Assembly (NCBI RefSeq): GCF_030503595.1
Contig: NZ_CP129966.1
Span: forward strand, 310,001 to 374,000
Length of the DNA stretch: 64,000 nucleotides
Origin: Corynebacterium sp. P4-C1
Lineage (GTDB): Bacteria; Actinomycetota; Actinomycetes; Mycobacteriales; Mycobacteriaceae
Direction of reading: 5' to 3'
The notes beneath the pieces were generated by a model, which saw nothing but the letters and a program-made list of their open reading frames with translations, ran no database searches and had not been told where the DNA came from. Made by a program: the position numbers and the translations under genes. Positions 1-64,000 of the stretch are shown here, in pieces; within the stretch, counting starts at the first letter, position 1; every line of letters begins with the position of its first letter.

Positions 1-1
1 C

Positions 2-1231
2 CCGACGACGATGGCGCACGGCGGCGAGGCGATCGCCCACGCGCCGGACGGCAGGGTGGTGTTCGTCTCCGGGGCCATTCCGGGGGATACCGCCATGGTG
101 CGCCTGACACGCGTGAAGAAGAACTGGGCGCGCGGTGAGGCGCAATCCATCGTGGCTGCTTCCCCGGACCGGGTGGACCCGGTGTGCCCGGCGGCTCAGG
201 CCGGCGCCGGCTGCTGCGACTATTCCCATATCGCCCCGGCAGCGCAGGAACGGCTGAAGCGGGAAATTCTCGTCGGACAGCTCGACAAATTCGCCCGCTC
301 GAGTGGCGTGCTCACCGGATTCGACCTGGCCATCGACTTGGAACAGGACACCCTCGCGCCGCTCACCGGCTGGCGCACGCGCGTCCGGCTCGGTGTCGGG
401 GACAACGGCCGTGCCGGAATGCGGCGGGCGCGCAGCCATGAAGTCGTTTCCGATGTGCGCTGCACCCAGGTCAACCAGGAGGCGCTCGACGGCATCGTCG
501 GCCCCGAGGCGCGTGCGTTCACCCCGGGCGCGGAGCTCGTCGTTGTGGTGGATTCGCGGGGTGAGCGGCACGTCGTCGAGACGCAACGCGCACAGCGCGG
601 CAAGCGCATCGAGCACATCGAAACGAGAATCGAGGGCGGTGCCGCCGTGACGGAGGCGGTTCCCGCGCCGGTGGACAGCGGCACCGAGGAATCGGTTTTC
701 CGCTTCCCGCCGACGGCGTTCTGGCAGGCGCACACCACGGCACCGGCGACCTATTGCCGCTACATCGCGGATTGGGCGGGGGACACGTACACCCGCCCGG
801 TCGGCTGGGACCTCTACGGCGGGGTCGGCCTGTTCGTGCCGGAGATCAGTGCCGCGATCGGTTCGGGCGCGCACGTGGTCAGCGTCGACTACTCTGCGGC
901 CGCGACGCGCGACCGGCAGCCCGCGCTTGAGAGGTACGACGTGGAGGTGCGCAACAGCAAGGTCGAGACGAGCATCGACGGCCTGCCCGACCCGGGGTTG
1001 GTCGTGCTCGACCCGCCGCGCACGGGTGCGGGCGCGGACGTCGTCAAGGCTGTCGCCGGGCGGAACCCGCAGCGCGTCATCCACATCGGGTGCGATCCCG
1101 CCACTTTCGCGCGCGATCTCGCGTCCTGGGGCGAGTCCGGGTACGTCGTCGAACGCATGGCGCTTATCGACGCCTTCCCGAACACGCACCACTTCGAAGT
1201 CCTTACGAGCCTGATTCCCGCCCCCCGGTGA
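2..1231 (+). CDS. Class I SAM-dependent RNA methyltransferase (TrmA/RlmD-like), 5'-truncated by window edge
   Basis: Probable m5U-type tRNA/rRNA methyltransferase. The frame is open from the first bases; the ATG at 11 lies inside the N-terminal TRAM-like segment (MAHGGEAIA near the start, then [11 protein letters not shown]), so the true start is upstream of the window. A cysteine cluster near residues 57-66 ([11 protein letters not shown]) and a later Cys in DVRCTQV fit the 4Fe-4S site of RumA-like enzymes. The C-terminal half has the SAM motif DLYGGVGLF, then [11 protein letters not shown] and the segment [12 protein letters not shown], whose Cys is in the place of the catalytic nucleophile. 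Family assignment is firm; the exact substrate (tRNA U54 or 23S rRNA) cannot be decided. dxs follows on the same strand. Confidence 0.9.
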
Positions 1232-1256
1232 ATAATGGTTTCGGCCACCTGCGGTG

Positions 1257-1262
1257 TAGACT
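1257..1262 (+). promoter_or_regulatory. Candidate -10 hexamer (TAGACT) for dxs
   Basis: TAGACT fits the corynebacterial -10 consensus and lies about 90 bases before the dxs start. No good -35 is seen 16-18 bases upstream, which is normal for this genus but weakens the call. Confidence 0.35.
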
Positions 1263-1353
1263 CGATCAGAACATTCGAGTCCGCCGCGCAGTGGACCGAA
1301 CCAGGCAGAACGCGCGGCGGAGAGACTTCGCCGAGAAGGAGCCAAGACGAACA

Positions 1354-3288
1354 GTGAGTAGGCTTGACCACCTCGACCTTCCCGCTGACCTGAAGAGCAT
1401 GTCCGCGGACGAGCTTGACGGGCTCGCGCGCGAAATCCGCGAATTCCTCATCCAGAAAGTCTCGGCCACTGGCGGACACCTCGGCCCGAATTTGGGTGTC
1501 GTGGAGTTGAGTATCGCGCTGCACGCGGTTTTCGACTCGCCGGACGAGCCCATCATCTTCGACACATCCCACCAGTCGTACGTGCACAAGATCCTCACCG
1601 GGCGTGCCGACCAATTCGACACCCTCCGCAAGAAGGGAGGCCTGTCCGGTTACACGAGCCGCACCGAGTCGGAGCACGATTGGACGGAATCCTCCCACGC
1701 ATCCGCCGCGCTTTCGTACGCCGACGGTTTGTCAAAGGCGAAGGTGCTTCACGGCAACGGCGACCAGAACGTGGTTGCCGTGGTCGGCGATGGCGCGCTG
1801 ACCGGAGGCATGTGCTGGGAAGCACTGAACAATATCGCTGAAAGCGACCGAAACGTGGTCGTCGTGGTCAACGACAACGGCCGCTCCTACTCGCCGACAA
1901 TCGGTGGTTTCGCGCGGAACCTGGACGAGCTGCGCTCCCAGATAGCGCAGATCCGGATTCAACCGGGCTACGACGAAGTCATGGAGCAGGGCAAGCGCAC
2001 ACTCAAGTCCATGGGTTGGGTCGGGGAGCGGGCCTTCGGCGCGCTACAGGCTGTCAAGGAGGGCATCCGCCACCAGGTGGTGCCCACACAGATGTTCCAG
2101 GACCTTGGCATGAAATATGTCGGACCGATCGAGGGCCACGACATCGGCTCCCTGATGACGGCTCTGGCGTACGCGAAACAGTACAGCGGCCCGCTGATCA
2201 TTCACGTGGCCACGGAAAAGGGGCACGGCTTCGCGCCGGCCGTCAACAACGTAGCCGACCAGATGCACTCCACCGGCGTCATCGACCCGGTCACGGGTGA
2301 GGCACTCGGGGAGGCCGGACCGGGGTGGACGTCGGTGTTCTCCGAGGAGCTTCTGCGCGCCGCCCACGAGCGCGAGGACATTGTCGCTTTGACTGCCGCC
2401 ATGGCGGGCCCGACGGGGCTCACCCCGTTCGCGGAGAAGTTCCCGTCGCGTTTCTTCGATGTCGGAATCGCGGAGCAGCACGCCGTGACCTCCGCTGCCG
2501 GCATGGCGCTCGGCGGGCTGCACCCGGTTGTGGCCGTGTACTCGACCTTCCTCAACCGCGCCTTCGACCAGCTGCTCATGGATGTCGGCCTGATCAAGCA
2601 GCCGGTGACGCTGGTGCTGGACCGCGCCGGCATCACCGGCAGCGACGGCGCCAGCCACAACGGTGTGTGGGATATGGCGATCACGTCTATCGTGCCGGGG
2701 ATCCGGGTCGCCGCGCCGCGCGATGCGGACCGCCTGCGCGAGGAATTCCGGGAAGCGATCGCCATCGAGGACGGCCCAACAGTGGTGCGGTTCCCAAAGG
2801 GCGACGTCGGCCCAGCCATTGACACTGTGCGGCGGACACCCGGGGGTTGCGATATTCTCGTCGAGCCTGAGGCTGCCCCCGCTTCCGACGGCGATGCGGA
2901 CAGCGGGGATAATCCGGCAAAGGTGCTGGTGGTCGCAATCGGCGAGTTCGCCGAGAATGCTGTCGAGGTAGCCGGCCAGCTCAATAGCGAGGGCCAGCGC
3001 ATCACCGTGGTGGATCCGCGGTGGATCGTCCCGGTCAACCCGGAACTGGTGGAGATGGCCGCTGAGGCCGACATGGTGGTCGTCTACGAGGACGGAGTTG
3101 TCCGTGGCGGCATCGGTTCCGCGATCGGCGAGGTACTCAGCGCCGCCGAGGTGGATACCCCGCTGCGCCACCTGGCGTTCCCGGATGTGTACCCGAAGCA
3201 CGCCTCCCGATCCCAGCTCATTGCCGACGTGGGACTTGACGCTGAATCAGCCCGTGTATCGGTCGAGGAGTGGATCGGCAACCTCTAA
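1354..3288 (+). CDS. dxs: 1-deoxy-D-xylulose-5-phosphate synthase
   Basis: First enzyme of the MEP isoprenoid pathway: condenses pyruvate and glyceraldehyde 3-phosphate to DXP using ThDP, in the cytosol. The open frame reaches further upstream, but I choose GTG at 1354 because GAAGGAG lies 12 bases before it and the family N-terminus ([11 protein letters not shown]) begins there, giving 644 aa, normal for Dxs. Visible motifs: [23 protein letters not shown], the ThDP motif GDGALTGGM, the transketolase pyrimidine-domain segment [11 protein letters not shown], and [15 protein letters not shown]. The C-terminal transketolase domain is complete. It is convergent with rnd, 50 bases away. Confidence 0.97.
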
Positions 3289-3338
3289 ACGGGGAAGTCA
3301 CCGACGACGACACCCTGTGCCCGGCGTGAGCGGGCGCT

Positions 3339-4541
3339 CTAGGTCTCCAGCAGCCCGAATAGTGGGGCGACTTCGGCGATCTGCCATTCGCGCGCGCCAA
3401 GTCCCCGCAGCAGGACAGCGGCACGGTGGGCATCCCAGGGGCCCGGTGTGTGCGTCGCCGTCCACACAGCCTGGCGCAGCGTCGCCGGAGTGATCAGCAC
3501 CTCGGGCTGAATAGACAGCTCGGCAGCGGAATACATCACGGCGGAGCGCATTGCCTGGAGCGCCTCCCAGGACTCGGGGTGGTGGCGCTGCCACGCGGAC
3601 TTCCCGGGGGCGGTGGCCGCGTCGTCGGAACGGCGCGATTTATCGGGGTAGCCCGCAGGATCAGAGTCGTACACGGACTGCAGCACGGAGAACCATGCTT
3701 TCACAGCGCCCCGTCGGCGGCGCGGAAATCCGTGCACCGCACCGAGCTGCTGCGGTGTGCGGGGCAGCTCCTTCGCCAGAGCCAGCACTGTCTTATTCGG
3801 CATGATCATCGAGGGCGAGATGTCGCGGCGGCGCGCTTGGGTGTCGCGTTCCTCCCACACGGCGCGAGCCACGGCCAAGGAGGTGGGCGTTTTCAGCTGC
3901 GACAGCCCCTTCAAGTCACGCCACGTTTTTCGCACCGGTTCCCACTCGGCGTATTCAGCGACGATGAAGGCGAATTCTTCGTCGGCAATGTCCAGCTTGC
4001 CTTCGGAAGCGAGCAGTTCCGCTTGGGCTTCGGCGAGCTCGTTGAGGTAGATGACGTCCTCCGCGGCGTAGTCGAGCCACTCGTCCGGTAGAGGAACTTC
4101 GGACCAGTTTTCGCGCCCGTGGCCTTTTTCCAGCACGACACCGCAGAACTCCTCGACCATGGCGGCGAGGTTGGGCTTGTCGAAGCCGGCGATGCGGCCG
4201 GCCAGGGCGGTATCGAAGAGCATGCCGGGATACAACCCCAGCTCCGCGAGGCTGGGAAGATCCTCCGGTGCGGCGTGGACGATCCAGTCGCCGCCGTTGA
4301 GCACAGGGCCGAGAATCCCGGGGAAAGCGTCGCGGTGTCCCTCGGGGGCGAGCAGGAACGTCCCGGCACCGCGGCGGAAGACCTGTACCAGGAAAGCGCG
4401 GTCGTCGTAGCGGTACGCGGAGGCGCGCTCGGTGTCGATGGCGAAGGGCCCGCGGCCGTGGGCCAGCGCCTCGGCCGCGCGCCGGTAATCCGCAGGGGTG
4501 GACGCTAGGGTGTACCTACCGCGGTCAGGGGATTGCGGCAT
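3339..4541 (-). CDS. rnd: Ribonuclease D-like 3'-5' exonuclease with HRDC domain
   Basis: 400 aa. DEDD-family exoribonuclease expected to trim stable RNA 3' ends. N-terminal exonuclease domain: FAIDTERASAYRY carries the D-x-E pair (residues about 34-36), DTALAGRIAGFDK the next acidic residue, and LDYAAEDVIYL the Y-x3-D motif of DEDDy enzymes. An HRDC helical domain follows (about 215-300). The start is 3 bases after the stop of the upstream DUF3000 gene, so the two are very likely cotranscribed, an arrangement conserved beside dxs in mycobacteria. Confidence 0.92.
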   Translation of the reverse strand: MPQSPDRGRYTLASTPADYRRAAEALAHGRGPFAIDTERASAYRYDDRAFLVQVFRRGAGTFLLAPEGHRDAFPGILGPVLNGGDWIVHAAPEDLPSLAELGLYPGMLFDTALAGRIAGFDKPNLAAMVEEFCGVVLEKGHGRENWSEVPLPDEWLDYAAEDVIYLNELAEAQAELLASEGKLDIADEEFAFIVAEYAEWEPVRKTWRDLKGLSQLKTPTSLAVARAVWEERDTQARRRDISPSMIMPNKTVLALAKELPRTPQQLGAVHGFPRRRRGAVKAWFSVLQSVYDSDPAGYPDKSRRSDDAATAPGKSAWQRHHPESWEALQAMRSAVMYSAAELSIQPEVLITPATLRQAVWTATHTPGPWDAHRAAVLLRGLGAREWQIAEVAPLFGLLET

Positions 4542-4544
4542 CAG

Positions 4545-5213
4545 CTAGCGGCGGCCGTCGATGCCGGCAACGCCTTCGGGCGGCAGGCCCGCGACATGCG
4601 CCAGGACCTTCGAGAAGGCCTCGACGTGGTGGGACAAATCGGTTCCGGTTGCGGTCCAGGAAGCGCGCATTTCGATCTGGTAGGCGCGCGGCGGGCCCCC
4701 GATCTCGCCGAAGCGGACAGAGGAGGTCGAAGTGACCGTGCCGCCAAGGTTAGTGTAGTCGGCGCCGGACTCGGCGAGGGATTCACCCAGCCACTGCCAC
4801 GCCACATCGGGCAGCAGGGGATCGGAAGCGACAGCGTCGTCCATGTCCGCCTGAATGTAGGCGACCAAACGCATCGAGCCTTCCCACGACTCCTCGGAAG
4901 AGGGGGAGTAGAGGAGGATCAGCCGCCCGAAGGCGTCGCCTTGTGAGTCGGTGGGGATGGGGGCATCGTCGTCAAGCTCTTGCACCTCGAGCCCCACGGC
5001 GTGGCTGAACGGTGCGGGACGCTGCGGTGGGCGGATGGTGCCCAAGCTGATCTCCGGCCGCAATCGCGCGCGGTGCATGGATTCCACTGCCTCGTTGAAC
5101 TCGGCAGGGATGGTCGCGGACTCCCCGTGCGGCGCGTCTGCTGGCGCGTTCGCGGATGCTGGGGAGGGGGCGGCGGAGAGCTGCGGATGGTCCGAATGTG
5201 TCACGCGTTCCAA
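4545..5213 (-). CDS. DUF3000 family protein
   Basis: 222 aa, conserved actinobacterial protein of unknown function. After a low-complexity Ala/Pro-rich N-terminus (about 40 residues), the DUF3000 core begins at FNEAVESMHRARLRPEI and runs nearly to the end. No catalytic motif, signal peptide or membrane segment is visible. It lies just upstream of rnd (3-base gap) and divergent from hemQ. Function unknown; association with RNase D by operon only. Confidence 0.85.
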   Translation of the reverse strand: MERVTHSDHPQLSAAPSPASANAPADAPHGESATIPAEFNEAVESMHRARLRPEISLGTIRPPQRPAPFSHAVGLEVQELDDDAPIPTDSQGDAFGRLILLYSPSSEESWEGSMRLVAYIQADMDDAVASDPLLPDVAWQWLGESLAESGADYTNLGGTVTSTSSVRFGEIGGPPRAYQIEMRASWTATGTDLSHHVEAFSKVLAHVAGLPPEGVAGIDGRR

Positions 5214-5252
5214 GCTATCCAGAGCCTGTGCCCATTCTGTGGAGGCGCGCCG

Positions 5253-5280
5253 TTGTCTGCGCGAGCGTGCGGGGTAGGAT
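5253..5280 (+). promoter_or_regulatory. Promoter of hemQ (-35 TTGTCT, -10 TAGGAT)
   Basis: TTGTCT at 5253-5258 and TAGGAT at 5275-5280 are separated by 16 bases, a good sigma-A type promoter in the divergent intergenic region, about 55 bases before the hemQ start. Confidence 0.6.
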
Positions 5281-5335
5281 CGGTCTATAGAACTTTTGTT
5301 GGACCTCCCTACGCGGGAAGAAAGGATTCGCCACC

Positions 5336-6037
5336 ATGGCCCAGCCGGACATTGAACAGCTCAACAACACACAGCGCTACGCGCAGTGGGCAACGTTCCG
5401 CGCAATTCCGGGCGCGCTCGGAAACGACCGCGCGGAGATCATCGCTGAGCTGAAGGCGTTTTTCGCGCGCCTCGAGGAGGAGGGAAAGGTCGTCGTCCGC
5501 GGGATCTACGACATCTCCGGCATCCGCGCGGAAGCTGACGTGATGATCTGGTGGCACGCGGAGGAATTCTCGGACATCCAGAAGGCGTACAACGATTTTC
5601 GCCGCGACACCGTGCTTGGCCAGAGCCTCGAGGTCTTTTGGATCGGCGTGGGCCTGCACCGCCCGGCGGAGTTCAACCGCGGCCACCTGCCGGCGTTCAT
5701 CATGGGCGAGGAGCCGCAGGACTGGATCACCGTGTACCCGTTCACCCGTTCCTACGACTGGTACATCATGGACGCGGACAAGCGCCGCCAGCTGCTCATT
5801 GAGCACGGACAGGCGGCGGCGGAGTACAAGGACGTGCGCGCGAACACGATGTCGGCGTTCTCCCTCGGCGACTATGAGTGGATGCTGGCGTTCGAGGCAC
5901 CGACGCTCGCCCGCATCTCGGACCTGATGCACAAGATGCGCTACACGGAGGCCCGCCTGCACGTGCGCGAGGAGCTGCCGTTCTTCTCCGGCCGCCGCGT
6001 CGCGGACATCGCGGAACTCGTTGAGGCCCTGCCGTAG
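5336..6037 (+). CDS. hemQ: Coproheme decarboxylase HemQ (chlorite-dismutase fold)
   Basis: 233 aa. Catalyses the last step of the coproporphyrin-dependent heme pathway of Gram-positives: peroxide-dependent decarboxylation of coproheme to heme b. The family block YPFTRSYDWYIMD is seen in the middle, and near the C-terminus the LMHKMRYTEARLHV segment carries His199, the likely proximal heme ligand. ATG at 5336 gives the normal length; a GGAAGAAAGG stretch lies 10-20 bases upstream. Own promoter and terminator, so probably monocistronic. Confidence 0.96.
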   Translation: MAQPDIEQLNNTQRYAQWATFRAIPGALGNDRAEIIAELKAFFARLEEEGKVVVRGIYDISGIRAEADVMIWWHAEEFSDIQKAYNDFRRDTVLGQSLEVFWIGVGLHRPAEFNRGHLPAFIMGEEPQDWITVYPFTRSYDWYIMDADKRRQLLIEHGQAAAEYKDVRANTMSAFSLGDYEWMLAFEAPTLARISDLMHKMRYTEARLHVREELPFFSGRRVADIAELVEALP

Positions 6038-6060
6038 AAGGCCATTTTCGCTTATCGACG

Positions 6061-6100
6061 GGCGCCTGCCCACGCTTTACCGCGTGGACAGGCGCCTTTC
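6061..6100 (+). terminator. Rho-independent terminator of hemQ
   Basis: Inverted repeat GGCGCCTGCCCACGC / GCGTGGACAGGCGCC (14 of 15 pairs) with loop TTTACC, followed by TTTCATCTTT on the + strand. Confidence 0.75.
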
Positions 6101-6145
6101 ATCTTTCATGTTGCTGAGTGGGCAGTGCGTAACCGGGCCGCGCTG

Positions 6146-6565
6146 CTACTGGACCGGCTTTTCCTCCAGCGTCATGGAGATGGAGTTGATGCAGTAGCGC
6201 AGATCTGTCGGGGTGTCGTAGCCCTCCCCGGCGAAAACGTGCCCTAGGTGGGAGTGGCAGTTCGCGCAGAGCACTTCGGTGCGCACCATACCGAGCGAGC
6301 GGTCTTCGCGCTCGATGATCTTGTCGCCGGCGAGCGGGGAGAAGAAAGACGGCCAGCCGCAGTGTGACTGGAATTTCTCGGTGGAGCGGAACAGCTCTTC
6401 GCCGCAGGCGCGGCAGCGGTACACACCTTCGGTGGTGGTGTCGGTGTATTCGCCGACTCCAGGCGGTTCAGTGCCGGCCTCGCGGAGCACGTGGTACTCC
6501 TCGGGGTTCAGGCGCTCACGCCACTGCGTTTCAGTCCAGTCGCTGTAGTTCGTGTTTTCCAGCAT
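6146..6565 (-). CDS. msrB: Peptide-methionine (R)-S-oxide reductase
   Basis: 139 aa, cytosolic repair enzyme reducing the R-epimer of methionine sulfoxide. Zinc ligands Cys51/Cys54 (CRAC) and Cys100/Cys103 (CANC) are present, as are HSHLGHVF and the catalytic Cys125 in RYCINSISM. Length and motifs are typical. Its start lies inside the 3' end of the upstream glycosyltransferase gene (35-base overlap), with a GAAAGGA ribosome site within that gene, so the pair is probably cotranscribed. Confidence 0.96.
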   Translation of the reverse strand: MLENTNYSDWTETQWRERLNPEEYHVLREAGTEPPGVGEYTDTTTEGVYRCRACGEELFRSTEKFQSHCGWPSFFSPLAGDKIIEREDRSLGMVRTEVLCANCHSHLGHVFAGEGYDTPTDLRYCINSISMTLEEKPVQ

Positions 6566-7823
6566 CGTGGTGCGTCCTTTCGGTTCGGTTCAACACGGTG
6601 ATCGGGGTGCTGACAGCCACTGCCCACGCCGCCGCTGCGAGGATGAAGATGCCCCAGCCGGCAGTGGGGAGGAACGTGTCCATCCAGCGGCCGAGTACCC
6701 AGTGGCCCTCCACTACCCATGACAGCGGTGACAGGCACAGGATTATTCCCGCCCACGCCGCAGGCGAACGGAAGACACTGAGACGGCTTCCGAGGGTGAA
6801 GACGGCGGGAAAGAGCATCATTGAGTAGTATGCCTGCCCCAGGGAGGACAGCAGGCACACCCCGGCGAGCAGCACCGCGGCGGTCGTGGCAGCCCAGACC
6901 CAGGGCGCGGAATAGCGGAAGCGGGCCAGGAAGACCACGGCGGCGAGAACGGCCGCGGCGAAGAAGATGAAAAGCAGCGCGTGCAGCCAACCTGGCATGC
7001 CGAAGTAGGCCGCCGCGCCGGCCAGCGAGGAGTTCGCGTAATCGCGGGTCTGCCTCAGGTACGGCGCGACGATGTCGATGTAGCCCCGCGCACCCGGGGT
7101 CAGCGGCCACGCGACAGCGTTTAACACCACCGGCACAGCGATTCCGCCGGCGACCGCGCGCCAGTCCAAGCGCAGAAGGGGCAGCAGCAGCACGGGGGCG
7201 AACATGGGCTTGATCAGGATGCACAAGCCCAGCACAATTCCAGCGGCCCAGGATAGACCCGGGCGCTCGGCGAGGAACCAAGCGAGGAAAGCCGTCAGCC
7301 CCAGGAACAATATGCCGTTGATGTTGGAGAACCCGAGCGTGTTGGTCACTGCCTCAGTGAGGAAGGCCAGCGCCACGGCTCCCGGGAAGACCGGGGAGGA
7401 CAGGCTGCCACCCGCGAGACGGGTCAGCCACGCCAGTGCACCGATGATGCACGCGGCGTTGACGATAATGAACAGCGCACGGACGGCATCCATGTTCTCG
7501 ACAAACCCGAGCGGGGACAGCAGCAGTGTCGCCCCCGGGTTGTAGAGGTAGTGCGGGTCGACGTGGTGGTAGAGCTCGTTGTATACCGGCTCGCGCAGCA
7601 CGAAACGGCGCGCGGCCGACCACACAGTGGTGAAATCGTCGGTCACAGTCCCCGGCAGCGCCACCGCGAAAACACGGTGTATGACGAGCAGAACCGCCAG
7701 CGGCCGCAAGAAAGCGCTCGCTGCGGCCGTCCATGCCGAATGCCGGAACTCCCCAGTCTCTTCCGGGGCGGGGGCAGTCCAGGCGGAGCGGAGCACGTTC
7801 GTGCGGGGTGTCCTGGTAGTCAC
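6531..7823 (-). CDS. GT87-like polytopic membrane mannosyl/arabinosyl-transferase family protein
   Basis: About 430 aa with at least nine hydrophobic segments and DUF2029/GT87 character, as in polyprenyl-phosphate-sugar dependent transferases acting on the outer face of the membrane in mycolic-acid bacteria. A longer frame extends upstream into the RibD-C gene; GTG at 7823 is preferred because it lies just after that gene and gives a normal N-terminus (VTTRTPRTNV, then the first helix). The conserved acidic loop near residue 75-100 (DDFTTVWSAARRFV, YNELYHH) is typical of GT87. The exact sugar and acceptor cannot be inferred. Confidence 0.75.
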   Translation of the reverse strand: MTTRTPRTNVLRSAWTAPAPEETGEFRHSAWTAAASAFLRPLAVLLVIHRVFAVALPGTVTDDFTTVWSAARRFVLREPVYNELYHHVDPHYLYNPGATLLLSPLGFVENMDAVRALFIIVNAACIIGALAWLTRLAGGSLSSPVFPGAVALAFLTEAVTNTLGFSNINGILFLGLTAFLAWFLAERPGLSWAAGIVLGLCILIKPMFAPVLLLPLLRLDWRAVAGGIAVPVVLNAVAWPLTPGARGYIDIVAPYLRQTRDYANSSLAGAAAYFGMPGWLHALLFIFFAAAVLAAVVFLARFRYSAPWVWAATTAAVLLAGVCLLSSLGQAYYSMMLFPAVFTLGSRLSVFRSPAAWAGIILCLSPLSWVVEGHWVLGRWMDTFLPTAGWGIFILAAAAWAVAVSTPITVLNRTERTHHDAGKHELQRLD

Positions 7824-7848
7824 AACCCCCAAAGCTACTAAACGCCAG

Positions 7849-8526
7849 CTAGTTTCCCGCTCCCACCCGCCGGTAGCGGGCGAAGATGTGGGAGCCGGCG
7901 GAGTGGACGTCCTCCAGCTCCAGTTCCACGTCGATGTCGCCGGGCAAACCGGAGGGCTCGCCGTTGACGAAGGGGGCGGAGGTGAGGTGGAGGACATCGA
8001 TAAGCGATTCCTCGAACATCGCCGCGTACAGTGACGGGCCTCCCTCACACACGATGCGGCCCAAACCCCTTCCGCGGAGCGTATCGACGATCTCCCGCGC
8101 GCTGCCTGAACCCGTACCGAGGAGTTCTGCGCCCGCCCGGGTGAGCTCCTCGCGGCGCGGGGCGAGCCCGGCGTCGGTGAGCGAGGAATCCGGGGTGAGA
8201 ATCAACGGGGGTGTGCCGCTGAAGAGCTTCGCGGAGGTGTCGAAGTCCAGGGAGCGAGACACGACCGCCAGGGGAATGTCCGCCGGGCCGTAGTCCTCGG
8301 CTTTGACCGTGCCGGAACCAACGAGGACGACATCCGCCCACTCGCGCAGCGCGAGCATGACTTCTTTGTCAGCGTCGTTGCCCAGCGCCCCGGATGTGCC
8401 GGACGCGGTGAACGATCCGAACGCCGTGCTGATCGCTACCGCGCGGACCTCCTGGGTCGCCGTCGACGGCCCGATGATCTCCGCGTGCGTCTTCGGTGAT
8501 GCTTCAGATGAATCGGATGCTGCCAT
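7849..8526 (-). CDS. Dihydrofolate reductase-fold protein (RibD C-terminal/pyrimidine reductase family)
   Basis: 225 aa. RibD-C reductase fold: NADPH-binding pattern VVLVGSGTVKAEDYG at about 86-100 and RIVCEGGPSLYAAMFEESLID at about 165-185 are the signature segments. A deaminase domain is absent, so this is the stand-alone form; the substrate is unknown. A TATCCT hexamer ends 7 bases before the ATG, suggesting a leaderless transcript. The glycosyltransferase follows 25 bases downstream on the same strand. Confidence 0.85.
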   Translation of the reverse strand: MAASDSSEASPKTHAEIIGPSTATQEVRAVAISTAFGSFTASGTSGALGNDADKEVMLALREWADVVLVGSGTVKAEDYGPADIPLAVVSRSLDFDTSAKLFSGTPPLILTPDSSLTDAGLAPRREELTRAGAELLGTGSGSAREIVDTLRGRGLGRIVCEGGPSLYAAMFEESLIDVLHLTSAPFVNGEPSGLPGDIDVELELEDVHSAGSHIFARYRRVGAGN

Positions 8527-8580
8527 GGCAAAAGGATAACCCCACCGGCCGAAACAGTGATTTCAGCTGGTGGGGTGGTG

Positions 8581-8656
8581 TGGAGCGGATGACGAGACTC
8601 GAACTCGCGACCCTCACCTTGGCAAGGTGATGCGCTACCAACTGCGCTACATCCGC
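8581..8656 (-). tRNA. tRNA-Gly (GCC), CCA encoded
   Basis: 76 nt cloverleaf; anticodon stem-loop CACCT-TGCCAAG-type with GCC at the wobble triplet; 7-bp acceptor GCGGATG/CATCCGC; the 3' CCA is encoded. Last gene of the minus-strand cluster. Confidence 0.95.
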
Positions 8657-8674
8657 AAAGAGCGTGTGCTCTTG

Positions 8675-8746
8675 TGCGCGATACTGGGATTGAACCAGTG
8701 ACCCCTACCGTGTCGAGGTAGTGCTCTACCGCTGAGCTAATCGCGC
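8675..8746 (-). tRNA. tRNA-Val (GAC)
   Basis: 72 nt; acceptor GCGCGAT/ATCGCGC, T-stem ACTGG/CCAGT, anticodon loop TCGACAC giving GAC. CCA is not encoded (A then CAA). Position 33, normally U, is C here; see findings. Confidence 0.92.
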
Positions 8747-8775
8747 TTGATATTCAGATGATACTCAAATGAATA

Positions 8776-8849
8776 TGGAGGTGGAAACGGGAATCGAACC
8801 CGTGTACAAGGTTTTGCAGACCTTTGCCTCACCACTCGGCCATTCCACC
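8776..8849 (-). tRNA. tRNA-Cys (GCA), CCA encoded
   Basis: 74 nt; acceptor GGTGGAA/TTCCACC, anticodon loop CTGCAAA giving GCA, discriminator U73 as required for Cys, encoded CCA. Confidence 0.95.
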
Positions 8850-8889
8850 GTGGGCGATTTCCGCCTCTTTCACAGTACCAAGAGGTACG

Positions 8890-8965
8890 TGGAGCGGATG
8901 ACGAGACTCGAACTCGCGACCCTCACCTTGGCAAGGTGATGCGCTACCAACTGCGCTACATCCGC
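8890..8965 (-). tRNA. tRNA-Gly (GCC), second copy
   Basis: Identical over its 76 nt to the copy at 8581; CCA encoded. Confidence 0.95.
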
Positions 8966-8984
8966 ATCGGGGCTTTCGCCCTTG

Positions 8985-9056
8985 TGCGCGATACTGGGAT
9001 TGAACCAGTGACCCCTACCGTGTCGAGGTAGTGCTCTACCGCTGAGCTAATCGCGC
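8985..9056 (-). tRNA. tRNA-Val (GAC), second copy
   Basis: Identical over its 72 nt to the copy at 8675, including C at position 33. Confidence 0.92.
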
Positions 9057-9078
9057 TTAAGCCCCCCATAAGGGGACT

Positions 9079-9154
9079 TGGAGCGGATGACGAGACTCGA
9101 ACTCGCGACCCTCACCTTGGCAAGGTGATGCGCTACCAACTGCGCTACATCCGC
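9079..9154 (-). tRNA. tRNA-Gly (GCC), third copy, first of the cluster
   Basis: Identical over its 76 nt to the other two Gly copies; CCA encoded. The transcription order of the cluster is Gly-Val-Gly-Cys-Val-Gly. Confidence 0.95.
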
Positions 9155-9434
9155 ATGCATTCGTTCCGATGTGAACTTGTGCGACTAGAAACTCTAATGT
9201 GTCGCCCCGCGTTCGACCAAATCCCGTCGTTGTGACTTGTTTTTAGTGTGCTCAAGCACGCGCTTATCGACGCCGCCTGCTTTCCATCCATCCCTCATTC
9301 CAGCGCCGGAACCCGGCCGTACATTCCCCCTGCCCCGCCGCCACGCTCGAAGCCCACGTTCACCGTGCTTGGGCACGCGATTAGGGGCTTTTACCACAGC
9401 AGTGTTAATGTATCCCTCGCGCCAAAAACGCGAC
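9155..9434. other. Intergenic region between divergent tRNA units
   Basis: No convincing coding region. It must hold promoters for the minus-strand tRNA cluster and for tRNA-Val on the + strand; I could not fix either hexamer pair with confidence. Confidence 0.4.
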
Positions 9435-9506
9435 GGTCCCATGGCTCAGTGGAAGAGCGTTCCGTTCACACCGGAAAGGTCGCTGGTTCGATCCCAGCTG
9501 GGACCA
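9435..9506 (+). tRNA. tRNA-Val (CAC), island integration target
   Basis: 72 nt; acceptor GGTCCCA/TGGGACC, anticodon loop TTCACAC giving CAC, A73, CCA not encoded. Its last 17 bases form the start of the direct repeat found again at 19093, where they carry two substitutions, so this is the attachment site of the island. Confidence 0.95.
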
Positions 9507-9636
9507 CAATCTAGGTTGCCAACAGGCTCCTGACTCCCCCTGAATCTCGTCGATCAGTGCCCCGCTGAACGGCGAGATTTCGTATTTTTGATCTTTGCTA
9601 GCGGCGCAGGAGTTCTGCCGCCTCAGGTGCTCCCGC
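9490..9636. repeat. Left direct repeat of the genomic island (attL-like)
   Basis: 147 bp matching 19093-19239 at a constant offset of 9603 with about 11 substitutions and no gaps. It covers the tRNA-Val 3' end, the terminator and the last 12 codons plus stop of the PIN-toxin gene (minus strand, ending AELLRR). In this copy the toxin remnant stops at 9636. Confidence 0.9.
9543..9595 (+). terminator. Terminator of tRNA-Val
   Basis: AATCTCGTCGATCAG pairs with CTGAACGGCGAGATT (one mismatch, one G-U) and is followed by TCGTATTTTTG. In the right-hand copy the 5' arm has more mismatches, consistent with loss of selection there. Confidence 0.65.
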
Positions 9637-9652
9637 AAAGCTGCATGAGTAG

Positions 9653-9916
9653 CTAGCGGTTCTTCTTGACGTATTCTTCGAGGCACGACCCGACAATTTC
9701 ACGCAAGGTGCCTACCTTGCGTGCGGCGATAGCTTTGAGTTCAGCATGCAGATCGCGGTCCACTTCGATGGTCATTTTCTTGACGTAATCACGGATTGAA
9801 GGCTGGTGGAACGCGGAACGGACGGACTTCGTGGGTGTGGCTGTGCTTTTCTTCGTGGCCTTTTTCTTAGTCCATGGGCCTTGTTGGGCGCGTGCGCGCG
9901 CTTTGCTGATGGTCAC
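9653..9916 (-). CDS. Small basic RHH-like protein, partner of ParA
   Basis: 87 aa from GTG at 9916, which overlaps the TGA of the upstream parA remnant (AAGTGACC) and has GGAG nearby. The N-terminus is Lys/Arg/Ala-rich (KKKATKK), then a segment resembling a ribbon-helix-helix fold: MTIEVDRDLHAELKAIAARKV with a further helix REIVGSCLEEYVKK. This is the usual size and position of the centromere-binding partner in plasmid or phage parA operons. The frame is intact although parA is broken. Assignment to ParB/CopG function is inference. Confidence 0.6.
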   Translation of the reverse strand: MTISKARARAQQGPWTKKKATKKSTATPTKSVRSAFHQPSIRDYVKKMTIEVDRDLHAELKAIAARKVGTLREIVGSCLEEYVKKNR

Positions 9917-10485
9917 TTCATCATCTCCATAATCTCGTTGGCCAACTTGTCGTAACCATGCATGTCGGGGCCGGGGCAGTAGCCAAAGGTAAGGTGCATA
10001 TCCGCGCAGCGGGATCTCCGTTTCAAAGTGCGGCATGTCCTCGGCTTCAAGCGCTTCTCGTGCAGCTTCAAGCGCGCTGGTTCCCTTTACGGGCGAAAGT
10101 CAGCAAGACAACGTGCGGGGTGCCGCCTACAGCGTCGCGCAGCTCCCACACCCGCGACAGGTCGGCGGCTGCGGAACGGGTCGGAATGATGATGAAGTCG
10201 CTGACGGCGATAGCGGCTTCAATCGCGTTTTCGTCTCCGGGTGGTACGTCGATAAACATCATCTCGTTATCGGCGACTAAAGCGGCTTGGCGGTCCAGGC
10301 GCTGTGGGATCGACAGCTCGACGTTGAACGGCAGCGGGTCGCCGCACGCTCGGCCCAGTCGAGAGCGGACCCCTGGCGGTAGAGGTTGGTCACGGTCCAG
10401 GGGGATACCGCGTTAGGCGAATACGGTCGCCAGGGACATCCTGCTCGTGGTTTTTCCCGACACCACCCTTCGCGTTGATAGTCAT
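9913..10485 (-). pseudogene. ParA-family partition ATPase, frameshifted remnant
   Basis: Pieces of one ParA protein lie in order in different frames: Walker A start MTINAKGGVGK at 10485, the middle FIDVPPGDENAIEAA...IIPTRSAAADLSRVW (10262-10068), TSALEAAREALEAEDMPHFETEIPLR after a one-base insertion, and the C-terminus FGYCPGPDMHGYDKLANEI ending at 9913. At least three frameshifts or small deletions are needed to join them, and the Walker A Thr/Ser is lost in the shifted frame. It was probably plasmid or prophage partition machinery; it cannot make a working ATPase. Confidence 0.85.
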
Positions 10486-10656
10486 AGCTATGGCCAACAA
10501 TCGGAAGGTGAAAGCCCCCTTAGATACGTCGGTGGCATTGCGATGTTGCGTGTCTAGCTGCTTGATTTGATCCGGCAATTCACCGTTGCCGAAGAAAAAG
10601 GATCGAGTCGGCGCCTCTAAATCCTTGGTCTTTACAAGTCGATACTTTCGTATCAA
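10486..10656 (-). other. Open stretch upstream of the parA remnant, unassigned
   Basis: An open frame continuous with the Walker A fragment encodes about 57 residues (for example FFFGNGELPDQIKQL) that I cannot assign. It may be another decayed island gene or chance. Confidence 0.25.
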
Positions 10657-10786
10657 TATCCTTCCAGACGGAGGCCAGACGGAGGAAAGACGTTAAAGAG
10701 ACTTAATTTTCCCATTAGATGTAGTGGTGGACAGCTTGAAAGCTGCTGTCTTGTCCCTTTTTTCATCAATCCGAAAGGATCTATTT

Positions 10787-11367
10787 ATGCGTTTGAAGAA
10801 AGCTTTAATCCTCCCTCTAGCTGTTTCTACCGCTCTCGTCGCATTCCCTGTTGCTACGGCCAGCGCAGCTCCTGCCACTCAGGAGGGGGAGTGCGTCGAG
10901 ACTCACCAGGTTCCCTCTACTCTCGGTGCAGACCGAGAGACTGTTTCGGAAAATGACCTCAAACAAATCAATGAGGATATCGAGTCCGCGGGTGGTTCCC
11001 CCCCTTGCCTGCGGGAACAGTTGAGTACGGGTTCAACGCTGATGGTGACGCGGTAGCCATTGACTCCAATGGTCGGGAAACAGTCTTGTCTTGAGCAAAG
11101 AAGATGGATGTTGAGCTGAATTCAGTACTAGTCCAGACTAGGGCCGCAGAGGACCAAGACGATAAGGGAGTTCTTAGCGCAACTGCCACAACCATTGCTG
11201 GTTGTGCAGGTGGTGTAATCGGTTACGATACAATCCTGGAAATTTTAGAGAAGAGGGTTTCCTACTGGGCCTTGGTAAAGTTCCTCGCTAAGAAAATTGG
11301 ACTAGGACTTGCGATCAGCTGCATTTCCGGTGCAGGTGGCGCCCTTGCCACCTACATGGGGTGGTAA
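10787..11367 (+). pseudogene. Bacteriocin-like secreted precursor, broken by a C-tract frameshift and an in-frame TGA
   Basis: ATG at 10787 has AAAGGA 8 bases upstream and starts a clear Sec signal peptide (MRLKKALILPLAVST, cleavage near ASA-AP). A polar propeptide follows with VSENDLKQINEDIESAGG. A run of seven C at 10998-11004 throws the frame to a stop at 11056; one extra C would continue into LPAGTVEYGFNADGDAVAIDSNG. A TGA at 11092 then interrupts (TGG, Trp, would read through), after which the frame runs to 11367 with a hydrophobic Gly-rich C-terminus (CAGGVIGYD...GLGLAISCISGAGGALATY). The restored protein would be 193 aa. Layout parallels the intact gene at 17064. Function is inferred, not recognised by homology. 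Confidence 0.6.
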
Positions 11368-11370
11368 AAA

Positions 11371-11562
11371 ATGCGCTCATTGGTAACAATTTGCGGATTT
11401 TTAGTGGCACTTGGCATATTTCATTTTTACACTGATATGCCTTGGTTCCCTTCTGTGTTCTTTGGAGGCATCGCTGGGCTTATCGCAGGTGTAGCTCTGA
11501 CAGAATCCGGGCGGCAGGCAGCCCGTCGAATTGTGTATAATCTTTTTCAGGGATGGTCCTAG
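11371..11562 (+). CDS. Small two-helix membrane peptide, possible immunity protein
   Basis: 63 aa, starting 3 bases after the stop of the broken precursor. Two hydrophobic segments (about 4-20 and 27-43) around a loop with MPWFPS, then a basic tail (GRQAARRIVYNLFQGWS). The loop and second helix resemble HWPSWVMYAF... in the 46-aa peptide at 16896, which sits in the same place behind the other precursor. A tiny membrane protein behind a secreted hydrophobic peptide is the usual place for bacteriocin immunity; this is inference. Confidence 0.55.
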   Translation: MRSLVTICGFLVALGIFHFYTDMPWFPSVFFGGIAGLIAGVALTESGRQAARRIVYNLFQGWS

Positions 11563-11663
11563 CTCCGAGTGCCAGGATTGAATCAAGGTGGGGTGTCAGC
11601 GCTCTTTGAAAAGTAGCCCAAAACGCTCCTCGAAAAGTAGCCCATCCGAAAAAGATTGGATGG

Positions 11664-12869
11664 GTGATTTCTTTGGAACAATGGGCACAGATCCGATACC
11701 TGCGTGGGCAGGGTTTATCGATACGCAAGATCGCCAACGAGGTTGGCTGCGCGAAGAAGACTGTCGAGCGGGCACTGGCTTTGGATTTGCCTCCGAAATA
11801 CCCGCCGCGTCGGGCTAAAACTACGAGTTTCGATGCTTTTGAACCACAAGTACGCGCGTTGCTTGCTGAAACTCCACGTCTTAACGCAAAAGTCATCGGA
11901 CAGCGCGTTGGGTGGACTGGGTCAGAATCGTGGCTGCGCAAAAACATTGCCCGGATCCGACCCGAGTATCTTCCCGCAGACCCCGTGGACACTCTCACCC
12001 ATCTTCCCGGGCGTGAAATCCAGTGCGACCTGACCTTTGCCGCCGGCGGGTTGCCCGATGCAAGCGGTGTGCCCCGAGCATTCCCGGTGTTGGTGATGGC
12101 GGCATCGCGTTCCCGATTCGCCGCTGCCTGTCTGCTTCCGACTCGTACAACTGATGATCTGATAGCTGGGATGTGGCAGCTCATCGAGCGTGACTTCAAA
12201 GCCGTGCCCGACCGGCTGGTATGGGACCGGGAAGCTGGCATCGGTAAGGCCCGCCTGTGTGAGCCAGTCGCTGCGTTCGCCGGTGCAATCGGCACCAAGA
12301 TCGTCCAGGCCCCGCCGAGAGATCCGGAATCGAAAGGCATCGTTGAACGCACCAACGGCTATATGAAGCGCTCCTTTTTCCCAGGCCGGCACTTCAGCAA
12401 CCCGCAGGATGTGCAAGACCAGCTCGATGAATGGTTTAGCACCGTAGCCAATACCCGCACCCATGCCACGTTGAAAACCCGCCCGATCGATCTGTTTCGC
12501 ACCGACCAACAGTCCATGCGTCCACTTCCGCCGTATACCCCAACGATCGGGATCCGTCCTGCGGTACGCCTGCCACGCAACTACTACATCACCGTCGACA
12601 CCAACCAATACAGCGTCGACCCCGCCTTCATCGACAGGCTCGTGACCGTGCGCACCTGCCTAGAAGAAATCACTGTCACAGGACCATCCGGCGAAATCGC
12701 CGCCTGCCACCGGCGTTACTGGGGAAAACACCACGTCATCACCGACCCTGCCCACCGACACGCCGCACGACGCATGCGACAGCTAAACACCGGACCCCAA
12801 CGACACACCCACACACCAGACAACGACGTAGAGGTAGCCGACCTAGCCATCTACGACTCAATCGCTTAG
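11664..12869 (+). CDS. istA: IS21-family transposase IstA
   Basis: 401 aa from GTG at 11664. N-terminal HTH (IRYLRGQGLSIRKIANEVGC), then a DDE integrase core: QCDLTF for the first Asp, VWDREAGIG for the second, and PPRDPESKGIVERTNGYMK containing the Glu. The C-terminal domain with NYYITVDTNQYSVDP is typical of IstA. The frame is intact. It is followed after 26 bases by istB. Confidence 0.93.
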   Translation: MISLEQWAQIRYLRGQGLSIRKIANEVGCAKKTVERALALDLPPKYPPRRAKTTSFDAFEPQVRALLAETPRLNAKVIGQRVGWTGSESWLRKNIARIRPEYLPADPVDTLTHLPGREIQCDLTFAAGGLPDASGVPRAFPVLVMAASRSRFAAACLLPTRTTDDLIAGMWQLIERDFKAVPDRLVWDREAGIGKARLCEPVAAFAGAIGTKIVQAPPRDPESKGIVERTNGYMKRSFFPGRHFSNPQDVQDQLDEWFSTVANTRTHATLKTRPIDLFRTDQQSMRPLPPYTPTIGIRPAVRLPRNYYITVDTNQYSVDPAFIDRLVTVRTCLEEITVTGPSGEIAACHRRYWGKHHVITDPAHRHAARRMRQLNTGPQRHTHTPDNDVEVADLAIYDSIA

Positions 12870-12895
12870 CCCCTCAAAGAAGATTGGATTCGACT

Positions 12896-13678
12896 ATGCC
12901 CCACACGCACGCCCACGACACCCAAGCAACGATTGCGCACCTATCACAGGCGCTGAAAGCCCCACGTATCAACACCGTTTACGCCACCATTGCTGAACAA
13001 GCACGCGCAGAATCGTATACCTACGAGGAATACCTCGCCGCGGTACTTTCAGTAGAAGCCACCGCACGCGCTGAATCCGGAGCGCGCCAACGCGTTAAAC
13101 GAGCCGGTTTTCCAGCAGTCAAAACCATCGCCGATTTCGACTTCGGCGCCCAACCCGGCATCGACCGCGCTGACATCGCCCGACTAGAAACCGGCGCCTA
13201 GGTCGCAACCGCTGAAAACGTCGTCCTTCTAGGCCCACCAGGCACCGGAAAAACACACCTCGCTACAGCCCTAGGCATAACCGCTGCTCAGCAAGGCTAC
13301 CGAGTACTGTTCGACACCGCCGCAGGGTGGATCAACACACTCACCGAGGCACACAACACCGGACGACTCGAATCCGTACTCAAACGCCTAAGCGGATACC
13401 ACCTGCTCATCATCGACGAACTCGGATACATCCCCGTCGAGGCAGACGCAGCAAACCTCTTCTTCCAACTCGTCTCACGCCGATACGAACACGGATCCAT
13501 CATCGTCACATCCAACCTGGCCTTTTCCCAATGGGCCCAATGCTTCGGAGACGTCACCGTCGCAACTGCCATGGTCGACCGCATCGTCCACCACGCAAAA
13601 ATCTTCCAACACCGAGGAGTAAGCCACCGCATCAAAGGCCGCGAACTCACAACACCACAAACAAATCAGGCACAATAA
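12896..13678 (+). pseudogene. istB: IS21 helper ATPase IstB with in-frame amber stop
   Basis: ATG at 12896 opens IstB (about 100 residues including RQRVKRAGFPAVKTIADFDF); TAG at 13199-13201 stops it just before the ATPase core. The same frame then continues with [17 protein letters not shown] (Walker A), LLIIDELGYIP (Walker B), VTSNLAFSQW and VDRIVHHAKI up to TAA at 13676. No frameshift is needed, so a single codon change separates this from an intact 260-residue IstB. It is either a recent null mutation or needs nonsense suppression. Confidence 0.88.
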
Positions 13679-13804
13679 CTACGACCACACTGGGCTACTT
13701 TTCAAAGAGCACTCACATGGGGGTGCAAAACACTCGCACTATGAAAAGGTTGGTGGGTTCACTCGAGCACTAAGCGGCGTGGGTCCGCCAACTATATAGG
13801 CCGT

Positions 13805-14428
13805 TCAGAATGAGAGCGCTATGAGCTCTGCCCTGGATCTGCAGTCCATCTTCTTCAGCAGGGAAGACACCATTCTTTTTACGTGAGGCTCCGAGTAGAA
13901 CAACTCGTTCGCTATTTGCCTGTTACTTTTTCCTTGGCACAGCAATTGCATGACGGCTTCCTCGTTATCGGTCAAGGAGGCTTGCTCTATTCGTTCGGCG
14001 AAACGCCCCCATGAGGATTGGGCAACTAACCGTTTCACACATTGAGGTGAGAGACTGGTCCCTCCGTTGAGTGCATCCCTGAGCGCCTGAATGATTATCT
14101 GCGGTGGTTGGCCTTTAATGACGTACCCGGACACCCCACGCGCAAGAGAGGTAATCATCGTATCGTCAGTGTCGTAGGCTGTCATCACGACAAAGACTGG
14201 TGGGGTATCGAAACTATTCAACTTTTTCAGCAGTTCGATCCCATCCATATCGGGCATACGTACATCAGACAATACGATGTCGCAGGTGTGATTGTTGAGC
14301 CATGCCAGTGCGCTGCGCCCGTTTGCGGCAGTGGCGATAACTTCTAGGTCTGGAACTTTAGAGAAGTAAACCGGAAATGATTCACGGATTACGGGATCAT
14401 CATCAACAAGCAGGATCGTGAAACTCAC
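13805..14428 (-). CDS. NarL/FixJ-type response regulator
   Basis: 207 aa. Receiver domain: acidic pocket VDDDP (residues 9-11), phospho-acceptor Asp55 in LSDVRMPDMDG, Thr in MTAYD and Lys in GYVIKGQ. The C-terminal LuxR-type HTH (about 150-207) has LTDNEEAVMQLLCQGKSNRQIA and VKRMVSSLLKKM. I choose GTG at 14428 because it overlaps the TGA of the upstream peptide gene (GTGA), which gives translational coupling, rather than a longer start at 14440. Partner of the kinase at 14610; probable targets are genes of the neighbouring secreted-peptide cassette (inference). Confidence 0.88.
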   Translation of the reverse strand: MSFTILLVDDDPVIRESFPVYFSKVPDLEVIATAANGRSALAWLNNHTCDIVLSDVRMPDMDGIELLKKLNSFDTPPVFVVMTAYDTDDTMITSLARGVSGYVIKGQPPQIIIQALRDALNGGTSLSPQCVKRLVAQSSWGRFAERIEQASLTDNEEAVMQLLCQGKSNRQIANELFYSEPHVKRMVSSLLKKMDCRSRAELIALSF

Positions 14429-14592
14429 TTGCTGCACCAAGGGTGTGTTTGACCCTTACTGCACCCCAGCCAGTCCTTAATAGACTGATACGTTTGGATC
14501 ACTGGTTCACCCTCAGTGGGAGGTGCCTCGACTGTTGGGAGGGGACTTGCCGTAAGGCCAACGGTGAAGATTAGAGAGGCCAACATTTTCAT
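14425..14592 (-). CDS. Small exported peptide with two cysteines, between kinase and regulator
   Basis: 55 aa from ATG at 14592 (GAAAGG upstream; 17 bases after the kinase stop). Short hydrophobic signal (MKMLASLIFTVGLTASP), Pro/Glu-rich linker (VEAPPTEGEP), then a compact end containing WLGCSKGQTHPWCSK. The two Cys, 8 residues apart near the C-terminus, could form a disulfide ring. Its stop overlaps the regulator start (GTGA). A tiny exported peptide inside a two-component operon is where a pheromone or sensing accessory would lie; I recognise no family. Confidence 0.6.
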   Translation of the reverse strand: MKMLASLIFTVGLTASPLPTVEAPPTEGEPVIQTYQSIKDWLGCSKGQTHPWCSK

Positions 14593-14609
14593 ATCAATTA
14601 CGGGACCTT

Positions 14610-15788
14610 TCAAACGGGAACCTGGAAAGTAATCGTCCAGCGGGCATTAGTGCTATCCAGTGTCATGCTTCCACCTACGATAGCAATCGTTCGCTGCATG
14701 GAGGCTAGACCGAAATTGCTGGAGCCAGCTCGCCCACGGCCAAGCCTATAGGTGTTGACGAGAGTCACCATGACTTTTTCGGTATTTGCAGTCGCGGTGA
14801 TACTAACGGTGGAATAAGGGACGGCATATTTGATGATGTTGGCACTAGCTTCAGATAGGCACTGACTGAGCGCCCTATTGATAGACTCCGCGCCAGGATC
14901 CACACGAATAGTCGTGGAGCTCTCAACGTGAAACCCGGCCTCCTGAAGTGCACGGGCAGTTTGCGTCACTGTCATTGTTAGTGCCGGTACGGTCACCTGC
15001 GGATGATCAATTGCCTGGGCATTGAGCTCATCTACCAGCGTGCGGATGTCACTCATTGACTTACGCGCTGTGGCGGCACACCGCTGTAGAGCTTGCTCGT
15101 TCTCCGGGATGTAGATCGCCAGTGCTTCAAGTCTTGCTATCAGCGCGGTTAAATCAGCAGCCACCATGTCATGAAGAAATCCCGCTACCTCTACCTGACG
15201 TTGGCGCATCTGGTACCTCTGTCGCATCTCCTTGGTGCGCAACCTAACGATAAACCACCCGGCGGCAAAGGCGCTGACCATCATGAGAGTAAAGATGGTT
15301 ACAGACTGTGGATCCATACTCAACGACTTTTGATCCGGGGAGTAAAACCCGAGCAGCGTCGTAATAGCAGCAAAGACCACAGCAGTCTTGTACCTGTGTT
15401 GCGCAGTAACAACCGTAACCAGCAGAACCGCCGTCAATGTCAACAGATCGGGCGAATGACCAGACAAGGTAACGACCGCGAACAATACGAGATATCCCAA
15501 AACTGCAGCAGTAGGAAGATACACCGCCAGAGGCAGTGTAGCCACTAAAAAGAAGAATAAAACCCCTGTACCAACATCGACAGGAGCGATCACAAGCACA
15601 CGCAAGCCCCACAAAACAAGGGCGAGCAGACACAGCACCAGTGCTATTGATAGGCGATAAGAACGAAAAAAATTAACAAACACATTGAATACCAATGGCT
15701 CTATCGACGGAAAACATAAAAGAACAGTCAAGCATGAAGGGCACGGTTCACCCCAACACCCAGTTTCTGAATGCCCAACTGCCGACAA
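14610..15788 (-). CDS. Two-component sensor histidine kinase (HPK7/NarX-like)
   Basis: Up to 392 aa from TTG at 15788, which has AGGAGG 12 bases upstream; GTG at 15683 just before the first helix is an alternative. Five to six membrane segments fill residues about 45-180 with almost no extracytoplasmic domain, so it may sense signals in or at the membrane. The phospho-acceptor His206 lies in VAGFLHDMVAADL (HisKA_3 type). The HATPase part has SEASANIIKYA (N box) and FGLASMQRTIAIVGG (G box), but the usual DxGxG is replaced by VNTYRLGRGRAGSS, a degenerate ATP lid. It is followed by the exported peptide and the response regulator. Confidence 0.85.
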   Translation of the reverse strand: MSAVGHSETGCWGEPCPSCLTVLLCFPSIEPLVFNVFVNFFRSYRLSIALVLCLLALVLWGLRVLVIAPVDVGTGVLFFFLVATLPLAVYLPTAAVLGYLVLFAVVTLSGHSPDLLTLTAVLLVTVVTAQHRYKTAVVFAAITTLLGFYSPDQKSLSMDPQSVTIFTLMMVSAFAAGWFIVRLRTKEMRQRYQMRQRQVEVAGFLHDMVAADLTALIARLEALAIYIPENEQALQRCAATARKSMSDIRTLVDELNAQAIDHPQVTVPALTMTVTQTARALQEAGFHVESSTTIRVDPGAESINRALSQCLSEASANIIKYAVPYSTVSITATANTEKVMVTLVNTYRLGRGRAGSSNFGLASMQRTIAIVGGSMTLDSTNARWTITFQVPV

Positions 15789-15816
15789 TAGAGGTCTTCC
15801 CCTCCTGGGAGGTGAT

Positions 15817-15951
15817 CTACTTCAAGGGTTTGGGAAGTCGCCGATCGTTCCACGGGGGCATCCCACAGCGTTTCCCTATCTCACCAGTGGTATCGAAGCC
15901 AGTGCCGAGGGCAAGACTCCAGACGAAAGATAGAACGCCATTGAGGACCAT
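15817..15951 (-). CDS. Possible 44-aa peptide upstream of the sensor kinase
   Basis: ATG at 15951 to TAG at 15817, one moderately hydrophobic stretch (VLSFVWSLALGTGF) and a charged tail. No clear ribosome site; coding potential uncertain. It could also be a decayed gene fragment. The rest of 15789-16083 shows nothing else I can support. Confidence 0.25.
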   Translation of the reverse strand: MVLNGVLSFVWSLALGTGFDTTGEIGKRCGMPPWNDRRLPKPLK

Positions 15952-16083
15952 TCCCACACACGCCCGAGTCCCACTACGTTGGTCACGACTGCACCCAGGC
16001 CGAATACTTAATCGAGCGCGATGAAACGTGCGGATGCTTACTCCAAAACTGGAATTGTCGCGGTTTTAGCCGGGAGGCGTGGT

Positions 16084-16830
16084 CTATCTCCGACAGGGTC
16101 CACCTGCCCTTTTGTGCACTGTGTCAACATCGCCCGACTTGGCACTGTCCAACAACGAAATCGGGGTTACAGTGGACACGCTAGCACCATTTCCACCTTG
16201 CCCCAGTGCCACCAACCTTCCGGATGAAGAGTAGATGGGGGCGCCGGACTCGCCTGGCGAAAGTCGTAAGCTTGAGGACTGGACGTAAGCAAACACTGGT
16301 TGGCCATTCAACAAAAACCGTTGACACGAGTATTGTTCGGAGATCAGTTCTCCGGACTTTTTCTGACCTTCGTGATCGTTGGCAAACACAACGGACTCTT
16401 GAGGGTGTTCTTCCACTTGCAGCGGCCTTATCTGGTCCCCTACGCTGGGGTGGAGTGCGATTTCTGCTATGTCGAGACCCAAGCCGTTGAGCAGATAGTT
16501 TGTCGAAATGGTTCCTATTTTATTTCCGTGGGAGAAGACTTCTGCCCCCTCTTCTCCACAGTGGCCTGCTGTTAAACCAGTTGTCATAGAGATATAGGAG
16601 ACAGAGCAGTCTATGGAGCCATTGGGCCACCACACTTGAATATCGTCCCCGCTGGAATACCTGGGGCCTGACTGCGCGGAGTCGCCTGGGGGATGGTCAA
16701 TATAAGGAGTCTCTTGAGGGGTAATCGTGGATGCTGTCGAGTTTGTTTGTGGTAAATCCAATGAAGTATATCCGCTGATGAAGGCACTTACAGTGGCAAT
16801 TACACAGACGGCTAATGATTCTCGATACAT
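16084..16830 (-). CDS. Secreted trypsin-like serine protease (S1 family)
   Basis: 248 aa from ATG at 16830 (AAGG 8 bases upstream); an in-frame longer start is ignored because the signal peptide begins here (RESLAVCVIATVSAF). Chymotrypsin-fold triad: His90 in TGLTAGHCG, Asp120 in GLDIAEIAL, Ser195 in SPGESGAPIYS. Four Cys (75, 91, 169 and the tail) may form disulfides. It lies 65 bases downstream of the two-helix peptide and in the same direction as the secreted precursor, so it may be cotranscribed and mature that precursor (inference). Start context and base composition are lower in GC than the flanking core genes. Confidence 0.85.
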   Translation of the reverse strand: MYRESLAVCVIATVSAFISGYTSLDLPQTNSTASTITPQETPYIDHPPGDSAQSGPRYSSGDDIQVWWPNGSIDCSVSYISMTTGLTAGHCGEEGAEVFSHGNKIGTISTNYLLNGLGLDIAEIALHPSVGDQIRPLQVEEHPQESVVFANDHEGQKKSGELISEQYSCQRFLLNGQPVFAYVQSSSLRLSPGESGAPIYSSSGRLVALGQGGNGASVSTVTPISLLDSAKSGDVDTVHKRAGGPCRR

Positions 16831-16895
16831 TGCACAAACCTTGTCTATACGACCTCTAGGGGTGACCCGCACGGAGGCCACCCCTAGAGGGTGCC

Positions 16896-17036
16896 CTATT
16901 GGTTGGTGTTGGTTGGAAGGAATATCAACACCAGGGCGATGATGGCAAAGGCGTACATCACCCAACTCGGCCAATGAAACCAAGAGGCTATCGGAATCAT
17001 GATTACCACTACTGAGATCAGAATCTTCTTGACCAT
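16896..17036 (-). CDS. 46-aa two-helix membrane peptide, possible immunity protein
   Basis: ATG at 17036 preceded by GAAAAAGAGAAAGGATCGCTC (a strong AAAGGA site), TAG at 16896. Sequence starts MVKKILISVVVIMIP, a short loop HWPS, then a second helix VMYAFAIIALVLIFL and ends PTNTNQ. It follows the secreted precursor by 27 bases on the same strand. Counterpart of the 63-aa peptide at 11371, which shares the W/F-P-S loop before helix two. Too short for routine gene calling; the ribosome site and membrane pattern support it. Confidence 0.6.
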   Translation of the reverse strand: MVKKILISVVVIMIPIASWFHWPSWVMYAFAIIALVLIFLPTNTNQ

Positions 17037-17063
17037 GAGCGATCCTTTCTCTTTTTCGCTACC

Positions 17064-17747
17064 TTACTGGAAGCCAGCCCGCACAGGCGTGATGCCTACT
17101 GGGTTGACAGGCAAGAGGGCAAATTGAGCATAAGTAAAATCAGCCCAGATACCGCCGGGAGCAACGGCAACTGCAATGCCGAGGGTGGAGACGATCTTCG
17201 ATACCAATGCTTCTGGAATCCAGACTCCTGCGATTGATACTCCTGCGCCAATCCCTTTGAGAGTGCCCTGGGAAATAAATATCTTCACCCCCCACCAGTA
17301 GTACTCGATTCCGTTGCGGCCTGGTTGGAAGAATGGGTCAACCGTGTCACCATCGGTGTTTTCGATGCGTGGACCCGTTGACTGGGAAAAAGCGATGGAT
17401 TTATCATTGACTTTCTTTTCAACCGATGGGTCATTGGTTGAGGAAGCGGACGCGATGGCCGTGTTGGCTTCCTTCACGGACGCTTCGACTTTCTGCAGTT
17501 CATTCGGTGTCAATGCCGACTTGGCTGCGCCGTCGATAACGAACTGATCTTCTTGAGTGGAGATAAACCGGTCTGCTTTTTCGCGCGTCGCCGCATCAAC
17601 CTCGGAGTTATCGGCCACGGTGGAAGTGAGCGAAGGAACATTATCGGAACTGGCGGGTGTGGCACTGGCCAGTGGAACACCGGCGAGAACGATGGTCGAC
17701 AGTGAAGCAAGGACAACGCCTGAACGGATTTTCGGTCGGATGGTCAT
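17064..17747 (-). CDS. Secreted bacteriocin-like precursor protein
   Basis: 227 aa from ATG at 17747, chosen over a start 21 bases upstream because AAGGAGA lies 5 bases before it. Sec signal peptide (residues 1-30, ending PLASATPAS), then a long polar propeptide (about 31-140) with LTPNELQKVEASVKEAN, and a distinct C-terminal part (about 145-227) rich in Gly, aromatic and aliphatic residues: GIEYYWWGVKIFISQ, IGAGVSIAGVWIP, TLGIAVAVAPGGIWADF. No cysteine. This organisation resembles large-precursor unmodified bacteriocins whose toxic part is the hydrophobic C-terminus; I recognise no named family. Two-helix peptide and secreted protease follow on the same strand. Confidence 0.6.
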   Translation of the reverse strand: MTIRPKIRSGVVLASLSTIVLAGVPLASATPASSDNVPSLTSTVADNSEVDAATREKADRFISTQEDQFVIDGAAKSALTPNELQKVEASVKEANTAIASASSTNDPSVEKKVNDKSIAFSQSTGPRIENTDGDTVDPFFQPGRNGIEYYWWGVKIFISQGTLKGIGAGVSIAGVWIPEALVSKIVSTLGIAVAVAPGGIWADFTYAQFALLPVNPVGITPVRAGFQ

Positions 17748-17880
17748 GCAGTCTCCTTGATCGTGCATAAGTAGAACAAACTGTGTCGGACGAACAGAAC
17801 GCTATCAATCACTCTGTTTGAGCGGTACGGTTTACCAATGAGATGCTACGAAAGTCGCTTCTTTTAAAAATATGGTTGAC

Positions 17881-18235
17881 TCATGGCTGTTTTGGCTTCG
17901 TGACAAGGCGGCTACGCGCAGCACCGCCGACCAGACCTCGCACTTTGTTCACCGCTATGCCCGCCGAGACTTGACCCCATCTGCTGACTCCGGCATCGCA
18001 GGCGATCTCGGTTAGTGACCTCGTGGAGGTCACGTATCGGTGAAACGCTTTGAAGTCGCGGGTTTTAGTCAGATCAGGCCGACGGTAGGTGGTGGAAAAT
18101 CCACAGTCAGGGTTCTTGCACCGCCATCTGGTCGTTCCTTTTGTGGTGGTGCCGTTTTCTTCATTTGCCCAGTACATACTGGGCATCGTGGTCTGTTTGG
18201 TGTCACCGGCAAAGCTAACCAGCATCCAGCTACCA
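17881..18235 (-). pseudogene. IS1249-like (IS256-family) transposase remnant
   Basis: Two frames carry the N-terminus of an IS1249-type transposase: RCPVCTGQMKK in one and, after a one-base shift, TTRWRCKNPDCGFSTTYR, then RDFKAFHRYVTSTRS, LTEIACDAGVSRW in the other (zinc-finger plus HTH). After VSRW the sequence diverges (GQVSAGIAVNKV...) and stops; the DDE core is missing. It is a truncated, frameshifted fragment with no inverted repeats identified. Confidence 0.75.
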
Positions 18236-18385
18236 CACTGAAGCGCCGTTCCGGCGGATTGAACGAGAAGCGGGCCCGAATAAGGACGAAATCCTTATTC
18301 AAGCCTGATTTGTATAGTCTGATCTGCGGAAATCGCAAGAATCAGACACACATTCTGCTACTTAACCCCGAAGATCTATTCCCAG

Positions 18386-18796
18386 GTGGACATAGCGAGT
18401 CAGAAAAGGACTCTGAGCAGAGAAGAAATAGAGTTATGGCTGGAAACCGAGAACCGTGTGAGAAGAAGCATTGGGGAGGAACGAATGTCCGTCAGCCTAG
18501 AAATGGCAAGCACAATTCTTCGAAGCGGCCTCATCGTCGGCGCCATGTGGTCGAGGCCGGTCGTCGTTGGCAAAGATGTACATGGTCCAAATGCCGTAGT
18601 CTTCACGGACTTTGACGAGGTAGACCACCACGTCACCGCCGCAGACATTCAGCGCGCAGCCGAAGCATGGGCCGCGGACAACCCCGGCGACGCCTTCACC
18701 GCTGCCCTCCGGGACGACAACGTTCCCAGGCACGTCCCGCCCCGTGTGGCCGATGAAATCTGCCAGCTCGCAGCCTTCGGAACATTTAAGTACTAG
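18386..18796 (+). CDS. Hypothetical protein in island
   Basis: 136 aa from GTG at 18386; ATG at 18485 (MSVSLEMAST) is an alternative. N-terminal charged helix (LSREEIELWLETENRVRRSIGEER), a middle with VVVGKDVHGPNAVVFTDFDEVDHHV, and a C-terminal helical part. No known motif, signal or membrane segment. Location near the right end of the island suggests a phage or plasmid cargo gene. Confidence 0.45.
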   Translation: MDIASQKRTLSREEIELWLETENRVRRSIGEERMSVSLEMASTILRSGLIVGAMWSRPVVVGKDVHGPNAVVFTDFDEVDHHVTAADIQRAAEAWAADNPGDAFTAALRDDNVPRHVPPRVADEICQLAAFGTFKY

Positions 18797-18888
18797 CCGA
18801 CCGGCATGATCGGCCGGGTAGATGTAAAAGGTCTACTTGTTTAGCTGCTAACCAATTAGCCAGCGCGACCACACCCCAAAGGTGCCGG

Positions 18889-19083
18889 GTGACCTTGCTA
18901 CTTTTGAGTCATATCGACGACCATGTGTACCAACTGCGTTTCTTGGCCGGTTACCAAGACGTCACCCCGGAAGAGCAGGAAGCCGCCTCGATCAAGGCCT
19001 CACAGCTCATGGCTGACCTGTTCACCGCAATGGTGGGGGAGGATGCAGATGAGGAAGTCGGCGACGAAGCGCCGACGGTGTAA
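18889..19083 (+). CDS. Small acidic hypothetical protein
   Basis: 64 aa from GTG at 18889; acidic C-terminus (EDADEEVGDEAPTV), helical centre (VTPEEQEAASIKASQLM). No family recognised. It ends 10 bases before the right direct repeat. Confidence 0.4.
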   Translation: MTLLLLSHIDDHVYQLRFLAGYQDVTPEEQEAASIKASQLMADLFTAMVGEDADEEVGDEAPTV

Positions 19084-19092
19084 AAGTACGGT

Positions 19093-19239
19093 GATCCTAG
19101 CTGGGGCCACAATCTAGGTTGCCAACAGGCTCCTGACTCCCTTCGAATCTCAACGACTAGTGTTCCGCTGAACGGCGAGATTTCGTATTTTTGATCTTTG
19201 CTAGCGGCGCAGGAGTTCTGCCGCCTCAGGTGCTCCCGC
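19093..19239. repeat. Right direct repeat of the genomic island (attR-like)
   Basis: Copy of 9490-9636. The tRNA part is only the last 17 bases of tRNA-Val and has two changes, so it is not a functional tRNA end; the PIN gene here is complete and uses the repeat as its 3' end. Confidence 0.9.
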
Positions 19240-19755
19240 TTTAGCTAGAGCATCAAGCACATCATCAACGGTTCTCGGCGGGTTGGTGAAAGCTGCCGTC
19301 GCATAGGTAATCGCTTGGTGCACGCTTGAACCGTAGAGGTCGATTTGGTCGCAGAGGAACTCATCGGCTGTGCGAACCTCGATGTCATACTTGGCTAATT
19401 CAGGCTGGGGGAAATCGCGCTTGTTCTCGGTGACAATGACCTGAGCTCCGCAGCGAATGGCTGCGGCTAGGACGTGGTTGTCGTCCGGGTCAGGAAGGTA
19501 GAGCGCTGGAATTAACTCTTCGTACCCAGTCACTAGACAGTCGTCAATCGCTTCGCACATCAGGCGTCTTGTCCTGCTGAGTTTTGTCGTATCTAGATCG
19601 GGTCGGTTCTTACTCAGGTTGGAGAAAACTTCATCCAGGATCATGTCGGTCCAGCGCGCGTGGAAATTCCCGCCACTTGCTAGTCGGATGAGGACATCAC
19701 GGAGGATGCTGGGGTAGAGGACATTAGCGTCGTAGACCACCGTGAAATTGCTCAT
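19201..19755 (-). CDS. PIN-domain toxin (VapC-like)
   Basis: 184 aa. PIN nuclease fold: Asp9 in VVYDANVLYP, Glu42 in ILDEVFSNL, Asp91/92 in LPDPDDNHVLAAAI and Asp114 in VTENKRDF are the expected metal-binding acids. Predicted ribonuclease toxin. Its ATG overlaps the antitoxin stop by 4 bases (ATGA). The last 12 codons lie in the island repeat and a copy of them remains beside tRNA-Val, so the toxin gene originally adjoined that tRNA or came with an earlier element. Confidence 0.88.
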   Translation of the reverse strand: MSNFTVVYDANVLYPSILRDVLIRLASGGNFHARWTDMILDEVFSNLSKNRPDLDTTKLSRTRRLMCEAIDDCLVTGYEELIPALYLPDPDDNHVLAAAIRCGAQVIVTENKRDFPQPELAKYDIEVRTADEFLCDQIDLYGSSVHQAITYATAAFTNPPRTVDDVLDALAKAGAPEAAELLRR

Positions 19756-20204
19756 TCATACAGCCCTAAGTGATCGGTCAGGGCCGTCAGCTCATCAGCG
19801 GCAGCGCGTTGTTTGATGTCTCGTTGATGCTTGTATGCCTGCACATCAGAGGCATACAACCTGCGGTGAGTTCCCACCTTGTGTCCCTCTAAGACGCCAT
19901 CGTCCATCAGCTTGATCACATGTGGCCTGGAGACGTTCAGGAGATCTGCGGCCTGCTGGGTGGTTAGTTCTGCGCTCGTGGGGATTACGCTCACCGATCG
20001 TCCTGCAGCGGTGTTAGCCAAGATGTCGCGGAGCAGGCCAGCGACATCTTGAGACAGGCGGATCACCTCGCCTGAACCCTCTACCGCGACATCGATGCCT
20101 TTTGTAGAGTCCGTGCGTTGTGCGAGCGCGCTATTCAATTTCCGAAGCGCGTGACGAGCGGTTGCTCTGGTCTGTGTAGTGCTGTTGTCCTGCACGTTCG
20201 TCAT
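19752..20204 (-). CDS. HTH (excisionase-like) antitoxin of the PIN toxin
   Basis: 150 aa. MerR/Xis-type HTH at about 80-125: LTTQQAADLLNVSRPHVIKL and VGTHRRLYASDV. The C-terminal helix (RAAADELTALTDHLGLYE) is the likely toxin-binding tail. Operonic with the PIN gene (4-base overlap), expected to repress its own promoter. The known PIN plus Xis-HTH pairing in actinobacteria supports the role. Confidence 0.85.
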   Translation of the reverse strand: MTNVQDNSTTQTRATARHALRKLNSALAQRTDSTKGIDVAVEGSGEVIRLSQDVAGLLRDILANTAAGRSVSVIPTSAELTTQQAADLLNVSRPHVIKLMDDGVLEGHKVGTHRRLYASDVQAYKHQRDIKQRAAADELTALTDHLGLYE

Positions 20205-20311
20205 AGGGTCACGCTAGCACGTAAACGAAATAAACGAAACGGTATGAACAGGGGACTGCGAACGAGAATCTACCTATAACGGGCTCTGTAGCCCGGCCCG
20301 TACTTCGGAAG

Positions 20312-21790
20312 CTATGCGCTCGGGGATTTCGGGTTCCCGCGGAAGCACCACGCGGTGACCGCGCAGAAGCCAACGGCGGTTACGGCGAGGAAGGCGAGGG
20401 TCAGCTCGTGGGCATGGGCGTAGGCCGGGGCGGCGGCATCGTGGGTGGCGGGATCGTAAATTGCGCTCATGCCCTTGTCGGCTAGCTCCGGCGGAAGGAA
20501 TGACAGCATCAGCGAGGTCAGCATTGAGCCGGAGACGGCGACGGTGATGAGGGTGCCGAATTCGTAGGACACCTCCTCCACGCCGCCGGCCATGCCGGCG
20601 CGTTCCGGGGGAGCGGCGCCAATGATGGCGGTGGAGGAGACCGACATTGCGAAGTTCGCTCCGGCACCGAGGAGAATGCCGCCGGCGAGGAACACGGGGA
20701 AGTTATCGATTGCGGAACCCCACCAGCAAATAAGCGCGCCGGCGATGCATGCGGCGAAGCCGCCGGACACGATGGTCTGAAAACCGATGCGGTGCAGCAG
20801 CGCGCCGCCGGCGATCGTGAACGGCAACGCCGCGAAGCCGATCACGCCGATGGCAAGGCCGGCGTGGAAGGGCGAGAAGCCGTCGACAAGCTGTAGGCGC
20901 GGCGTCGAGGTCATCTCTAAGCCCACTAACACGAACATGGCGCCGGCAGCCGAGACCGCGCCGCCGGTGAAGACCGGGTTTTTGAAGATGTCGAAAGTCA
21001 AAAGCGGGTCGTCGAGCTTCTTCTGGCGGCGAGCGAACATGACGGCGCCGAAGACCATGACCACAGCGGCACCGATAAGAACCGGCATGTGGGTGTCGAG
21101 GCGAGCGGCTTCCTCGATCGTCAGCGTCATCCCCGACAAGGTGAACAATGCGAATACTGAGGAAATAAGGTCCCAGTGCTTGTCCGGGTTCGGCCTGTTG
21201 CGCGGGCCGATCAGCAGCGTGCACACGAGGGCCAACACAACGACCGGAACATTGATCAGGAAGACCGAGCCCCACCAGAAGAAGTGCAACAGTGCACCGC
21301 CCACCACAGGGCCGAGCGCGGCACCCAGGACCGCAGCGGAAACCCAGATGCTCATCGCGAGGTTGCGTTCGCGCTCGTGCGGAAAAATCTGGTTGATCAG
21401 GGCAAGCGTGGCGGGAAGCATCGTCGCCGCACCAGCACCGAGAACACCGCGCGCGATCACGAGCGACAACACAGTGGGGGAGAATGCCGCGGCAAGAGAC
21501 GCGATACCGAAAATCACGAGCCCGACCATGAACATGCGGCGGTGACCGACGCGGTCGCCGAGCGAGCCGGACCCTAGGAGAAGGCCCGTGATCACCAGCG
21601 GGTAGGCGTTGATGATCCACAACGACTGGGATGCCGTCGCGCCGAGCTGCTCATCCAGGGCGGGAAGCGCGGTGTAGAGAATCGAGTTATCCAGCGCGAC
21701 CATCAACAGGCCGAGCGACACGACAATGAAAAATGGCCAACGGTTCGGGTTGGCCGGTTTCTTGCGCATGCGACGGTCTCGGGAAATCAC
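20312..21790 (-). CDS. MFS drug-efflux transporter, DHA2 (QacA/SmvA-like, 14 TM)
   Basis: 492 aa with 14 hydrophobic segments. Motif A after TM2 reads GSLGDRVGHRRMFM, motif C in TM5 is VLGAALGPVVGGAL, and Asp in TM1 (LLMVALDNSILYTALP) marks the DHA2 group. Likely proton-driven export of lipophilic cations. ATG at 21769 (MRKKP) is an alternative start. Divergent from the CopC-like gene; no regulator gene is adjacent. Confidence 0.9.
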   Translation of the reverse strand: MISRDRRMRKKPANPNRWPFFIVVSLGLLMVALDNSILYTALPALDEQLGATASQSLWIINAYPLVITGLLLGSGSLGDRVGHRRMFMVGLVIFGIASLAAAFSPTVLSLVIARGVLGAGAATMLPATLALINQIFPHERERNLAMSIWVSAAVLGAALGPVVGGALLHFFWWGSVFLINVPVVVLALVCTLLIGPRNRPNPDKHWDLISSVFALFTLSGMTLTIEEAARLDTHMPVLIGAAVVMVFGAVMFARRQKKLDDPLLTFDIFKNPVFTGGAVSAAGAMFVLVGLEMTSTPRLQLVDGFSPFHAGLAIGVIGFAALPFTIAGGALLHRIGFQTIVSGGFAACIAGALICWWGSAIDNFPVFLAGGILLGAGANFAMSVSSTAIIGAAPPERAGMAGGVEEVSYEFGTLITVAVSGSMLTSLMLSFLPPELADKGMSAIYDPATHDAAAPAYAHAHELTLAFLAVTAVGFCAVTAWCFRGNPKSPSA

Positions 21791-22008
21791 CCGGTCAACC
21801 TACCGCCTTAACCAGTGGTTTGTCACGGCTAGACAACCTCACATGACAATGGCGGGAACTTTCGGGGCTAGCGTGGGTACTACTACGGCAGACCACAGAC
21901 CATTTCGTTCCATCGAATATTGATGCAGAACTGCTGGATACTTCGGAGGAACTATTGAACACTCGGGTGGAACAGCCGAACACGACCTGGAAAGAGGAGA
22001 AGACCCAT

Positions 22009-22665
22009 ATGGCACGCACCATGAATTCCGCCACTACCCGGACTCTGATCGCGGGCACCGCCGCAGCGATGCTCGCGGTCGGCACAGCACCAGCGGCTTT
22101 TGCACACGATTCAGTGATCTCCGCGCGTCCGGGCATCGACGAGACTGTGTCGGAATTCCCGACGGAGCTCGTGCTGGAATTCTCCGCGCAGCCGAAGGAA
22201 GACTTCAACACCGTGGCGCTGTCTCGTGTTTCCGATAACGAAGTCTTGTTCAGCGGCGAGCCCGAAGTCGATGACCGCGAGGTATTCATTGACGTCCCGG
22301 ACGACGTGGACGCACAGCCGGGCGAGTACCGCATCGGCTACCAGATCACCTCCTCCGACGGGCACGCCACCAAGGGCACCACCAGCTTCACCTTCCAGCC
22401 CGCCGAAGCAGCCGGGGAGTCCACCGCGCCGGGCAGCGAGTCCGCGCAGGGCGAGCAGGGGGCAGGGGAGGCAGATGCGACGTCGGAGAGCGAGGAAGCG
22501 CAAGAGGAATCCGGCTCGGGCTACACCTGGCTTTGGCTGCTGCTCGGTGCGCTGCTACTCGGCGGAGTGGTCATCGCCGCACTGAGCCGCCGCCAGCGCA
22601 ACGACGACGCGACCCAGCGGGTCCGCGACATGGACGAGCTCGATGGTGAGGCGGAGACCAAGTAA
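22009..22665 (+). CDS. CopC/YobA-domain secreted copper-resistance-like protein with C-terminal anchor
   Basis: 218 aa from ATG at 22009 (GAGGAGA upstream; an upstream TTG is less likely). Signal peptide ends AAFA-HDSV, leaving the mature N-terminal His33 expected as copper ligand. CopC beta-sandwich about 33-130 with SSDGHATKGTTSF. A Ser/Glu/Gly-rich linker (about 135-180) leads to one membrane helix (WLWLLLGALLLGGVVIAAL) and a charged cytoplasmic tail. Extracytoplasmic copper binding is probable. No CopD is adjacent. Confidence 0.88.
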   Translation: MARTMNSATTRTLIAGTAAAMLAVGTAPAAFAHDSVISARPGIDETVSEFPTELVLEFSAQPKEDFNTVALSRVSDNEVLFSGEPEVDDREVFIDVPDDVDAQPGEYRIGYQITSSDGHATKGTTSFTFQPAEAAGESTAPGSESAQGEQGAGEADATSESEEAQEESGSGYTWLWLLLGALLLGGVVIAALSRRQRNDDATQRVRDMDELDGEAETK

Positions 22666-22827
22666 GCAGCTCCCGCAGAGCTGTCGCGGAGGGCAGGGGT
22701 AAGATCGCCCCCAGTGCCCACGCGCCGGCTGCCCACCGGCGGCATGCGCGGGTTTTAAAAATGAACGAACCGCGGGCGCGGCCAGGTATGCCGTCCCGCA
22801 CGAGCGCAAAGGAGCGCTGAAGAACAT

Positions 22828-24894
22828 ATGTCCAGCGGGATTGCCCCAACTGCAGTGAACCACGAGCCCTTCGAGGTGCCCGCCGGCACAGCCGTCGGTG
22901 CGGCAATGCGGGAGCTGGAGCTGCCGAACAAGGGCGAAGACGCCATTGTCTGTGTCCAGGACGCCGAAGGAAACCCGAAGGACCTCTCCCACGTCCCGGA
23001 AGAAACCGCGTCGTTCATGCCCGTCGCCGCCAACACGGAGCTGGGCCGCAGCGTCATCCGCCACTCGTGCGCGCACGTTCTCGCGCAGGCGGTCCAGGAG
23101 GAATTCCCCGATGCGAAGCTTGGCATCGGCCCCGCGATCAACGACGGTTTCTACTACGACTTCGACGTCGCCGAACCGTTCACCCCTGAGGATCTGAAGA
23201 CGCTGGAAAAGCGCATGAAGAAGATCATCAAGCAGGGCCAGAAATTCGTCCGCGGTGTCTACGCTTCTCCCGAGGAGGCAGCGGAGGATCTCAAAGGCGA
23301 GCCGTACAAGCTCGAACTGATTCAGGACAAGGGGTCCGTCGACCCGAACTCCGACGAAGCCACCGAAGTCGGCGCCGGTGACCTCACCCACTACGACAAC
23401 GTCAACCCGCGCACCAACGAGGTGGTCTGGCACGACCTGTGCCGCGGCCCGCACGTACCCACCACCAAGTACATTCCGGCTTTCGCCCTGACCCGTTCTT
23501 CCGCCGCCTACTGGCGCGGGGACCAGGCCAACGCCGGCCTGCAGCGCATCTACGGCACCGCGTGGGAGTCGAAGGAGAAGCTGGAGGAATACCAGCACAT
23601 GATCGAGGAAGCCGAGAAGCGCGACCACCGCCGCCTCGGCTCCGAGATGGATTTGTTCTCCTTCCCGGACGCGGTGGGTTCCGGCTTGCCGGTTTTCCAC
23701 CCGGACGGTGGCATTGTGCGTATGGAGATGGAGAACCACTCCCGCAAGCGTCACATTCAGGCTGGTTACTCCTTCGTGAACACCCCGCACGTGACCAAGG
23801 GCGACCTGTTCAAGCAGTCGGGCCACCTCGACTGGTACGCCGACGGCATGTTCCCGCCGATGCAGCTCGACGGCGAGACCAACGATGCCGGCGAAGTGAC
23901 CAAGCAGGCACAGGACTACTACGTCAAGCCGATGAACTGCCCGATGCACAACCTGATCTTCGACTCCCGCGGGCGCTCTTACCGTGAGCTGCCCCTGCGC
24001 CTGTTCGAGTTCGGCACCGTCTACCGCTACGAGAAGTCCGGCGTGGTCCACGGCCTGACCCGCGCCCGCGGCTTCACCCAGGACGACGCGCACATCTACT
24101 GCACCGAGGACCAGCTCGAGCAGGAACTCACCGATGTTCTCGAGTTCATCATCTCCCTGCTCAAGGACTACGGCCTGGACGATTTCTACTTGGAGCTGTC
24201 CACCAAGGATCCGGAGAAGTACATCGGTGACGACGAGATCTGGGAGCGCTCCACGAGCATCCTCCAGTCCGTGGCAGAGAAGTCCGGGCTGGAACTGGTC
24301 CCGGACCCGGCCGGTGCCGCCTTCTACGGCCCGAAGATCTCGGTCCAGGCGCGCGACGCCATCGGCCGCACCTGGCAGATGTCCACCGTGCAGCTGGACT
24401 TCAACCTCCCGGAGCGCTTCGACCTCGAATACACCGCGTCCGACGGCACGAAGAAGCGGCCGGTGATGATCCACCGCGCACTCTTCGGTTCCATCGAGCG
24501 CTTCTTCGGCGTGCTGCTCGAGCACTACGCCGGCGCCTTCCCCGCGTGGCTGGCACCGCACCAGGTGGTGGGGATTCCGGTGGCAGACGATTTTGCCCCG
24601 CACCTGGACAACCTGACTGAGCAGCTGCGTGCCCGCGGGGTCCGCGCGGAGGTCGACCACTCCGACGACCGTATGCAGAAGAAGATCCGCACCCACACCC
24701 AGGGGAAGGTGCCGTTCATGCTCCTCGCCGGTGCGCGCGACGTCGAGGCGAACGCGGTGAGCTTCCGCTTCCTGGACGGCAGCCAGGTCAACGGCGTGCC
24801 GGTCGACGAAGCTGTGGAGCTCATCGCTGCATGGGTGAGCGACCAGCTCAACGAGCAGCCGAATGAGGTGTCCTTTGAGGCACGCCGCGGATAA
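22828..24894 (+). CDS. thrS: Threonyl-tRNA synthetase
   Basis: 688 aa. TGS domain (about 10-70), editing domain with [12 protein letters not shown] (HxxxH) near 74, and the class II core: zinc/active-site segment KPMNCPMHN, motif 2 [15 protein letters not shown], and the C-terminal anticodon domain with [15 protein letters not shown] at 22828 has AAAGGAG upstream. First gene of a probable operon with HIT, pgsA and the PIM genes, in the order known from mycobacteria. Confidence 0.98.
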
Positions 24895-25471
24895 GCCCGC
24901 CGCCGGGTCCGACGTGAACGGGGAGACCTATGTCGATTCCGGTGTGGGCGAACAGGACCGCCTCGTGCGGTTGTGGGCACCGTTCCGCTCCGCGTACATC
25001 TCGTCCATCCCAGGCGGGAAGGAGCGCAAGGCGGATCCGTTCCTCGCCGCGCCGGAGCAGTCCGATGAGGACGCGCTCATCATCGCGCGGGGTGAGACCG
25101 TCTACGCGCTGCTCAACCTCTACCCGTACAACGCCGGCCACCTGATGGTTGTGCCGTACCGCAAAGTCGCGGAATTGGAGAACCTCACCGGCGAGGAAAC
25201 TGCGGAGCTCATGGAGTTCGCGAAACTCGCGGTGCGCACCCTCAAGCGCGTCTCCCGCCCAGAGGCGGTCAACGTGGGCTTCAACCTCGGCAAAGCCTCC
25301 GGCGGATCGGTCGGCGACCACCTGCACATGCACGTCGTCCCGCGTTGGGCGGGGGACTCGAATTTCATGACGGTCATCGACGGCACGAAGGTGCTTCCCC
25401 AGTTGTTGCGGGAGACACGTGCGCTTCTGGCCGAAGGCTGGAAGGAAATCGTCGAGGAGGACAACGCCTGA
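24863..25471 (+). CDS. HIT-domain nucleotide hydrolase/phosphorylase (Ap4A-type)
   Basis: Up to 202 aa. HIT core with [12 protein letters not shown] (HxHxHxx motif) near 155-165 and [15 protein letters not shown]-terminal [20 protein letters not shown] is typical of the actinobacterial group found beside pgsA. The ATG at 24863 overlaps thrS by 32 bases; GTG at 24914 is an alternative start. The stop overlaps the pgsA ATG by one base (TGATG). Confidence 0.88.
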
Positions 25472-26127
25472 TGCTCAGTCTCCACGGAAGGAAGCCAGCG
25501 GCGGCGGTGGCGGAGCCCGTCGCAAAGCTATTTTTGCGTGCAGGACTCTCCGCGAACGCCGTGACCGTCATGGGCACCCTGGCCACGGTCGCTGTGGCCG
25601 TCGCCCTCATTCCGCGCGGACACCTGGTGTGGGCCGGTGTTCTCACGGCCCTTTTCGCGGCCTTCGACATGATCGACGGGACGATGGCGCGCATCCGCGG
25701 CGGCGGTACCGCATTCGGTGCGACGTTGGACGCGTCGTGCGACAGGCTTTCCGACGGCGCCTTGTTCGGCTCAATCGCCTACTGGCTCGTATTCGTCGAC
25801 CACGCCGACAAGGCAACGGTCGCTTGTGCGCTGGTGGTGCTCGCGCTCTCACCGACGATCAGCTACATCAAAGCCCGCGCGGAAGCCGGCGGGTTGAAGG
25901 TCAACGGCGGGCTCATCGAACGTCCTGAACGGCTCATTCTCGCGCTCGGCGGACTGTTTATCGAGGGTCTCGGTGTGCACGGGGCGATTGAGGTGGCGCT
26001 GTGGGTTTTGGCCGCCGGTTCCGTCTTCACTGTGGTGCAGCGTCTGGTCAAGGCTTCCCGGGACCCGAATGCGGGGAACCGTATTGCGGCGCCGGCGGGT
26101 GCGCCGGAACCGAAGGCTGCGCGCTAG
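25471..26127 (+). CDS. pgsA: Phosphatidylinositol phosphate synthase (CDP-alcohol phosphatidyltransferase)
   Basis: 218 aa, six membrane helices. Signature D-G-T-x2-A-R-x8-G-x3-D-x3-D is complete: DGTMARIRGGG...FGATLDASCDR at about 65-90. Condenses CDP-diacylglycerol with inositol phosphate, the first step to PI and PI mannosides. It starts within the HIT stop and ends one base into the acyltransferase start (TAGTG), so translation of the three genes is probably coupled. Confidence 0.93.
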   Translation: MLSLHGRKPAAAVAEPVAKLFLRAGLSANAVTVMGTLATVAVAVALIPRGHLVWAGVLTALFAAFDMIDGTMARIRGGGTAFGATLDASCDRLSDGALFGSIAYWLVFVDHADKATVACALVVLALSPTISYIKARAEAGGLKVNGGLIERPERLILALGGLFIEGLGVHGAIEVALWVLAAGSVFTVVQRLVKASRDPNAGNRIAAPAGAPEPKAAR

Positions 26128-27056
26128 TGGCGGCGGCAACGGTTTTGGCTACGGGATCGGCTACCTCGGCTGGTGAGCGTCTCGCTGCCGCTGGATACAT
26201 CGCGGGCTGGAAAGTCGTGCGCCATCTGCCGTTGCGGCTGTCTGCCCGCATCTTCAACGCGGGAGCGGACTACGCCTCCGACGGCGGACGCGGGATGGAG
26301 ATGCTGCGGCGTAACTTGATCCGCGTCGTGGGTGCGGAGAACGTCACCCGGGAGCTCGTGCGCGATTCGATGCGCTCGTACGCTCGATACTGGAATGAAG
26401 CGTTCTGTCTCCCAGCGATCGCGGGAGATGAAGAGCTGCTTGCCCGCCTCGACGCTGGGGTGCAGGGCCGCGTGCACCTGGAGAAGACGCTGGGGCAAGG
26501 AAAGGGCCTCATCTTGACTCTCCCGCATTCCGGTAACTGGGACATGGCCGGGATGTGGCTCGTGTCCCGTTACGGCGGATTCGCCACCGTCGCCGAAAGG
26601 CTGCGGCCTGAAGCGCTGTTCGACGCTTTCGTGGACTACCGCGAATCACTGGGATTCGAGGTCATCGCCGCGGCCGGCTCAACTGTGCCGCCGTTCGAGC
26701 GGTTGCGGGAGGTGCTCAGCGGAGGCGGAATCGTTTGCCTGATGGGGGAGCGTGACATGACTCCACGCGGTGTGCCGGTGAGCTTCTTCGGTGAGGAGAC
26801 GACGCTGCCTGCAGGCCCGGCGAAACTGGCGGTTGAGACGGGGGCGGGCCTGCACGTGGCGCATTCCTGGTTCGCCGGCACCGCGGCTGGGCCGGACTGG
26901 GGGCACTCTGTTTCGCCGGCCATTGAGGTCACAGACGTGGCGGAGACGACTCAACGCGTCGCCGACATCTTCGCAGCTAATATCGCCGCCCATCCCGTTG
27001 ACTGGCATGCCCTGCAGCCGGTATGGCCCGCCGACCGCGCGAAACGGAAGCGGTGA
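26127..27056 (+). CDS. patA: Phosphatidylinositol mannoside acyltransferase
   Basis: 309 aa from GTG at 26127. Lysophospholipid acyltransferase/HtrB family: catalytic H-x4-D in LPHSGNWDMAG at about 132-140, followed by MGERDMTPRGVPVSFFG. Adds palmitate to the mannose of PIM on the inner membrane face. The gene lies between pgsA and pimA as in mycobacteria, which makes the specific assignment strong. Confidence 0.9.
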   Translation: MAAATVLATGSATSAGERLAAAGYIAGWKVVRHLPLRLSARIFNAGADYASDGGRGMEMLRRNLIRVVGAENVTRELVRDSMRSYARYWNEAFCLPAIAGDEELLARLDAGVQGRVHLEKTLGQGKGLILTLPHSGNWDMAGMWLVSRYGGFATVAERLRPEALFDAFVDYRESLGFEVIAAAGSTVPPFERLREVLSGGGIVCLMGERDMTPRGVPVSFFGEETTLPAGPAKLAVETGAGLHVAHSWFAGTAAGPDWGHSVSPAIEVTDVAETTQRVADIFAANIAAHPVDWHALQPVWPADRAKRKR

Positions 27057-27062
27057 TTCAAC

Positions 27063-28178
27063 GTGCGTGTCGGTATGGTGTGCCCGTACTCGTTCGACCA
27101 CCCCGGTGGGGTGCAAACGCACATACTCGACCTTGCCGAGGTTCTGACCAACCGCGGGCATGAGGTGCGTGTTCTCGGGCCGGGCACCCCGGGCGGTGTC
27201 GCTAGCGCGGGCGATCGGTTGCCCGGTTACGTCACGCTCGGCGGCCGGACCGTGCCGCTGCGCTACAACGGCTCGGTCGCGCGTGTCTCGTTCGGACCGA
27301 AGACATTCCTGACCACCCGGCGCTTCCTGCGCGGGGGACATTTCGATGTCGTCCACATTCACGAGCCCAACGCGCCCAGCTATTCTCTTGCGGCATTGCT
27401 GCTTTCCGACGAACCCGTCGTGGCCACGTACCACGCTTCAGCCACATCCTCCCGAGCCTTGCGCGCTGCCCGTCCGCTGCTGCGGCCCGCGTTGGAGAAG
27501 ATTCAGGCGGGAATCGCCGTGAGCGAAATGTCCCGCCGCTGGCAAGTGGAGCAGCTCGGCGGCGACCCGCTGCTCATTCCCAACGGAGTTTCCACCCGGC
27601 GGTTCCGCTCAGCTCGGAAAGCGGCGCGCACGGCGGGTGGGCGTGACGGATGCGTGCACATCGTCTTCCTCGGCCGGTACGACGAGCCCCGCAAGGGCTT
27701 ACCGGTCCTGCTCAAGGCGCTGGAAATCATGGATGAACGTTCCCGAGTGACAGTCATCGGCGGTGGCGGGGGACGACCCGCCGGTGCGCCCGAACACGTG
27801 GAATTCGTCGGCCGGGTCAGCGAAGCGGAGAAAGCGCAGCTGCTGGCCTCGGCCGACATCTATGTCGCCCCCAACACCGGGCAGGAGTCCTTCGGCATCG
27901 TGCTGGTCGAAGCGATGGCTGCTGGATGTGCCGTCGTGGCCAGCGATATCGAGGCTTTTGCCGATGTCTGCGGTGCTGATACGGATACGCCTGCGGGAGT
28001 TCTCTTCCCGGCCGGCGACGCGAATTCCCTCGCGGTCGCGTTGCAGCGCCTCATCCGGGACCCCAGCGCGCGGGAGGACCTCGCGGCTTCCGGTGAACGG
28101 CGGGCTAATCGCTATGACTGGAATACGGTCGCTGGACAGGTCGAGGCGGTTTACAACGCGGCGGTGGGGCGGTCTTGA
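27063..28178 (+). CDS. pimA: Phosphatidylinositol alpha-mannosyltransferase PimA
   Basis: 371 aa, GT4 GT-B enzyme using GDP-mannose to add the first mannose to PI. N-terminal Rossmann start MRVGMVCPYSFDHPGGVQTH; C-terminal donor site with GRYDEPRKGLPVLLKA and EX7E-type SFGIVLVEAMAAG. Starts with GTG 6 bases after the acyltransferase stop; its TGA overlaps the next gene. Confidence 0.95.
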   Translation: MRVGMVCPYSFDHPGGVQTHILDLAEVLTNRGHEVRVLGPGTPGGVASAGDRLPGYVTLGGRTVPLRYNGSVARVSFGPKTFLTTRRFLRGGHFDVVHIHEPNAPSYSLAALLLSDEPVVATYHASATSSRALRAARPLLRPALEKIQAGIAVSEMSRRWQVEQLGGDPLLIPNGVSTRRFRSARKAARTAGGRDGCVHIVFLGRYDEPRKGLPVLLKALEIMDERSRVTVIGGGGGRPAGAPEHVEFVGRVSEAEKAQLLASADIYVAPNTGQESFGIVLVEAMAAGCAVVASDIEAFADVCGADTDTPAGVLFPAGDANSLAVALQRLIRDPSAREDLAASGERRANRYDWNTVAGQVEAVYNAAVGRS

Positions 28179-28573
28179 ACACGGTCATGGGCATGAGTGC
28201 AGTGGCATGGGTAGTCGTCATCGCCGTCGTTGCGGCCATTGCGGTGTGGGCGGTCGGGACGGCGCGCCGCCTGGACCGGTTGCACATCCGGCTCGACCGG
28301 GCGGGCGCGTCGCTCGACGCGGCGCTGGAACACCGCGACGCGGTCGCCGCAATCGCAGCCGCCACTCGCGACGATGAGGCGGCGTTGGCGGCGCTCGACG
28401 AGGCGGAGGACAAAGTGGCCCTTTCGCTGCGCCTCTACAACGCCGCTGTCTCAGCGACCCGGGCGGTGCGGCTCAAACCCGGCGTGCGTGCGATGCGGCT
28501 CGCGGGCACAGCCCCGATGCCGGAATTCCGAAGCATTGAGATTCGGGGCGGCAAGCACTGCGGGCCGCATTGA
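28175..28573 (+). CDS. Small membrane-anchored protein of the PIM operon
   Basis: 132 aa from TTG at 28175 (overlaps the pimA stop, TTGA). One N-terminal helix (AVAWVVVIAVVAAIAVWAV), then an Ala-rich coiled-coil-like stretch (LDRLHIRLDRAG...LAALDEAEDKVALSLRLYNAAV). It corresponds in place to the membrane segment gene after pimA in mycobacteria. Function unknown. Confidence 0.75.
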   Translation: MNTVMGMSAVAWVVVIAVVAAIAVWAVGTARRLDRLHIRLDRAGASLDAALEHRDAVAAIAAATRDDEAALAALDEAEDKVALSLRLYNAAVSATRAVRLKPGVRAMRLAGTAPMPEFRSIEIRGGKHCGPH

Positions 28574-28623
28574 CGGGAGGCTGTAGGGGCCCGAAAGCTC
28601 CGGAAAAGGCGGCGCGGAACGTT

Positions 28624-28629
28624 TAAGCT
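28624..28629 (+). promoter_or_regulatory. -10 hexamer TAAGCT of tesB, leaderless geometry
   Basis: The hexamer ends 7 bases before ATG 28637 and no Shine-Dalgarno sequence intervenes. Confidence 0.5.
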
Positions 28630-28636
28630 GTGACCC

Positions 28637-29485
28637 ATGCAATTCGACATTCCCAGCATCGATGAAATTCTGAACCTGGAGCAGCTGGATGCCAACATCT
28701 TCCGCGGCACCGGTGTGTTCACCGGCCTGCAGCGCACATACGGCGGCCAGGTAGCGGCTCAGGCATTGTCCGCAGCGACGAAGACGGTGGGCGAGGACAA
28801 ATTGGTCCACTCGCTCCACGGATATTTCATCCGGCCGGGGCAAGCCGACAAGGACATTGTTTTCGTGGTCAACCGTGTCCGCGACGGCCGCAGCTTTTCC
28901 ACCCGCATTGTCGACGGCGTGCAGGGAGGGGAGACGATCTTCTCGCTCGAGGCGAGCTTCCACATCACTTCCGACAAGGGCATCGAGCACTCCGACAAGA
29001 TGCGCAAGGTACCGGACCCGGAGGGCCTCGTCCCACTCGAAGAAACGGGTGGGCCGCTGAAATTTTTCTCCATGTGGGCGAACGACTGGGACGTGCGCAT
29101 CGTTCCGGACGAGGACTTCGAGCACAACCCGTATACGCCGAGCCAGCAGGTGGTGTGGTTCAAATCCAAGCGGGAGCTGCCGGACGACCAGACCTTCCAC
29201 ATCTGCACCCTGGCGTACATGTCAGACCTGACTCTGCTCCACTCGGCGCTCGTGCCGCACCGCGACGCCAAGGTGCAGATGGCGTCGCTGGATCACGCGA
29301 TGTGGTTCCTGCGGCCCTTCCGCGCTGACGAATGGATGCTCTACGACCAGGTCTCGCCGTCGGCTCACGGTGCCCGAGCGCTGACCCAGGGCCGCATCTT
29401 CGATAGCGCCGGCAACCTCGTCGCTATGACCGTGCAGGAAGGTCTGACCCGCACACTCCGCGAAAACGGAGTGGCATTTAGCTAA
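28637..29485 (+). CDS. tesB: Acyl-CoA thioesterase II
   Basis: 282 aa, double hot-dog fold. Recognisable TesB segments: YGGQVAAQALSAA near 35-47, HSLHGYFIRPG near 56-66, SFSTRIVDGVQ, and the C-terminal DHAMWFLRPFRADEWMLYDQ. Hydrolyses medium and long acyl-CoAs in the cytosol. Own leaderless promoter. Confidence 0.94.
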   Translation: MQFDIPSIDEILNLEQLDANIFRGTGVFTGLQRTYGGQVAAQALSAATKTVGEDKLVHSLHGYFIRPGQADKDIVFVVNRVRDGRSFSTRIVDGVQGGETIFSLEASFHITSDKGIEHSDKMRKVPDPEGLVPLEETGGPLKFFSMWANDWDVRIVPDEDFEHNPYTPSQQVVWFKSKRELPDDQTFHICTLAYMSDLTLLHSALVPHRDAKVQMASLDHAMWFLRPFRADEWMLYDQVSPSAHGARALTQGRIFDSAGNLVAMTVQEGLTRTLRENGVAFS

Positions 29486-29564
29486 CAGCCCCTAAATAGG
29501 ACGCGTAGCAGTCCGCGTATACTGAACAGCCGACACTTCAGCCGGAGGAAAGGGGAGATGGCGA

Positions 29565-30320
29565 ATGTCAGGCCACTCTAAATGGGCGACGACCAAGCAC
29601 AAGAAAGCCGCCAACGATGCGAAGCGCTCCAAGTTGTGGGCGAAGATGATCAAGGACATCGAGGTCGCGGCACGCACCGGCGGCGGTGACCCGGCGGGTA
29701 ACCCCACCCTCGACGACATGATGAAGAAGGCCATGAAGGCCTCTGTCCCAAAGGACAACATCGAGCGCGCCCGCAAGCGCGGCTCCGGTGAAGAAGCCGG
29801 CGGCTCCAACTGGGAAGAAGTTACATACGAGGGTTACGGCCCAAACGGCGTGGCCATGCTCATCCAGTGCTTGACCGACAACCGCAACCGCGCGGCCACC
29901 GATGTCCGCACCGCGATGACGAAGAACGGCGGCAATTTGGGCGAGTCCGGTTCCGTGGCCTACATGTTCAGCCGCAAGGGCGTGAACACCGTGGTCAAGG
30001 GCGACCTGACCGAGGATGATCTGCTCATGGCCGTGCTTGAGGCAGGTGCTGAAGAGGTCAACGATCTCGGCGAGCACTTCGAGGTTGTCTCCGAGGCGAC
30101 CGACATGTACGCCGTGCGCGATGCGCTGCGCGAGGCCGGCATCGAGATCGAGGACACCGAGCAGGATTTCCGTGCCTCGGTCGAGGTCGATCTGGATCTG
30201 GACGGCGCGAAGAAGCTGGATAAGCTTATCGACGCACTCGAGGACGCCGACGACGTCCAAAACGTTTACACCAACTCGACGATGTCCGACGAGGTGGCTG
30301 AAGCACTCGCGAACGAGTAG
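29565..30320 (+). CDS. YebC/PmpR-family protein
   Basis: 251 aa. Typical start [18 protein letters not shown], then [13 protein letters not shown] and [15 protein letters not shown]. Three-domain family described both as DNA-binding regulators and, for some members, as factors relieving ribosome stalling at prolines. GGAGGAAAGG lies upstream of the ATG. Stands just before ruvCAB as in many bacteria; a terminator separates them. Confidence 0.95.
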
Positions 30321-30354
30321 CTCCCACTCGTTGCCCGCACGGCGGGCTCTGCTC

Positions 30355-30387
30355 AAGCGGATCTGGCTGCGGCCGGGTCCGCTTTTG
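30355..30387 (+). terminator. Rho-independent terminator after yebC-like gene
   Basis: AAGCGGA (30355-30361) pairs with TCCGCTT (30378-30384), continuing into TTTTG. Confidence 0.55.
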
Positions 30388-30431
30388 TATGCCCGCCGGC
30401 ATGGGTGGCGGGATGTGTCCCGGACGTGTGG

Positions 30432-30437
30432 TAGAAC
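30432..30437 (+). promoter_or_regulatory. -10 hexamer TAGAAC of ruvCAB, leaderless geometry
   Basis: Ends 6 bases before GTG 30444, so transcription would start at or next to the start codon; no ribosome site is visible. Confidence 0.5.
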
Positions 30438-30443
30438 AAATGT

Positions 30444-30992
30444 GTGACTACGACGGAGGGCTTGCGCGTGATGGGGATCGACCCGGGGCTGACCCGGTGC
30501 GGTCTCTCCGTGCTACAAACAGGCAAGGGGCGGCAGGTGATTCCCGTCGCCGTCGGCGTGGTGCGTACCCCGTCCGACGCGGAACTGGCTGAGCGTCTGC
30601 TGCGCCTGTCCAACGCTGTCAACGAATGGCTGGACGACTACAAGCCGGACGTTGTCGCGATGGAGCGTATTTTCGAACGCAGCAACGTCTCCACCGTCAT
30701 GCACACCGCCCATGCAGTGGGGGTGATGGTGCTAGCGGCCGCGCAGCGCGGAATTCCCGTGTACATGTACACCCCGTCCGAGGTGAAGAAAGCCATCTCG
30801 GGCAACGGCCGGGCGGACAAGAAACAGATGACGGCAATGATTACGCGCATCCTCGGTTTGAGCGCGCCGCCGAAACCGGCGGATGCGGCCGACGCGTTGG
30901 CGATCGCCGTGTGCCACTGCTGGCGTGCGCCGCTTCTTGCCCGCACCCAAGCCGCGGCGGCGTTGACTGGGAAAAGGAGTCTGGGACAGTGA
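30444..30992 (+). CDS. ruvC: Holliday junction resolvase RuvC
   Basis: 182 aa from GTG. Catalytic acids in [10 protein letters not shown] (Asp near 12), MERIFERSN (Glu) and [15 protein letters not shown] (paired Asp near the C-terminus). Cleaves four-way junctions with RuvAB. Its TGA overlaps the ruvA GTG (GTGA). Confidence 0.96.
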
Positions 30993-31603
30993 TCGATTCG
31001 CTCAACGGTGAGGTCATCTCGATCGGCTTGGATCACGGTGTGATCGAATGCGGCGGGGTTGGCTACCGCTTCCTCGCTACACCTCCGACGCTGGGCCGGT
31101 TGACCCGCGGGGAGCGTGCACGCGTGCTCACCACACTGGTGGTCAAGGAAGACGACATGACGCTCTACGGCTTCACCGACGACGACGCGCGCGACATGTT
31201 CCACCGCCTCACCACCGTGACTGGACTGGGCCCGAAGTTGGCGCTCGCCTCTCTGTCCGTGTTCGAGCCTGCGGAACTGGCCAGCCATATCACGTCGGGG
31301 GACTCCAAGACCATCCAGTCCATCCCCGGGGTGGGCAAGAAGATGGCCGACCGGTTGGTTCTGGAACTCAAGGACAAGCTCGCCGGTGTCTACGGCTCGC
31401 AGCCGGGCGCGGCAGCGCAGGCGGCCCCAACCCACACCAAGGCAGCATCGCTGGCCACCGAACAAGTCGTCGAGGCGCTCATCGGCCTCGGCTTTCCGGA
31501 GAAGGGAGCGCGCGCCGCGGTTGACACCGTTGCGGCCGAGTCCCCGGACGCGGAATCTTCGGTGTTGCTGCGCAGCGCGCTCAACCGGTTGGGTAAGAAG
31601 TAG
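30989..31603 (+). CDS. ruvA: Holliday junction DNA helicase subunit RuvA
   Basis: 204 aa from GTG at 30989, overlapping the ruvC stop. OB fold (1-65), tandem helix-hairpin-helix ([16 protein letters not shown] and [19 protein letters not shown]), Ala-rich linker, and the C-terminal RuvB-binding domain ([18 protein letters not shown]). Complete. Confidence 0.96.
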
Positions 31604-31626
31604 TCAGTGTAAGGAGGACGCAGCGG

Positions 31627-32703
31627 ATGTCTGATGTGGAGAAGACGGAATTCGAACTCCCGCCGGACCTGGCCCGGCAGGCGAACTCCCCTGTGGACGC
31701 CACGGAGCAGACAGGGGAGCAGGACTTTGAAAAGTCGCTGCGCCCGAAGTCGATCGACGAGTTCATCGGCCAACCGAAGGTGCGCGAGCAGCTCGGGTTG
31801 GTCCTCACCGGCGCCAAGAAACGCAACGTCACGCCCGACCATATCCTGCTGTCCGGCCCGCCTGGGCTGGGCAAGACCACGATGGCGATGATCGTGGCGC
31901 AGGAGCTCGGGACGTCGCTACGCATGACCTCGGGTCCAGCGCTGGAGCGCGCGGGCGACTTGGCGGCGATGCTGTCGAACCTGATGGAGGGTGATGTGCT
32001 CTTCATCGACGAGATCCACCGCATTGCGCGCCCCGCCGAGGAAATGCTCTACATGGCCATGGAGGACTTCCGCATCGACGTGATTGTGGGCAAGGGGCCG
32101 GGGGCGACGTCAATCCCGCTAGAGATTCCGCCGTTCACCCTCGTCGGTGCGACCACCCGCGCCGGCATGCTCACAGGGCCTCTGCGCGACCGTTTCGGCT
32201 TCACTGCCCAGATGGAGTTCTACGACGTCGACGACCTCACCGACGTGATCACCCGTGCCGCCTCGATCCTCGGGGTCGAGATTGAACACGACGCGGCCGT
32301 GGAAATCGGCTCGCGGTCCCGCGGCACGCCCCGTATTGCGAACCGTCTCCTGCGCCGCGTGCGGGACTGGGCGGAAGTCAACGGCGATGGAACTGTGACT
32401 GTGGAGGCGGCGCAGCAGGCGCTCGAGGTTTTCGACGTCGACGAGCTCGGGCTGGACCGGCTCGACCGCGCTGTGCTGGACACTCTGATCCGCAACCACG
32501 GCGGCGGGCCGGTGGGCGTGTCCACCCTGGCTATTGCGGTGGGCGAGGAGCCCTCCACCGTGGAGGAAGTCTGCGAACCGTACCTCGTACGGGCGGGCCT
32601 CATGGCGCGCACCGGCCGCGGACGCGTCGCCACCGCTGCCGCCTGGAATCACCTCGGCATGACACCGCCGCCGGAGGCACCCGGCCAAATGCACCTGTAT
32701 TAG
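31627..32703 (+). CDS. ruvB: Holliday junction DNA helicase subunit RuvB
   Basis: 358 aa AAA+ motor. Walker [12 protein letters not shown], Walker [11 protein letters not shown], sensor GATTRAGML with the RuvB Arg finger DRFGF, and C-terminal winged helix. A ribosome site AAGGAGG lies 10 bases before ATG 31627. Confidence 0.97.
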
Positions 32704-32735
32704 GGGCCACGCATGGTGTGCCACAATGGTTCACC

Positions 32736-33074
32736 ATGGAATACCTACCTATTCTTCTTATCTTCGTCCTGTTCGCGCTGCCCGCCCTCCTGCTGTCGCG
32801 CACGAACCGGAAGCGCGTGGAGAAAGCCCGCGCCCTCCAGGCCGCGGCGAAGCCCGGCGACCGGATCGTGACTGTGTCCGGTTTCCACGGCGACATCGTC
32901 TCCGCCGGCGAAACCACCATCGGGGTGGAGCTGGCCCCGGGCGTCGTCGTCACCATGGAGCGCGAGGGTGTCTACAAGGTGCTCGACAACGAGGAAGGCA
33001 CGAACCAGCCCGGGAACGCCGCCGCCGGGAGCACCGTCCACGAGACCGGCACTGAGGTCGAGGACGAGCGCTAG
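32736..33074 (+). CDS. yajC: Preprotein translocase accessory subunit YajC
   Basis: 112 aa from ATG at 32736 (GTG at 32718 possible). One N-terminal helix (YLPILLIFVLFALPALLL), then the YajC core with GDRIVTVSGFHGDIVS and a polar tail. Partner of SecDF. ACAATG-like -10 just upstream suggests a leaderless transcript. Confidence 0.9.
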   Translation: MEYLPILLIFVLFALPALLLSRTNRKRVEKARALQAAAKPGDRIVTVSGFHGDIVSAGETTIGVELAPGVVVTMEREGVYKVLDNEEGTNQPGNAAAGSTVHETGTEVEDER

Positions 33075-33098
33075 ACCGCTTAGCTGTCAGGCACAGCC

Positions 33099-33135
33099 GC
33101 CCGGCGTGGCACGAGAAAAGGCACGCCGGGCTTAA
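33099..33135 (+). terminator. Hairpin after yajC
   Basis: GCCCGGCGTG (33099-33108) and CACGCCGGGC (33122-33131) form a perfect 10-bp stem, followed by TTAATCATTT; weak T-tract, so partial termination or RNA 3' end protection. Confidence 0.5.
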
Positions 33136-33176
33136 TCATTTCCGCGTCCATGACGTACGATCACTGACTGGACCTT

Positions 33177-33285
33177 TTCCCGGCCCGGGGATGGGGGCAG
33201 TGATGACGCGTCTGTGCCGGGCAGGGAAGAGAAGACAACAGAAACACCTTGAACGGGTTTAAGTCGCCGGCCGTTTGCGCGGCCG
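33177..33285 (+). promoter_or_regulatory. Structured leader upstream of secD
   Basis: TTCCCGGCCCGG (33177-33188) pairs with CCGGGCAGGGAA (33217-33228), 11 of 12, and a second hairpin CGGCCG (33268-33273 / 33280-33285, loop TTTGCG) follows. The stretch 33136-33339 is not coding on either strand. It may be a regulatory 5' leader or contain promoter structure; no known riboswitch class was matched by eye. Confidence 0.4.
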
Positions 33286-33339
33286 AGAGAGGCAAGCCGC
33301 CTGAGGTGGGTAGAGCAGGTTAATGAGGAGAGCACGTAC

Positions 33340-35316
33340 GTGACTTCGAAAACGTCAGGTAGGCGATCGGCCCGAGAGGGAGGATCGAAGCGCGCATGGC
33401 CCAAGCGGGCCATCGCATTATTCGCGCTTATTTTGGTGGGCACTTATGCCCTCGTGTTCCTGACAGGGGACCGTGAGGCGTCGCCGAAGTTGGGCATCGA
33501 TCTCCGCGGCGGCACCCGCGTCACACTCGTGCCGCAGGGCGAAGAACCCACGCAGGAACAGTTGGAGCAGGCTCGCACCATCCTGGAGAACCGTGTCAAC
33601 GGCATGGGCGTCTCCGACGCCAACGTCGTCGTCGACGGCAATACTCTGGTGATCACCGTCTCCGGCGAGAGCACCGCCGACGTGCGGAATATCGGCCAAA
33701 CCTCGCAGCTCATGTTCCGCCCTGTCGCACAACCGGACCAGCAGGGGGACTCGGCCAACTTCCCGAAAATCATGCAGGACATGGCTAACCGCTGGGTCGA
33801 ATACCGCGTGATCACGAAGGATGAGGCGCAGGCGAAGATGAAACAGTTCGCCGACACCTTCAACCAGCAGGTTGACGCGATGAACCAAGCCCAGGAGCAG
33901 CAGGCCCAGGAAGGCCAGACGGCGACCAAGATCGAGCCGATCGAGGCCCCCGAGGTGACAGCCGAAGCGAAGCCTGATCCGGAGAACACGCTCCAGGCGT
34001 CGGAGCTGCGTCAAGAGGCCACGGCGATGCTGCGGGAGGACCGCCAGTCCGATGACATGACGAAGCTGCAAGCGGCGTCTTGGCTGATGCAGTGCACCCC
34101 GGCTGAGGCTGAGGGGCCTGCTCCGGTCGACCCGCTTGCGGGCACCGATGACCCGAAGCGCCCGCTGGTGGCATGCGATTCCGCCACCGGCCAGCCGATG
34201 CTGCTCGACGCTGTTCCTCTGCTTCAGGGCATCGAGGATCCCGACGGCCCACGCTTGACGGGCACCGAGATCGACACGAACCGTCCGATCACCGGCGGCT
34301 TCAATTCTCAGTCCGGCCAGATGGAGATCAACTTCGCGTTCAAGCAGGACGGCGATCACAACGGTTCCTCCACGTGGGCGGCTCTCACCGGCGCAATGGT
34401 GGGGCAGCAGGTCGCCATCACCCTGGACTCCCAGATCATCTCCGCGCCAAAGATCCAGTCGCCGACACCGGTGGGTTCCGCGACCTCCATCACTGGTGAC
34501 TTCACCCAGGAAGAGGCGGAGAATCTGGCCAATAACCTGCGGTACGGCGCACTTCCGCTTTCCTTCGCTGGCGAGAACGGCGAACCGGGCGGCACCGCGA
34601 CGACTGTTCCGCCGTCACTGGGTATCGCCTCCCTGAAGGCGGGCATCATCGCGGGCCTGGTCGGCCTGGCACTGGTGGCGATCTTCGTATTCGTCTACTA
34701 CCGCTTGTACGGCCTGATCTCCCTGTTCACGCTTCTCGTCGCCGGCATGCTGGTCTACGGTGCCCTCATCTTGTTGGGCCGCTGGATCGGCTACACGCTG
34801 GATCTGTCCGGCGTGGCCGGCTTGATCATCGGTATCGGCACCACCGCAGACTCGTTCGTGGTGCTCTACGAACGCATCAAGGACGAGGTGCGCCGCGGCA
34901 GAACATTCCGCTCCGCGACGCTCAACGGTTGGGATCGCGCGAAGGAAACGATCGTCACAGGCAACATGGTCACCCTCATCGGTGCCGTGGTGATCTACTT
35001 CCTCGCAGTCGGCGAGGTGAAGGGCTTCGCCTTCACCATGGGTCTCACGACGATCTTCGACCTGCTGGTCACCTTCCTGATCACGGCACCGCTGATGATC
35101 CTGGCATCCCGCAGCAAGTACTGGTCCAAGCCGTCGGTCAACGGCATGGGCAAGGCATTCGAAGCCGGACGCGGCAAGACGGTCACCCCCCGCGGCACGA
35201 GGCGCCACGCAGCAGCCGAAGCCGAAACCGCGCCGGCTGAACAATCCCCGGCGCTCGCCGCTGATTCGACCACAGTCACCGCAACGCCCACGGCCACCAG
35301 GGAAGAGGAGAAATAG
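33340..35316 (+). CDS. secD: Protein translocase subunit SecD
   Basis: 658 aa from GTG at 33340 (GAGGAG 9 bases upstream). TM1 near 25-45, then LGIDLRGGTRVTL, the first large extracytoplasmic region, a Gln/Glu/Pro-rich insert (about 175-215, common in actinobacterial SecD), and the C-terminal five-helix part with GLIIGIGTTADSFVVLYERIKDE. Uses the proton gradient to complete export. secF follows after 2 bases. Confidence 0.96.
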   Translation: MTSKTSGRRSAREGGSKRAWPKRAIALFALILVGTYALVFLTGDREASPKLGIDLRGGTRVTLVPQGEEPTQEQLEQARTILENRVNGMGVSDANVVVDGNTLVITVSGESTADVRNIGQTSQLMFRPVAQPDQQGDSANFPKIMQDMANRWVEYRVITKDEAQAKMKQFADTFNQQVDAMNQAQEQQAQEGQTATKIEPIEAPEVTAEAKPDPENTLQASELRQEATAMLREDRQSDDMTKLQAASWLMQCTPAEAEGPAPVDPLAGTDDPKRPLVACDSATGQPMLLDAVPLLQGIEDPDGPRLTGTEIDTNRPITGGFNSQSGQMEINFAFKQDGDHNGSSTWAALTGAMVGQQVAITLDSQIISAPKIQSPTPVGSATSITGDFTQEEAENLANNLRYGALPLSFAGENGEPGGTATTVPPSLGIASLKAGIIAGLVGLALVAIFVFVYYRLYGLISLFTLLVAGMLVYGALILLGRWIGYTLDLSGVAGLIIGIGTTADSFVVLYERIKDEVRRGRTFRSATLNGWDRAKETIVTGNMVTLIGAVVIYFLAVGEVKGFAFTMGLTTIFDLLVTFLITAPLMILASRSKYWSKPSVNGMGKAFEAGRGKTVTPRGTRRHAAAEAETAPAEQSPALAADSTTVTATPTATREEEK

Positions 35317-35318
35317 AC

Positions 35319-36605
35319 ATGAGTACCTCACTGAACGCCGCAACTCCCTCGCCGGCGAGCAACGGGAAGGCTGCCGGAGACGCGGCAGCCGCAGACACCG
35401 CGACTGCAACGCCCACCAAGGGCATTGAGCGCCTGTACGAGGGCAAGGGCGCGATCGACTTCGTCGGGCGCAGCAAGCTCTGGTACATCCTCGCGGTCGC
35501 CTTGCTAGTCATCTCCGCCGCAGCCATGCTGCTGCGCGGTTTCAACCTCGGCATCGACTTCGAGGGCGGCACGAAGATGTCCATGCCGGCCGGTGACTTG
35601 GTCGCGGAGCAGGTGGAGGAGACCTTCGTGGACGCGACGGGCGTGACCCCGGAGCTGACGCAGATTGTCGGTGCGGGCGATTCCCGCACACTGGAGATCA
35701 ACTCCGAGCACCTTTCGGAGGAGCAGATCAACAGCGCCCGAGAAGCGATCTACGAGAAGTACCAGCCGCGCGACGCATCGGGTGAGCCCTCGCCGGATGC
35801 CATCGGTGATTCGACGGTCTCCGAGTCCTGGGGTTCGACCATCACGAACCGCATGCTGCTGTCGATGCTGATCTTCCTCGTCACTGCAGCCGTCTATGTC
35901 GCAGTGCGTCTGCAGCGCAACATGGCGATCGCCGCGATGCTGGCGCTGCTTTTCGACGGCGTGGTCATCATGGGCATCTACTCCCTGTTCGGCCTTGAGG
36001 TCACCCCGGCCATGATCATCGGCCTGCTGACCGTGCTGACATTCTCCCTCTACGACACGGTGATCGTCTTCGACAAGGTCAAAGAAAACACGGAGGGCGT
36101 TCTCGATTCGCGCCGCTCCACCTACGCCGAAGAGGTGAATTTGGCGGTCAATGAGACTCTGATGCGTTCCATCTCCACGTCCGTCATCTCCGCGCTGCCG
36201 ATCATCGCCCTGATGGTCGTCGCTGTGTGGCTGCTCGGCGTGGGCACCCTGCAGGACCTCGCACTGATCCAGCTGATCGGTGTCGTCGAGGGCATCATTT
36301 CCTCGCTGCTCCTCGCGTCCTCCCTGCTGGTGACGCTCACGAATTCGCAGCGCAAGTACAAAGAGCACAACAAGCGGGTCGCGGAATTCCGCGCGGGCAA
36401 GGAAAAGGACGCGCTTATCGACGGCACCTCCGGCACCGATGCCACCTCGACCTCCGAAGCGGAAACCGCTGAAACAGGTGCAAGGGCAAAGCGCACTGTG
36501 ACCTCTCCGCACCGCGACAGTGGTGCTCATGGTGCTAACGCCGCGACCTCGGCGTCCGAGCACGCCCGCCAGTCGGCGGCGACTTGGCGCCCGAATCAAA
36601 ACTAG
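35319..36605 (+). CDS. secF: Protein translocase subunit SecF
   Basis: 428 aa, six helices. FNLGIDFEGGTKM after TM1 and LTFSLYDTVIVFDKVKENTEG are family signatures. The C-terminal about 70 residues are polar (GTSGTDATSTSEAETAETG) and probably cytoplasmic. Cotranslated with secD. Confidence 0.96.
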   Translation: MSTSLNAATPSPASNGKAAGDAAAADTATATPTKGIERLYEGKGAIDFVGRSKLWYILAVALLVISAAAMLLRGFNLGIDFEGGTKMSMPAGDLVAEQVEETFVDATGVTPELTQIVGAGDSRTLEINSEHLSEEQINSAREAIYEKYQPRDASGEPSPDAIGDSTVSESWGSTITNRMLLSMLIFLVTAAVYVAVRLQRNMAIAAMLALLFDGVVIMGIYSLFGLEVTPAMIIGLLTVLTFSLYDTVIVFDKVKENTEGVLDSRRSTYAEEVNLAVNETLMRSISTSVISALPIIALMVVAVWLLGVGTLQDLALIQLIGVVEGIISSLLLASSLLVTLTNSQRKYKEHNKRVAEFRAGKEKDALIDGTSGTDATSTSEAETAETGARAKRTVTSPHRDSGAHGANAATSASEHARQSAATWRPNQN

Positions 36606-36642
36606 TCTGGTATTTCCGCGAGAGAGGGAAGAGGAATTCACC

Positions 36643-38409
36643 GTGAGACGCAAGCATCTGGTGCGGGTGGCCGCGATTCTGACCGCCGCCGCCACGATAG
36701 TTTCGGGCTGTTCCAGCTCCGAGACTGAGCCGAAGGATCCCACTGCTCTGGACTACTTCGGCTACCAACTGCCTGTCCCGCTTGTGACCACGAATGCGGC
36801 TACGAAAATCGGTGACTCGCTGAAGATGCAGCGCCTGTCCGGACGCCTCTTCCCGGGTGCCTTCATCCCTGGGCCGTCGGGCCAGCGCATCCCGAACACG
36901 GATCTCGTGAACACCCAGGTGCTACCTGCACCGCAGCGCCAGGTCATCTACACCTTGTCGGACAAGGCGGTGTTCTCCGACGGAGAGCCGGTGACCTGCG
37001 ACGATTATGCCCTCGCTTTCGCTGCTGGTTCGAACCCGGATGTCTTCTCCTCCCACATGCCGCAGATGCAGCAGGTGGAGCGGGTCGACTGCACCCCGGG
37101 TTCTAAGCAGTTCACGGTCGTATTCCAGCAGGGGCAAGGTGGCCGTTGGCGTGAGCTTTTCGGGGCGGGCACTGTCTTGCCCGCGCATGCCGTCGCAAAG
37201 CGTCTCGGCATGGAGACAGCTGATCTGACGAAGGGGCTCGAAGCGCGCGACCCGGATTTACTCGGCCGTACGGCGGAGATCTGGCGGTTCGGTTTCGCCC
37301 TCGGTAATTTCGACCCGGAGCTGCAAGCTTCCTTCGGCCCGTACAAGATCGAGTCTGTGGGTGCGGACGGTGAGGTGGTCCTCGTCGCCAACGACAAGTA
37401 CTACGGCGATGCCCCCGGCATTCCCAAGATCGTCGTGTGGCCGTCCACCAAGGATTCGACGGAACTCCAGAAGGCTGGCGCTCTCATGGTCGGAGACTTG
37501 AGCGACCACAACCCGGACTGGTTCAATGCGGCTCCCGACGCCGACGAGGGCGCGAACGCCGACGATGTGCGAACCGGCAAGGACGGCAAGGACGCTGAAG
37601 AATCCGAGGCGAGCGCGGCTGGAGAGACCGCGGGCACCGCATCCGCTTCCGGGGATCCGAACGCACCGGAGAACCACCAGGAACTTCAGACAGTGATCGG
37701 CGAGATGACGGACACCCTCATCTTCGCCTCGGCGGGGCAGTGGGCGAACCACGACAACCGTCAGGCGCTTGCGAAGTGCGTGGACATCCGGTCTGTCGCG
37801 AAGGCATCTTCGCAGGAGGCTGGTATCGAGCTGCCGCCGTCGCCAGTTCACGTGCTCACGCAGAACGACCCGATGTCGGCGCGTCTCGGCGACATCGCCA
37901 ACCCGCACCTCGACGTCGACATCGAAGGAGCCCGCGTCGCTTCCGGCCTCGAACTGCATGTCGGGTACAACGGGCCGAATAAGCGCATGGCAGCCATGGT
38001 CGAAGCGATGAAGAAGTCGTGCGAGCCCGCCGGAATCACCATCGTCGACGTCACCGCCAACGGCAAGACGCGCGGCGACCTACTCACCGAGGAACCGGAG
38101 TGGAACGCTGAAGGCCAACTGGACCGCAAGGGCAAGATCGACGCCTTCCTCGGCGCGGTTGACCCGATGAGCGAATACGAGTCGGCGACCTCCCGCTCCG
38201 AGGAGTTGCAGAGCCTGCGCGCCGAAGAAAAGCGCCTGTGGGACGAGGTTCCGTCCATCCCGCTGTCGGCGCAGCCGCGCACCTTCATCGTGGACAACAG
38301 CATCAAGAATGTTGTGGTCTACACTGGCCCTGTCGGGATCGGCTGGAACATGGACCGCTGGCACGTTCCCGGTTTGGAAGCCACACCGGAACAGAAGGAC
38401 GACAAGTAA
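36643..38409 (+). CDS. Solute-binding lipoprotein (ABC transporter family 5, DppA/OppA-like)
   Basis: 588 aa from GTG at 36643 (AGAGGA 8 bases upstream). Lipoprotein signal with lipobox IVSGC, followed by a family 5 peptide-binding fold (LSDKAVFSDGEPVTCDDYALAF, FGPYKIESVG, KIVVWPSTKDSTELQ). A Glu/Ala-rich insert lies at about 300-345. No permease genes nearby; the same lipoprotein sits between secF and apt in mycobacteria. Ligand unknown. Confidence 0.88.
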   Translation: MRRKHLVRVAAILTAAATIVSGCSSSETEPKDPTALDYFGYQLPVPLVTTNAATKIGDSLKMQRLSGRLFPGAFIPGPSGQRIPNTDLVNTQVLPAPQRQVIYTLSDKAVFSDGEPVTCDDYALAFAAGSNPDVFSSHMPQMQQVERVDCTPGSKQFTVVFQQGQGGRWRELFGAGTVLPAHAVAKRLGMETADLTKGLEARDPDLLGRTAEIWRFGFALGNFDPELQASFGPYKIESVGADGEVVLVANDKYYGDAPGIPKIVVWPSTKDSTELQKAGALMVGDLSDHNPDWFNAAPDADEGANADDVRTGKDGKDAEESEASAAGETAGTASASGDPNAPENHQELQTVIGEMTDTLIFASAGQWANHDNRQALAKCVDIRSVAKASSQEAGIELPPSPVHVLTQNDPMSARLGDIANPHLDVDIEGARVASGLELHVGYNGPNKRMAAMVEAMKKSCEPAGITIVDVTANGKTRGDLLTEEPEWNAEGQLDRKGKIDAFLGAVDPMSEYESATSRSEELQSLRAEEKRLWDEVPSIPLSAQPRTFIVDNSIKNVVVYTGPVGIGWNMDRWHVPGLEATPEQKDDK

Positions 38410-38412
38410 ACC

Positions 38413-38979
38413 ATGACCTCCCCTGAACCCTCTTACCGGACAGCCCGCGAAGCCCTCGCCGCGCGAATGCGCTACGTGCAGGACTTCCCGGAAAAGGGTG
38501 TGCTCTTCGAGGACCTGACCCCCGTGCTCGCCGACGGCGCGGCGCTCAAGGTGGTCATCTCTGAGATGGCCGAGGCATCCCGCAACTTGGGCGCCGATAT
38601 GATCGGCGGCCTCGACGCCCGCGGATTCCTGCTCGGCTCCGCTGTCGCCTACGAGATGGGCACAGGCATCCTGGCCATCCGCAAGAAAGGCAAGCTGCCC
38701 CCGCCGGTGATCAGTGAAGAGTATTCGCTGGAATACGGTGAGGCGGCGTTGGAGATCCCCGCGGAAGGCATGAACTTGGAAGGCAAGCGCGTCGTGCTTG
38801 TCGACGATGTGCTGGCCACCGGCGGTACCCTCGCTGCCGCCTGTGACCTCATTGAGCGCGCCGGTGCGATCGTCGCCGGTTGCGTCGTGGTGCTTGAGGT
38901 GTCCGGCCTCGGCGGACGTGACAAGCTGGGGGATATTCCGCTGGTGGTGCTCAACCAGGGCGACGGGGATGCGGCATAG
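38413..38979 (+). CDS. apt: Adenine phosphoribosyltransferase
   Basis: 188 aa. PRPP-binding motif [14 protein letters not shown] at about 133-146; [18 protein letters not shown] upstream. Salvages adenine to AMP. ATG 3 bases after the lipoprotein stop. Confidence 0.96.
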
Positions 38980-39025
38980 ACGCGGCATGTAGAAAGCCGT
39001 CAACACGGCCACCCGGATTTTGGAA

Positions 39026-39031
39026 TAAGGT
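39026..39031 (+). promoter_or_regulatory. -10 hexamer TAAGGT of rel, leaderless geometry
   Basis: Ends 6 bases before the rel ATG at 39038; no ribosome site between them. Confidence 0.55.
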
Positions 39032-39037
39032 GGGCGC

Positions 39038-41314
39038 ATGACGTCCCAAGACAGACCGCAGCGGCGATCCGGTTCGTCGGTGCGCAGCGTGTCGGCCAGG
39101 CTCGCCCGGTCGCTCACCGGCGGGCGCCCGAAGACGAACCCGGTGATCGAGCCGCTGTACTCGATCCACCGCAAGTACCACCCGAAGGCGAGCGTCGAGG
39201 ATATCTCGCGCGCCTACGAAACAGCGGAACGGCTCCACGAGGGTGTGCTACGCAAATCGGGAGACCCCTACATCACCCATCCGTTGGCGGTGGCGACGAT
39301 CTGCGCCGAGATCGGCATGGATACCACGACGATCATGGCGGCCTTACTGCACGACACTGTCGAGGACACGGACTATTCGCTCGAGGACCTGACTAACGAC
39401 TTTGGCCCCGAGGTGGCCCGGCTTGTCGACGGCGTGACCAAACTGGACAAGGTCGCCCTCGGCGCGGCTGCTGAAGCGGAGACGATCCGCAAAATGATCG
39501 TGGCCATGTCGCAGGATCCCCGCGTGCTGGTGATCAAAGTCGGTGACCGCCTGCACAACATGCGCACGATGCGGTTCCTGCCGCCGGAGAAGCAGCAGAA
39601 AAAGGCCCGGGAAACTCTCGATGTCATCGCCCCGCTGGCCCACCGCTTGGGCATGGCGACGGTCAAGTGGGAGCTGGAGGACTTGGCCTTCGCGATCCTC
39701 TACCCGAAGAAGTACGAGGAGATCGTCCGCCTTGTTGCCGAGCGCGCACCCTCACGTGACCGTGCACTGAAGGAAATCACCGGCGAGATCCAGGCCGAAT
39801 TGAAAGCGAACGGCATCAAAGCCGAGGTGATGGGGCGCCCAAAGCACTATTGGTCGATCTACCAGAAGATGGTGGTGCGCGGCCGCGACTTCAACGAGAT
39901 CTTCGACCTCGTGGGCATCCGCGTGCTGGTGGACAACGTGAGCGACTGCTACGCAGCCATCGGCGTCGTCCACTCGCTGTACTCGGCGATGCCGGGCCGC
40001 TTCAAGGACTACATCTCCAACCCGCGTTTCGGGGTCTACCAGTCGCTGCACACGACTGTGATGACAGACTCCGGCCGCGCCCTTGAGATCCAGGTGCGCA
40101 CCCACGAGATGCACTACAACGCCGAATTCGGCGTTGCCGCGCACTGGCGGTACAAAGAGACGAAGGGCTCCCACAAGGGCGACCAGGCGGAGCTGGACCA
40201 GATGACGTGGATGCGTCAGCTCCTTGACTGGCAGAAGGAGGCGGCGGACCCGAACGAATTCCTGGATTCGCTGCGCTACGACCTGACTTCAGCACAGATC
40301 TTCTGTTTCACTCCGAAGGGGGACGTGATCAACCTCCCGGCGAACTCTACGCCGGTGGACTTCGCCTACGCCGTTCACACGGAGGTCGGCCACCGCTGTA
40401 TCGGCGCGAAGGTCAACGGCAAACTCGTCGCCCTCGAGTCGACGCTCAAGTCAGGCGACCGTGTGGAGGTGTTCACTTCCAAGGATGCCAACGCGGGCCC
40501 GTCAAGGGACTGGCAGGACTTCGTTGTCTCCCCGCGTGCACGTACCAAGATCCGCCAGTGGTTCGCCAAGGAGCGCCGTGAGGAGCACTTGGAGGCCGGC
40601 CGCGACGCTCTCGCCGCCGAGGTGCAACGCGGGGGACTTCCGCTGCACCGACTGTTCACCGCAGACTCAATGAACAAGGTGGCCACCCAGCTGCATTACG
40701 ATGGCGTTGACGCGCTCTACACCGCGATCGGTGGTGGGCAGGTCTCCGCCAAGCATGTGGTCAGCTTGCTGGTGGAGATGTTCGGCGACGAGGACGACGC
40801 TGTCGACGCGCTCACTGCCCGCGCGCCGATGTCGGAGTTGACGCGGACTCCAACGCGTACCGACGGCCCCGGCATCCTCGTCGAGGGGTCACCCGATGTG
40901 ATGGCCAAATTGGCGCGGTGCTGCCAACCGGTTCCGGGCGACGAGATCTTCGGCTTTGTCACCCGCGGCGGGGGAGTCTCCGTGCACCGTGTGGACTGCA
41001 CCAACGCTGAGAAGTTGCAGCAGGAATCCGCGCGGTTGATCGCGGTGGAGTGGGACAGCGGTTCCCGGCAGGGCGCCTCGTTGGCCACGATGCAGCTCGA
41101 GGCCCTTGACAAGCAGGGCCTGCTCGCGGAGCTCACCCGCGTGCTCAACGACCAGAAGCTGCCCGTCATCGCCTTCAACCACCACTGCGACGACGACCAC
41201 ATTGCCACGGTCCGGTTCACCTTCCAGGTCTCCGACACCAAGCAGTTGGGCACGCTGATGACCCAGGTGCGCAATATCGAGGGTGTCTTTGACGTCTATC
41301 GTGTCACTGCCTAG
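39038..41314 (+). CDS. rel: Bifunctional (p)ppGpp synthetase/hydrolase
   Basis: 758 aa. HD hydrolase domain ([28 protein letters not shown]), synthetase domain ([26 protein letters not shown] in pieces, YQSLHTTVM), TGS domain ([16 protein letters not shown]), zinc-finger-like region with [13 protein letters not shown], and C-terminal ACT domain. Both catalytic halves look intact, so it makes and degrades the stringent alarmone. Probably has its own leaderless transcript after apt. Confidence 0.96.
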
Positions 41315-41565
41315 GCTTCGCCTTCGCCCAAGACCGTCCAAGACTGCCCAGCCCAGTCGCGGACATGTCGTGGCCCCAGCCCCTCGTCGAGCCAAGCCCT
41401 CCCGCACCAATGCGCTCAAATCGGAGAGCTCAAACAGGAGAGCCCGAACGAGCGGTGGATTTGGATTGCATTTCAGGGTCACTCCTAATGCGTTTATCCA
41501 GGTCGCGGTTTTAGAAAGTCAATCTAGATCCAACCTCGACTTCGCAAGCACCCTTCAGAAGGGCG
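41315..41565. other. Non-coding gap downstream of rel
   Basis: No supported gene on either strand between rel and the hairpin at 41571; the + strand shows only weak open frames without a start context. Confidence 0.4.
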
Positions 41566-41595
41566 AAAAACCGCCACGACACAGTGTCGCGGCGG
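41566..41595 (-). terminator. Terminator of the small secreted protein gene
   Basis: Stem 41571-41582 / 41584-41595 (one G-U on the minus-strand RNA) followed on the minus strand by TTTTTCG. May also end rel on the other strand. Confidence 0.6.
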
Positions 41596-41661
41596 TAGTT
41601 CTTTGACTGTCGAGCTTAGTGCTCGGGGTCAGTCTTAGGCCTTCGGGAGGTTGAGGTTCTT

Positions 41662-41991
41662 CTAGGCGAAGGCGATGACGGTGCCGACCAGGCCGAGGAC
41701 AGCGGTGATGGTGCCGATCCAATTGGTGATGGCCTTCGGGTCCCAGTTGCCGTCCTTGTCGGAGGAGTTGGCCTTCAGCTTCTCGCCGAAGGAGAGCTCG
41801 TCTTCGTTGTTCTTACCGTTGTCGGCGTTGTCGTCGTTGTTCTCGATGCCGGTGTTCGACTCGTTGTTGGCGCCCTGCGTGGTGGCGGCGCCGTTAGTGG
41901 TGTCAGCGGCGAATGCCGGAGCGGCGACGACACCGGAAACGGAAACAGTGGCAGCGGTAGCGGCAGCGAGGATGCCCTTACGGATCGTCAT
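41662..41991 (-). CDS. Small secreted acidic protein with C-terminal hydrophobic helix
   Basis: 109 aa from ATG at 41991 (AAAGGGACATTC upstream). Signal peptide ends APAFA-AD; a low-complexity Asn/Thr/Asp-rich region (about 28-60) follows, then ELSFGEKLKANSSDKDGNW and one hydrophobic C-terminal helix (ITNWIGTITAVLGLVGTVI). It has the shape of a small cell-envelope or pore-forming corynebacterial protein, but I recognise no family. Confidence 0.65.
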   Translation of the reverse strand: MTIRKGILAAATAATVSVSGVVAAPAFAADTTNGAATTQGANNESNTGIENNDDNADNGKNNEDELSFGEKLKANSSDKDGNWDPKAITNWIGTITAVLGLVGTVIAFA

Positions 41992-42305
41992 GAATGTCCC
42001 TTTCAGAAAGAAGCTCTCATCAACGTGGAACACTCTACAGCCGGGCTATAGGCGCTGCAAGGGCTATAACGAGAGCTTATTCAGGTTGTGGAGCAGGCTC
42101 TCAGCCTATTCTTATGGTTTTGTAGTGCGAAGTGGTGGTCATGGGGCAAATGTGACGGGCGGAACATGTGGCGCACCTTGGAAATCCGGTGAACTTTTTC
42201 GCGGAAGCACTGATGGATGGGTTGATGGGATGGGGTGGCGCGGGGTTGGGATCGATAAGCTGCATGTCCGCTGTCCGTTACTACGGTGACTTTAAGGTGG
42301 GGGCG
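41992..42305. other. Non-coding gap
   Basis: Holds the promoter of the small secreted gene (minus strand, not resolved). No supported gene. Confidence 0.35.
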
Positions 42306-42344
42306 TGAAAAAGCACCTAGTGTGAGTAACATTACACTAGGTGC
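42306..42344 (-). terminator. Strong terminator of the cyclophilin gene
   Basis: Perfect 11-bp stem GCACCTAGTGT / ACACTAGGTGC (42313-42323 / 42334-42344), followed on the minus strand by TTTTTC. Confidence 0.8.
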
Positions 42345-42375
42345 GGTGGCGTGAATGCCGCGACGTGGGCTGAAG

Positions 42376-43260
42376 CTACGCGACCTTCGCGCTGTTGATC
42401 TTCACTTCTTCCTTCGGTGCGCCGTCGCCCGGGTTCATCGCCGCAGCCTCTTCCTGGTTCGCAGGCTCAGCGATCCCGGCCTCGGCGATCTTGTCCAGGG
42501 TCGCGAGACCCTCGTCGTTGATCGTGCCGAAGTAGGTGTAGGCGGGAGGCAGAGCAGTCTCGCCGTAGTTCAGGAAGAACTGGGAGCCGTTCGTGTTCGG
42601 GCCGGAGTTCGCCATCGCGATGGTGCCGCGCTCGTAGAGGACATTCGGCTTCTGGCCCTCGGCGTCGTCGTCGACTGGGTACTCGTCGGCGAACTGGAAG
42701 CCCGGGCCGCCGCTGCCGGTTCCGCTCGGATCGCCGCACTGCAGCACGTGAATGCCCTCAGTGGTCAGGCGGTGGCACACCGTGCCGTCGTAGTAGCCCT
42801 CCTTCGCCAGGTACTCGATCGCGTTGACGGTGCACGGGGACACGGAGCGGTCGAGCGTCATGCCGATCGGTCCGGCGGAAGTGTCCAGGTTGAGGTCGAC
42901 GGTGCCCTCGGTGGAAATATTCTCGGTCTCAGGCAGGCCCTTGTAGTACTCGCCCTGGCCGTCCTCGGTGTAGGTGCACGTCACCTGCGGGTCGAGCGGG
43001 GTCGCCCGCTTCTTGCTCAGCGCGACGGGCTGCATGTCCTCGGTCGGTTCCGCCGACTCGCTGGACTCGTCCTGGGCGTTGACCTCCTCGTCCGAGCCCC
43101 AGGTCGCCGCCATGTAGATGCCGCCTCCGACGAGGGCGATGACCAGCAGGGCCATCGCGGCGATCGTCCACGGCTTGTTCTTCTCTTTCCGGTCGCGTGC
43201 CTTGAGCTCGCGGTCGAGTTCCTTCAGGGCGTCCTTGCCGCGCTGCGCGTTAGTGCTCAC
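42376..43260 (-). CDS. Membrane-anchored peptidyl-prolyl cis-trans isomerase (cyclophilin)
   Basis: 294 aa. Charged N-terminus, one helix at about 31-52 (WTIAAMALLVIALVGGGIYMA), acidic linker, then a cyclophilin domain: GPIGMTLDRSVSPCTVNAIEYL, CHRLTTEGIHVLQCGDPSGTG (in pieces) and TIAMANSGPNTNGSQFFLN. Likely folds exported proteins outside the membrane. Same position after rel as in mycobacteria. Confidence 0.93.
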   Translation of the reverse strand: MSTNAQRGKDALKELDRELKARDRKEKNKPWTIAAMALLVIALVGGGIYMAATWGSDEEVNAQDESSESAEPTEDMQPVALSKKRATPLDPQVTCTYTEDGQGEYYKGLPETENISTEGTVDLNLDTSAGPIGMTLDRSVSPCTVNAIEYLAKEGYYDGTVCHRLTTEGIHVLQCGDPSGTGSGGPGFQFADEYPVDDDAEGQKPNVLYERGTIAMANSGPNTNGSQFFLNYGETALPPAYTYFGTINDEGLATLDKIAEAGIAEPANQEEAAAMNPGDGAPKEEVKINSAKVA

Positions 43261-43356
43261 GGACTTCGGCCTCCATCAGTGTCTATAGGTGGTCAGATGG
43301 TCAATTACAGTAGCAGCACCGCGCCCGCGGCCGGTGCGTGCGCTCGGTCCTTTATT

Positions 43357-43362
43357 TATGCT
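43357..43362 (+). promoter_or_regulatory. -10 hexamer TATGCT of tpx, leaderless geometry
   Basis: Ends 7 bases before ATG 43370. Confidence 0.45.
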
Positions 43363-43369
43363 GGGCGCC

Positions 43370-43870
43370 ATGGCTAACGTGACTTTCCGCAATGAACCCA
43401 CCACCACTTCCGGCGAACTCCCCGCAGTGGGAGACAAGCTGCCGGCATTCGAGCTCGTCGGCGGCGACATGAACCCGGTGACTGACAGCGATTTCGCTGG
43501 CAAGCGTATCGTGCTCAATATCTTCCCGTCTGTGGACACCGGGGTGTGCGCACAGTCGGTGCGCCGCTTCAACGAGCTCGCTGCCGGCCTGGACAACACC
43601 GTCGTCCTGTGCGTGTCCAAGGACCTCCCTTTCGCGCAGCAGCGTTTCTGCGGCGCCGAGGGCATCGAGAACGTCATCAGCGCATCCGCGTTCCGTTCCA
43701 CCTTCGGCGAGGACTACGGCGTGACCATGCAGGGCTCGCCGATCAAGGGCCTGCTGGCGCGCTCCGTCGTTGTCGCCGACGCCGACCACAAGATCGTGCA
43801 CACCCAGGTTGTCGACGAAATCGCCAACGAACCCGATTACGGCGCCGCCGCGGCAGCGCTGGAGAACTAG
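43370..43870 (+). CDS. tpx: Thiol peroxidase (atypical 2-Cys peroxiredoxin)
   Basis: 166 aa. Peroxidatic Cys60 in [11 protein letters not shown] and resolving Cys94 in [10 protein letters not shown]-terminal [16 protein letters not shown]. Reduces peroxides with thioredoxin. ATG at 43370 gives the usual Tpx length; longer in-frame starts overlap the promoter. Confidence 0.95.
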
Positions 43871-43906
43871 CTCCAGCTGTCCGGGGAGGCGGCTGCCTGG
43901 ACTGGC

Positions 43907-43912
43907 TACACT
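43907..43912 (+). promoter_or_regulatory. -10 hexamer TACACT of the MBL hydrolase gene, leaderless geometry
   Basis: Ends 7 bases before ATG 43920. Confidence 0.5.
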
Positions 43913-43919
43913 GGCGGGC

Positions 43920-44594
43920 ATGCAGATCGCAGGATTCACCGCCGGACCTTTCGGCACCAACACCTACGTCGTCATCAATTCCGGTGGCGGCGCGGACACT
44001 GAGGGTGGCGCGAAACCCGAGGCCTTCGTCGTCGACCCGGGCAAGGACAGCGCCGCTCACGTCCGCAAGACTGTCGAGGACGCCGGGGCGGAGCTGGTCG
44101 CTGTCGTGCTCACCCACGGCCACATCGACCACACGCGTGACTGCGCTGAATTCGGGCTGCCGGTCTACATCCATCCCGACGATGAAGTGATGCTGGACCC
44201 GAAGTGGGGCGCACCCGGCGACTTCGGCAGGATCTTCGAGGTCGATTCCATGAAGCAGCCGGAGGACCTCCGCCACCTCGAGGCAGGGGAAACCATGACC
44301 TTCGCGGGGATGGACTTCCGCATCGTGCACGCCCCAGGGCACTCGCCAGGATCGTCTCTGCTCATTGCGCAGGAAGAAGACGTTGTTTTCGCCGGCGACG
44401 TACTGTTCGCCGGGTCCATCGGCCGCACCGACCTGCCGCTCGGTGACCCAGCCGCGATGGACCGCACCCTAGCGGGCCCTGTCTGGGATCTCGACGACGC
44501 CCTCACAGTTCTGCCCGGCCATGGTCCCGCGACCACAGTGGCGCAAGAGCGCGAGACAAACCCATATCTCAGCGCGGCAGGACGTTCGCGCTAA
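43920..44594 (+). CDS. Metallo-beta-lactamase-fold hydrolase (glyoxalase II-like)
   Basis: 224 aa. Metal motif [11 protein letters not shown] (HxHxDH) at about 63-72, then HAPGHSPGS and [16 protein letters not shown], ending [14 protein letters not shown] hydroxyacylglutathione-hydrolase-like thioesterase; the true thiol ester substrate in a mycothiol organism is unknown. Followed 11 bases later by hisS. Confidence 0.92.
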
Positions 44595-44605
44595 GATCGA
44601 CCGGC

Positions 44606-45931
44606 GTGAGCGATACCCAGCAGAAATCCGAGAAGTTCCAACCCCTGTCAGCCCCGAAGGGCGTGCCGGACTATGTGCCGCCGGTGTCCGCGACCTTTCA
44701 TAAGGTGCGCTCGGAGTTCGTCAAGCAGACACATCTGGCTGGGTATCAGCACATTGAGCTTCCCGTCTTCGAGGACACAACCTTGTTCGCCCGCGGCGTC
44801 GGCGAATCCACCGACGTTGTGTCCAAGGAGATGTACACCTTCGCCGACCGCGGCGACCGCTCTGTCACTCTGCGCCCGGAGGGAACAGCGGGCGTCATGC
44901 GCGCTGTGATCGAGCACAATCTCGACCGCGGGCAATTGCCGGTCAAGCTCAACTATTACGGCCCGTTCTTCCGCTACGAGCGCCCGCAGGCCGGCCGTTA
45001 CCGCCAGCTTCAGCAGGTCGGTGTCGAGGCGATCGGTGTCGACGACCCGCTTCTCGACGTCGAGGTCATCGCTCTGGCCGACCGCTGCTACCGCTCTGTC
45101 GGGCTGACCGGCTTCCGTCTCGAGCTAACGAGCCTGGGGGACAAGAACTGCCGCCCGGCGTACCGCCAGAAGCTCCAGGACTTCCTGCTCGATCTCCCGC
45201 TCGACGAGGAGACCCGACACCGCGCACAGATCAACCCGCTGCGCGTGCTGGACGACAAGCGCCCGGAGGTCCAAGAGATGACTGCCGACGCACCGCTCAT
45301 GCTCGACCACCTAGATGCCGAGTGCCGCGAGCACTTTGAGACCGTCACCGGCTCCCTCGACAACCTCGGCATCCCTTACGTAATCAACCCGCGCATGGTC
45401 CGCGGCTTGGACTACTACACCAAGACCTGCTTCGAGTTCGTGCATGACGGCCTCGGTGCCCAGTCCGGCATCGGTGGCGGCGGCCGCTACGACGGCCTCA
45501 TGGCCCAGATCGGCGGCCAAGACCTGTCCGGCATCGGCTTCGGCCTCGGCGTCGACCGCACCGTTCTCGCTCTCGAAGCGGAAGGCATCACCATCGATGG
45601 GGTCGACCAGCGCGTCCAGGTTTATGGCGTTGGAATTGGCCCCGAAGCGACCAAGAAGATGGCCAAGCTTATCGACGAACTCCGCCACGACGGCATCTCC
45701 GCCGACATGGCCTATGGAGGCCGCGGCCTTAAGGGTGCGATGAAGGGTGCCGACCGCTCCGGTGCCCACACCGCTCTCGTGCTCGGCGACCGCGAGCTCG
45801 AGACCGGCGAAATCGCCATGAAGAACCTGCGCGACCAGTCGCAGAAGACTGTTCCTCTCGACGCCGCCGCGATCATCGACGCGATCTTCCTCCCCGACGG
45901 CGATTCCGCCGCGGAAACCTCGGAGGACTAG
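44606..45931 (+). CDS. hisS: Histidyl-tRNA synthetase
   Basis: 441 aa from GTG at 44606. Class II motif 2 [20 protein letters not shown], His-A peptide [15 protein letters not shown] and [20 protein letters not shown] ends 8 bases before the start, so it may be leaderless or read through from the MBL gene. Confidence 0.97.
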
Positions 45932-46130
45932 AGCAACCGGGGGGAGGGCAACATTCTTCCCGATCGGTGGCCGCGCTCAGGCTCTGTGGATCTGGATTGC
46001 TAGCAACGGGGTTCACCCCCGCATTTTCACAGGTCAGTTTTCGTTGGTGCGGGAACTATGTCATCTATATCCACCAGGGTGCCGGGGAGGACGATCTAGG
46101 GGAGTTCCGGTGCCGGTTCAGCGGGGTCCG
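45932..46130. other. Convergent intergenic region hisS/sdaA
   Basis: No gene seen. CGGGG...CCCCG followed by CATTTT near 46004-46028 may serve as a weak terminator for hisS. Confidence 0.35.
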
Positions 46131-47576
46131 CTAGCACTCCGTGATGTTCACAGGGAAGCCGAGTTGGACGGCGAGGCCGCCGACGGAGGTTTCCTTGTAC
46201 TTCGTCATCATGTCGCGGCCCGTGGCGGCCATAGTCTCGACGACATCGTCGAGGGAGACGATGTTGGTGCCGTCACCCCACTTGGCCAGGCGAGCGGCGT
46301 TGATGGCTTTCACGGCGCCGATGGCGTTGCGCTCGATGCACGGGACCTGCACCAGTCCACCGACCGGATCGCAGGTGAGGCCAAGATTGTGCTCCAGGGC
46401 GATCTCAGCGGCGTTCTCCACTTGGGCCGGTGTGCCGCCCAAAATAGCGCACATGCCGGCGGCGGCCATGGCGGACGCGGAGCCGACCTCGCCTTGGCAG
46501 CCGACCTCGGCGCCGGAGATGGAGGCATTGGTTTTGATGATCGCCCCGACAGCGCCGGCAGTGAGCAGGAATTCCCGGGCGCGCTCAGGAGTGAAATCCG
46601 GCGTGAAATCGCGGCAGTAGTGCATGACAGCCGGGATGATGCCGGCGGCGCCGTTGGTCGGAGCTGTGACCACGCGGCCGTGGGCGGCGTTCTCCTCGTT
46701 GACGGCCAAAGCGTAGAGGTTCACCCACTCCATGGCGTCGAGGCCCTCGGAGCTGTGGCGTTGCTGCTCGCTGGTGAGCATGGCGTGCATGCGGGGCGCG
46801 CGGCGGCGGACATTGAGGCCGCCGGGGAGGGAACCGTCGGTGGTGATGCCGTTCTTCACGCACTCCTGCATGACGGACCAGACGTTGTCGAGGTGTGCGG
46901 TGTACTCGGTCTCTCCGTTGGCCAGACGCTCATTGTGGGCCATGACCTCGGCGATGCTCAGGCCTGTGCGGTCGCAGACTGCGAGCAGGTCTGCGGAGGA
47001 ATCGTAGGCGTAGGTGCCGTCGTCATGGTCGGTGCTGGAACCATCCTTCTCTCCTTCGGCCTCGGCGACGGCGGTGGCAGCGGCGATGCCGGTGGCGGCG
47101 CCCTCTTCGACGGCCTCGTTCATCTCTGCACGGTCCATGATGAACCCGCCGCCGACGGAGTAATACTCGTTGCGGCTGGCCAGACGCGTGCCTTGAGCAT
47201 CCCAGGCATCGAAGATGAGGCAGTTGGGGTGCTCGGCGACCGGCTTCGGGTTGAAGGTCAGCTCGTACGCGACGCTGCCGTCGGGTCCGGAGATGGTGCC
47301 CTTGGCAGGGATGGGGGTGCCGGGGACAGGCTCGACGGTCTGGTCGGTGGTCAGGGGAGTGTAGCCCACCAAGCCCAGGAGGACAGCGCGGTCGGTGCCG
47401 TGTCCGACGCCGGTGGCGGCGAGGGATCCACGCAGTTCAATGTGGACTTCTGCGGGGACGACGCCGAGCTTGTCGACGAAAGCAGCACTGGCGCGCATCG
47501 GGCCGACCGTGTGGGATGACGACGGCCCGATGCCGATGCTGAACAGGTCGATGACGCTGACACGGTGCGAACTCAT
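46131..47576 (-). CDS. sdaA: L-serine dehydratase (4Fe-4S, single chain)
   Basis: 481 aa. Beta domain start [19 protein letters not shown], alpha domain with [33 protein letters not shown] and the C-terminal NITEC, whose Cys sits in the active site of this family. Deaminates serine to pyruvate and ammonia. Divergent from the ABC transporter operon. Confidence 0.95.
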
Positions 47577-47630
47577 GCACCCGAGGATAAGCGCGGGGGT
47601 ATCGGTCTACCAACCCTAAAGCGGGTCGCC

Positions 47631-47659
47631 TTTTTCGGGCAGACAGCCAGTGTTAGGGT
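47631..47659 (+). promoter_or_regulatory. Promoter of the sugar ABC operon (-35 TTTTTC, -10 TAGGGT)
   Basis: Hexamers 17 bases apart, about 60 bases before the ATPase start at 47721. Confidence 0.45.
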
Positions 47660-47720
47660 CAATCTAAGGTTTGAATCAGAAAATCCGCTGGATTCGTGCC
47701 GGCCGACAGAGGAGAAACAC

Positions 47721-48839
47721 ATGGCAACAGTGACCTATGACAAGGCGACGAGGATTTATCCGAAGGCGGTTAAACCGAGCGTCGATAAGCTTGATCTTGA
47801 AATCGCGGACGGCGAGTTCCTCGTCCTCGTCGGGCCCTCCGGCTCCGGCAAGTCCACCGCGCTGCGCATGCTCGCGGGTCTGGAGGAGACCAACGAGGGC
47901 CGCATCCTGATCGGGGACCGCGACGTGACCAACGAGTCCCCGAAAGACCGTGACATCGCGATGGTCTTCCAGAATTACGCGCTCTACCCACACATGACAG
48001 TGCGCGAGAACATGGGCTTCGCCCTGAAGATCGCGGGCATGGAGAAGGGCGACATCGACCGCCGCGTCGAGGAGGCCGCGAAGACCCTCGACCTGACTGA
48101 GTACCTCGACCGCAAGCCGAAGGCTCTCTCCGGCGGCCAGCGCCAGCGCGTGGCCATGGGACGCGCAATCGTGCGCGAACCGCAGGTCTTCCTCATGGAC
48201 GAGCCGCTGTCCAACCTCGACGCGAAGCTGCGTGTGCAGACTCGCACCCAGATTGCGAGCCTGCAGCGCCGCATGAACGTGACCACCATCTACGTCACCC
48301 ACGACCAGACCGAGGCGCTGACCATGGGCGACCGCATCGCCGTGCTCAACTTCGGCGTGCTGCAGCAGGTGGGCACCCCGCGCGAGTTGTACGAGCGTCC
48401 GGACAACGTATTCGTCGCCGGCTTCATCGGCTCTCCGGCGATGAACTTGTCCACCTTCAACGTCGAGGGCAATGTGGCCAAGCTCGGCGGCGCCTTAATC
48501 CCGTTGGCGCCCGAGTACGTCGCGGCGCTAACGCCGGAAGACAACAACCAGATCATCCTCGGCTTCCGCCCGGAGGCACTCACCGTCGTGCCGGACACCA
48601 CCGAGCACACCGTGCCCATCGAGGTGGACTTTACCGAGGAGCTCGGCTCCGATTCCTACCTCTACGGCCACCTCGTCGGCGGGGAATGGCGCGAGGAGGG
48701 CTCCGACGATTCCGCTGCGGGGCAGATCGTTGTGCGCGTTGCACCTATGTCCGGGATCAAGGGCGGCGACATCATCCACGTCACCGTCAACGAAGGTGGC
48801 CTGCACGCGTTCTCCAAGGCCACCGGGAACAGGATCTAA
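47721..48839 (+). CDS. musK: Sugar ABC transporter ATP-binding protein (MusK/MsmK-like)
   Basis: 372 aa from ATG at 47721 (GAGGAG upstream). Walker A GPSGSGKST, Q-loop VFQNYALYPHM, signature LSGGQRQRVAMGRA, Walker B VFLMDEPLSNLDAKL, switch His in VTHDQTEA, then a TOBE regulatory domain. Typical MalK-group ATPase. The whole operon matches the MusEFGK2I maltose uptake locus of C. glutamicum; the symbol rests on that context. Confidence 0.88.
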   Translation: MATVTYDKATRIYPKAVKPSVDKLDLEIADGEFLVLVGPSGSGKSTALRMLAGLEETNEGRILIGDRDVTNESPKDRDIAMVFQNYALYPHMTVRENMGFALKIAGMEKGDIDRRVEEAAKTLDLTEYLDRKPKALSGGQRQRVAMGRAIVREPQVFLMDEPLSNLDAKLRVQTRTQIASLQRRMNVTTIYVTHDQTEALTMGDRIAVLNFGVLQQVGTPRELYERPDNVFVAGFIGSPAMNLSTFNVEGNVAKLGGALIPLAPEYVAALTPEDNNQIILGFRPEALTVVPDTTEHTVPIEVDFTEELGSDSYLYGHLVGGEWREEGSDDSAAGQIVVRVAPMSGIKGGDIIHVTVNEGGLHAFSKATGNRI

Positions 48840-48892
48840 CCGGCGCCCCGGAGGGGCAGCCGCGCAGCAAGGAGGCTGAAAAGCTCAAAGCC

Positions 48893-50173
48893 ATGTCCGA
48901 GAAGATGAGTGTCCAGTCGCCGGCGTATGCCGAAGTGCTGCTTGGCCTGCCCTGGGCAATTCCTCTCGCCGAATGGCCGAGCGAGCTGCTCGCCGCCTTC
49001 CCGCGTGGCATTTCCCGCCACACCGTGCGCCTCATCGCAGCGGGCGGCATGGCGCTGGCCATCAAGGAGATCGGCGAGTCTGTCGCATACCACGAGTACC
49101 GCATGCTGAAAAAGCTGCGCGACCTCGACATTCCCTGTGTGAAGCCGGTGGCGGTCATCGCGCACCGCACGAACGACAGCCGCGACGAAGAGCTCACTCC
49201 ATGCCTGGTCACTGAGCATCTCGAGTTCTCCTTGCCGTACCGTGACGTGTTCAGCCGGTCGCTCGGCCCCGAGACGGTGAACAAGCTCATCCGCGCGCTC
49301 GCGGTGTTGCTCGTTCGCCTGCACCTGGTCAATTTCTACTGGGGCGATGTGTCGCTGTCGAACACTCTCTTCTGCCGCGATGCCGACGAATTCTCCGCGT
49401 ATCTCGTCGACGCGGAGACAGGGGAGTTCCACGAGCCACTCTCGCAGGGGCGCAGGCTTTACGACGTCGAGGTCGCCCGCGTCAACATCATCGGCGAGCT
49501 CATGGACCTCCAAGCAGGCGGACTCATCGACGCCGATGTCGATGTCATCGCCCTCGGCAACGCCGTCGACGCCACCTACCACGAACTGTGGAGCCTGATG
49601 ACGGATGAACTCGTCGTGGAAGGCGATGCGTTCGGCAAGATCGCGGAGCGCATCGAGAAGATCAACTCGCTGGGCTTCGACAGCGGCGAGACCGAAATCA
49701 GCCACGAGACCCGCCGCAATCCCGACGGCAGTTCCGCCGACATCTACCGAGTCAACATCGAGCCTGCGGTGTTCTCCACCGGCTTCCACCGCCGCAAGCT
49801 CAAGCAGCTCACCGGGTTGGACGTCCAGGACCGCCAGGCGCAGCGCCTGCTGGGGGAAATGGAGGTCTACCGGGCCCTTCACCACGAAGGCGCAGTGTCC
49901 TTGGAGGAGGTCGCGCTCGACTGGCTGGTCAACCGGTACGAACCAGTCGTCGCCCTGACTCCGTCCGCTCTGCGCAAGAAGCTGGAACCCCCGCAGGTCT
50001 TCCACGAGATCTTGGACCACCGCTGGTTCATTTCTGAGAACGAGCAGCGCTACGTGCGTCTCGACGAGGCCGCGGAATCCTACTTCCGCACCATCCTTCC
50101 CGACCGTCCGGACGAGGCCCGCATCTACACCGCGAACGAGACCGCCTGGCCGGAGAACAACGATTTTTCCTGA
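48893..50173 (+). CDS. DUF4032 protein with kinase-like fold
   Basis: 426 aa from ATG at 48893 (AAGGAGG is 18 bases upstream; ATG at 48905 is an alternative). Protein-kinase/APH-like elements: Lys in GGMALAIKEIGES, catalytic-loop-like LHLVNFYWGDVSLSNTLF (D...N) and metal Asp in YLVDAETGEF; a helical DUF4032 C-terminal region follows (TGLDVQDRQAQRLLGEME). It is placed between the ATPase and binding protein of the sugar transporter. Activity and substrate are unknown. Confidence 0.8.
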   Translation: MSEKMSVQSPAYAEVLLGLPWAIPLAEWPSELLAAFPRGISRHTVRLIAAGGMALAIKEIGESVAYHEYRMLKKLRDLDIPCVKPVAVIAHRTNDSRDEELTPCLVTEHLEFSLPYRDVFSRSLGPETVNKLIRALAVLLVRLHLVNFYWGDVSLSNTLFCRDADEFSAYLVDAETGEFHEPLSQGRRLYDVEVARVNIIGELMDLQAGGLIDADVDVIALGNAVDATYHELWSLMTDELVVEGDAFGKIAERIEKINSLGFDSGETEISHETRRNPDGSSADIYRVNIEPAVFSTGFHRRKLKQLTGLDVQDRQAQRLLGEMEVYRALHHEGAVSLEEVALDWLVNRYEPVVALTPSALRKKLEPPQVFHEILDHRWFISENEQRYVRLDEAAESYFRTILPDRPDEARIYTANETAWPENNDFS

Positions 50174-50216
50174 TTCACAACGACACAGACCACCTACGAA
50201 GAACGAGGTACAAACC

Positions 50217-51560
50217 ATGCAACCGATCACCCGAGCACTAGCGGCCGTAGCCGCGGTCGGGTTGAGTGCGTCGCTTCTGACCGCGTGCGGGCAGAACAAC
50301 GGACCAAACGTGTACTACCTGAACTTCAAGCCGGAACAGGCCAAGCAGTTCGAGGCGATCGCCGAGGAGTACACCGCCCAGACCGGCATCCCCGTCAAGA
50401 TCGTCACCGCGGCATCCGGCTCCTACATGCAGACGTTGAAGGCGGAAATGGCGAAATCCAACGCCCCGACGCTGTTCCAGATCAACGGTCAGGAAGGGTA
50501 CGGTATCTGGAAGGACTACTTGGCCGACTTGTCCGACTACGAGATCACCGGGGCACTGAAGGACGACGCCCAACCGATCACCAACGCCGAAGGCCAAGTC
50601 GTGGGAATTCCCTTTGCGATGGAGGGCTTCGGCATCCTCTACAACGAGGAGATCATGGACAAATACTTCGCTCTGCCGGACGCGAAAGTCGGTTCCATGG
50701 AGGAGCTCAATTCCTTCGCAGACCTCAAGGCCGTCGCCGAAGACATGCAGGCGCGCAAAGAGGAATTGGGGATCGAAGGCGTCTTCGCGTCCACCTCGCT
50801 CGGTGCGGGCGAGGAGTGGCGCTGGACGAACCACCTGATGAACGGACCGATCCACTACGAGGTCGAGGATCGCGGCATCAAGGATTTCTCGGACATGGCC
50901 GAGTTCGAATTCACCTACGGGGACAACTACCGCAACCTGTTCGACCTGTACCTGCAGAATTCCACCGTGAAGCCGTCGCTGGCGTCCGCCCGCGCGGTGT
51001 CCGACTCGATGGCGGAATTCGCCAGCGGCAAGGCCGCCATGGTCCAGAACGGAAGCTGGGCCTGGGGCCAGATCTCCGGTGAGGGCGGCAACGTGGTCAA
51101 GGAAGACAAGCTCAAGTTCATGCCCATGTACATGGGGTTGCCGAACGAGGAGAACGTCGGCCTCAACGTGGGCACCGAGAACTTCCTCTCCGTCAACAAC
51201 AAGGCTAGCGAGGAAGATCAGAAAGCCACCCGCGACTTCCTCAACTGGTTGTTCCTTTCCGAACGCGGCAAGGAACTCGTCGTCAACGATCTCGGCTTCA
51301 TCGCCCCGTTCACGAACTACGGCAACGAAGACGTGCCGGATGACCCGCTGGCCCGCCAGGTGCAGGAAGCCTTGAGCGACACGGAGACCGAGTCGCTTCC
51401 GTGGGACTTCCAATACACACCGAACCAGCAGTTCCGCGACCTCTACGGCCAGAACCTCGCTCAGTACGCCAACGGCAACCTCACCTGGGAGCAGCTGGTG
51501 GACAAGCTCAAGGAGGACTGGGCTTACGAGATGGCCAACCAGATCGAATTGCTCAACTAG
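50217..51560 (+). CDS. musE: Sugar ABC transporter substrate-binding lipoprotein (MusE-like)
   Basis: 447 aa. Lipoprotein signal with lipobox LLTAC (Cys24), then a family 1 solute-binding fold: AGSYMQTLKAEMAKSN-like N-lobe (SGSYMQTLKAEM), FQINGQEGYGIWKDY, GIPFAMEGFGILYN and the hinge TENFLSVNN. Binds an oligosaccharide, probably maltose or maltodextrin by context. Confidence 0.85.
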   Translation: MQPITRALAAVAAVGLSASLLTACGQNNGPNVYYLNFKPEQAKQFEAIAEEYTAQTGIPVKIVTAASGSYMQTLKAEMAKSNAPTLFQINGQEGYGIWKDYLADLSDYEITGALKDDAQPITNAEGQVVGIPFAMEGFGILYNEEIMDKYFALPDAKVGSMEELNSFADLKAVAEDMQARKEELGIEGVFASTSLGAGEEWRWTNHLMNGPIHYEVEDRGIKDFSDMAEFEFTYGDNYRNLFDLYLQNSTVKPSLASARAVSDSMAEFASGKAAMVQNGSWAWGQISGEGGNVVKEDKLKFMPMYMGLPNEENVGLNVGTENFLSVNNKASEEDQKATRDFLNWLFLSERGKELVVNDLGFIAPFTNYGNEDVPDDPLARQVQEALSDTETESLPWDFQYTPNQQFRDLYGQNLAQYANGNLTWEQLVDKLKEDWAYEMANQIELLN

Positions 51561-51586
51561 CCGGGAGCGACGAAGAGGACCACATC

Positions 51587-52432
51587 ATGCAAGAAACACT
51601 GAAGAAATACTTCCCGATCTTCGTGCTGCCGACGCTCATCGCATTCGGCATCGCGTTTTTCGTGCCGTTCCTCGTCGGTACGGCACTGTCTTTCACTGAA
51701 TTCACCACCATCACCGACGCAACCTGGGTCGGCCTGGACAACTACAGCCGCGTGTTCACCGAGCGCGAAGGCTTCGTCTCTGCGCTGCTGTTCACGATCG
51801 CTGTGGCCGTGGTGTCCATCATCACCGTCAACATCATCGCGTTCGCCATCGCGTGGACGCTGACGCGGAAGCTGCGCGGCACCAATTTCTTCCGCACGGT
51901 GTTCTTCATGCCGAACCTGATCGGCGGCATCGTGCTCGGCTACACCTGGCAGTCCATGATCAACGCGGTCCTGGCCAATTACGAGACGACCATCTCTGCC
52001 GACTGGCGCTTCGGCTACGCCGGCCTGATCATCCTGATGAACTGGCAGTTGATCGGCTACATGATGATCATTTACATCGCCGGACTGCAGAACGTCCCGC
52101 AGGAGCTCATCGAAGCCGCGGAGATCGACGGGGTGTCCAAGTGGGAGGAGCTGCGCCACGTCACCATCCCGCTGATGATGCCGTCGATCACCATCTGTCT
52201 GTTTCTGACGCTGTCGAACACGTTCAAGGTCTACGACCAGAACTTGGCGCTCACTGACGGCGCCCCCGGCGGCCAAACCGAGATGGTCGCCCTCAACATC
52301 GTCAAGACCATGTTCAACCGGGTGGGTGCCGAGGGCGTCGGCCAGGCGAAGGCAGTGATCTTCGTCGTCGTGGTCGTCGTCATCGCAATGTTCCAGCTGC
52401 GCGCCACCCGCAGCAGGGAAGTGGAGGCATAA
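51587..52432 (+). CDS. musF: Sugar ABC transporter permease (MusF-like)
   Basis: 281 aa from ATG at 51587 (GAAGAGGA upstream). Six helices; the EAA loop reads EAAEIDGVSKWEELRHVTIPLM. MalF-type half without the large extra loop. 26 bases after the binding protein gene. Confidence 0.88.
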   Translation: MQETLKKYFPIFVLPTLIAFGIAFFVPFLVGTALSFTEFTTITDATWVGLDNYSRVFTEREGFVSALLFTIAVAVVSIITVNIIAFAIAWTLTRKLRGTNFFRTVFFMPNLIGGIVLGYTWQSMINAVLANYETTISADWRFGYAGLIILMNWQLIGYMMIIYIAGLQNVPQELIEAAEIDGVSKWEELRHVTIPLMMPSITICLFLTLSNTFKVYDQNLALTDGAPGGQTEMVALNIVKTMFNRVGAEGVGQAKAVIFVVVVVVIAMFQLRATRSREVEA

Positions 52433-52435
52433 ATA

Positions 52436-53365
52436 ATGACTACGAGTATCAAAGCCAGCAAACAGGCCGAACCGGCGCAGGCCGCGGCCAAGCGGAACCG
52501 TGGGAGCCGCAAGAACGACGATGAATCGACTGTTTCCGGCGGCGCGAAGGCGCTCATCTACGCGGTGTTGATCTTCCTCACCGTCGTGTTCTTGGGCCCG
52601 ATCTTCTTCATCCTGCTGAACTCGTTCAAGGATCGCTTCGCCATCTCCACCAATCCGTTCGCCCTGCCGTTGGGCGAGCTGTGGGCCGGCCTGACGAACT
52701 ACGTCACCGGTGTCCAGGGTGAGGGTTTCGGGTGGGCGATCGTGTGGTCCTTCGTGATCACGATCAGCTCGGTAGTCGCCGTGGTGTTCTTCTCCGCGAT
52801 GACCGCCTACTACATCACCCGTGTGAAGACGTGGTGGACGAGCGCCCTTTACTACGCATTCGTGTTCTCCATGGTCATTCCGTTCCAAATGGTGATGTTC
52901 CCGACCGTGGTCATCGCCGACCGACTCGGCTTGGCCAACCCGCTCGGCATGGTGGTGCTCTACCTGGGCTTCGGTTCGGGCCTGTCGGTGTTCATGTTCT
53001 CCGGCTTCATCAAGTCAATCCCGCTGGAGATCGAAGAAGCCGCACATATCGACGGCTGCTCCCCGCTGTCCACCTTCTTCCGCGTGGTCATGCCGATGCT
53101 GAAACCTACCGCCATCACCGTGGCCATCTTGAACGCGATGTGGATCTGGAACGACTACCTCCTGCCGTACCTGGTTATCGGTCTGTCCACCCCGTACCGC
53201 ACCATCCCGGTCGTGATCCAGCAGTTCATCGGGTCGCAGGGTGACCGCGATCTGGGCGCGATGATGGCCATGCTGGTGCTGGCGATCACCCCGATCATCA
53301 TCTTCTACGTCTCCGCGCAGAAGCACATTATCGAGGGCGTGGCCGCTGGCGCGGTGAAGGGCTAG
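52436..53365 (+). CDS. musG: Sugar ABC transporter permease (MusG-like)
   Basis: 309 aa. Long Lys-rich cytoplasmic N-terminus (about 35 residues), six helices, EAA loop EEAAHIDGCSPLSTFF. MalG-type partner; ATG 3 bases after the musF-like stop. Confidence 0.88.
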   Translation: MTTSIKASKQAEPAQAAAKRNRGSRKNDDESTVSGGAKALIYAVLIFLTVVFLGPIFFILLNSFKDRFAISTNPFALPLGELWAGLTNYVTGVQGEGFGWAIVWSFVITISSVVAVVFFSAMTAYYITRVKTWWTSALYYAFVFSMVIPFQMVMFPTVVIADRLGLANPLGMVVLYLGFGSGLSVFMFSGFIKSIPLEIEEAAHIDGCSPLSTFFRVVMPMLKPTAITVAILNAMWIWNDYLLPYLVIGLSTPYRTIPVVIQQFIGSQGDRDLGAMMAMLVLAITPIIIFYVSAQKHIIEGVAAGAVKG

Positions 53366-53391
53366 CGCCCCACGGCGCCGGTGAGGCAGAC

Positions 53392-54045
53392 ATGCAGGTG
53401 TTCAACCCGGATTCGAAGTTCATGGCGGCGTTCACGATGCTGGCCGACATCGTGATCGTCAACATGCTCTTGGTGGTCACGTCACTACCTGTGGTCACCG
53501 GTGGTGCCGCCCTGCGGGCCGCCAACGCCGTGGTCGGGGACATGGTGCAGGGGAGAGGTTCACGGCCCGGGCTAGCGTTCATCCGTCAGCTGACACACGC
53601 GTGGAAGCCTGCAACTTTCTACTGGCTGATCCTCCTGGCCGCCGGGGCGTTTCTCACGTACCAGCAGTTCGTCGTCTTTCAGGCCGGCATCGATGGGGCA
53701 GCGCTCACCGTGATTCAAGCGCTCGCCTTGGCGGGGGCGTTCATCATCGCCGGGATCAGCGTGTGGTTCTTCGCTCTGGCATCTGTCGGTACGGGCAGCA
53801 CAGGTGCCGGCAGGTCTCCTGCTCCGGGATTTGCCCAGCTCGCCGCATTGTCGATCCAGCACACATTCCGATTCCTCGGCCGCACCGTAGCCGCGGTGGC
53901 GGTGGTGGCCGGGGCGGTGTGGGTCGTCGTCAAGCTGCCTCTCGCTTTCTCGGTGCCGCTGGTGTTCTTCTTCGGGCCTGCGGCGGCGCTGTATCTCGTG
54001 CGGCTCGTACTGGCGGCGCCACTCGGACAGGAGCTGGGGGACTAA
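53392..54045 (+). CDS. musI: DUF624 (YesL-type) membrane protein, MusI-like
   Basis: 217 aa, five hydrophobic segments, DUF624 start VFNPDSKFMAAFTMLADIV. YesL-type proteins accompany carbohydrate ABC transporters, and in C. glutamicum a membrane protein MusI in this position is needed for maltose uptake. Last gene of the operon. Confidence 0.75.
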   Translation: MQVFNPDSKFMAAFTMLADIVIVNMLLVVTSLPVVTGGAALRAANAVVGDMVQGRGSRPGLAFIRQLTHAWKPATFYWLILLAAGAFLTYQQFVVFQAGIDGAALTVIQALALAGAFIIAGISVWFFALASVGTGSTGAGRSPAPGFAQLAALSIQHTFRFLGRTVAAVAVVAGAVWVVVKLPLAFSVPLVFFFGPAAALYLVRLVLAAPLGQELGD

Positions 54046-54100
54046 AGACCGGGCTCAGGTAGGTGTTCGGTCCTGCCGGTATATGGGTGAGTTTGGGGGC

Positions 54101-54228
54101 GGGTCTGGGGGCTGGTGAATCTGTTGTCGTAGCCGGCATGGCTCGAAGCTTATAAGCGCTGTTCAAGGAGTTTTGAAGCCCCACGGCCTGCGACCGAAAT
54201 ATGAACAGATTCACCAGGAGCCAGAACC
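54101..54228. repeat. 128-bp element with 25-bp imperfect terminal inverted repeats (MITE-like)
   Basis: Arms 54101-54125 and 54204-54228 match as inverted repeats at 21-22 of 25 positions, with a perfect 14-bp inner block CTGGTGAATCTGTT. The 78 bp between is non-coding. No target duplication could be fixed. Lies between convergent genes, so it could also act as a terminator. Confidence 0.55.
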
Positions 54229-54255
54229 GAGGCCTGTGCTGAAAACTGTCGCGGG

Positions 54256-55002
54256 CTAGACAGCGTCGAAAAGCGCGGGAAGGTTCGACGGCGTGACGAC
54301 GCACAGCGGCTGCTGGTTGTCGTGCCCGTGCTCGGTGATGATGACTAAGCGCGGCAAGGTCTGCTTCGCACAGGGGGATGTGAGCGCGGCGATGACCTCT
54401 GCCGCGGTGGACGTCCGGGGAAGGAAAACAGCCTGGTCCTTGCGCTCGTTGAAGGTGAGGAGGTTGCGGATCTGCGGGTGGCGGACCGTGTCGTCGCCGT
54501 TGAGCTCGGACGCGAGCCAGCGGGCGATCGTGTTCGTGGTCAGCACACCGACGCACTGCTTGCCCTCGTAGATCGGGAACTGGGAGATGCCGGTGTCGCG
54601 GATCACGTGGAGCGCCTCGTGCACGTCCTCGTCGGGAGAGAACGTGATCACGTCTTGGTGCCCGATGACGTCGGTGGCCAGCGGCGGGTCGAGGAGCTGG
54701 TCGCGGATCGCCTCGATCTCCGCCACGGTCTCGGGCAGCGGCTCGGCGATGGGGCGGAAGTCCTGGTACTCACCGTGGCTGATCGCGTTGCGCAGGCCCG
54801 CGAACTCTTTGAGGTCGTTGGCCTGGGCGGTCGTGACGATGTGGCGTTTCTCGGCTTTGGAGACCATCCAGTTGAAGCTGTCGGACTTCTTAGCGTCCAG
54901 AGCTGAACGCAGAAATCCCTCAATCTCGTTGAACGCCGCGAGGAAGGGTACGGCTCGGTTGCGGGGTGCGCCGGTCTCCTCCGTGCTGGTCTCTCCTGTC
55001 AT
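54256..55002 (-). CDS. HEPN-like domain fused to CBS pair
   Basis: 248 aa from ATG at 55002. N-terminal helical part (about 15-95) contains FAGLRNAISHGEY, the R-x4-H motif of HEPN nucleases. Two CBS repeats follow (DVITFSPDEDVHEALHVIRDTGISQF in pieces; VFLPRTSTAAEVIAALTS). CBS pairs bind adenosine nucleotides, so nucleotide-controlled RNA cleavage is conceivable; the HEPN assignment is mine by motif. It follows the metallopeptidase gene by 14 bases. Confidence 0.7.
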   Translation of the reverse strand: MTGETSTEETGAPRNRAVPFLAAFNEIEGFLRSALDAKKSDSFNWMVSKAEKRHIVTTAQANDLKEFAGLRNAISHGEYQDFRPIAEPLPETVAEIEAIRDQLLDPPLATDVIGHQDVITFSPDEDVHEALHVIRDTGISQFPIYEGKQCVGVLTTNTIARWLASELNGDDTVRHPQIRNLLTFNERKDQAVFLPRTSTAAEVIAALTSPCAKQTLPRLVIITEHGHDNQQPLCVVTPSNLPALFDAV

Positions 55003-55016
55003 CGTTCCGGCGGCTT

Positions 55017-55907
55017 CTAGCCCTTGTACACGCCGCGGTTGAGGGTGTCGCACTTAGCCATGGAACCGCTGTCGTAGCCGGACATGAACGCCTGCTGGCG
55101 CTGTTCGGAGGAACCGTGCGTCCAGGCATCGGGGTTGACCTCACGGCCGGACTCTTGCTGGATGTGGTCGTCGCCGATCGCGCGGGCGGTGTCGATCGCC
55201 TGCTTGAGCTGGTCTTCGGTGATGGGCTCCAGCAAAGCATCCTCGCCCTTGTCGGCGCGGGAGGCCCAGATACCTGCGTAGCAGTCGGCCTGAAGCTCGA
55301 TTGCCACGGCCGCCGAGTCCTCGCCCGGGTTGTTGTAGTCGCTCAAGCCCAGCGTGCCTTCCAGCTGCTGGATGTGGTGGCCCCACTCGTGGGCGACGAC
55401 ATACATCTGCGACAAGGAACCGGAGCTGCCACCGAGTTGCTCGAGCTGTTTGAAGAAGCTGGTGTCGAGGTAGATGTGCTCGTCGCGCGGGCAGTAGAAC
55501 GGGCCAGTGCTTGACGACGCGTTGCCGCACCCGGTCTGCACACTGTTCTCGAACAGCCGCAGGCCGGGCTCGTGGTATTCGACATCGGCCTGCTCCGGGA
55601 GGACTGCCGGCCACACGATATTCAGCGAGTCGGCCATGGCGGCGGCACGACAGTCGGCGTACTCGTTTACGGCGCCGTCGGCACTGCAGTGCTCCAGCGA
55701 GTTCTCGCCGCTCTGCTCCTGGGCTTGCTGGCCGGAGTCGGTGGGGGTGAGTCCGCCGCCGCCAAGCAGCAGGTAGAGGGCGATGAGGACGAGCGTGCCG
55801 ATGCCGCCGCCACCGATCATGATGGGCATGCCGCCCCCGCCGCCGCGGGATCCCCGGCTTGTACTGACTCCACGCCCGGAAGGCGTCACACCGCTCTTGA
55901 AGGTCAT
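55017..55907 (-). CDS. Neutral zinc metallopeptidase family membrane protein (YpfJ-like)
   Basis: 296 aa from ATG at 55907, chosen because the family start MTFKSG lies there. Gly/Ser/Arg-rich N-terminus, one helix (GIGTLVLIALYLLL), then the peptidase domain with zinc motif VVAHEWGHHIQ (HExxH) near 193 and IELQADCYAGIWA supplying the third ligand. Same place beside aspS as in mycobacteria. Substrate unknown. Confidence 0.9.
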   Translation of the reverse strand: MTFKSGVTPSGRGVSTSRGSRGGGGGMPIMIGGGGIGTLVLIALYLLLGGGGLTPTDSGQQAQEQSGENSLEHCSADGAVNEYADCRAAAMADSLNIVWPAVLPEQADVEYHEPGLRLFENSVQTGCGNASSSTGPFYCPRDEHIYLDTSFFKQLEQLGGSSGSLSQMYVVAHEWGHHIQQLEGTLGLSDYNNPGEDSAAVAIELQADCYAGIWASRADKGEDALLEPITEDQLKQAIDTARAIGDDHIQQESGREVNPDAWTHGSSEQRQQAFMSGYDSGSMAKCDTLNRGVYKG

Positions 55908-56136
55908 GGGCCAAATCATGCCATATCTGTGCCTTATCTGTTTCTCGATATGTTTCATGCGGCGGCGACCTCGCAGAGAGCGCGCCGTGGGCTGGGCTGC
56001 GCGGGAAGCTGCCGAGGAAGATCGCGGAAAGATACGGAAAGATACGGACGCGGAAGGAGACGGGTGCGGCGTATTCGGTAGACTCACGTGAGTTGAGCAA
56101 TAGATATACGACACGTGGAAGGACGTGGAGGACACC

Positions 56137-57975
56137 GTGCTGCGCACTCACCTTGCAGGGGATCTCCGTAAAGAAATGGACGGCCAGACCGTCACGCTGA
56201 CCGGTTGGGTCGGCCGCCGCCGCGACCACGGCGGCGTCATCTTCATCGATCTGCGCGACCGGTCCGGTTACGCCCAGGTGGTCTTCCGTGAATCCGACGT
56301 GGCGGAGGCCGCCCATGACCTGCGCAGCGAGTACTGCGTGAAGGTCACCGGCGTGGTCGAGCCGCGCCCGGAGGGTTCCGCCAACCCGAACCTCGCTTCG
56401 GGCGAGATCGAGGTCAACGCGACGGAGCTGACTGTCCTGTCGACGTCTGCGCCGCTGCCGTTCCAGGTGGAGGATTTCTCCTCCAGCGAGGTCGGCGAGG
56501 AAACCCGTCTGCGCTACCGCTACCTGGACTTGCGCCGTGAGCGCCAAGCGGATGCGCTGCGCCTGCGTTCCAAGGCGAACAAGGCGGCGCGCGATGTGCT
56601 GAACCGCCACGAGTTCGTCGAGATCGAGACACCGACGTTGACGCGCTCCACCCCGGAGGGTGCCCGTGACTTCCTCGTCCCGGCGCGTCTGCGTCCGGGT
56701 TCTTGGTATGCGCTGCCGCAGTCCCCGCAGCTGTTCAAGCAGCTGCTCATGGTGTCCGGCATGGAGCGCTACTACCAGATCGCACGCTGCTACCGCGACG
56801 AGGATTTCCGCGCTGACCGCCAGCCGGAGTTCACCCAGTTGGATATTGAGGCGAGCTTCGTCGACCAGGACGACATCATCGAGCTCGCGGAAGAGATCCT
56901 GGTGGAGCTGTGGAAGCTGATCGGCTACGAGATCAGCACCCCGATCCCGCGCATGACGTACAAGGAGGCCATGGAGAAGTACGGCTCCGATAAACCGGAC
57001 CTGCGCTTCGACATCCAGTTGGTGGATTGCACCGAGTTCTTCAAGGACACCCCGTTCCGCGTGTTCCAGAATGAGTACGTCGGCGCTGTGGTCATGGAGG
57101 GCGGAGCTTCCCAGCCGCGCCGCCAGCTCGACGCATGGCAGGACTGGGCGAAGCAGCGCGGCGCAAAGGGCTTGGCCTACATCCTCGTGCAGGAAGACGG
57201 TGAGCTCACTGGCCCGGTGGCGAAGAACATCACCGACGAGGAGAAGGCGGGCATCGCAGCCCACGTCGGCGCGAAGCCGGGTGACTGCATCTTCTTCGCC
57301 GCGGGAGACACCAAGTCCTCCCGTGCGCTGCTCGGGGCGGCCCGCGGCGAGATTGCGAATAAGCTCGGCCTGATCAAGGAAGGCGACTGGGCGTTCACCT
57401 GGGTCGTCGACGCGCCGCTGTTCGAGCCGGCTGCCGACGCAACGGCTTCCGGCGATGTGGCTCTCGGCCACTCCCAGTGGACCGCGGTGCACCACGCGTT
57501 CACCTCTCCGAAACCGGAGTACCTGGACACCTTCGACAAGGAGCCGGGCGAGGCGCTGGCCTACGCCTACGACATTGTCTGCAACGGCAACGAAATCGGT
57601 GGCGGCTCCATTCGTATCCACAACCAGGATGTGCAGAAGCGCGTCTTCGACGTCATGGGCATCACCAACGAGGAAGCGCAAGAGAAGTTCGGCTTCCTGC
57701 TCGACGCGTTCTCCTTCGGTGCGCCCCCGCACGGCGGCATCGCCTTCGGTTGGGACCGCATCGTCTCCCTGCTCGGTGGCTTCGATTCCATCCGCGATGT
57801 CATCGCGTTCCCGAAGTCGGGTGGCGGCGTCGACCCGCTCACTGACGCTCCGGGCACCATCCCTGCCGCACAGCGCAAGGAGACCGGTGTGGACTTCAAG
57901 CCGGAGAAGAAGGATTCTGGCGCTGAAGCTGGTGCTGGTGCAAGCGCCGAAGCCAGGGCCAAGGCGGAGAATTAA
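56137..57975 (+). CDS. aspS: Aspartyl-tRNA synthetase (probably non-discriminating Asp/Asn)
   Basis: 612 aa from GTG at 56137, with GGAGG 6 bases upstream; the in-frame GTG at 56125 lies in that site. OB-fold [18 protein letters not shown], motif 2 [23 protein letters not shown] insert, motif 3 [12 protein letters not shown]-terminal Lys/Glu/Ala-rich tail. Whether it also charges tRNA-Asn depends on gatCAB elsewhere. Confidence 0.97.
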
Positions 57976-58032
57976 AGGGACGGAGGCCGGCCGGAGCCAG
58001 GGACATGTGCGCCCTGGGCTGGTTGCCTAACC

Positions 58033-59196
58033 ATGCTGGACACCCAAGAAATCATCGCGACTGCCGAGGCGGTCTTGAACCACCGCTACGGTGGTCAGCA
58101 GCAGCTCACCGAACCAGAGGAGCTCAGCGGGACTGGCGCCACGACGGTGCTGCGCCTGCGCGTGGCCAACAATCCGGTCTTCCCGCACCGGTCGGTCGTG
58201 GTGAAGTACTCGCCGCAGGCGAACGATGCGATTGACGATGCCGCTTTCATGAGGGAAGTGGTGGCGTACCAGTTCACGACGTCGCTAAGCGAAGATGTGC
58301 GCCCCGGTCCTGTGCTGCTCGGCTACGACATTGAGCGCCGCACGCTGATTTTGTCGGATGTGGGCAACAGCGAGACCTTCGCTGACCTGCTCGAGCAATC
58401 CGACGATGAAGCGCGGGTGCGGCTCCTCCGGAATCTGGGTACGTCGCTGGGCAAGATGCACGCTGGTACCGCGGGTGCGGAGACGAGCTTCAATATCCTG
58501 CTCGCCCGCATGGTGCGCTCGATCGACGGGGCGCGCGAGATTCAGATTCAACGCGAAGCGATGCTGGAGAACCGCATCCAAGAAGGCGTGGACATCATCC
58601 GTGAGGCAGGCATCGAGATGCCGGCCGATGTCGCGGCTGTCGCCGACACGGTGCAGGTGCGCATGCTGCACGGCGGGTCCCGCGCGTTCACGCCTTTCGA
58701 TCTTTCGCCGGATAACATCGTCTTCGCCGAGCGGGCGCAATTCCTCGACTACGAGTGGGCAGGTTTCCGCGATGTGGTCGCAGATATCGCCGGCGTGATC
58801 GCGGGTTTTCCGCAGTACATCTCCGCGCGCCCGATCAGCGAGGAAGAGACAGCAGTCTTCCTCGAGGCGTGGGTGGCCGAGGTCGGCGGTGTGTGGCCGT
58901 CGGTCCTCAACCCTGAAACGCTGCAGGCCAGGATTACCGCGGCGCTCGTCGGCTGGTCGTTCTTCAGCGCGTCGTTGCTTGAGTACACGCGCAGCGTCGC
59001 TGGTGGCGCGATTGAGGGCGGAAACTCCGCCGGCGCCGGGATGACGATTGACCCAGACGAGGCGGAGGCGCGCGCCATCCGCCGCGATGTCGCGGGCACG
59101 TTCGACGCGTTGGCGCGCTACGCAGACACTGGTACGGAACCCACATATGCGGTGGTGGCGAACTTTGCCCGCCGTGTGGTGGAGTGGCTGGTATGA
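58033..59196 (+). CDS. APH-fold phosphotransferase-like protein
   Basis: 387 aa. Aminoglycoside-phosphotransferase fold: VVVKYSPQ Lys near 58, and the C-lobe [26 protein letters not shown]. The catalytic motif HGDxxxxN reads PFDLSPDN, so the first His is lost while Asp and Asn remain. The stop overlaps the rarA start (ATGA). Substrate unknown; it could be a kinase of a metabolite or a pseudokinase. Confidence 0.75.
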
Positions 59197-60623
59197 CGCA
59201 AGGCGGACTGTTCACGGATCCGGCAGGTGCGGGCAGCACAGGCAGTCCGGGCCAGTCCGGTTCTGGCGGGGGAGCCGCCGCATCTCGTGGAACAGCCTTC
59301 TTTGATGCGGGGTCCGCAGCGCCGCTCGCCGCGCGGATGCGCCCGCGCACCCTGGACGAACTGGTGGGGCAGGAGCACCTGCTCGGGCCGGGGCGGCCGC
59401 TGCGCCGGCTGGTCGAGGGATCCGGGGAAGCGTCGGTGATTCTCTATGGCCCGCCGGGCACCGGCAAGACGACGATCGCCTCGCTCATCGCAGGTGCCAT
59501 GGGGCAGAATTTCGTCGGTTTGTCCGCGCTGTCCTCGGGAGTCAAGCAGGTGCGCGAGGTGCTCGAGGCAGCGAAGCAGGACCTTGTCCGCGGCCAGCGC
59601 ACCGTTTTGTTCATCGACGAGGTGCACCGCTTTTCCAAGACTCAGCAGGACGCGCTGCTCGCCGCGGTGGAAAACCGCACGGTGCTGCTTGTCGCGGCGA
59701 CGACGGAGAACCCGTCGTTCAGCGTGGTCGCACCGTTGCTGTCCCGTTCCCTCCTGCTCAAACTCGAGTCCCTCGGCAACGACGAAATTGGGGTGGTGCT
59801 CGACCGGGCGGTCGCCGATGAACGTGGACTGGGCGGCGAAATAACGCTCAGCGGCGACGCACGCGAGCAGCTCATCCTGCTCGCCGGAGGCGATGCCCGC
59901 CGCGCGTTGACCTACCTCGAGGCGGCGGCCGAGGGGGCTGCAGCCAGCGAGGGGGAGGGCAATTCCGGGAAAAAGGAAGTGACTCTTGATGTCGTCCGGA
60001 ACGCCGTAGACCGTGCGGTGGTGCGCTACGACCGCGACGGCGACCAGCACTACGACATCATCTCCGCCTTCATCAAATCCATCCGCGGCTCCGACGTCGA
60101 TGCGGCGCTGCACTACCTCGCCCGCATGATCGAAGCAGGGGAGGACCCGCGTTTTATCGCCCGCCGCCTGGTCATTCACGCGTCAGAGGACATCGGAATG
60201 GCGGATCCGACCGCACTGCAGACCGCGACAGCGGCGGCGGAAGCGGTCCAGTTCATCGGCATGCCGGAAGGGCGCCTGCCGCTCGCGCAAGCCACCATCC
60301 ACCTCGCCACCGCGCCGAAATCGCCGTCGGTCATCCAGGCTATCGACGGGGCGCTCGCCGATGTCCGCGCCGGCCGGTCCGGTGTCGTCCCTCCACATTT
60401 GCGCGACGGCCACTACGAAGGCGCGAAGAAGATCGGGCATGCCGTCGGCTACATCTACCCGCACGACGATCCCCGCGGCGTGGTGGAGCAGCGCTACATC
60501 CCGGAAGGGCTCGACGAGGCCCGCTACTACCAGCCGACCGACCACGGGGCGGAAAAGCGCATCCAGTCGTATTCGGAACGGCTGCGGGAAATGGTGCGGG
60601 GCAGCGGGGCGGAACGTCGATAA
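59193..60623 (+). CDS. rarA: Replication-associated recombination protein A (MgsA/RarA)
   Basis: 476 aa from ATG at 59193. AAA+ ATPase: [11 protein letters not shown], Walker [12 protein letters not shown], Walker [17 protein letters not shown], and C-terminal [23 protein letters not shown]. Acts on stalled forks. The N-terminal 40 residues are Gly/Ser-rich. Confidence 0.95.
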
Positions 60624-60749
60624 GCATGCCCCGTGACTGCGTTCTGCGCGCGTTCCGTGCGAGCTGGTGACCGTGAGTGCGCCTGGCGCGGGTAAGGTGA
60701 AACGGCGAGAAACGCACTGTCAACGCAACACATATTTAAGGATTCCTCT

Positions 60750-63422
60750 GTGCAGACCCATGAGATCCGCGACCGGTTCACATCGCACTTTGTCGAGGCC
60801 GGCCACATCGCCGTTCCCAGCGCTTCGCTGATCCTCGACGACCCCACCCTGCTCTTCGTCAACGCCGGCATGGTGCCGTTCAAGCCGTACTTCCTGGGGC
60901 AGCAAAACCCGCCGTTCGAGACCGGTAAGGCCACCTCGATCCAGAAATGCGTGCGCACCCTGGATATCGAGGAAGTGGGCATTACCACCCGCCACAACAC
61001 GTTCTTCCAGATGGCGGGCAACTTCTCCTTCGGCCAGTACTTCAAGGAAGGCGCGATCACCCTCGCCTGGGACCTTCTGACCAAGTCCCAGGCAGACGGC
61101 GGCTTCGGGCTCGACCCGGACCGCCTCTGGGTCACCGTGTTCACCGACGACGATGAGGCCGCCGCGATTTGGCGCGACAAAGTCGGTGTCGCAAACGAGC
61201 GCATTCAGCGCATGGGCATGGAGGACAACTTCTGGTCCATGGGCATTCCGGGCCCGTGCGGGCCCTGCTCCGAGATCTACTACGACCGCGGCCCGGAGTA
61301 CGGTGCCGACGGCGGTCCGGTCGCCGACGACAACCGGTACATGGAGATCTGGAACCTCGTGTTCATGGAGTCCATCCGCGGCGAAGGGGACAAGAAGGGC
61401 AATTTCGACATCGTCGGCGAACTGCCCAAGAAGAACATTGATACCGGCCTGGGCATCGAGCGCCTGGCATGCCTTCTGCAGGGTGTGGACAACGTCTACG
61501 AGACCGACCTGCTCGCCCCTGTGATCACGGCGGCCGAGGAGCTCACCGGGACGAAATACGGTGCCGGCAACCAGTCCGACGACGTGCGTTTCCGTGTCAT
61601 CGCCGACCACTCCCGCACCGCGATGATGATCATTCTCGACGGTGTCACCCCGTCGAACGAGGGCCGCGGCTACATCCTGCGCCGCCTGATGCGCCGCATC
61701 GTGCGCTCCGCCCGCCTGCTCGGCGCGACAGGCAACACGCTGGAGACGTTCATGAACACGATCATGGACACGATGACCCCGTCCTTCCCGGAGATCGCCG
61801 ACAACCGCGAGCGCATCCTGCGCGTCGCCATCGCCGAAGAGAAGGCCTTCCTGAAGACCCTCGAGTCCGGCACCACGCGTTTCGACGAGACGGCGAGCGC
61901 GCTGAAATCGTCCGGCCAAGAGACGGTCCCCGGTGAGAAAGCTTTCGAGCTGCACGACACTTACGGTTTCCCAATTGACCTCACTCTGGAGATGGCGGCG
62001 GAGGCCGGCCTAGACGTGGACATGGACGCGTTCCACGCGGCGATGGACGAGCAGAAGCAGCGCGCCAAGGCCGACAACAAGGCGAAGAAGCACGGCAACA
62101 TCGACGAATCCCTCTACCGCGAGTGGATCGACGGCCACCCGACCGAATTCGTCGGCTTCACAGAGCTGTCCCACGAGGGAAAGGTCCTGGGTTTGGTCCG
62201 CGGGGGCGAGAAGGTCGGCGAGGCCGCGCAGGGCGACGAGGTCGAGGTCATTCTCGACGTTACCCCGATGTACGCCGAAGGCGGCGGACAGCTCGCCGAC
62301 CGCGGCCGCATCGTCGTAGGCGACACGGTGCTGGACGTCCACGACGTGCAGAAAGTGGGCAACAAGAAGCTCTGGGTGCACAAGGCGACCGTGGCCAACG
62401 GCGGCCTCGATGTCGGCCAGACCGTGCGGGCGGAGGTGGACCCGACGTGGCGCCACGGCGCCCGCCAGGCGCACACCGCGACCCACTTGATCCACGCGGC
62501 ACTGCGCCAGGTGCTCGGCCCGACCGCCGTCCAGGCGGGTTCCATGAATAAGCCGGGCTACCTGCGCTTCGATTTCAACTACACCGAGCAGCTGAGCCCG
62601 GAGCAGCTAGAGGAAATCGCTGCCATCACCAACCAGGCCGTCGACGCGGACTTCGCGGTGAACACCTTCGAGACGTCCCTGGACAAGGCCAAGGAGATGG
62701 GTGCAATGGCGCTGTTCGGCGAGAACTACGGCGATGAGGTGCGCGTCGTGGAGATCGGTGGCCCGTTCTCCATCGAGCTGTGCGGCGGCACCCACGTGGA
62801 ACACTCGTCGCAGATCGGCCCGGTGGCCGTCCTCGGCGAGTCGTCCGTCGGGTCCGGCGCACGCCGCATTGAGGCGTACTCGGGTCTGGATTCCTTCCAG
62901 TACTTCTCCAAGGAAGCCGCGATCGCGAACCTGCTCGCCGGCGAGATGAAGACCCCGTCGGAGGACCTTCCGGAACGCGTCGCCCAGCTCACTGAGCGTC
63001 TCCGCGCCGCCGAGAAAGAGATCGAGAACCTGCGCAAGAAGGAGCTCGCCAACCAGACCGGTGAACTGGTCAACAAGGCGGAGGAGATCGGTTCCTTCCG
63101 CTTCCTGAGCGTGAAGCTTCCCGACGGCACGAGCGGCGGCGACCTGCGTACGATCGCCACGGACCTCAAGGGCCGCTTCGGCGATACTCCGGCTGTGATT
63201 GTGCTGGCAGCAGAAGCGGGCGGCAAGGTCCCGTTCGCAGTGGCCGCGACCAAGGCCGCCGTGGACGAGGGCGTCAAGGCCGGCGAATTCGTCGGCGCAT
63301 TCGGCCAGTACGTCGGCGGCAAGGGCGGCGGTAAGCCGGATCTCGCGCAGGGCTCGGGATCGGACGCCGCTGGCGTCGAGGCAGGTTTCGCTGCCCTCCG
63401 GGAACGCATTTCGCAGATATAG
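60750..63422 (+). CDS. alaS: Alanyl-tRNA synthetase
   Basis: 890 aa from GTG at 60750 (AAGGATTCCT upstream). Class II core with [10 protein letters not shown] and [14 protein letters not shown], editing domain [11 protein letters not shown] (HxxxH) and [12 protein letters not shown]-terminal DHHA1 domain [20 protein letters not shown] at about 60691 is a possible -10. Usual length; ruvX follows. Confidence 0.97.
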
Positions 63423-63548
63423 GATAGGCTTCAACAAGGTCACGAATTGATTACGTGACACGCCCTGCCTGTGGTACAACGGCAGTGCCTCCGGGCACTA
63501 CCGTGGAAACGACGGTGTATTCAGCAAAAGTAAAGGTTCCCGCGCACG

Positions 63549-64000
63549 ATGAAAGTTCATCCGGACAACCCCGGGGTCGACGACCCCGGCAACGGCCGCC
63601 GCATCGGTCTCGATGTCGGCACCGTCCGGATCGGCGTTTCATCCTCGGACCGCGATGCGCGGCTGGCCACTCCCGTGGAGACAGTCAAGCGCGTCACCGG
63701 GTTCAAGGACCGCGATGGCGAGGATATCGAACGCCTGCTGGAAATCATCGACGAATATGACGCTGTAGAAGTCGTGGTGGGGCTTCCCCGCGACCTCAAG
63801 GGCAACGGATCGTCCAGCGTGAAGCACGCCAAGGAGATCGGGTTCCGGATTTCGCGCCGCAGCGATGTTCCGGTCCGGTACGCCGATGAGCGTCTCACCA
63901 CCGTCGAGGCAACGCATGCGCTGCGTGCCTCTGGCGTGAGTGAGCGCGAGGGACGTTCCGTCATCGACCAGGCCGCGGCCGTGGCCATCCTTCAGTCTTG
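63549..64000 (+). CDS. ruvX: Holliday junction resolvase-like YqgF/RuvX, 3'-truncated by window edge
   Basis: At least 150 aa from ATG at 63549. RNase H-like fold: [17 protein letters not shown] near 18-34, [15 protein letters not shown] near 75-90, [11 protein letters not shown] and [13 protein letters not shown] at the cut. Implicated in 16S rRNA 5' processing in other bacteria. Same position after alaS as in mycobacteria. Confidence 0.93.

Follow-up and report, generated by a model that had tools for sequence, protein, structure and literature searches.

Results

A bacteriocin-like cassette and a putative signalling module lie side by side

We propose, with a probability of roughly 0.6 and on the strength of comparative sequence analysis, that a peptide-pheromone two-component system drives exchangeable bacteriocin cassettes, and that the locus described here is an effector joined to its signalling module. 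The window (the whole 64,000-nucleotide stretch of Corynebacterium sp. P4-C1 DNA that was analysed) carries this locus on its minus strand at 13805-17747, where an ORF check confirmed all six same-strand genes of a previous, sequence-only reading (Table 1). That reading, a bacteriocin-like system matured by a secreted S1 protease, is partly supported by the results below. It had also seen no export ABC transporter, and we saw none in the ORFs between 13.8 and 17.8 kb.

The locus is composed of two modules. Module A holds the precursor, the 46-aa peptide and the S1 protease, and module B the kinase, the 55-aa peptide and the LuxR regulator. The order precursor, 46-aa peptide, protease is repeated in two other species (G002 and G145), and the grouping of a kinase with a short cysteine peptide and a regulator is repeated in many species; since the order of each recurs in other genomes, both groupings are more than chance. 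Insertion-sequence remnants, judged by eye, flank the modules on both sides. In the window, sites resembling promoters or terminators deviated from the shuffled mean by no more than about 1-2 s.d.

Table 1. Features of the locus and of the second precursor region, in window coordinates.
Feature	Position	Strand	Remarks
Precursor, 227 aa	17064-17747	-	Sec signal, then an acidic pro-region and a basic, hydrophobic C-terminal domain; has homologs
Two-helix membrane peptide, 46 aa, putative immunity peptide	16896-17036	-	counterpart in 14/14 loci
Strong hairpin between membrane peptide and protease gene	16853-16890	-	same site in L030 and L031
Secreted S1-type serine protease, 248 aa, candidate maturase	16084-16830	-	G002 and G145 share this gene order
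Multi-helix sensor histidine kinase, HisKA_3 type	14610 to ~15695	-	start TTG or nearby GTG
Exported WC peptide, 55 aa, two Cys, tail DWLGCSKGQTHPWCSK, candidate pheromone	14425-14592	-	
LuxR/NarL-type response regulator	13805-14428	-	4-nt overlap with 55-aa peptide gene
Second Sec precursor, another family	10787-11367 (pieces 10787-11056 and 11104-11367)	+	reading frame broken
Membrane peptide, 63 aa, after second precursor	11371-11562	+	

The precursor belongs to an unnamed, bacteriocin-like family

The signal, a long pro-region and the C-terminal hydrophobic domain of the precursor were all found as previously described, the signal sequence being judged by eye and with a crude script, not SignalP. 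The basic hydrophobic domain begins at about residue 143. An acidic pro-region was present in all 11 precursors compared and a basic C-terminal domain in 8 of them. Neither the precursor nor the 46-aa and 55-aa peptides matched any Pfam or NCBIfam family, and comparison of the precursor family with PHROG and PDB gave no credible match. The sequences suggest a family of Sec-exported, bacteriocin-like precursors that is unnamed in the libraries searched. An AlphaFold model of the precursor (5 rows) had a mean pLDDT of 30 and was unusable.

Several candidate relationships were rejected. Against the sequence that we take to be propionicin F, hhalign gave a probability of 2.5%, which does not support homology. 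For the BLB8/JUQZ-1 family (NF053514; curated cut-off 40 bits), one member scored 16 bits over its signal region and another 14.3 bits, with 0 of 3 records above the cut-off and sub-threshold matches in 11 of 14 control genomes as well. An SSL13-like match of phage gp27 covered residues 2-82 only and was read as the signal region.

We compared 14 precursor loci, which include Listeria plasmids, a Listeria phage, a 2.3-kb plasmid and chromosomes. This set counts L034 and L035, which may be damaged, their ORFs starting without an evident signal sequence, and L032, whose ORF is split between frames. It excludes the weak matches G199, G198, G095 and G120 (interrupted by in-frame stops, E 4e-5 to 9e-3), G447 and G358, the same-species copies G183 and L016, duplicate Listeria plasmids and phages, and the viral contigs L052-L056, whose neighbours were not read. 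Scans of viral contigs with three other precursors revealed no full-length relative.

A small membrane partner is constant and the protease is occasional

A hydrophobic peptide of 46-68 aa follows the precursor in 13 of the 14 loci; in the 14th it is adjacent but encoded on the other strand. Homologs mostly without the membrane peptide or the protease had been named as evidence against the sequence-only reading; the membrane peptide held throughout, whereas the protease was present in just 3 of the 14 loci. The 46-aa two-helix peptide is a putative immunity peptide that would protect the producer. After homologs of the second precursor of the window, a hydrophobic peptide similar in size to its 63-aa partner was seen in 7 of 7 loci read.

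The protease matched the Pfam family Trypsin_2 below the cut-off (E 4.1e-5; 24.8 bits against 27.6), and the complete triad reported previously, His90, Asp120 and Ser195, is invariant in all three aligned proteases. Wherever it is present (3/3 loci), the protease directly follows the precursor and membrane peptide, with a hairpin in the same gap; the hairpin counterparts in L030 and L031 are trailed by T-rich tails. Given the 11 loci that do without it, maturation by this secreted S1 protease cannot be general.

Module B is a conserved operon encoding a likely pheromone

Pfam searches identified HisKA_3 in the kinase (6.6e-6), with HATPase_c below the cut-off, and Response_reg and GerE in the regulator, which confirms the two-component system noted beside the precursor. 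Judged by its recurrence, the kinase, 55-aa peptide and LuxR regulator set is a conserved Corynebacterium operon. We found 79 kinase places and examined 73 (leaving out G183, G099, G164, G178, G064:C90 and G115); outside Corynebacterium, 23 of 32 kinase places were read, with about 1.5 kb on either side of each. Under a strict test, a small exported peptide ending in C-x6/7-W-C (WC peptide) came just after the kinase in 53 of the 73 loci, compared with 9 of 6513 other ORFs, and the count rose to 65 when looser and displaced cases were included. The WC operon showed neither a modifying enzyme nor an exporter, and a comparison of the 55-aa peptide with plasmids returned two weak partial matches only.

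The tail of the WC peptide had a pN/pS of 0.14, compared with 0.53 upstream, indicating by this sequence measure that it is under purifying selection. It also covaries with the membrane part of the kinase when kinase core and regulator are controlled for (r 0.27, p 0.0005). An exported peptide gene thus sits inside an operon for a many-helix kinase and its regulator, the arrangement expected of a peptide-pheromone two-component system. Relatives of the 55-aa peptide, encoded between kinase and regulator, form a family that spans Corynebacterium, which the previous reading missed; this makes the peptide the likely pheromone and the two-component system a separable module.

Sister kinases adjoin other precursors, several preceded by a shared palindrome

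Module B directly adjoins the window's precursor family in 1 of 14 loci, that of the window. Sister kinases in the same clade adjoin different Sec precursors, including the one beside a 72% kinase relative (G033), which has 51% identity over 74 aa to the sequence that we take to be closticin 574. Outside this 13-row clade, an automatic call placed a precursor-like cassette at 3 of 58 kinase loci. A rare 14-bp palindrome occurs 79-137 nt upstream of six precursor-like genes. Seven of its nine copies fall within the window's kinase clade, six of them upstream of precursor-like genes, and it is also found upstream of the G002 precursor, which is of the window precursor's family. It is absent upstream of the window and G033 precursors, and a search for a DNA motif common to the precursor upstream regions of the window and L077 found none.

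Discussion

In the mechanism that we favour, the precursor would leave the cell via Sec in a pro-form, its basic, hydrophobic, aromatic C-terminal domain masked by the acidic pro-region. Extracellular cleavage, in the Corynebacterium of the window probably by the adjoining S1 protease, would release a membrane-active domain of about 9 kDa acting on related bacteria, with the two-helix peptide shielding the producer. The WC peptide would be exported in turn, its two cysteines closing a small loop that ends in Trp-Cys; the membrane helices of the kinase may read it, and the regulator would then turn on the cassette. A wider picture, to which we give even odds, is a genus-wide Corynebacterium family of Sec-exported pheromones, each closed by a C-x6/7-W-C disulfide loop and each with its gene flanked by those of its own kinase and regulator, in which core copies are joined by an accessory clade that drives exchangeable Sec bacteriocin cassettes via a common palindromic operator, one cassette having its own maturing protease.

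In ComX-ComP-ComA and in three-component class II bacteriocin regulation, a pheromone gene stands beside a many-helix HisKA_3 kinase and a LuxR-type regulator and drives secreted products. Module B likewise combines a pheromone-like gene with these two partners, but its WC peptides have a Sec signal and a two-Cys loop, and their genes lie between those of the kinase and the regulator. For the effector, the closest parallels are in architecture. Excerpts of PMC5756557 describe PAMP and propionicin SM1 of Propionibacterium jensenii as precursors of about 200 aa with a Sec signal, from which proteases free an active C-terminal fragment (6383 Da for PAMP) extracellularly. The window precursor resembles them, by description only, in its Sec signal and C-terminal domain, although those excerpts describe no dedicated protease or pheromone circuit. 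Closticin 574 of Clostridium tyrobutyricum is, in the part of PMC10888436 consulted, a 309-aa pre-protein with a 27-aa signal and an 82-aa mature peptide, cut outside the cell by a general or specific proteinase; the window precursor shares this Sec pre-protein architecture but appears to belong to a different sequence family and has no cysteine past its signal. Geobacillin 26 and alicyclobacillin 24 are antibacterial, Sec-exported, 238-245 aa long and carry a transmembrane stretch at the C-terminus; unlike the proposed window product, they are described as active without a released fragment, and the word immunity is absent from the paper (PMC13176240).

Other readings of each module were weighed. 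The precursor family might be a secreted membrane-active or surface protein with the small partner as its assembly helper; the annotated members that we saw are called hypothetical proteins or carry a phage gp number, and one phage record names its copy an ATPase, evidently in error. We regard this as improbable, given that small plasmids and a phage carry precursor and two-helix peptide together as a unit of two genes, that the acidic pro-region precedes a basic hydrophobic domain, and that PAMP and closticin 574 have the same architecture. A closer contest concerns the protease, which could serve another purpose while general extracellular proteases cut the precursor. The 11 loci lacking it and the weaker homologs in G009, G021 and G123, where no precursor match occurs, are consistent with this, as is an S1 pocket position before Ser195 that differs from the trypsin Asp in the alignment of three proteases, so that the cleavage site is not guessable. 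The invariable place of the protease behind precursor and membrane peptide, hairpin included, nevertheless tips us slightly towards a maturase.

For module B, the WC peptide might serve only as a partner to its own kinase in the periplasm, for instance as a stabiliser or as a redox switch that uses the two cysteines, and there would be no intercellular signalling. Among the neighbours listed, most WC operons are at core chromosomal sites away from bacteriocin-like cassettes, and the loop is often followed by one or two residues, as a fixed structural element might be. This reading seems unlikely to us, however, because the peptide has a signal sequence and no membrane anchor, its loop residues vary between species inside the fixed C-x6/7-W-C frame, and its tail covaries with the kinase membrane part. 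We are equally doubtful that the two modules became adjacent through insertion-sequence shuffling only, the regulator having no control over the precursor. The flanking remnants could have joined them, the window precursor lacks the clade palindrome in its upstream region, and the pairing occurs in 1 of the 14 loci; against this, sister kinases, including the 72% relative, adjoin other Sec precursors, and the palindrome marks six sister-cassette upstream regions and that of the G002 precursor.

Corynebacterial peptide quorum sensing is barely documented in the sources consulted: excerpts of a 2016 review of actinobacterial quorum sensing name only LuxR-type and REC domains for Corynebacterium (PMC4748050), and those of a 2025 genome-mining study of respiratory corynebacteria report lactococcin-972-like class IId bacteriocins and standard RiPP types (PMC12188740). 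If confirmed, module B would be a new cell-to-cell signalling system whose type of signal peptide occurs in many corynebacteria, and since each of many species has a predicted peptide short enough to synthesise, the circuit is directly testable. Other Gram-positive bacteria have the precursor family on plasmids and a phage, and it may offer new narrow-spectrum antibacterials.

The six genes of the window locus

The window, positions 310001-374000 of a 2.31-Mb single-contig genome, carries the six minus-strand genes exactly where the sequence-only reading had placed them. Domain searches assigned HisKA_3 to the kinase and Response_reg plus GerE to the regulator, and gave a Trypsin_2 match under the cut-off for the protease; the precursor and the short peptides matched no Pfam or NCBIfam family, and no credible PHROG or PDB match was found for the precursor family. 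A 100% identical precursor is present in Corynebacterium sp. p3-SID1145. On both sides of the locus lie remnants of insertion sequences, one IS21-like and the other a fragment of a transposase (recognised by eye only).

Features of the window locus and of related loci discussed in the text
Feature	Record	Position	Strand
Second Sec-precursor cassette (other family, broken frame), then 63-aa membrane peptide	window	10787-11562	+
Insertion-sequence remnant	window	11664-13680	+
LuxR-type regulator	window	13805-14428	-
55-aa WC peptide	window	14425-14592	-
Sensor kinase	window	14610-~15695	-
S1 protease	window	16084-16830	-
46-aa membrane peptide	window	16896-17036	-
227-aa precursor	window	17064-17747	-
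Insertion-sequence remnant	window	17881-18225	-
Second kinase/WC peptide/regulator operon	own genome (locus L185)	562008-564261 (4008-6261)	
gp27 and next 60-aa gene	Listeria phage A500 (L039)	3959-4796	
Second WC peptide of duplicated operon	clade locus L085	3474-3623	

A precursor paired with a small membrane peptide

At E up to 0.01, matches to the precursor were found in 13 of 242 Corynebacterium genomes (own genome and weak matches counted), in 4 of the 396 genomes of the phylum sample (own counted) and in 7 plasmid records (four from Listeria, one each from Lactococcus, Mammaliicoccus and Corynebacterium), and its Mammaliicoccus relative matched 5 Listeria phage records. We compared 14 distinct loci: the window, genomes G002, G145, G003, G195, G064, G063 and G636, the G042 plasmid (pCE3 of C. 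efficiens), plasmids of Listeria seeligeri, L. monocytogenes, Lactococcus and M. sciuri, and phage A500. A hydrophobic peptide of 46-68 aa follows the precursor 3' on the same strand at 13 of them, and in M. sciuri a 53-aa hydrophobic peptide adjoins it on the opposite strand. The precursor of G003 is split between frames, and those of G064 and G063 have no clear signal sequence. Gene order therefore upheld the membrane peptide of the bacteriocin-like unit that had been proposed, since one stands beside every precursor compared; the dedicated protease did not hold as a general component, a protease of the window kind following the unit at 3 of the 14 loci (window, G002 and G145). At these three, a strong hairpin separates the membrane-peptide and protease genes, and in G002 and G145 it is followed by a T-rich tail; this suggests lower expression of the protease.

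The pro-region was acidic in the 11 precursors measured (pI 4.1-4.8), and the C-terminal domain was basic in 8 of them (pI 8.2-10.9, 74-93 aa, 7 to 12 aromatic residues). Locus L034 gave 6.8, and the values for loci L030 (5.7) and L031 (5.1) cover a longer stretch, the script having caught an earlier motif. The two regions meet at a conserved G-x-x-x-[IV]-x-[FY] (GRNGIEYYWWG in the window), near which cleavage would occur, and Gln is the last residue of all 9 aligned chains. We put the probability that precursor and small membrane peptide are a bacteriocin with its immunity peptide at roughly three in four.

Similar arrangements were seen on mobile elements. The phage A500 pair lies between endolysin and attP, and is possibly a phage-borne bacteriocin; a 2297-bp M. 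sciuri plasmid (L017) has only two annotated genes, the precursor among them; and in pCE3 (L046/L047) an unannotated precursor spans the record ends and is followed by a 49-aa peptide. As for the second cassette of the window, an 87-aa piece of its precursor matches 9 of the 242 genus genomes, once as an open frame of 222 aa with 86% identity, and intact copies exist elsewhere.

The kinase operon encodes a candidate pheromone

With an E threshold of 1e-15, homologs of the kinase occupy 79 places in 75 of the 242 genomes. We examined 73 of these places, the window included, for a WC peptide, defined as a small ORF that begins with a hydrophobic stretch, closes with C-x(3-9)-W-C and lies no more than 450 nt past the kinase. 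The strict test found one at 53 of 73 loci, compared to 9 hits among 6513 ORFs elsewhere, of which 7 appear to be displaced relatives. The gap between Cys and Trp-Cys is 7 residues in 48 of the 53 and 6 in 5. Together with these displaced copies and 5 looser cases (L107, whose final Cys is Ser, L110, L116, L142 and L145), 65 of the 73 kinase loci have a WC peptide and 8 do not; at kinase places outside Corynebacterium, none was seen in the 23 read. The own genome holds a second such operon, whose 76-aa peptide ends NCGGTIAQLWCKK.

Selection and covariation single out the C-terminal part of the peptide (the tail). For the tail, pN/pS was 0.14 over 15 pairs of related loci picked by hand; the N-terminal part gave 0.53, perhaps an overestimate as it was compared without gaps. 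Between the window and G033, which has the nearest kinase, the tail shows 0 amino-acid changes and 0.62 synonymous changes per site. Tail distance followed the distance of the kinase membrane part when kinase core and regulator were controlled for (r 0.27, p = 0.0005; 48 loci, Mantel), support rather than proof because such tests remove shared ancestry incompletely; the partial correlation was -0.01 with the kinase core (p = 0.56) and 0.10 with the regulator (p = 0.08). By these sequence comparisons, the tail is probably the working part of the WC peptide.

Among the neighbours listed, core WC operons (L115, L125, L131 and others) adjoin genes that by eye resemble infC-rpmI-rplT and pheS, together with several genes for secreted proteins 190-430 aa long; these likely form a core regulon of the same signal. 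At L085 the operon is duplicated, and the second WC peptide, without tail cysteines, is perhaps a decaying pheromone.

Sister cassettes and a shared palindrome suggest a link between the modules

In a tree of the 73 kinases, the window falls in a 13-row clade (support 100/98). Its nearest kinase (72%, G033) is encoded directly 3' of the genes for a 192-aa Sec precursor and a 96-aa membrane protein, and this precursor shares 51% identity across 74 aa with what we take to be the closticin 574 sequence; plasmids H20-H27 (Staphylococcus, Priestia and Bacillus) carry its relatives, all annotated hypothetical. Different precursors with membrane proteins occur at clade loci L078, L081, L082, L083 and L085. 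An automatic call found precursor cassettes at 7 of 13 clade loci and at 3 of the 58 loci outside it (Fisher p = 1e-4), by a definition written once examples were known, which misses L078 and includes L084, where the 320-aa product is less convincing as a precursor.

Across the 73 loci (737,755 nt) there are 9 copies of a palindrome, TATnnN4nnATA with its arms complementary; the clade, which makes up 191,047 nt, accounts for 7. When all loci were resampled with dinucleotide steps preserved, the counts were 2, 0, 0, 4 and 0. Six clade copies precede precursor-like genes by 79-137 nt (L078, L081, L082, L083, L084 and L085) and the seventh lies 272 nt ahead of a called 82-aa gene (L080). With a motif chosen once some tested regions were known, it was present in 7 of 14 hand-chosen precursor upstream regions versus 0 of 8 kinase upstream regions, and none of 2000 resamplings reached 7 (maximum 3). 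Among the seven is that of G002, a genome whose precursor belongs to the window's family and in which no kinase bearing the membrane part typical of the clade turned up. The palindrome is absent upstream of the window precursor, the G033 precursor and the second cassette; in the putative recognition helix, as read from the sequences, the regulators of the window and of G033 depart from the others, which could explain this absence without proving it.

A proposed signal-controlled bacteriocin

Gene order, pairing and selection come from the sequences themselves, and we infer each biochemical step of the following scheme. The precursor and WC peptide would be exported by Sec, and the WC peptide would close a small disulfide loop, accumulate and be read by the kinase's membrane helices; the regulator would switch the cassette on. 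The precursor would be cut extracellularly, in the window species probably by the adjoining protease. The freed C-terminal domain would attack the membranes of related bacteria, against which the 46-aa peptide would shield the producer.

The signalling module would resemble ComX-ComP-ComA, differing in the kind of peptide. PAMP of Propionibacterium jensenii is a 198-aa precursor with a 27-aa signal from which proteases release a 6383-Da C-terminal fragment (PMC5756557), and closticin 574 is a 309-aa pre-protein cut extracellularly to an 82-aa mature peptide (PMC10888436). The likeness proposed between the window effector and both of these is one of mode of working. Judged on titles, with few subscription papers covered, no account of WC peptides or of the precursor family was recognised. 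The logic is already known; the parts and their combination appear to be new.
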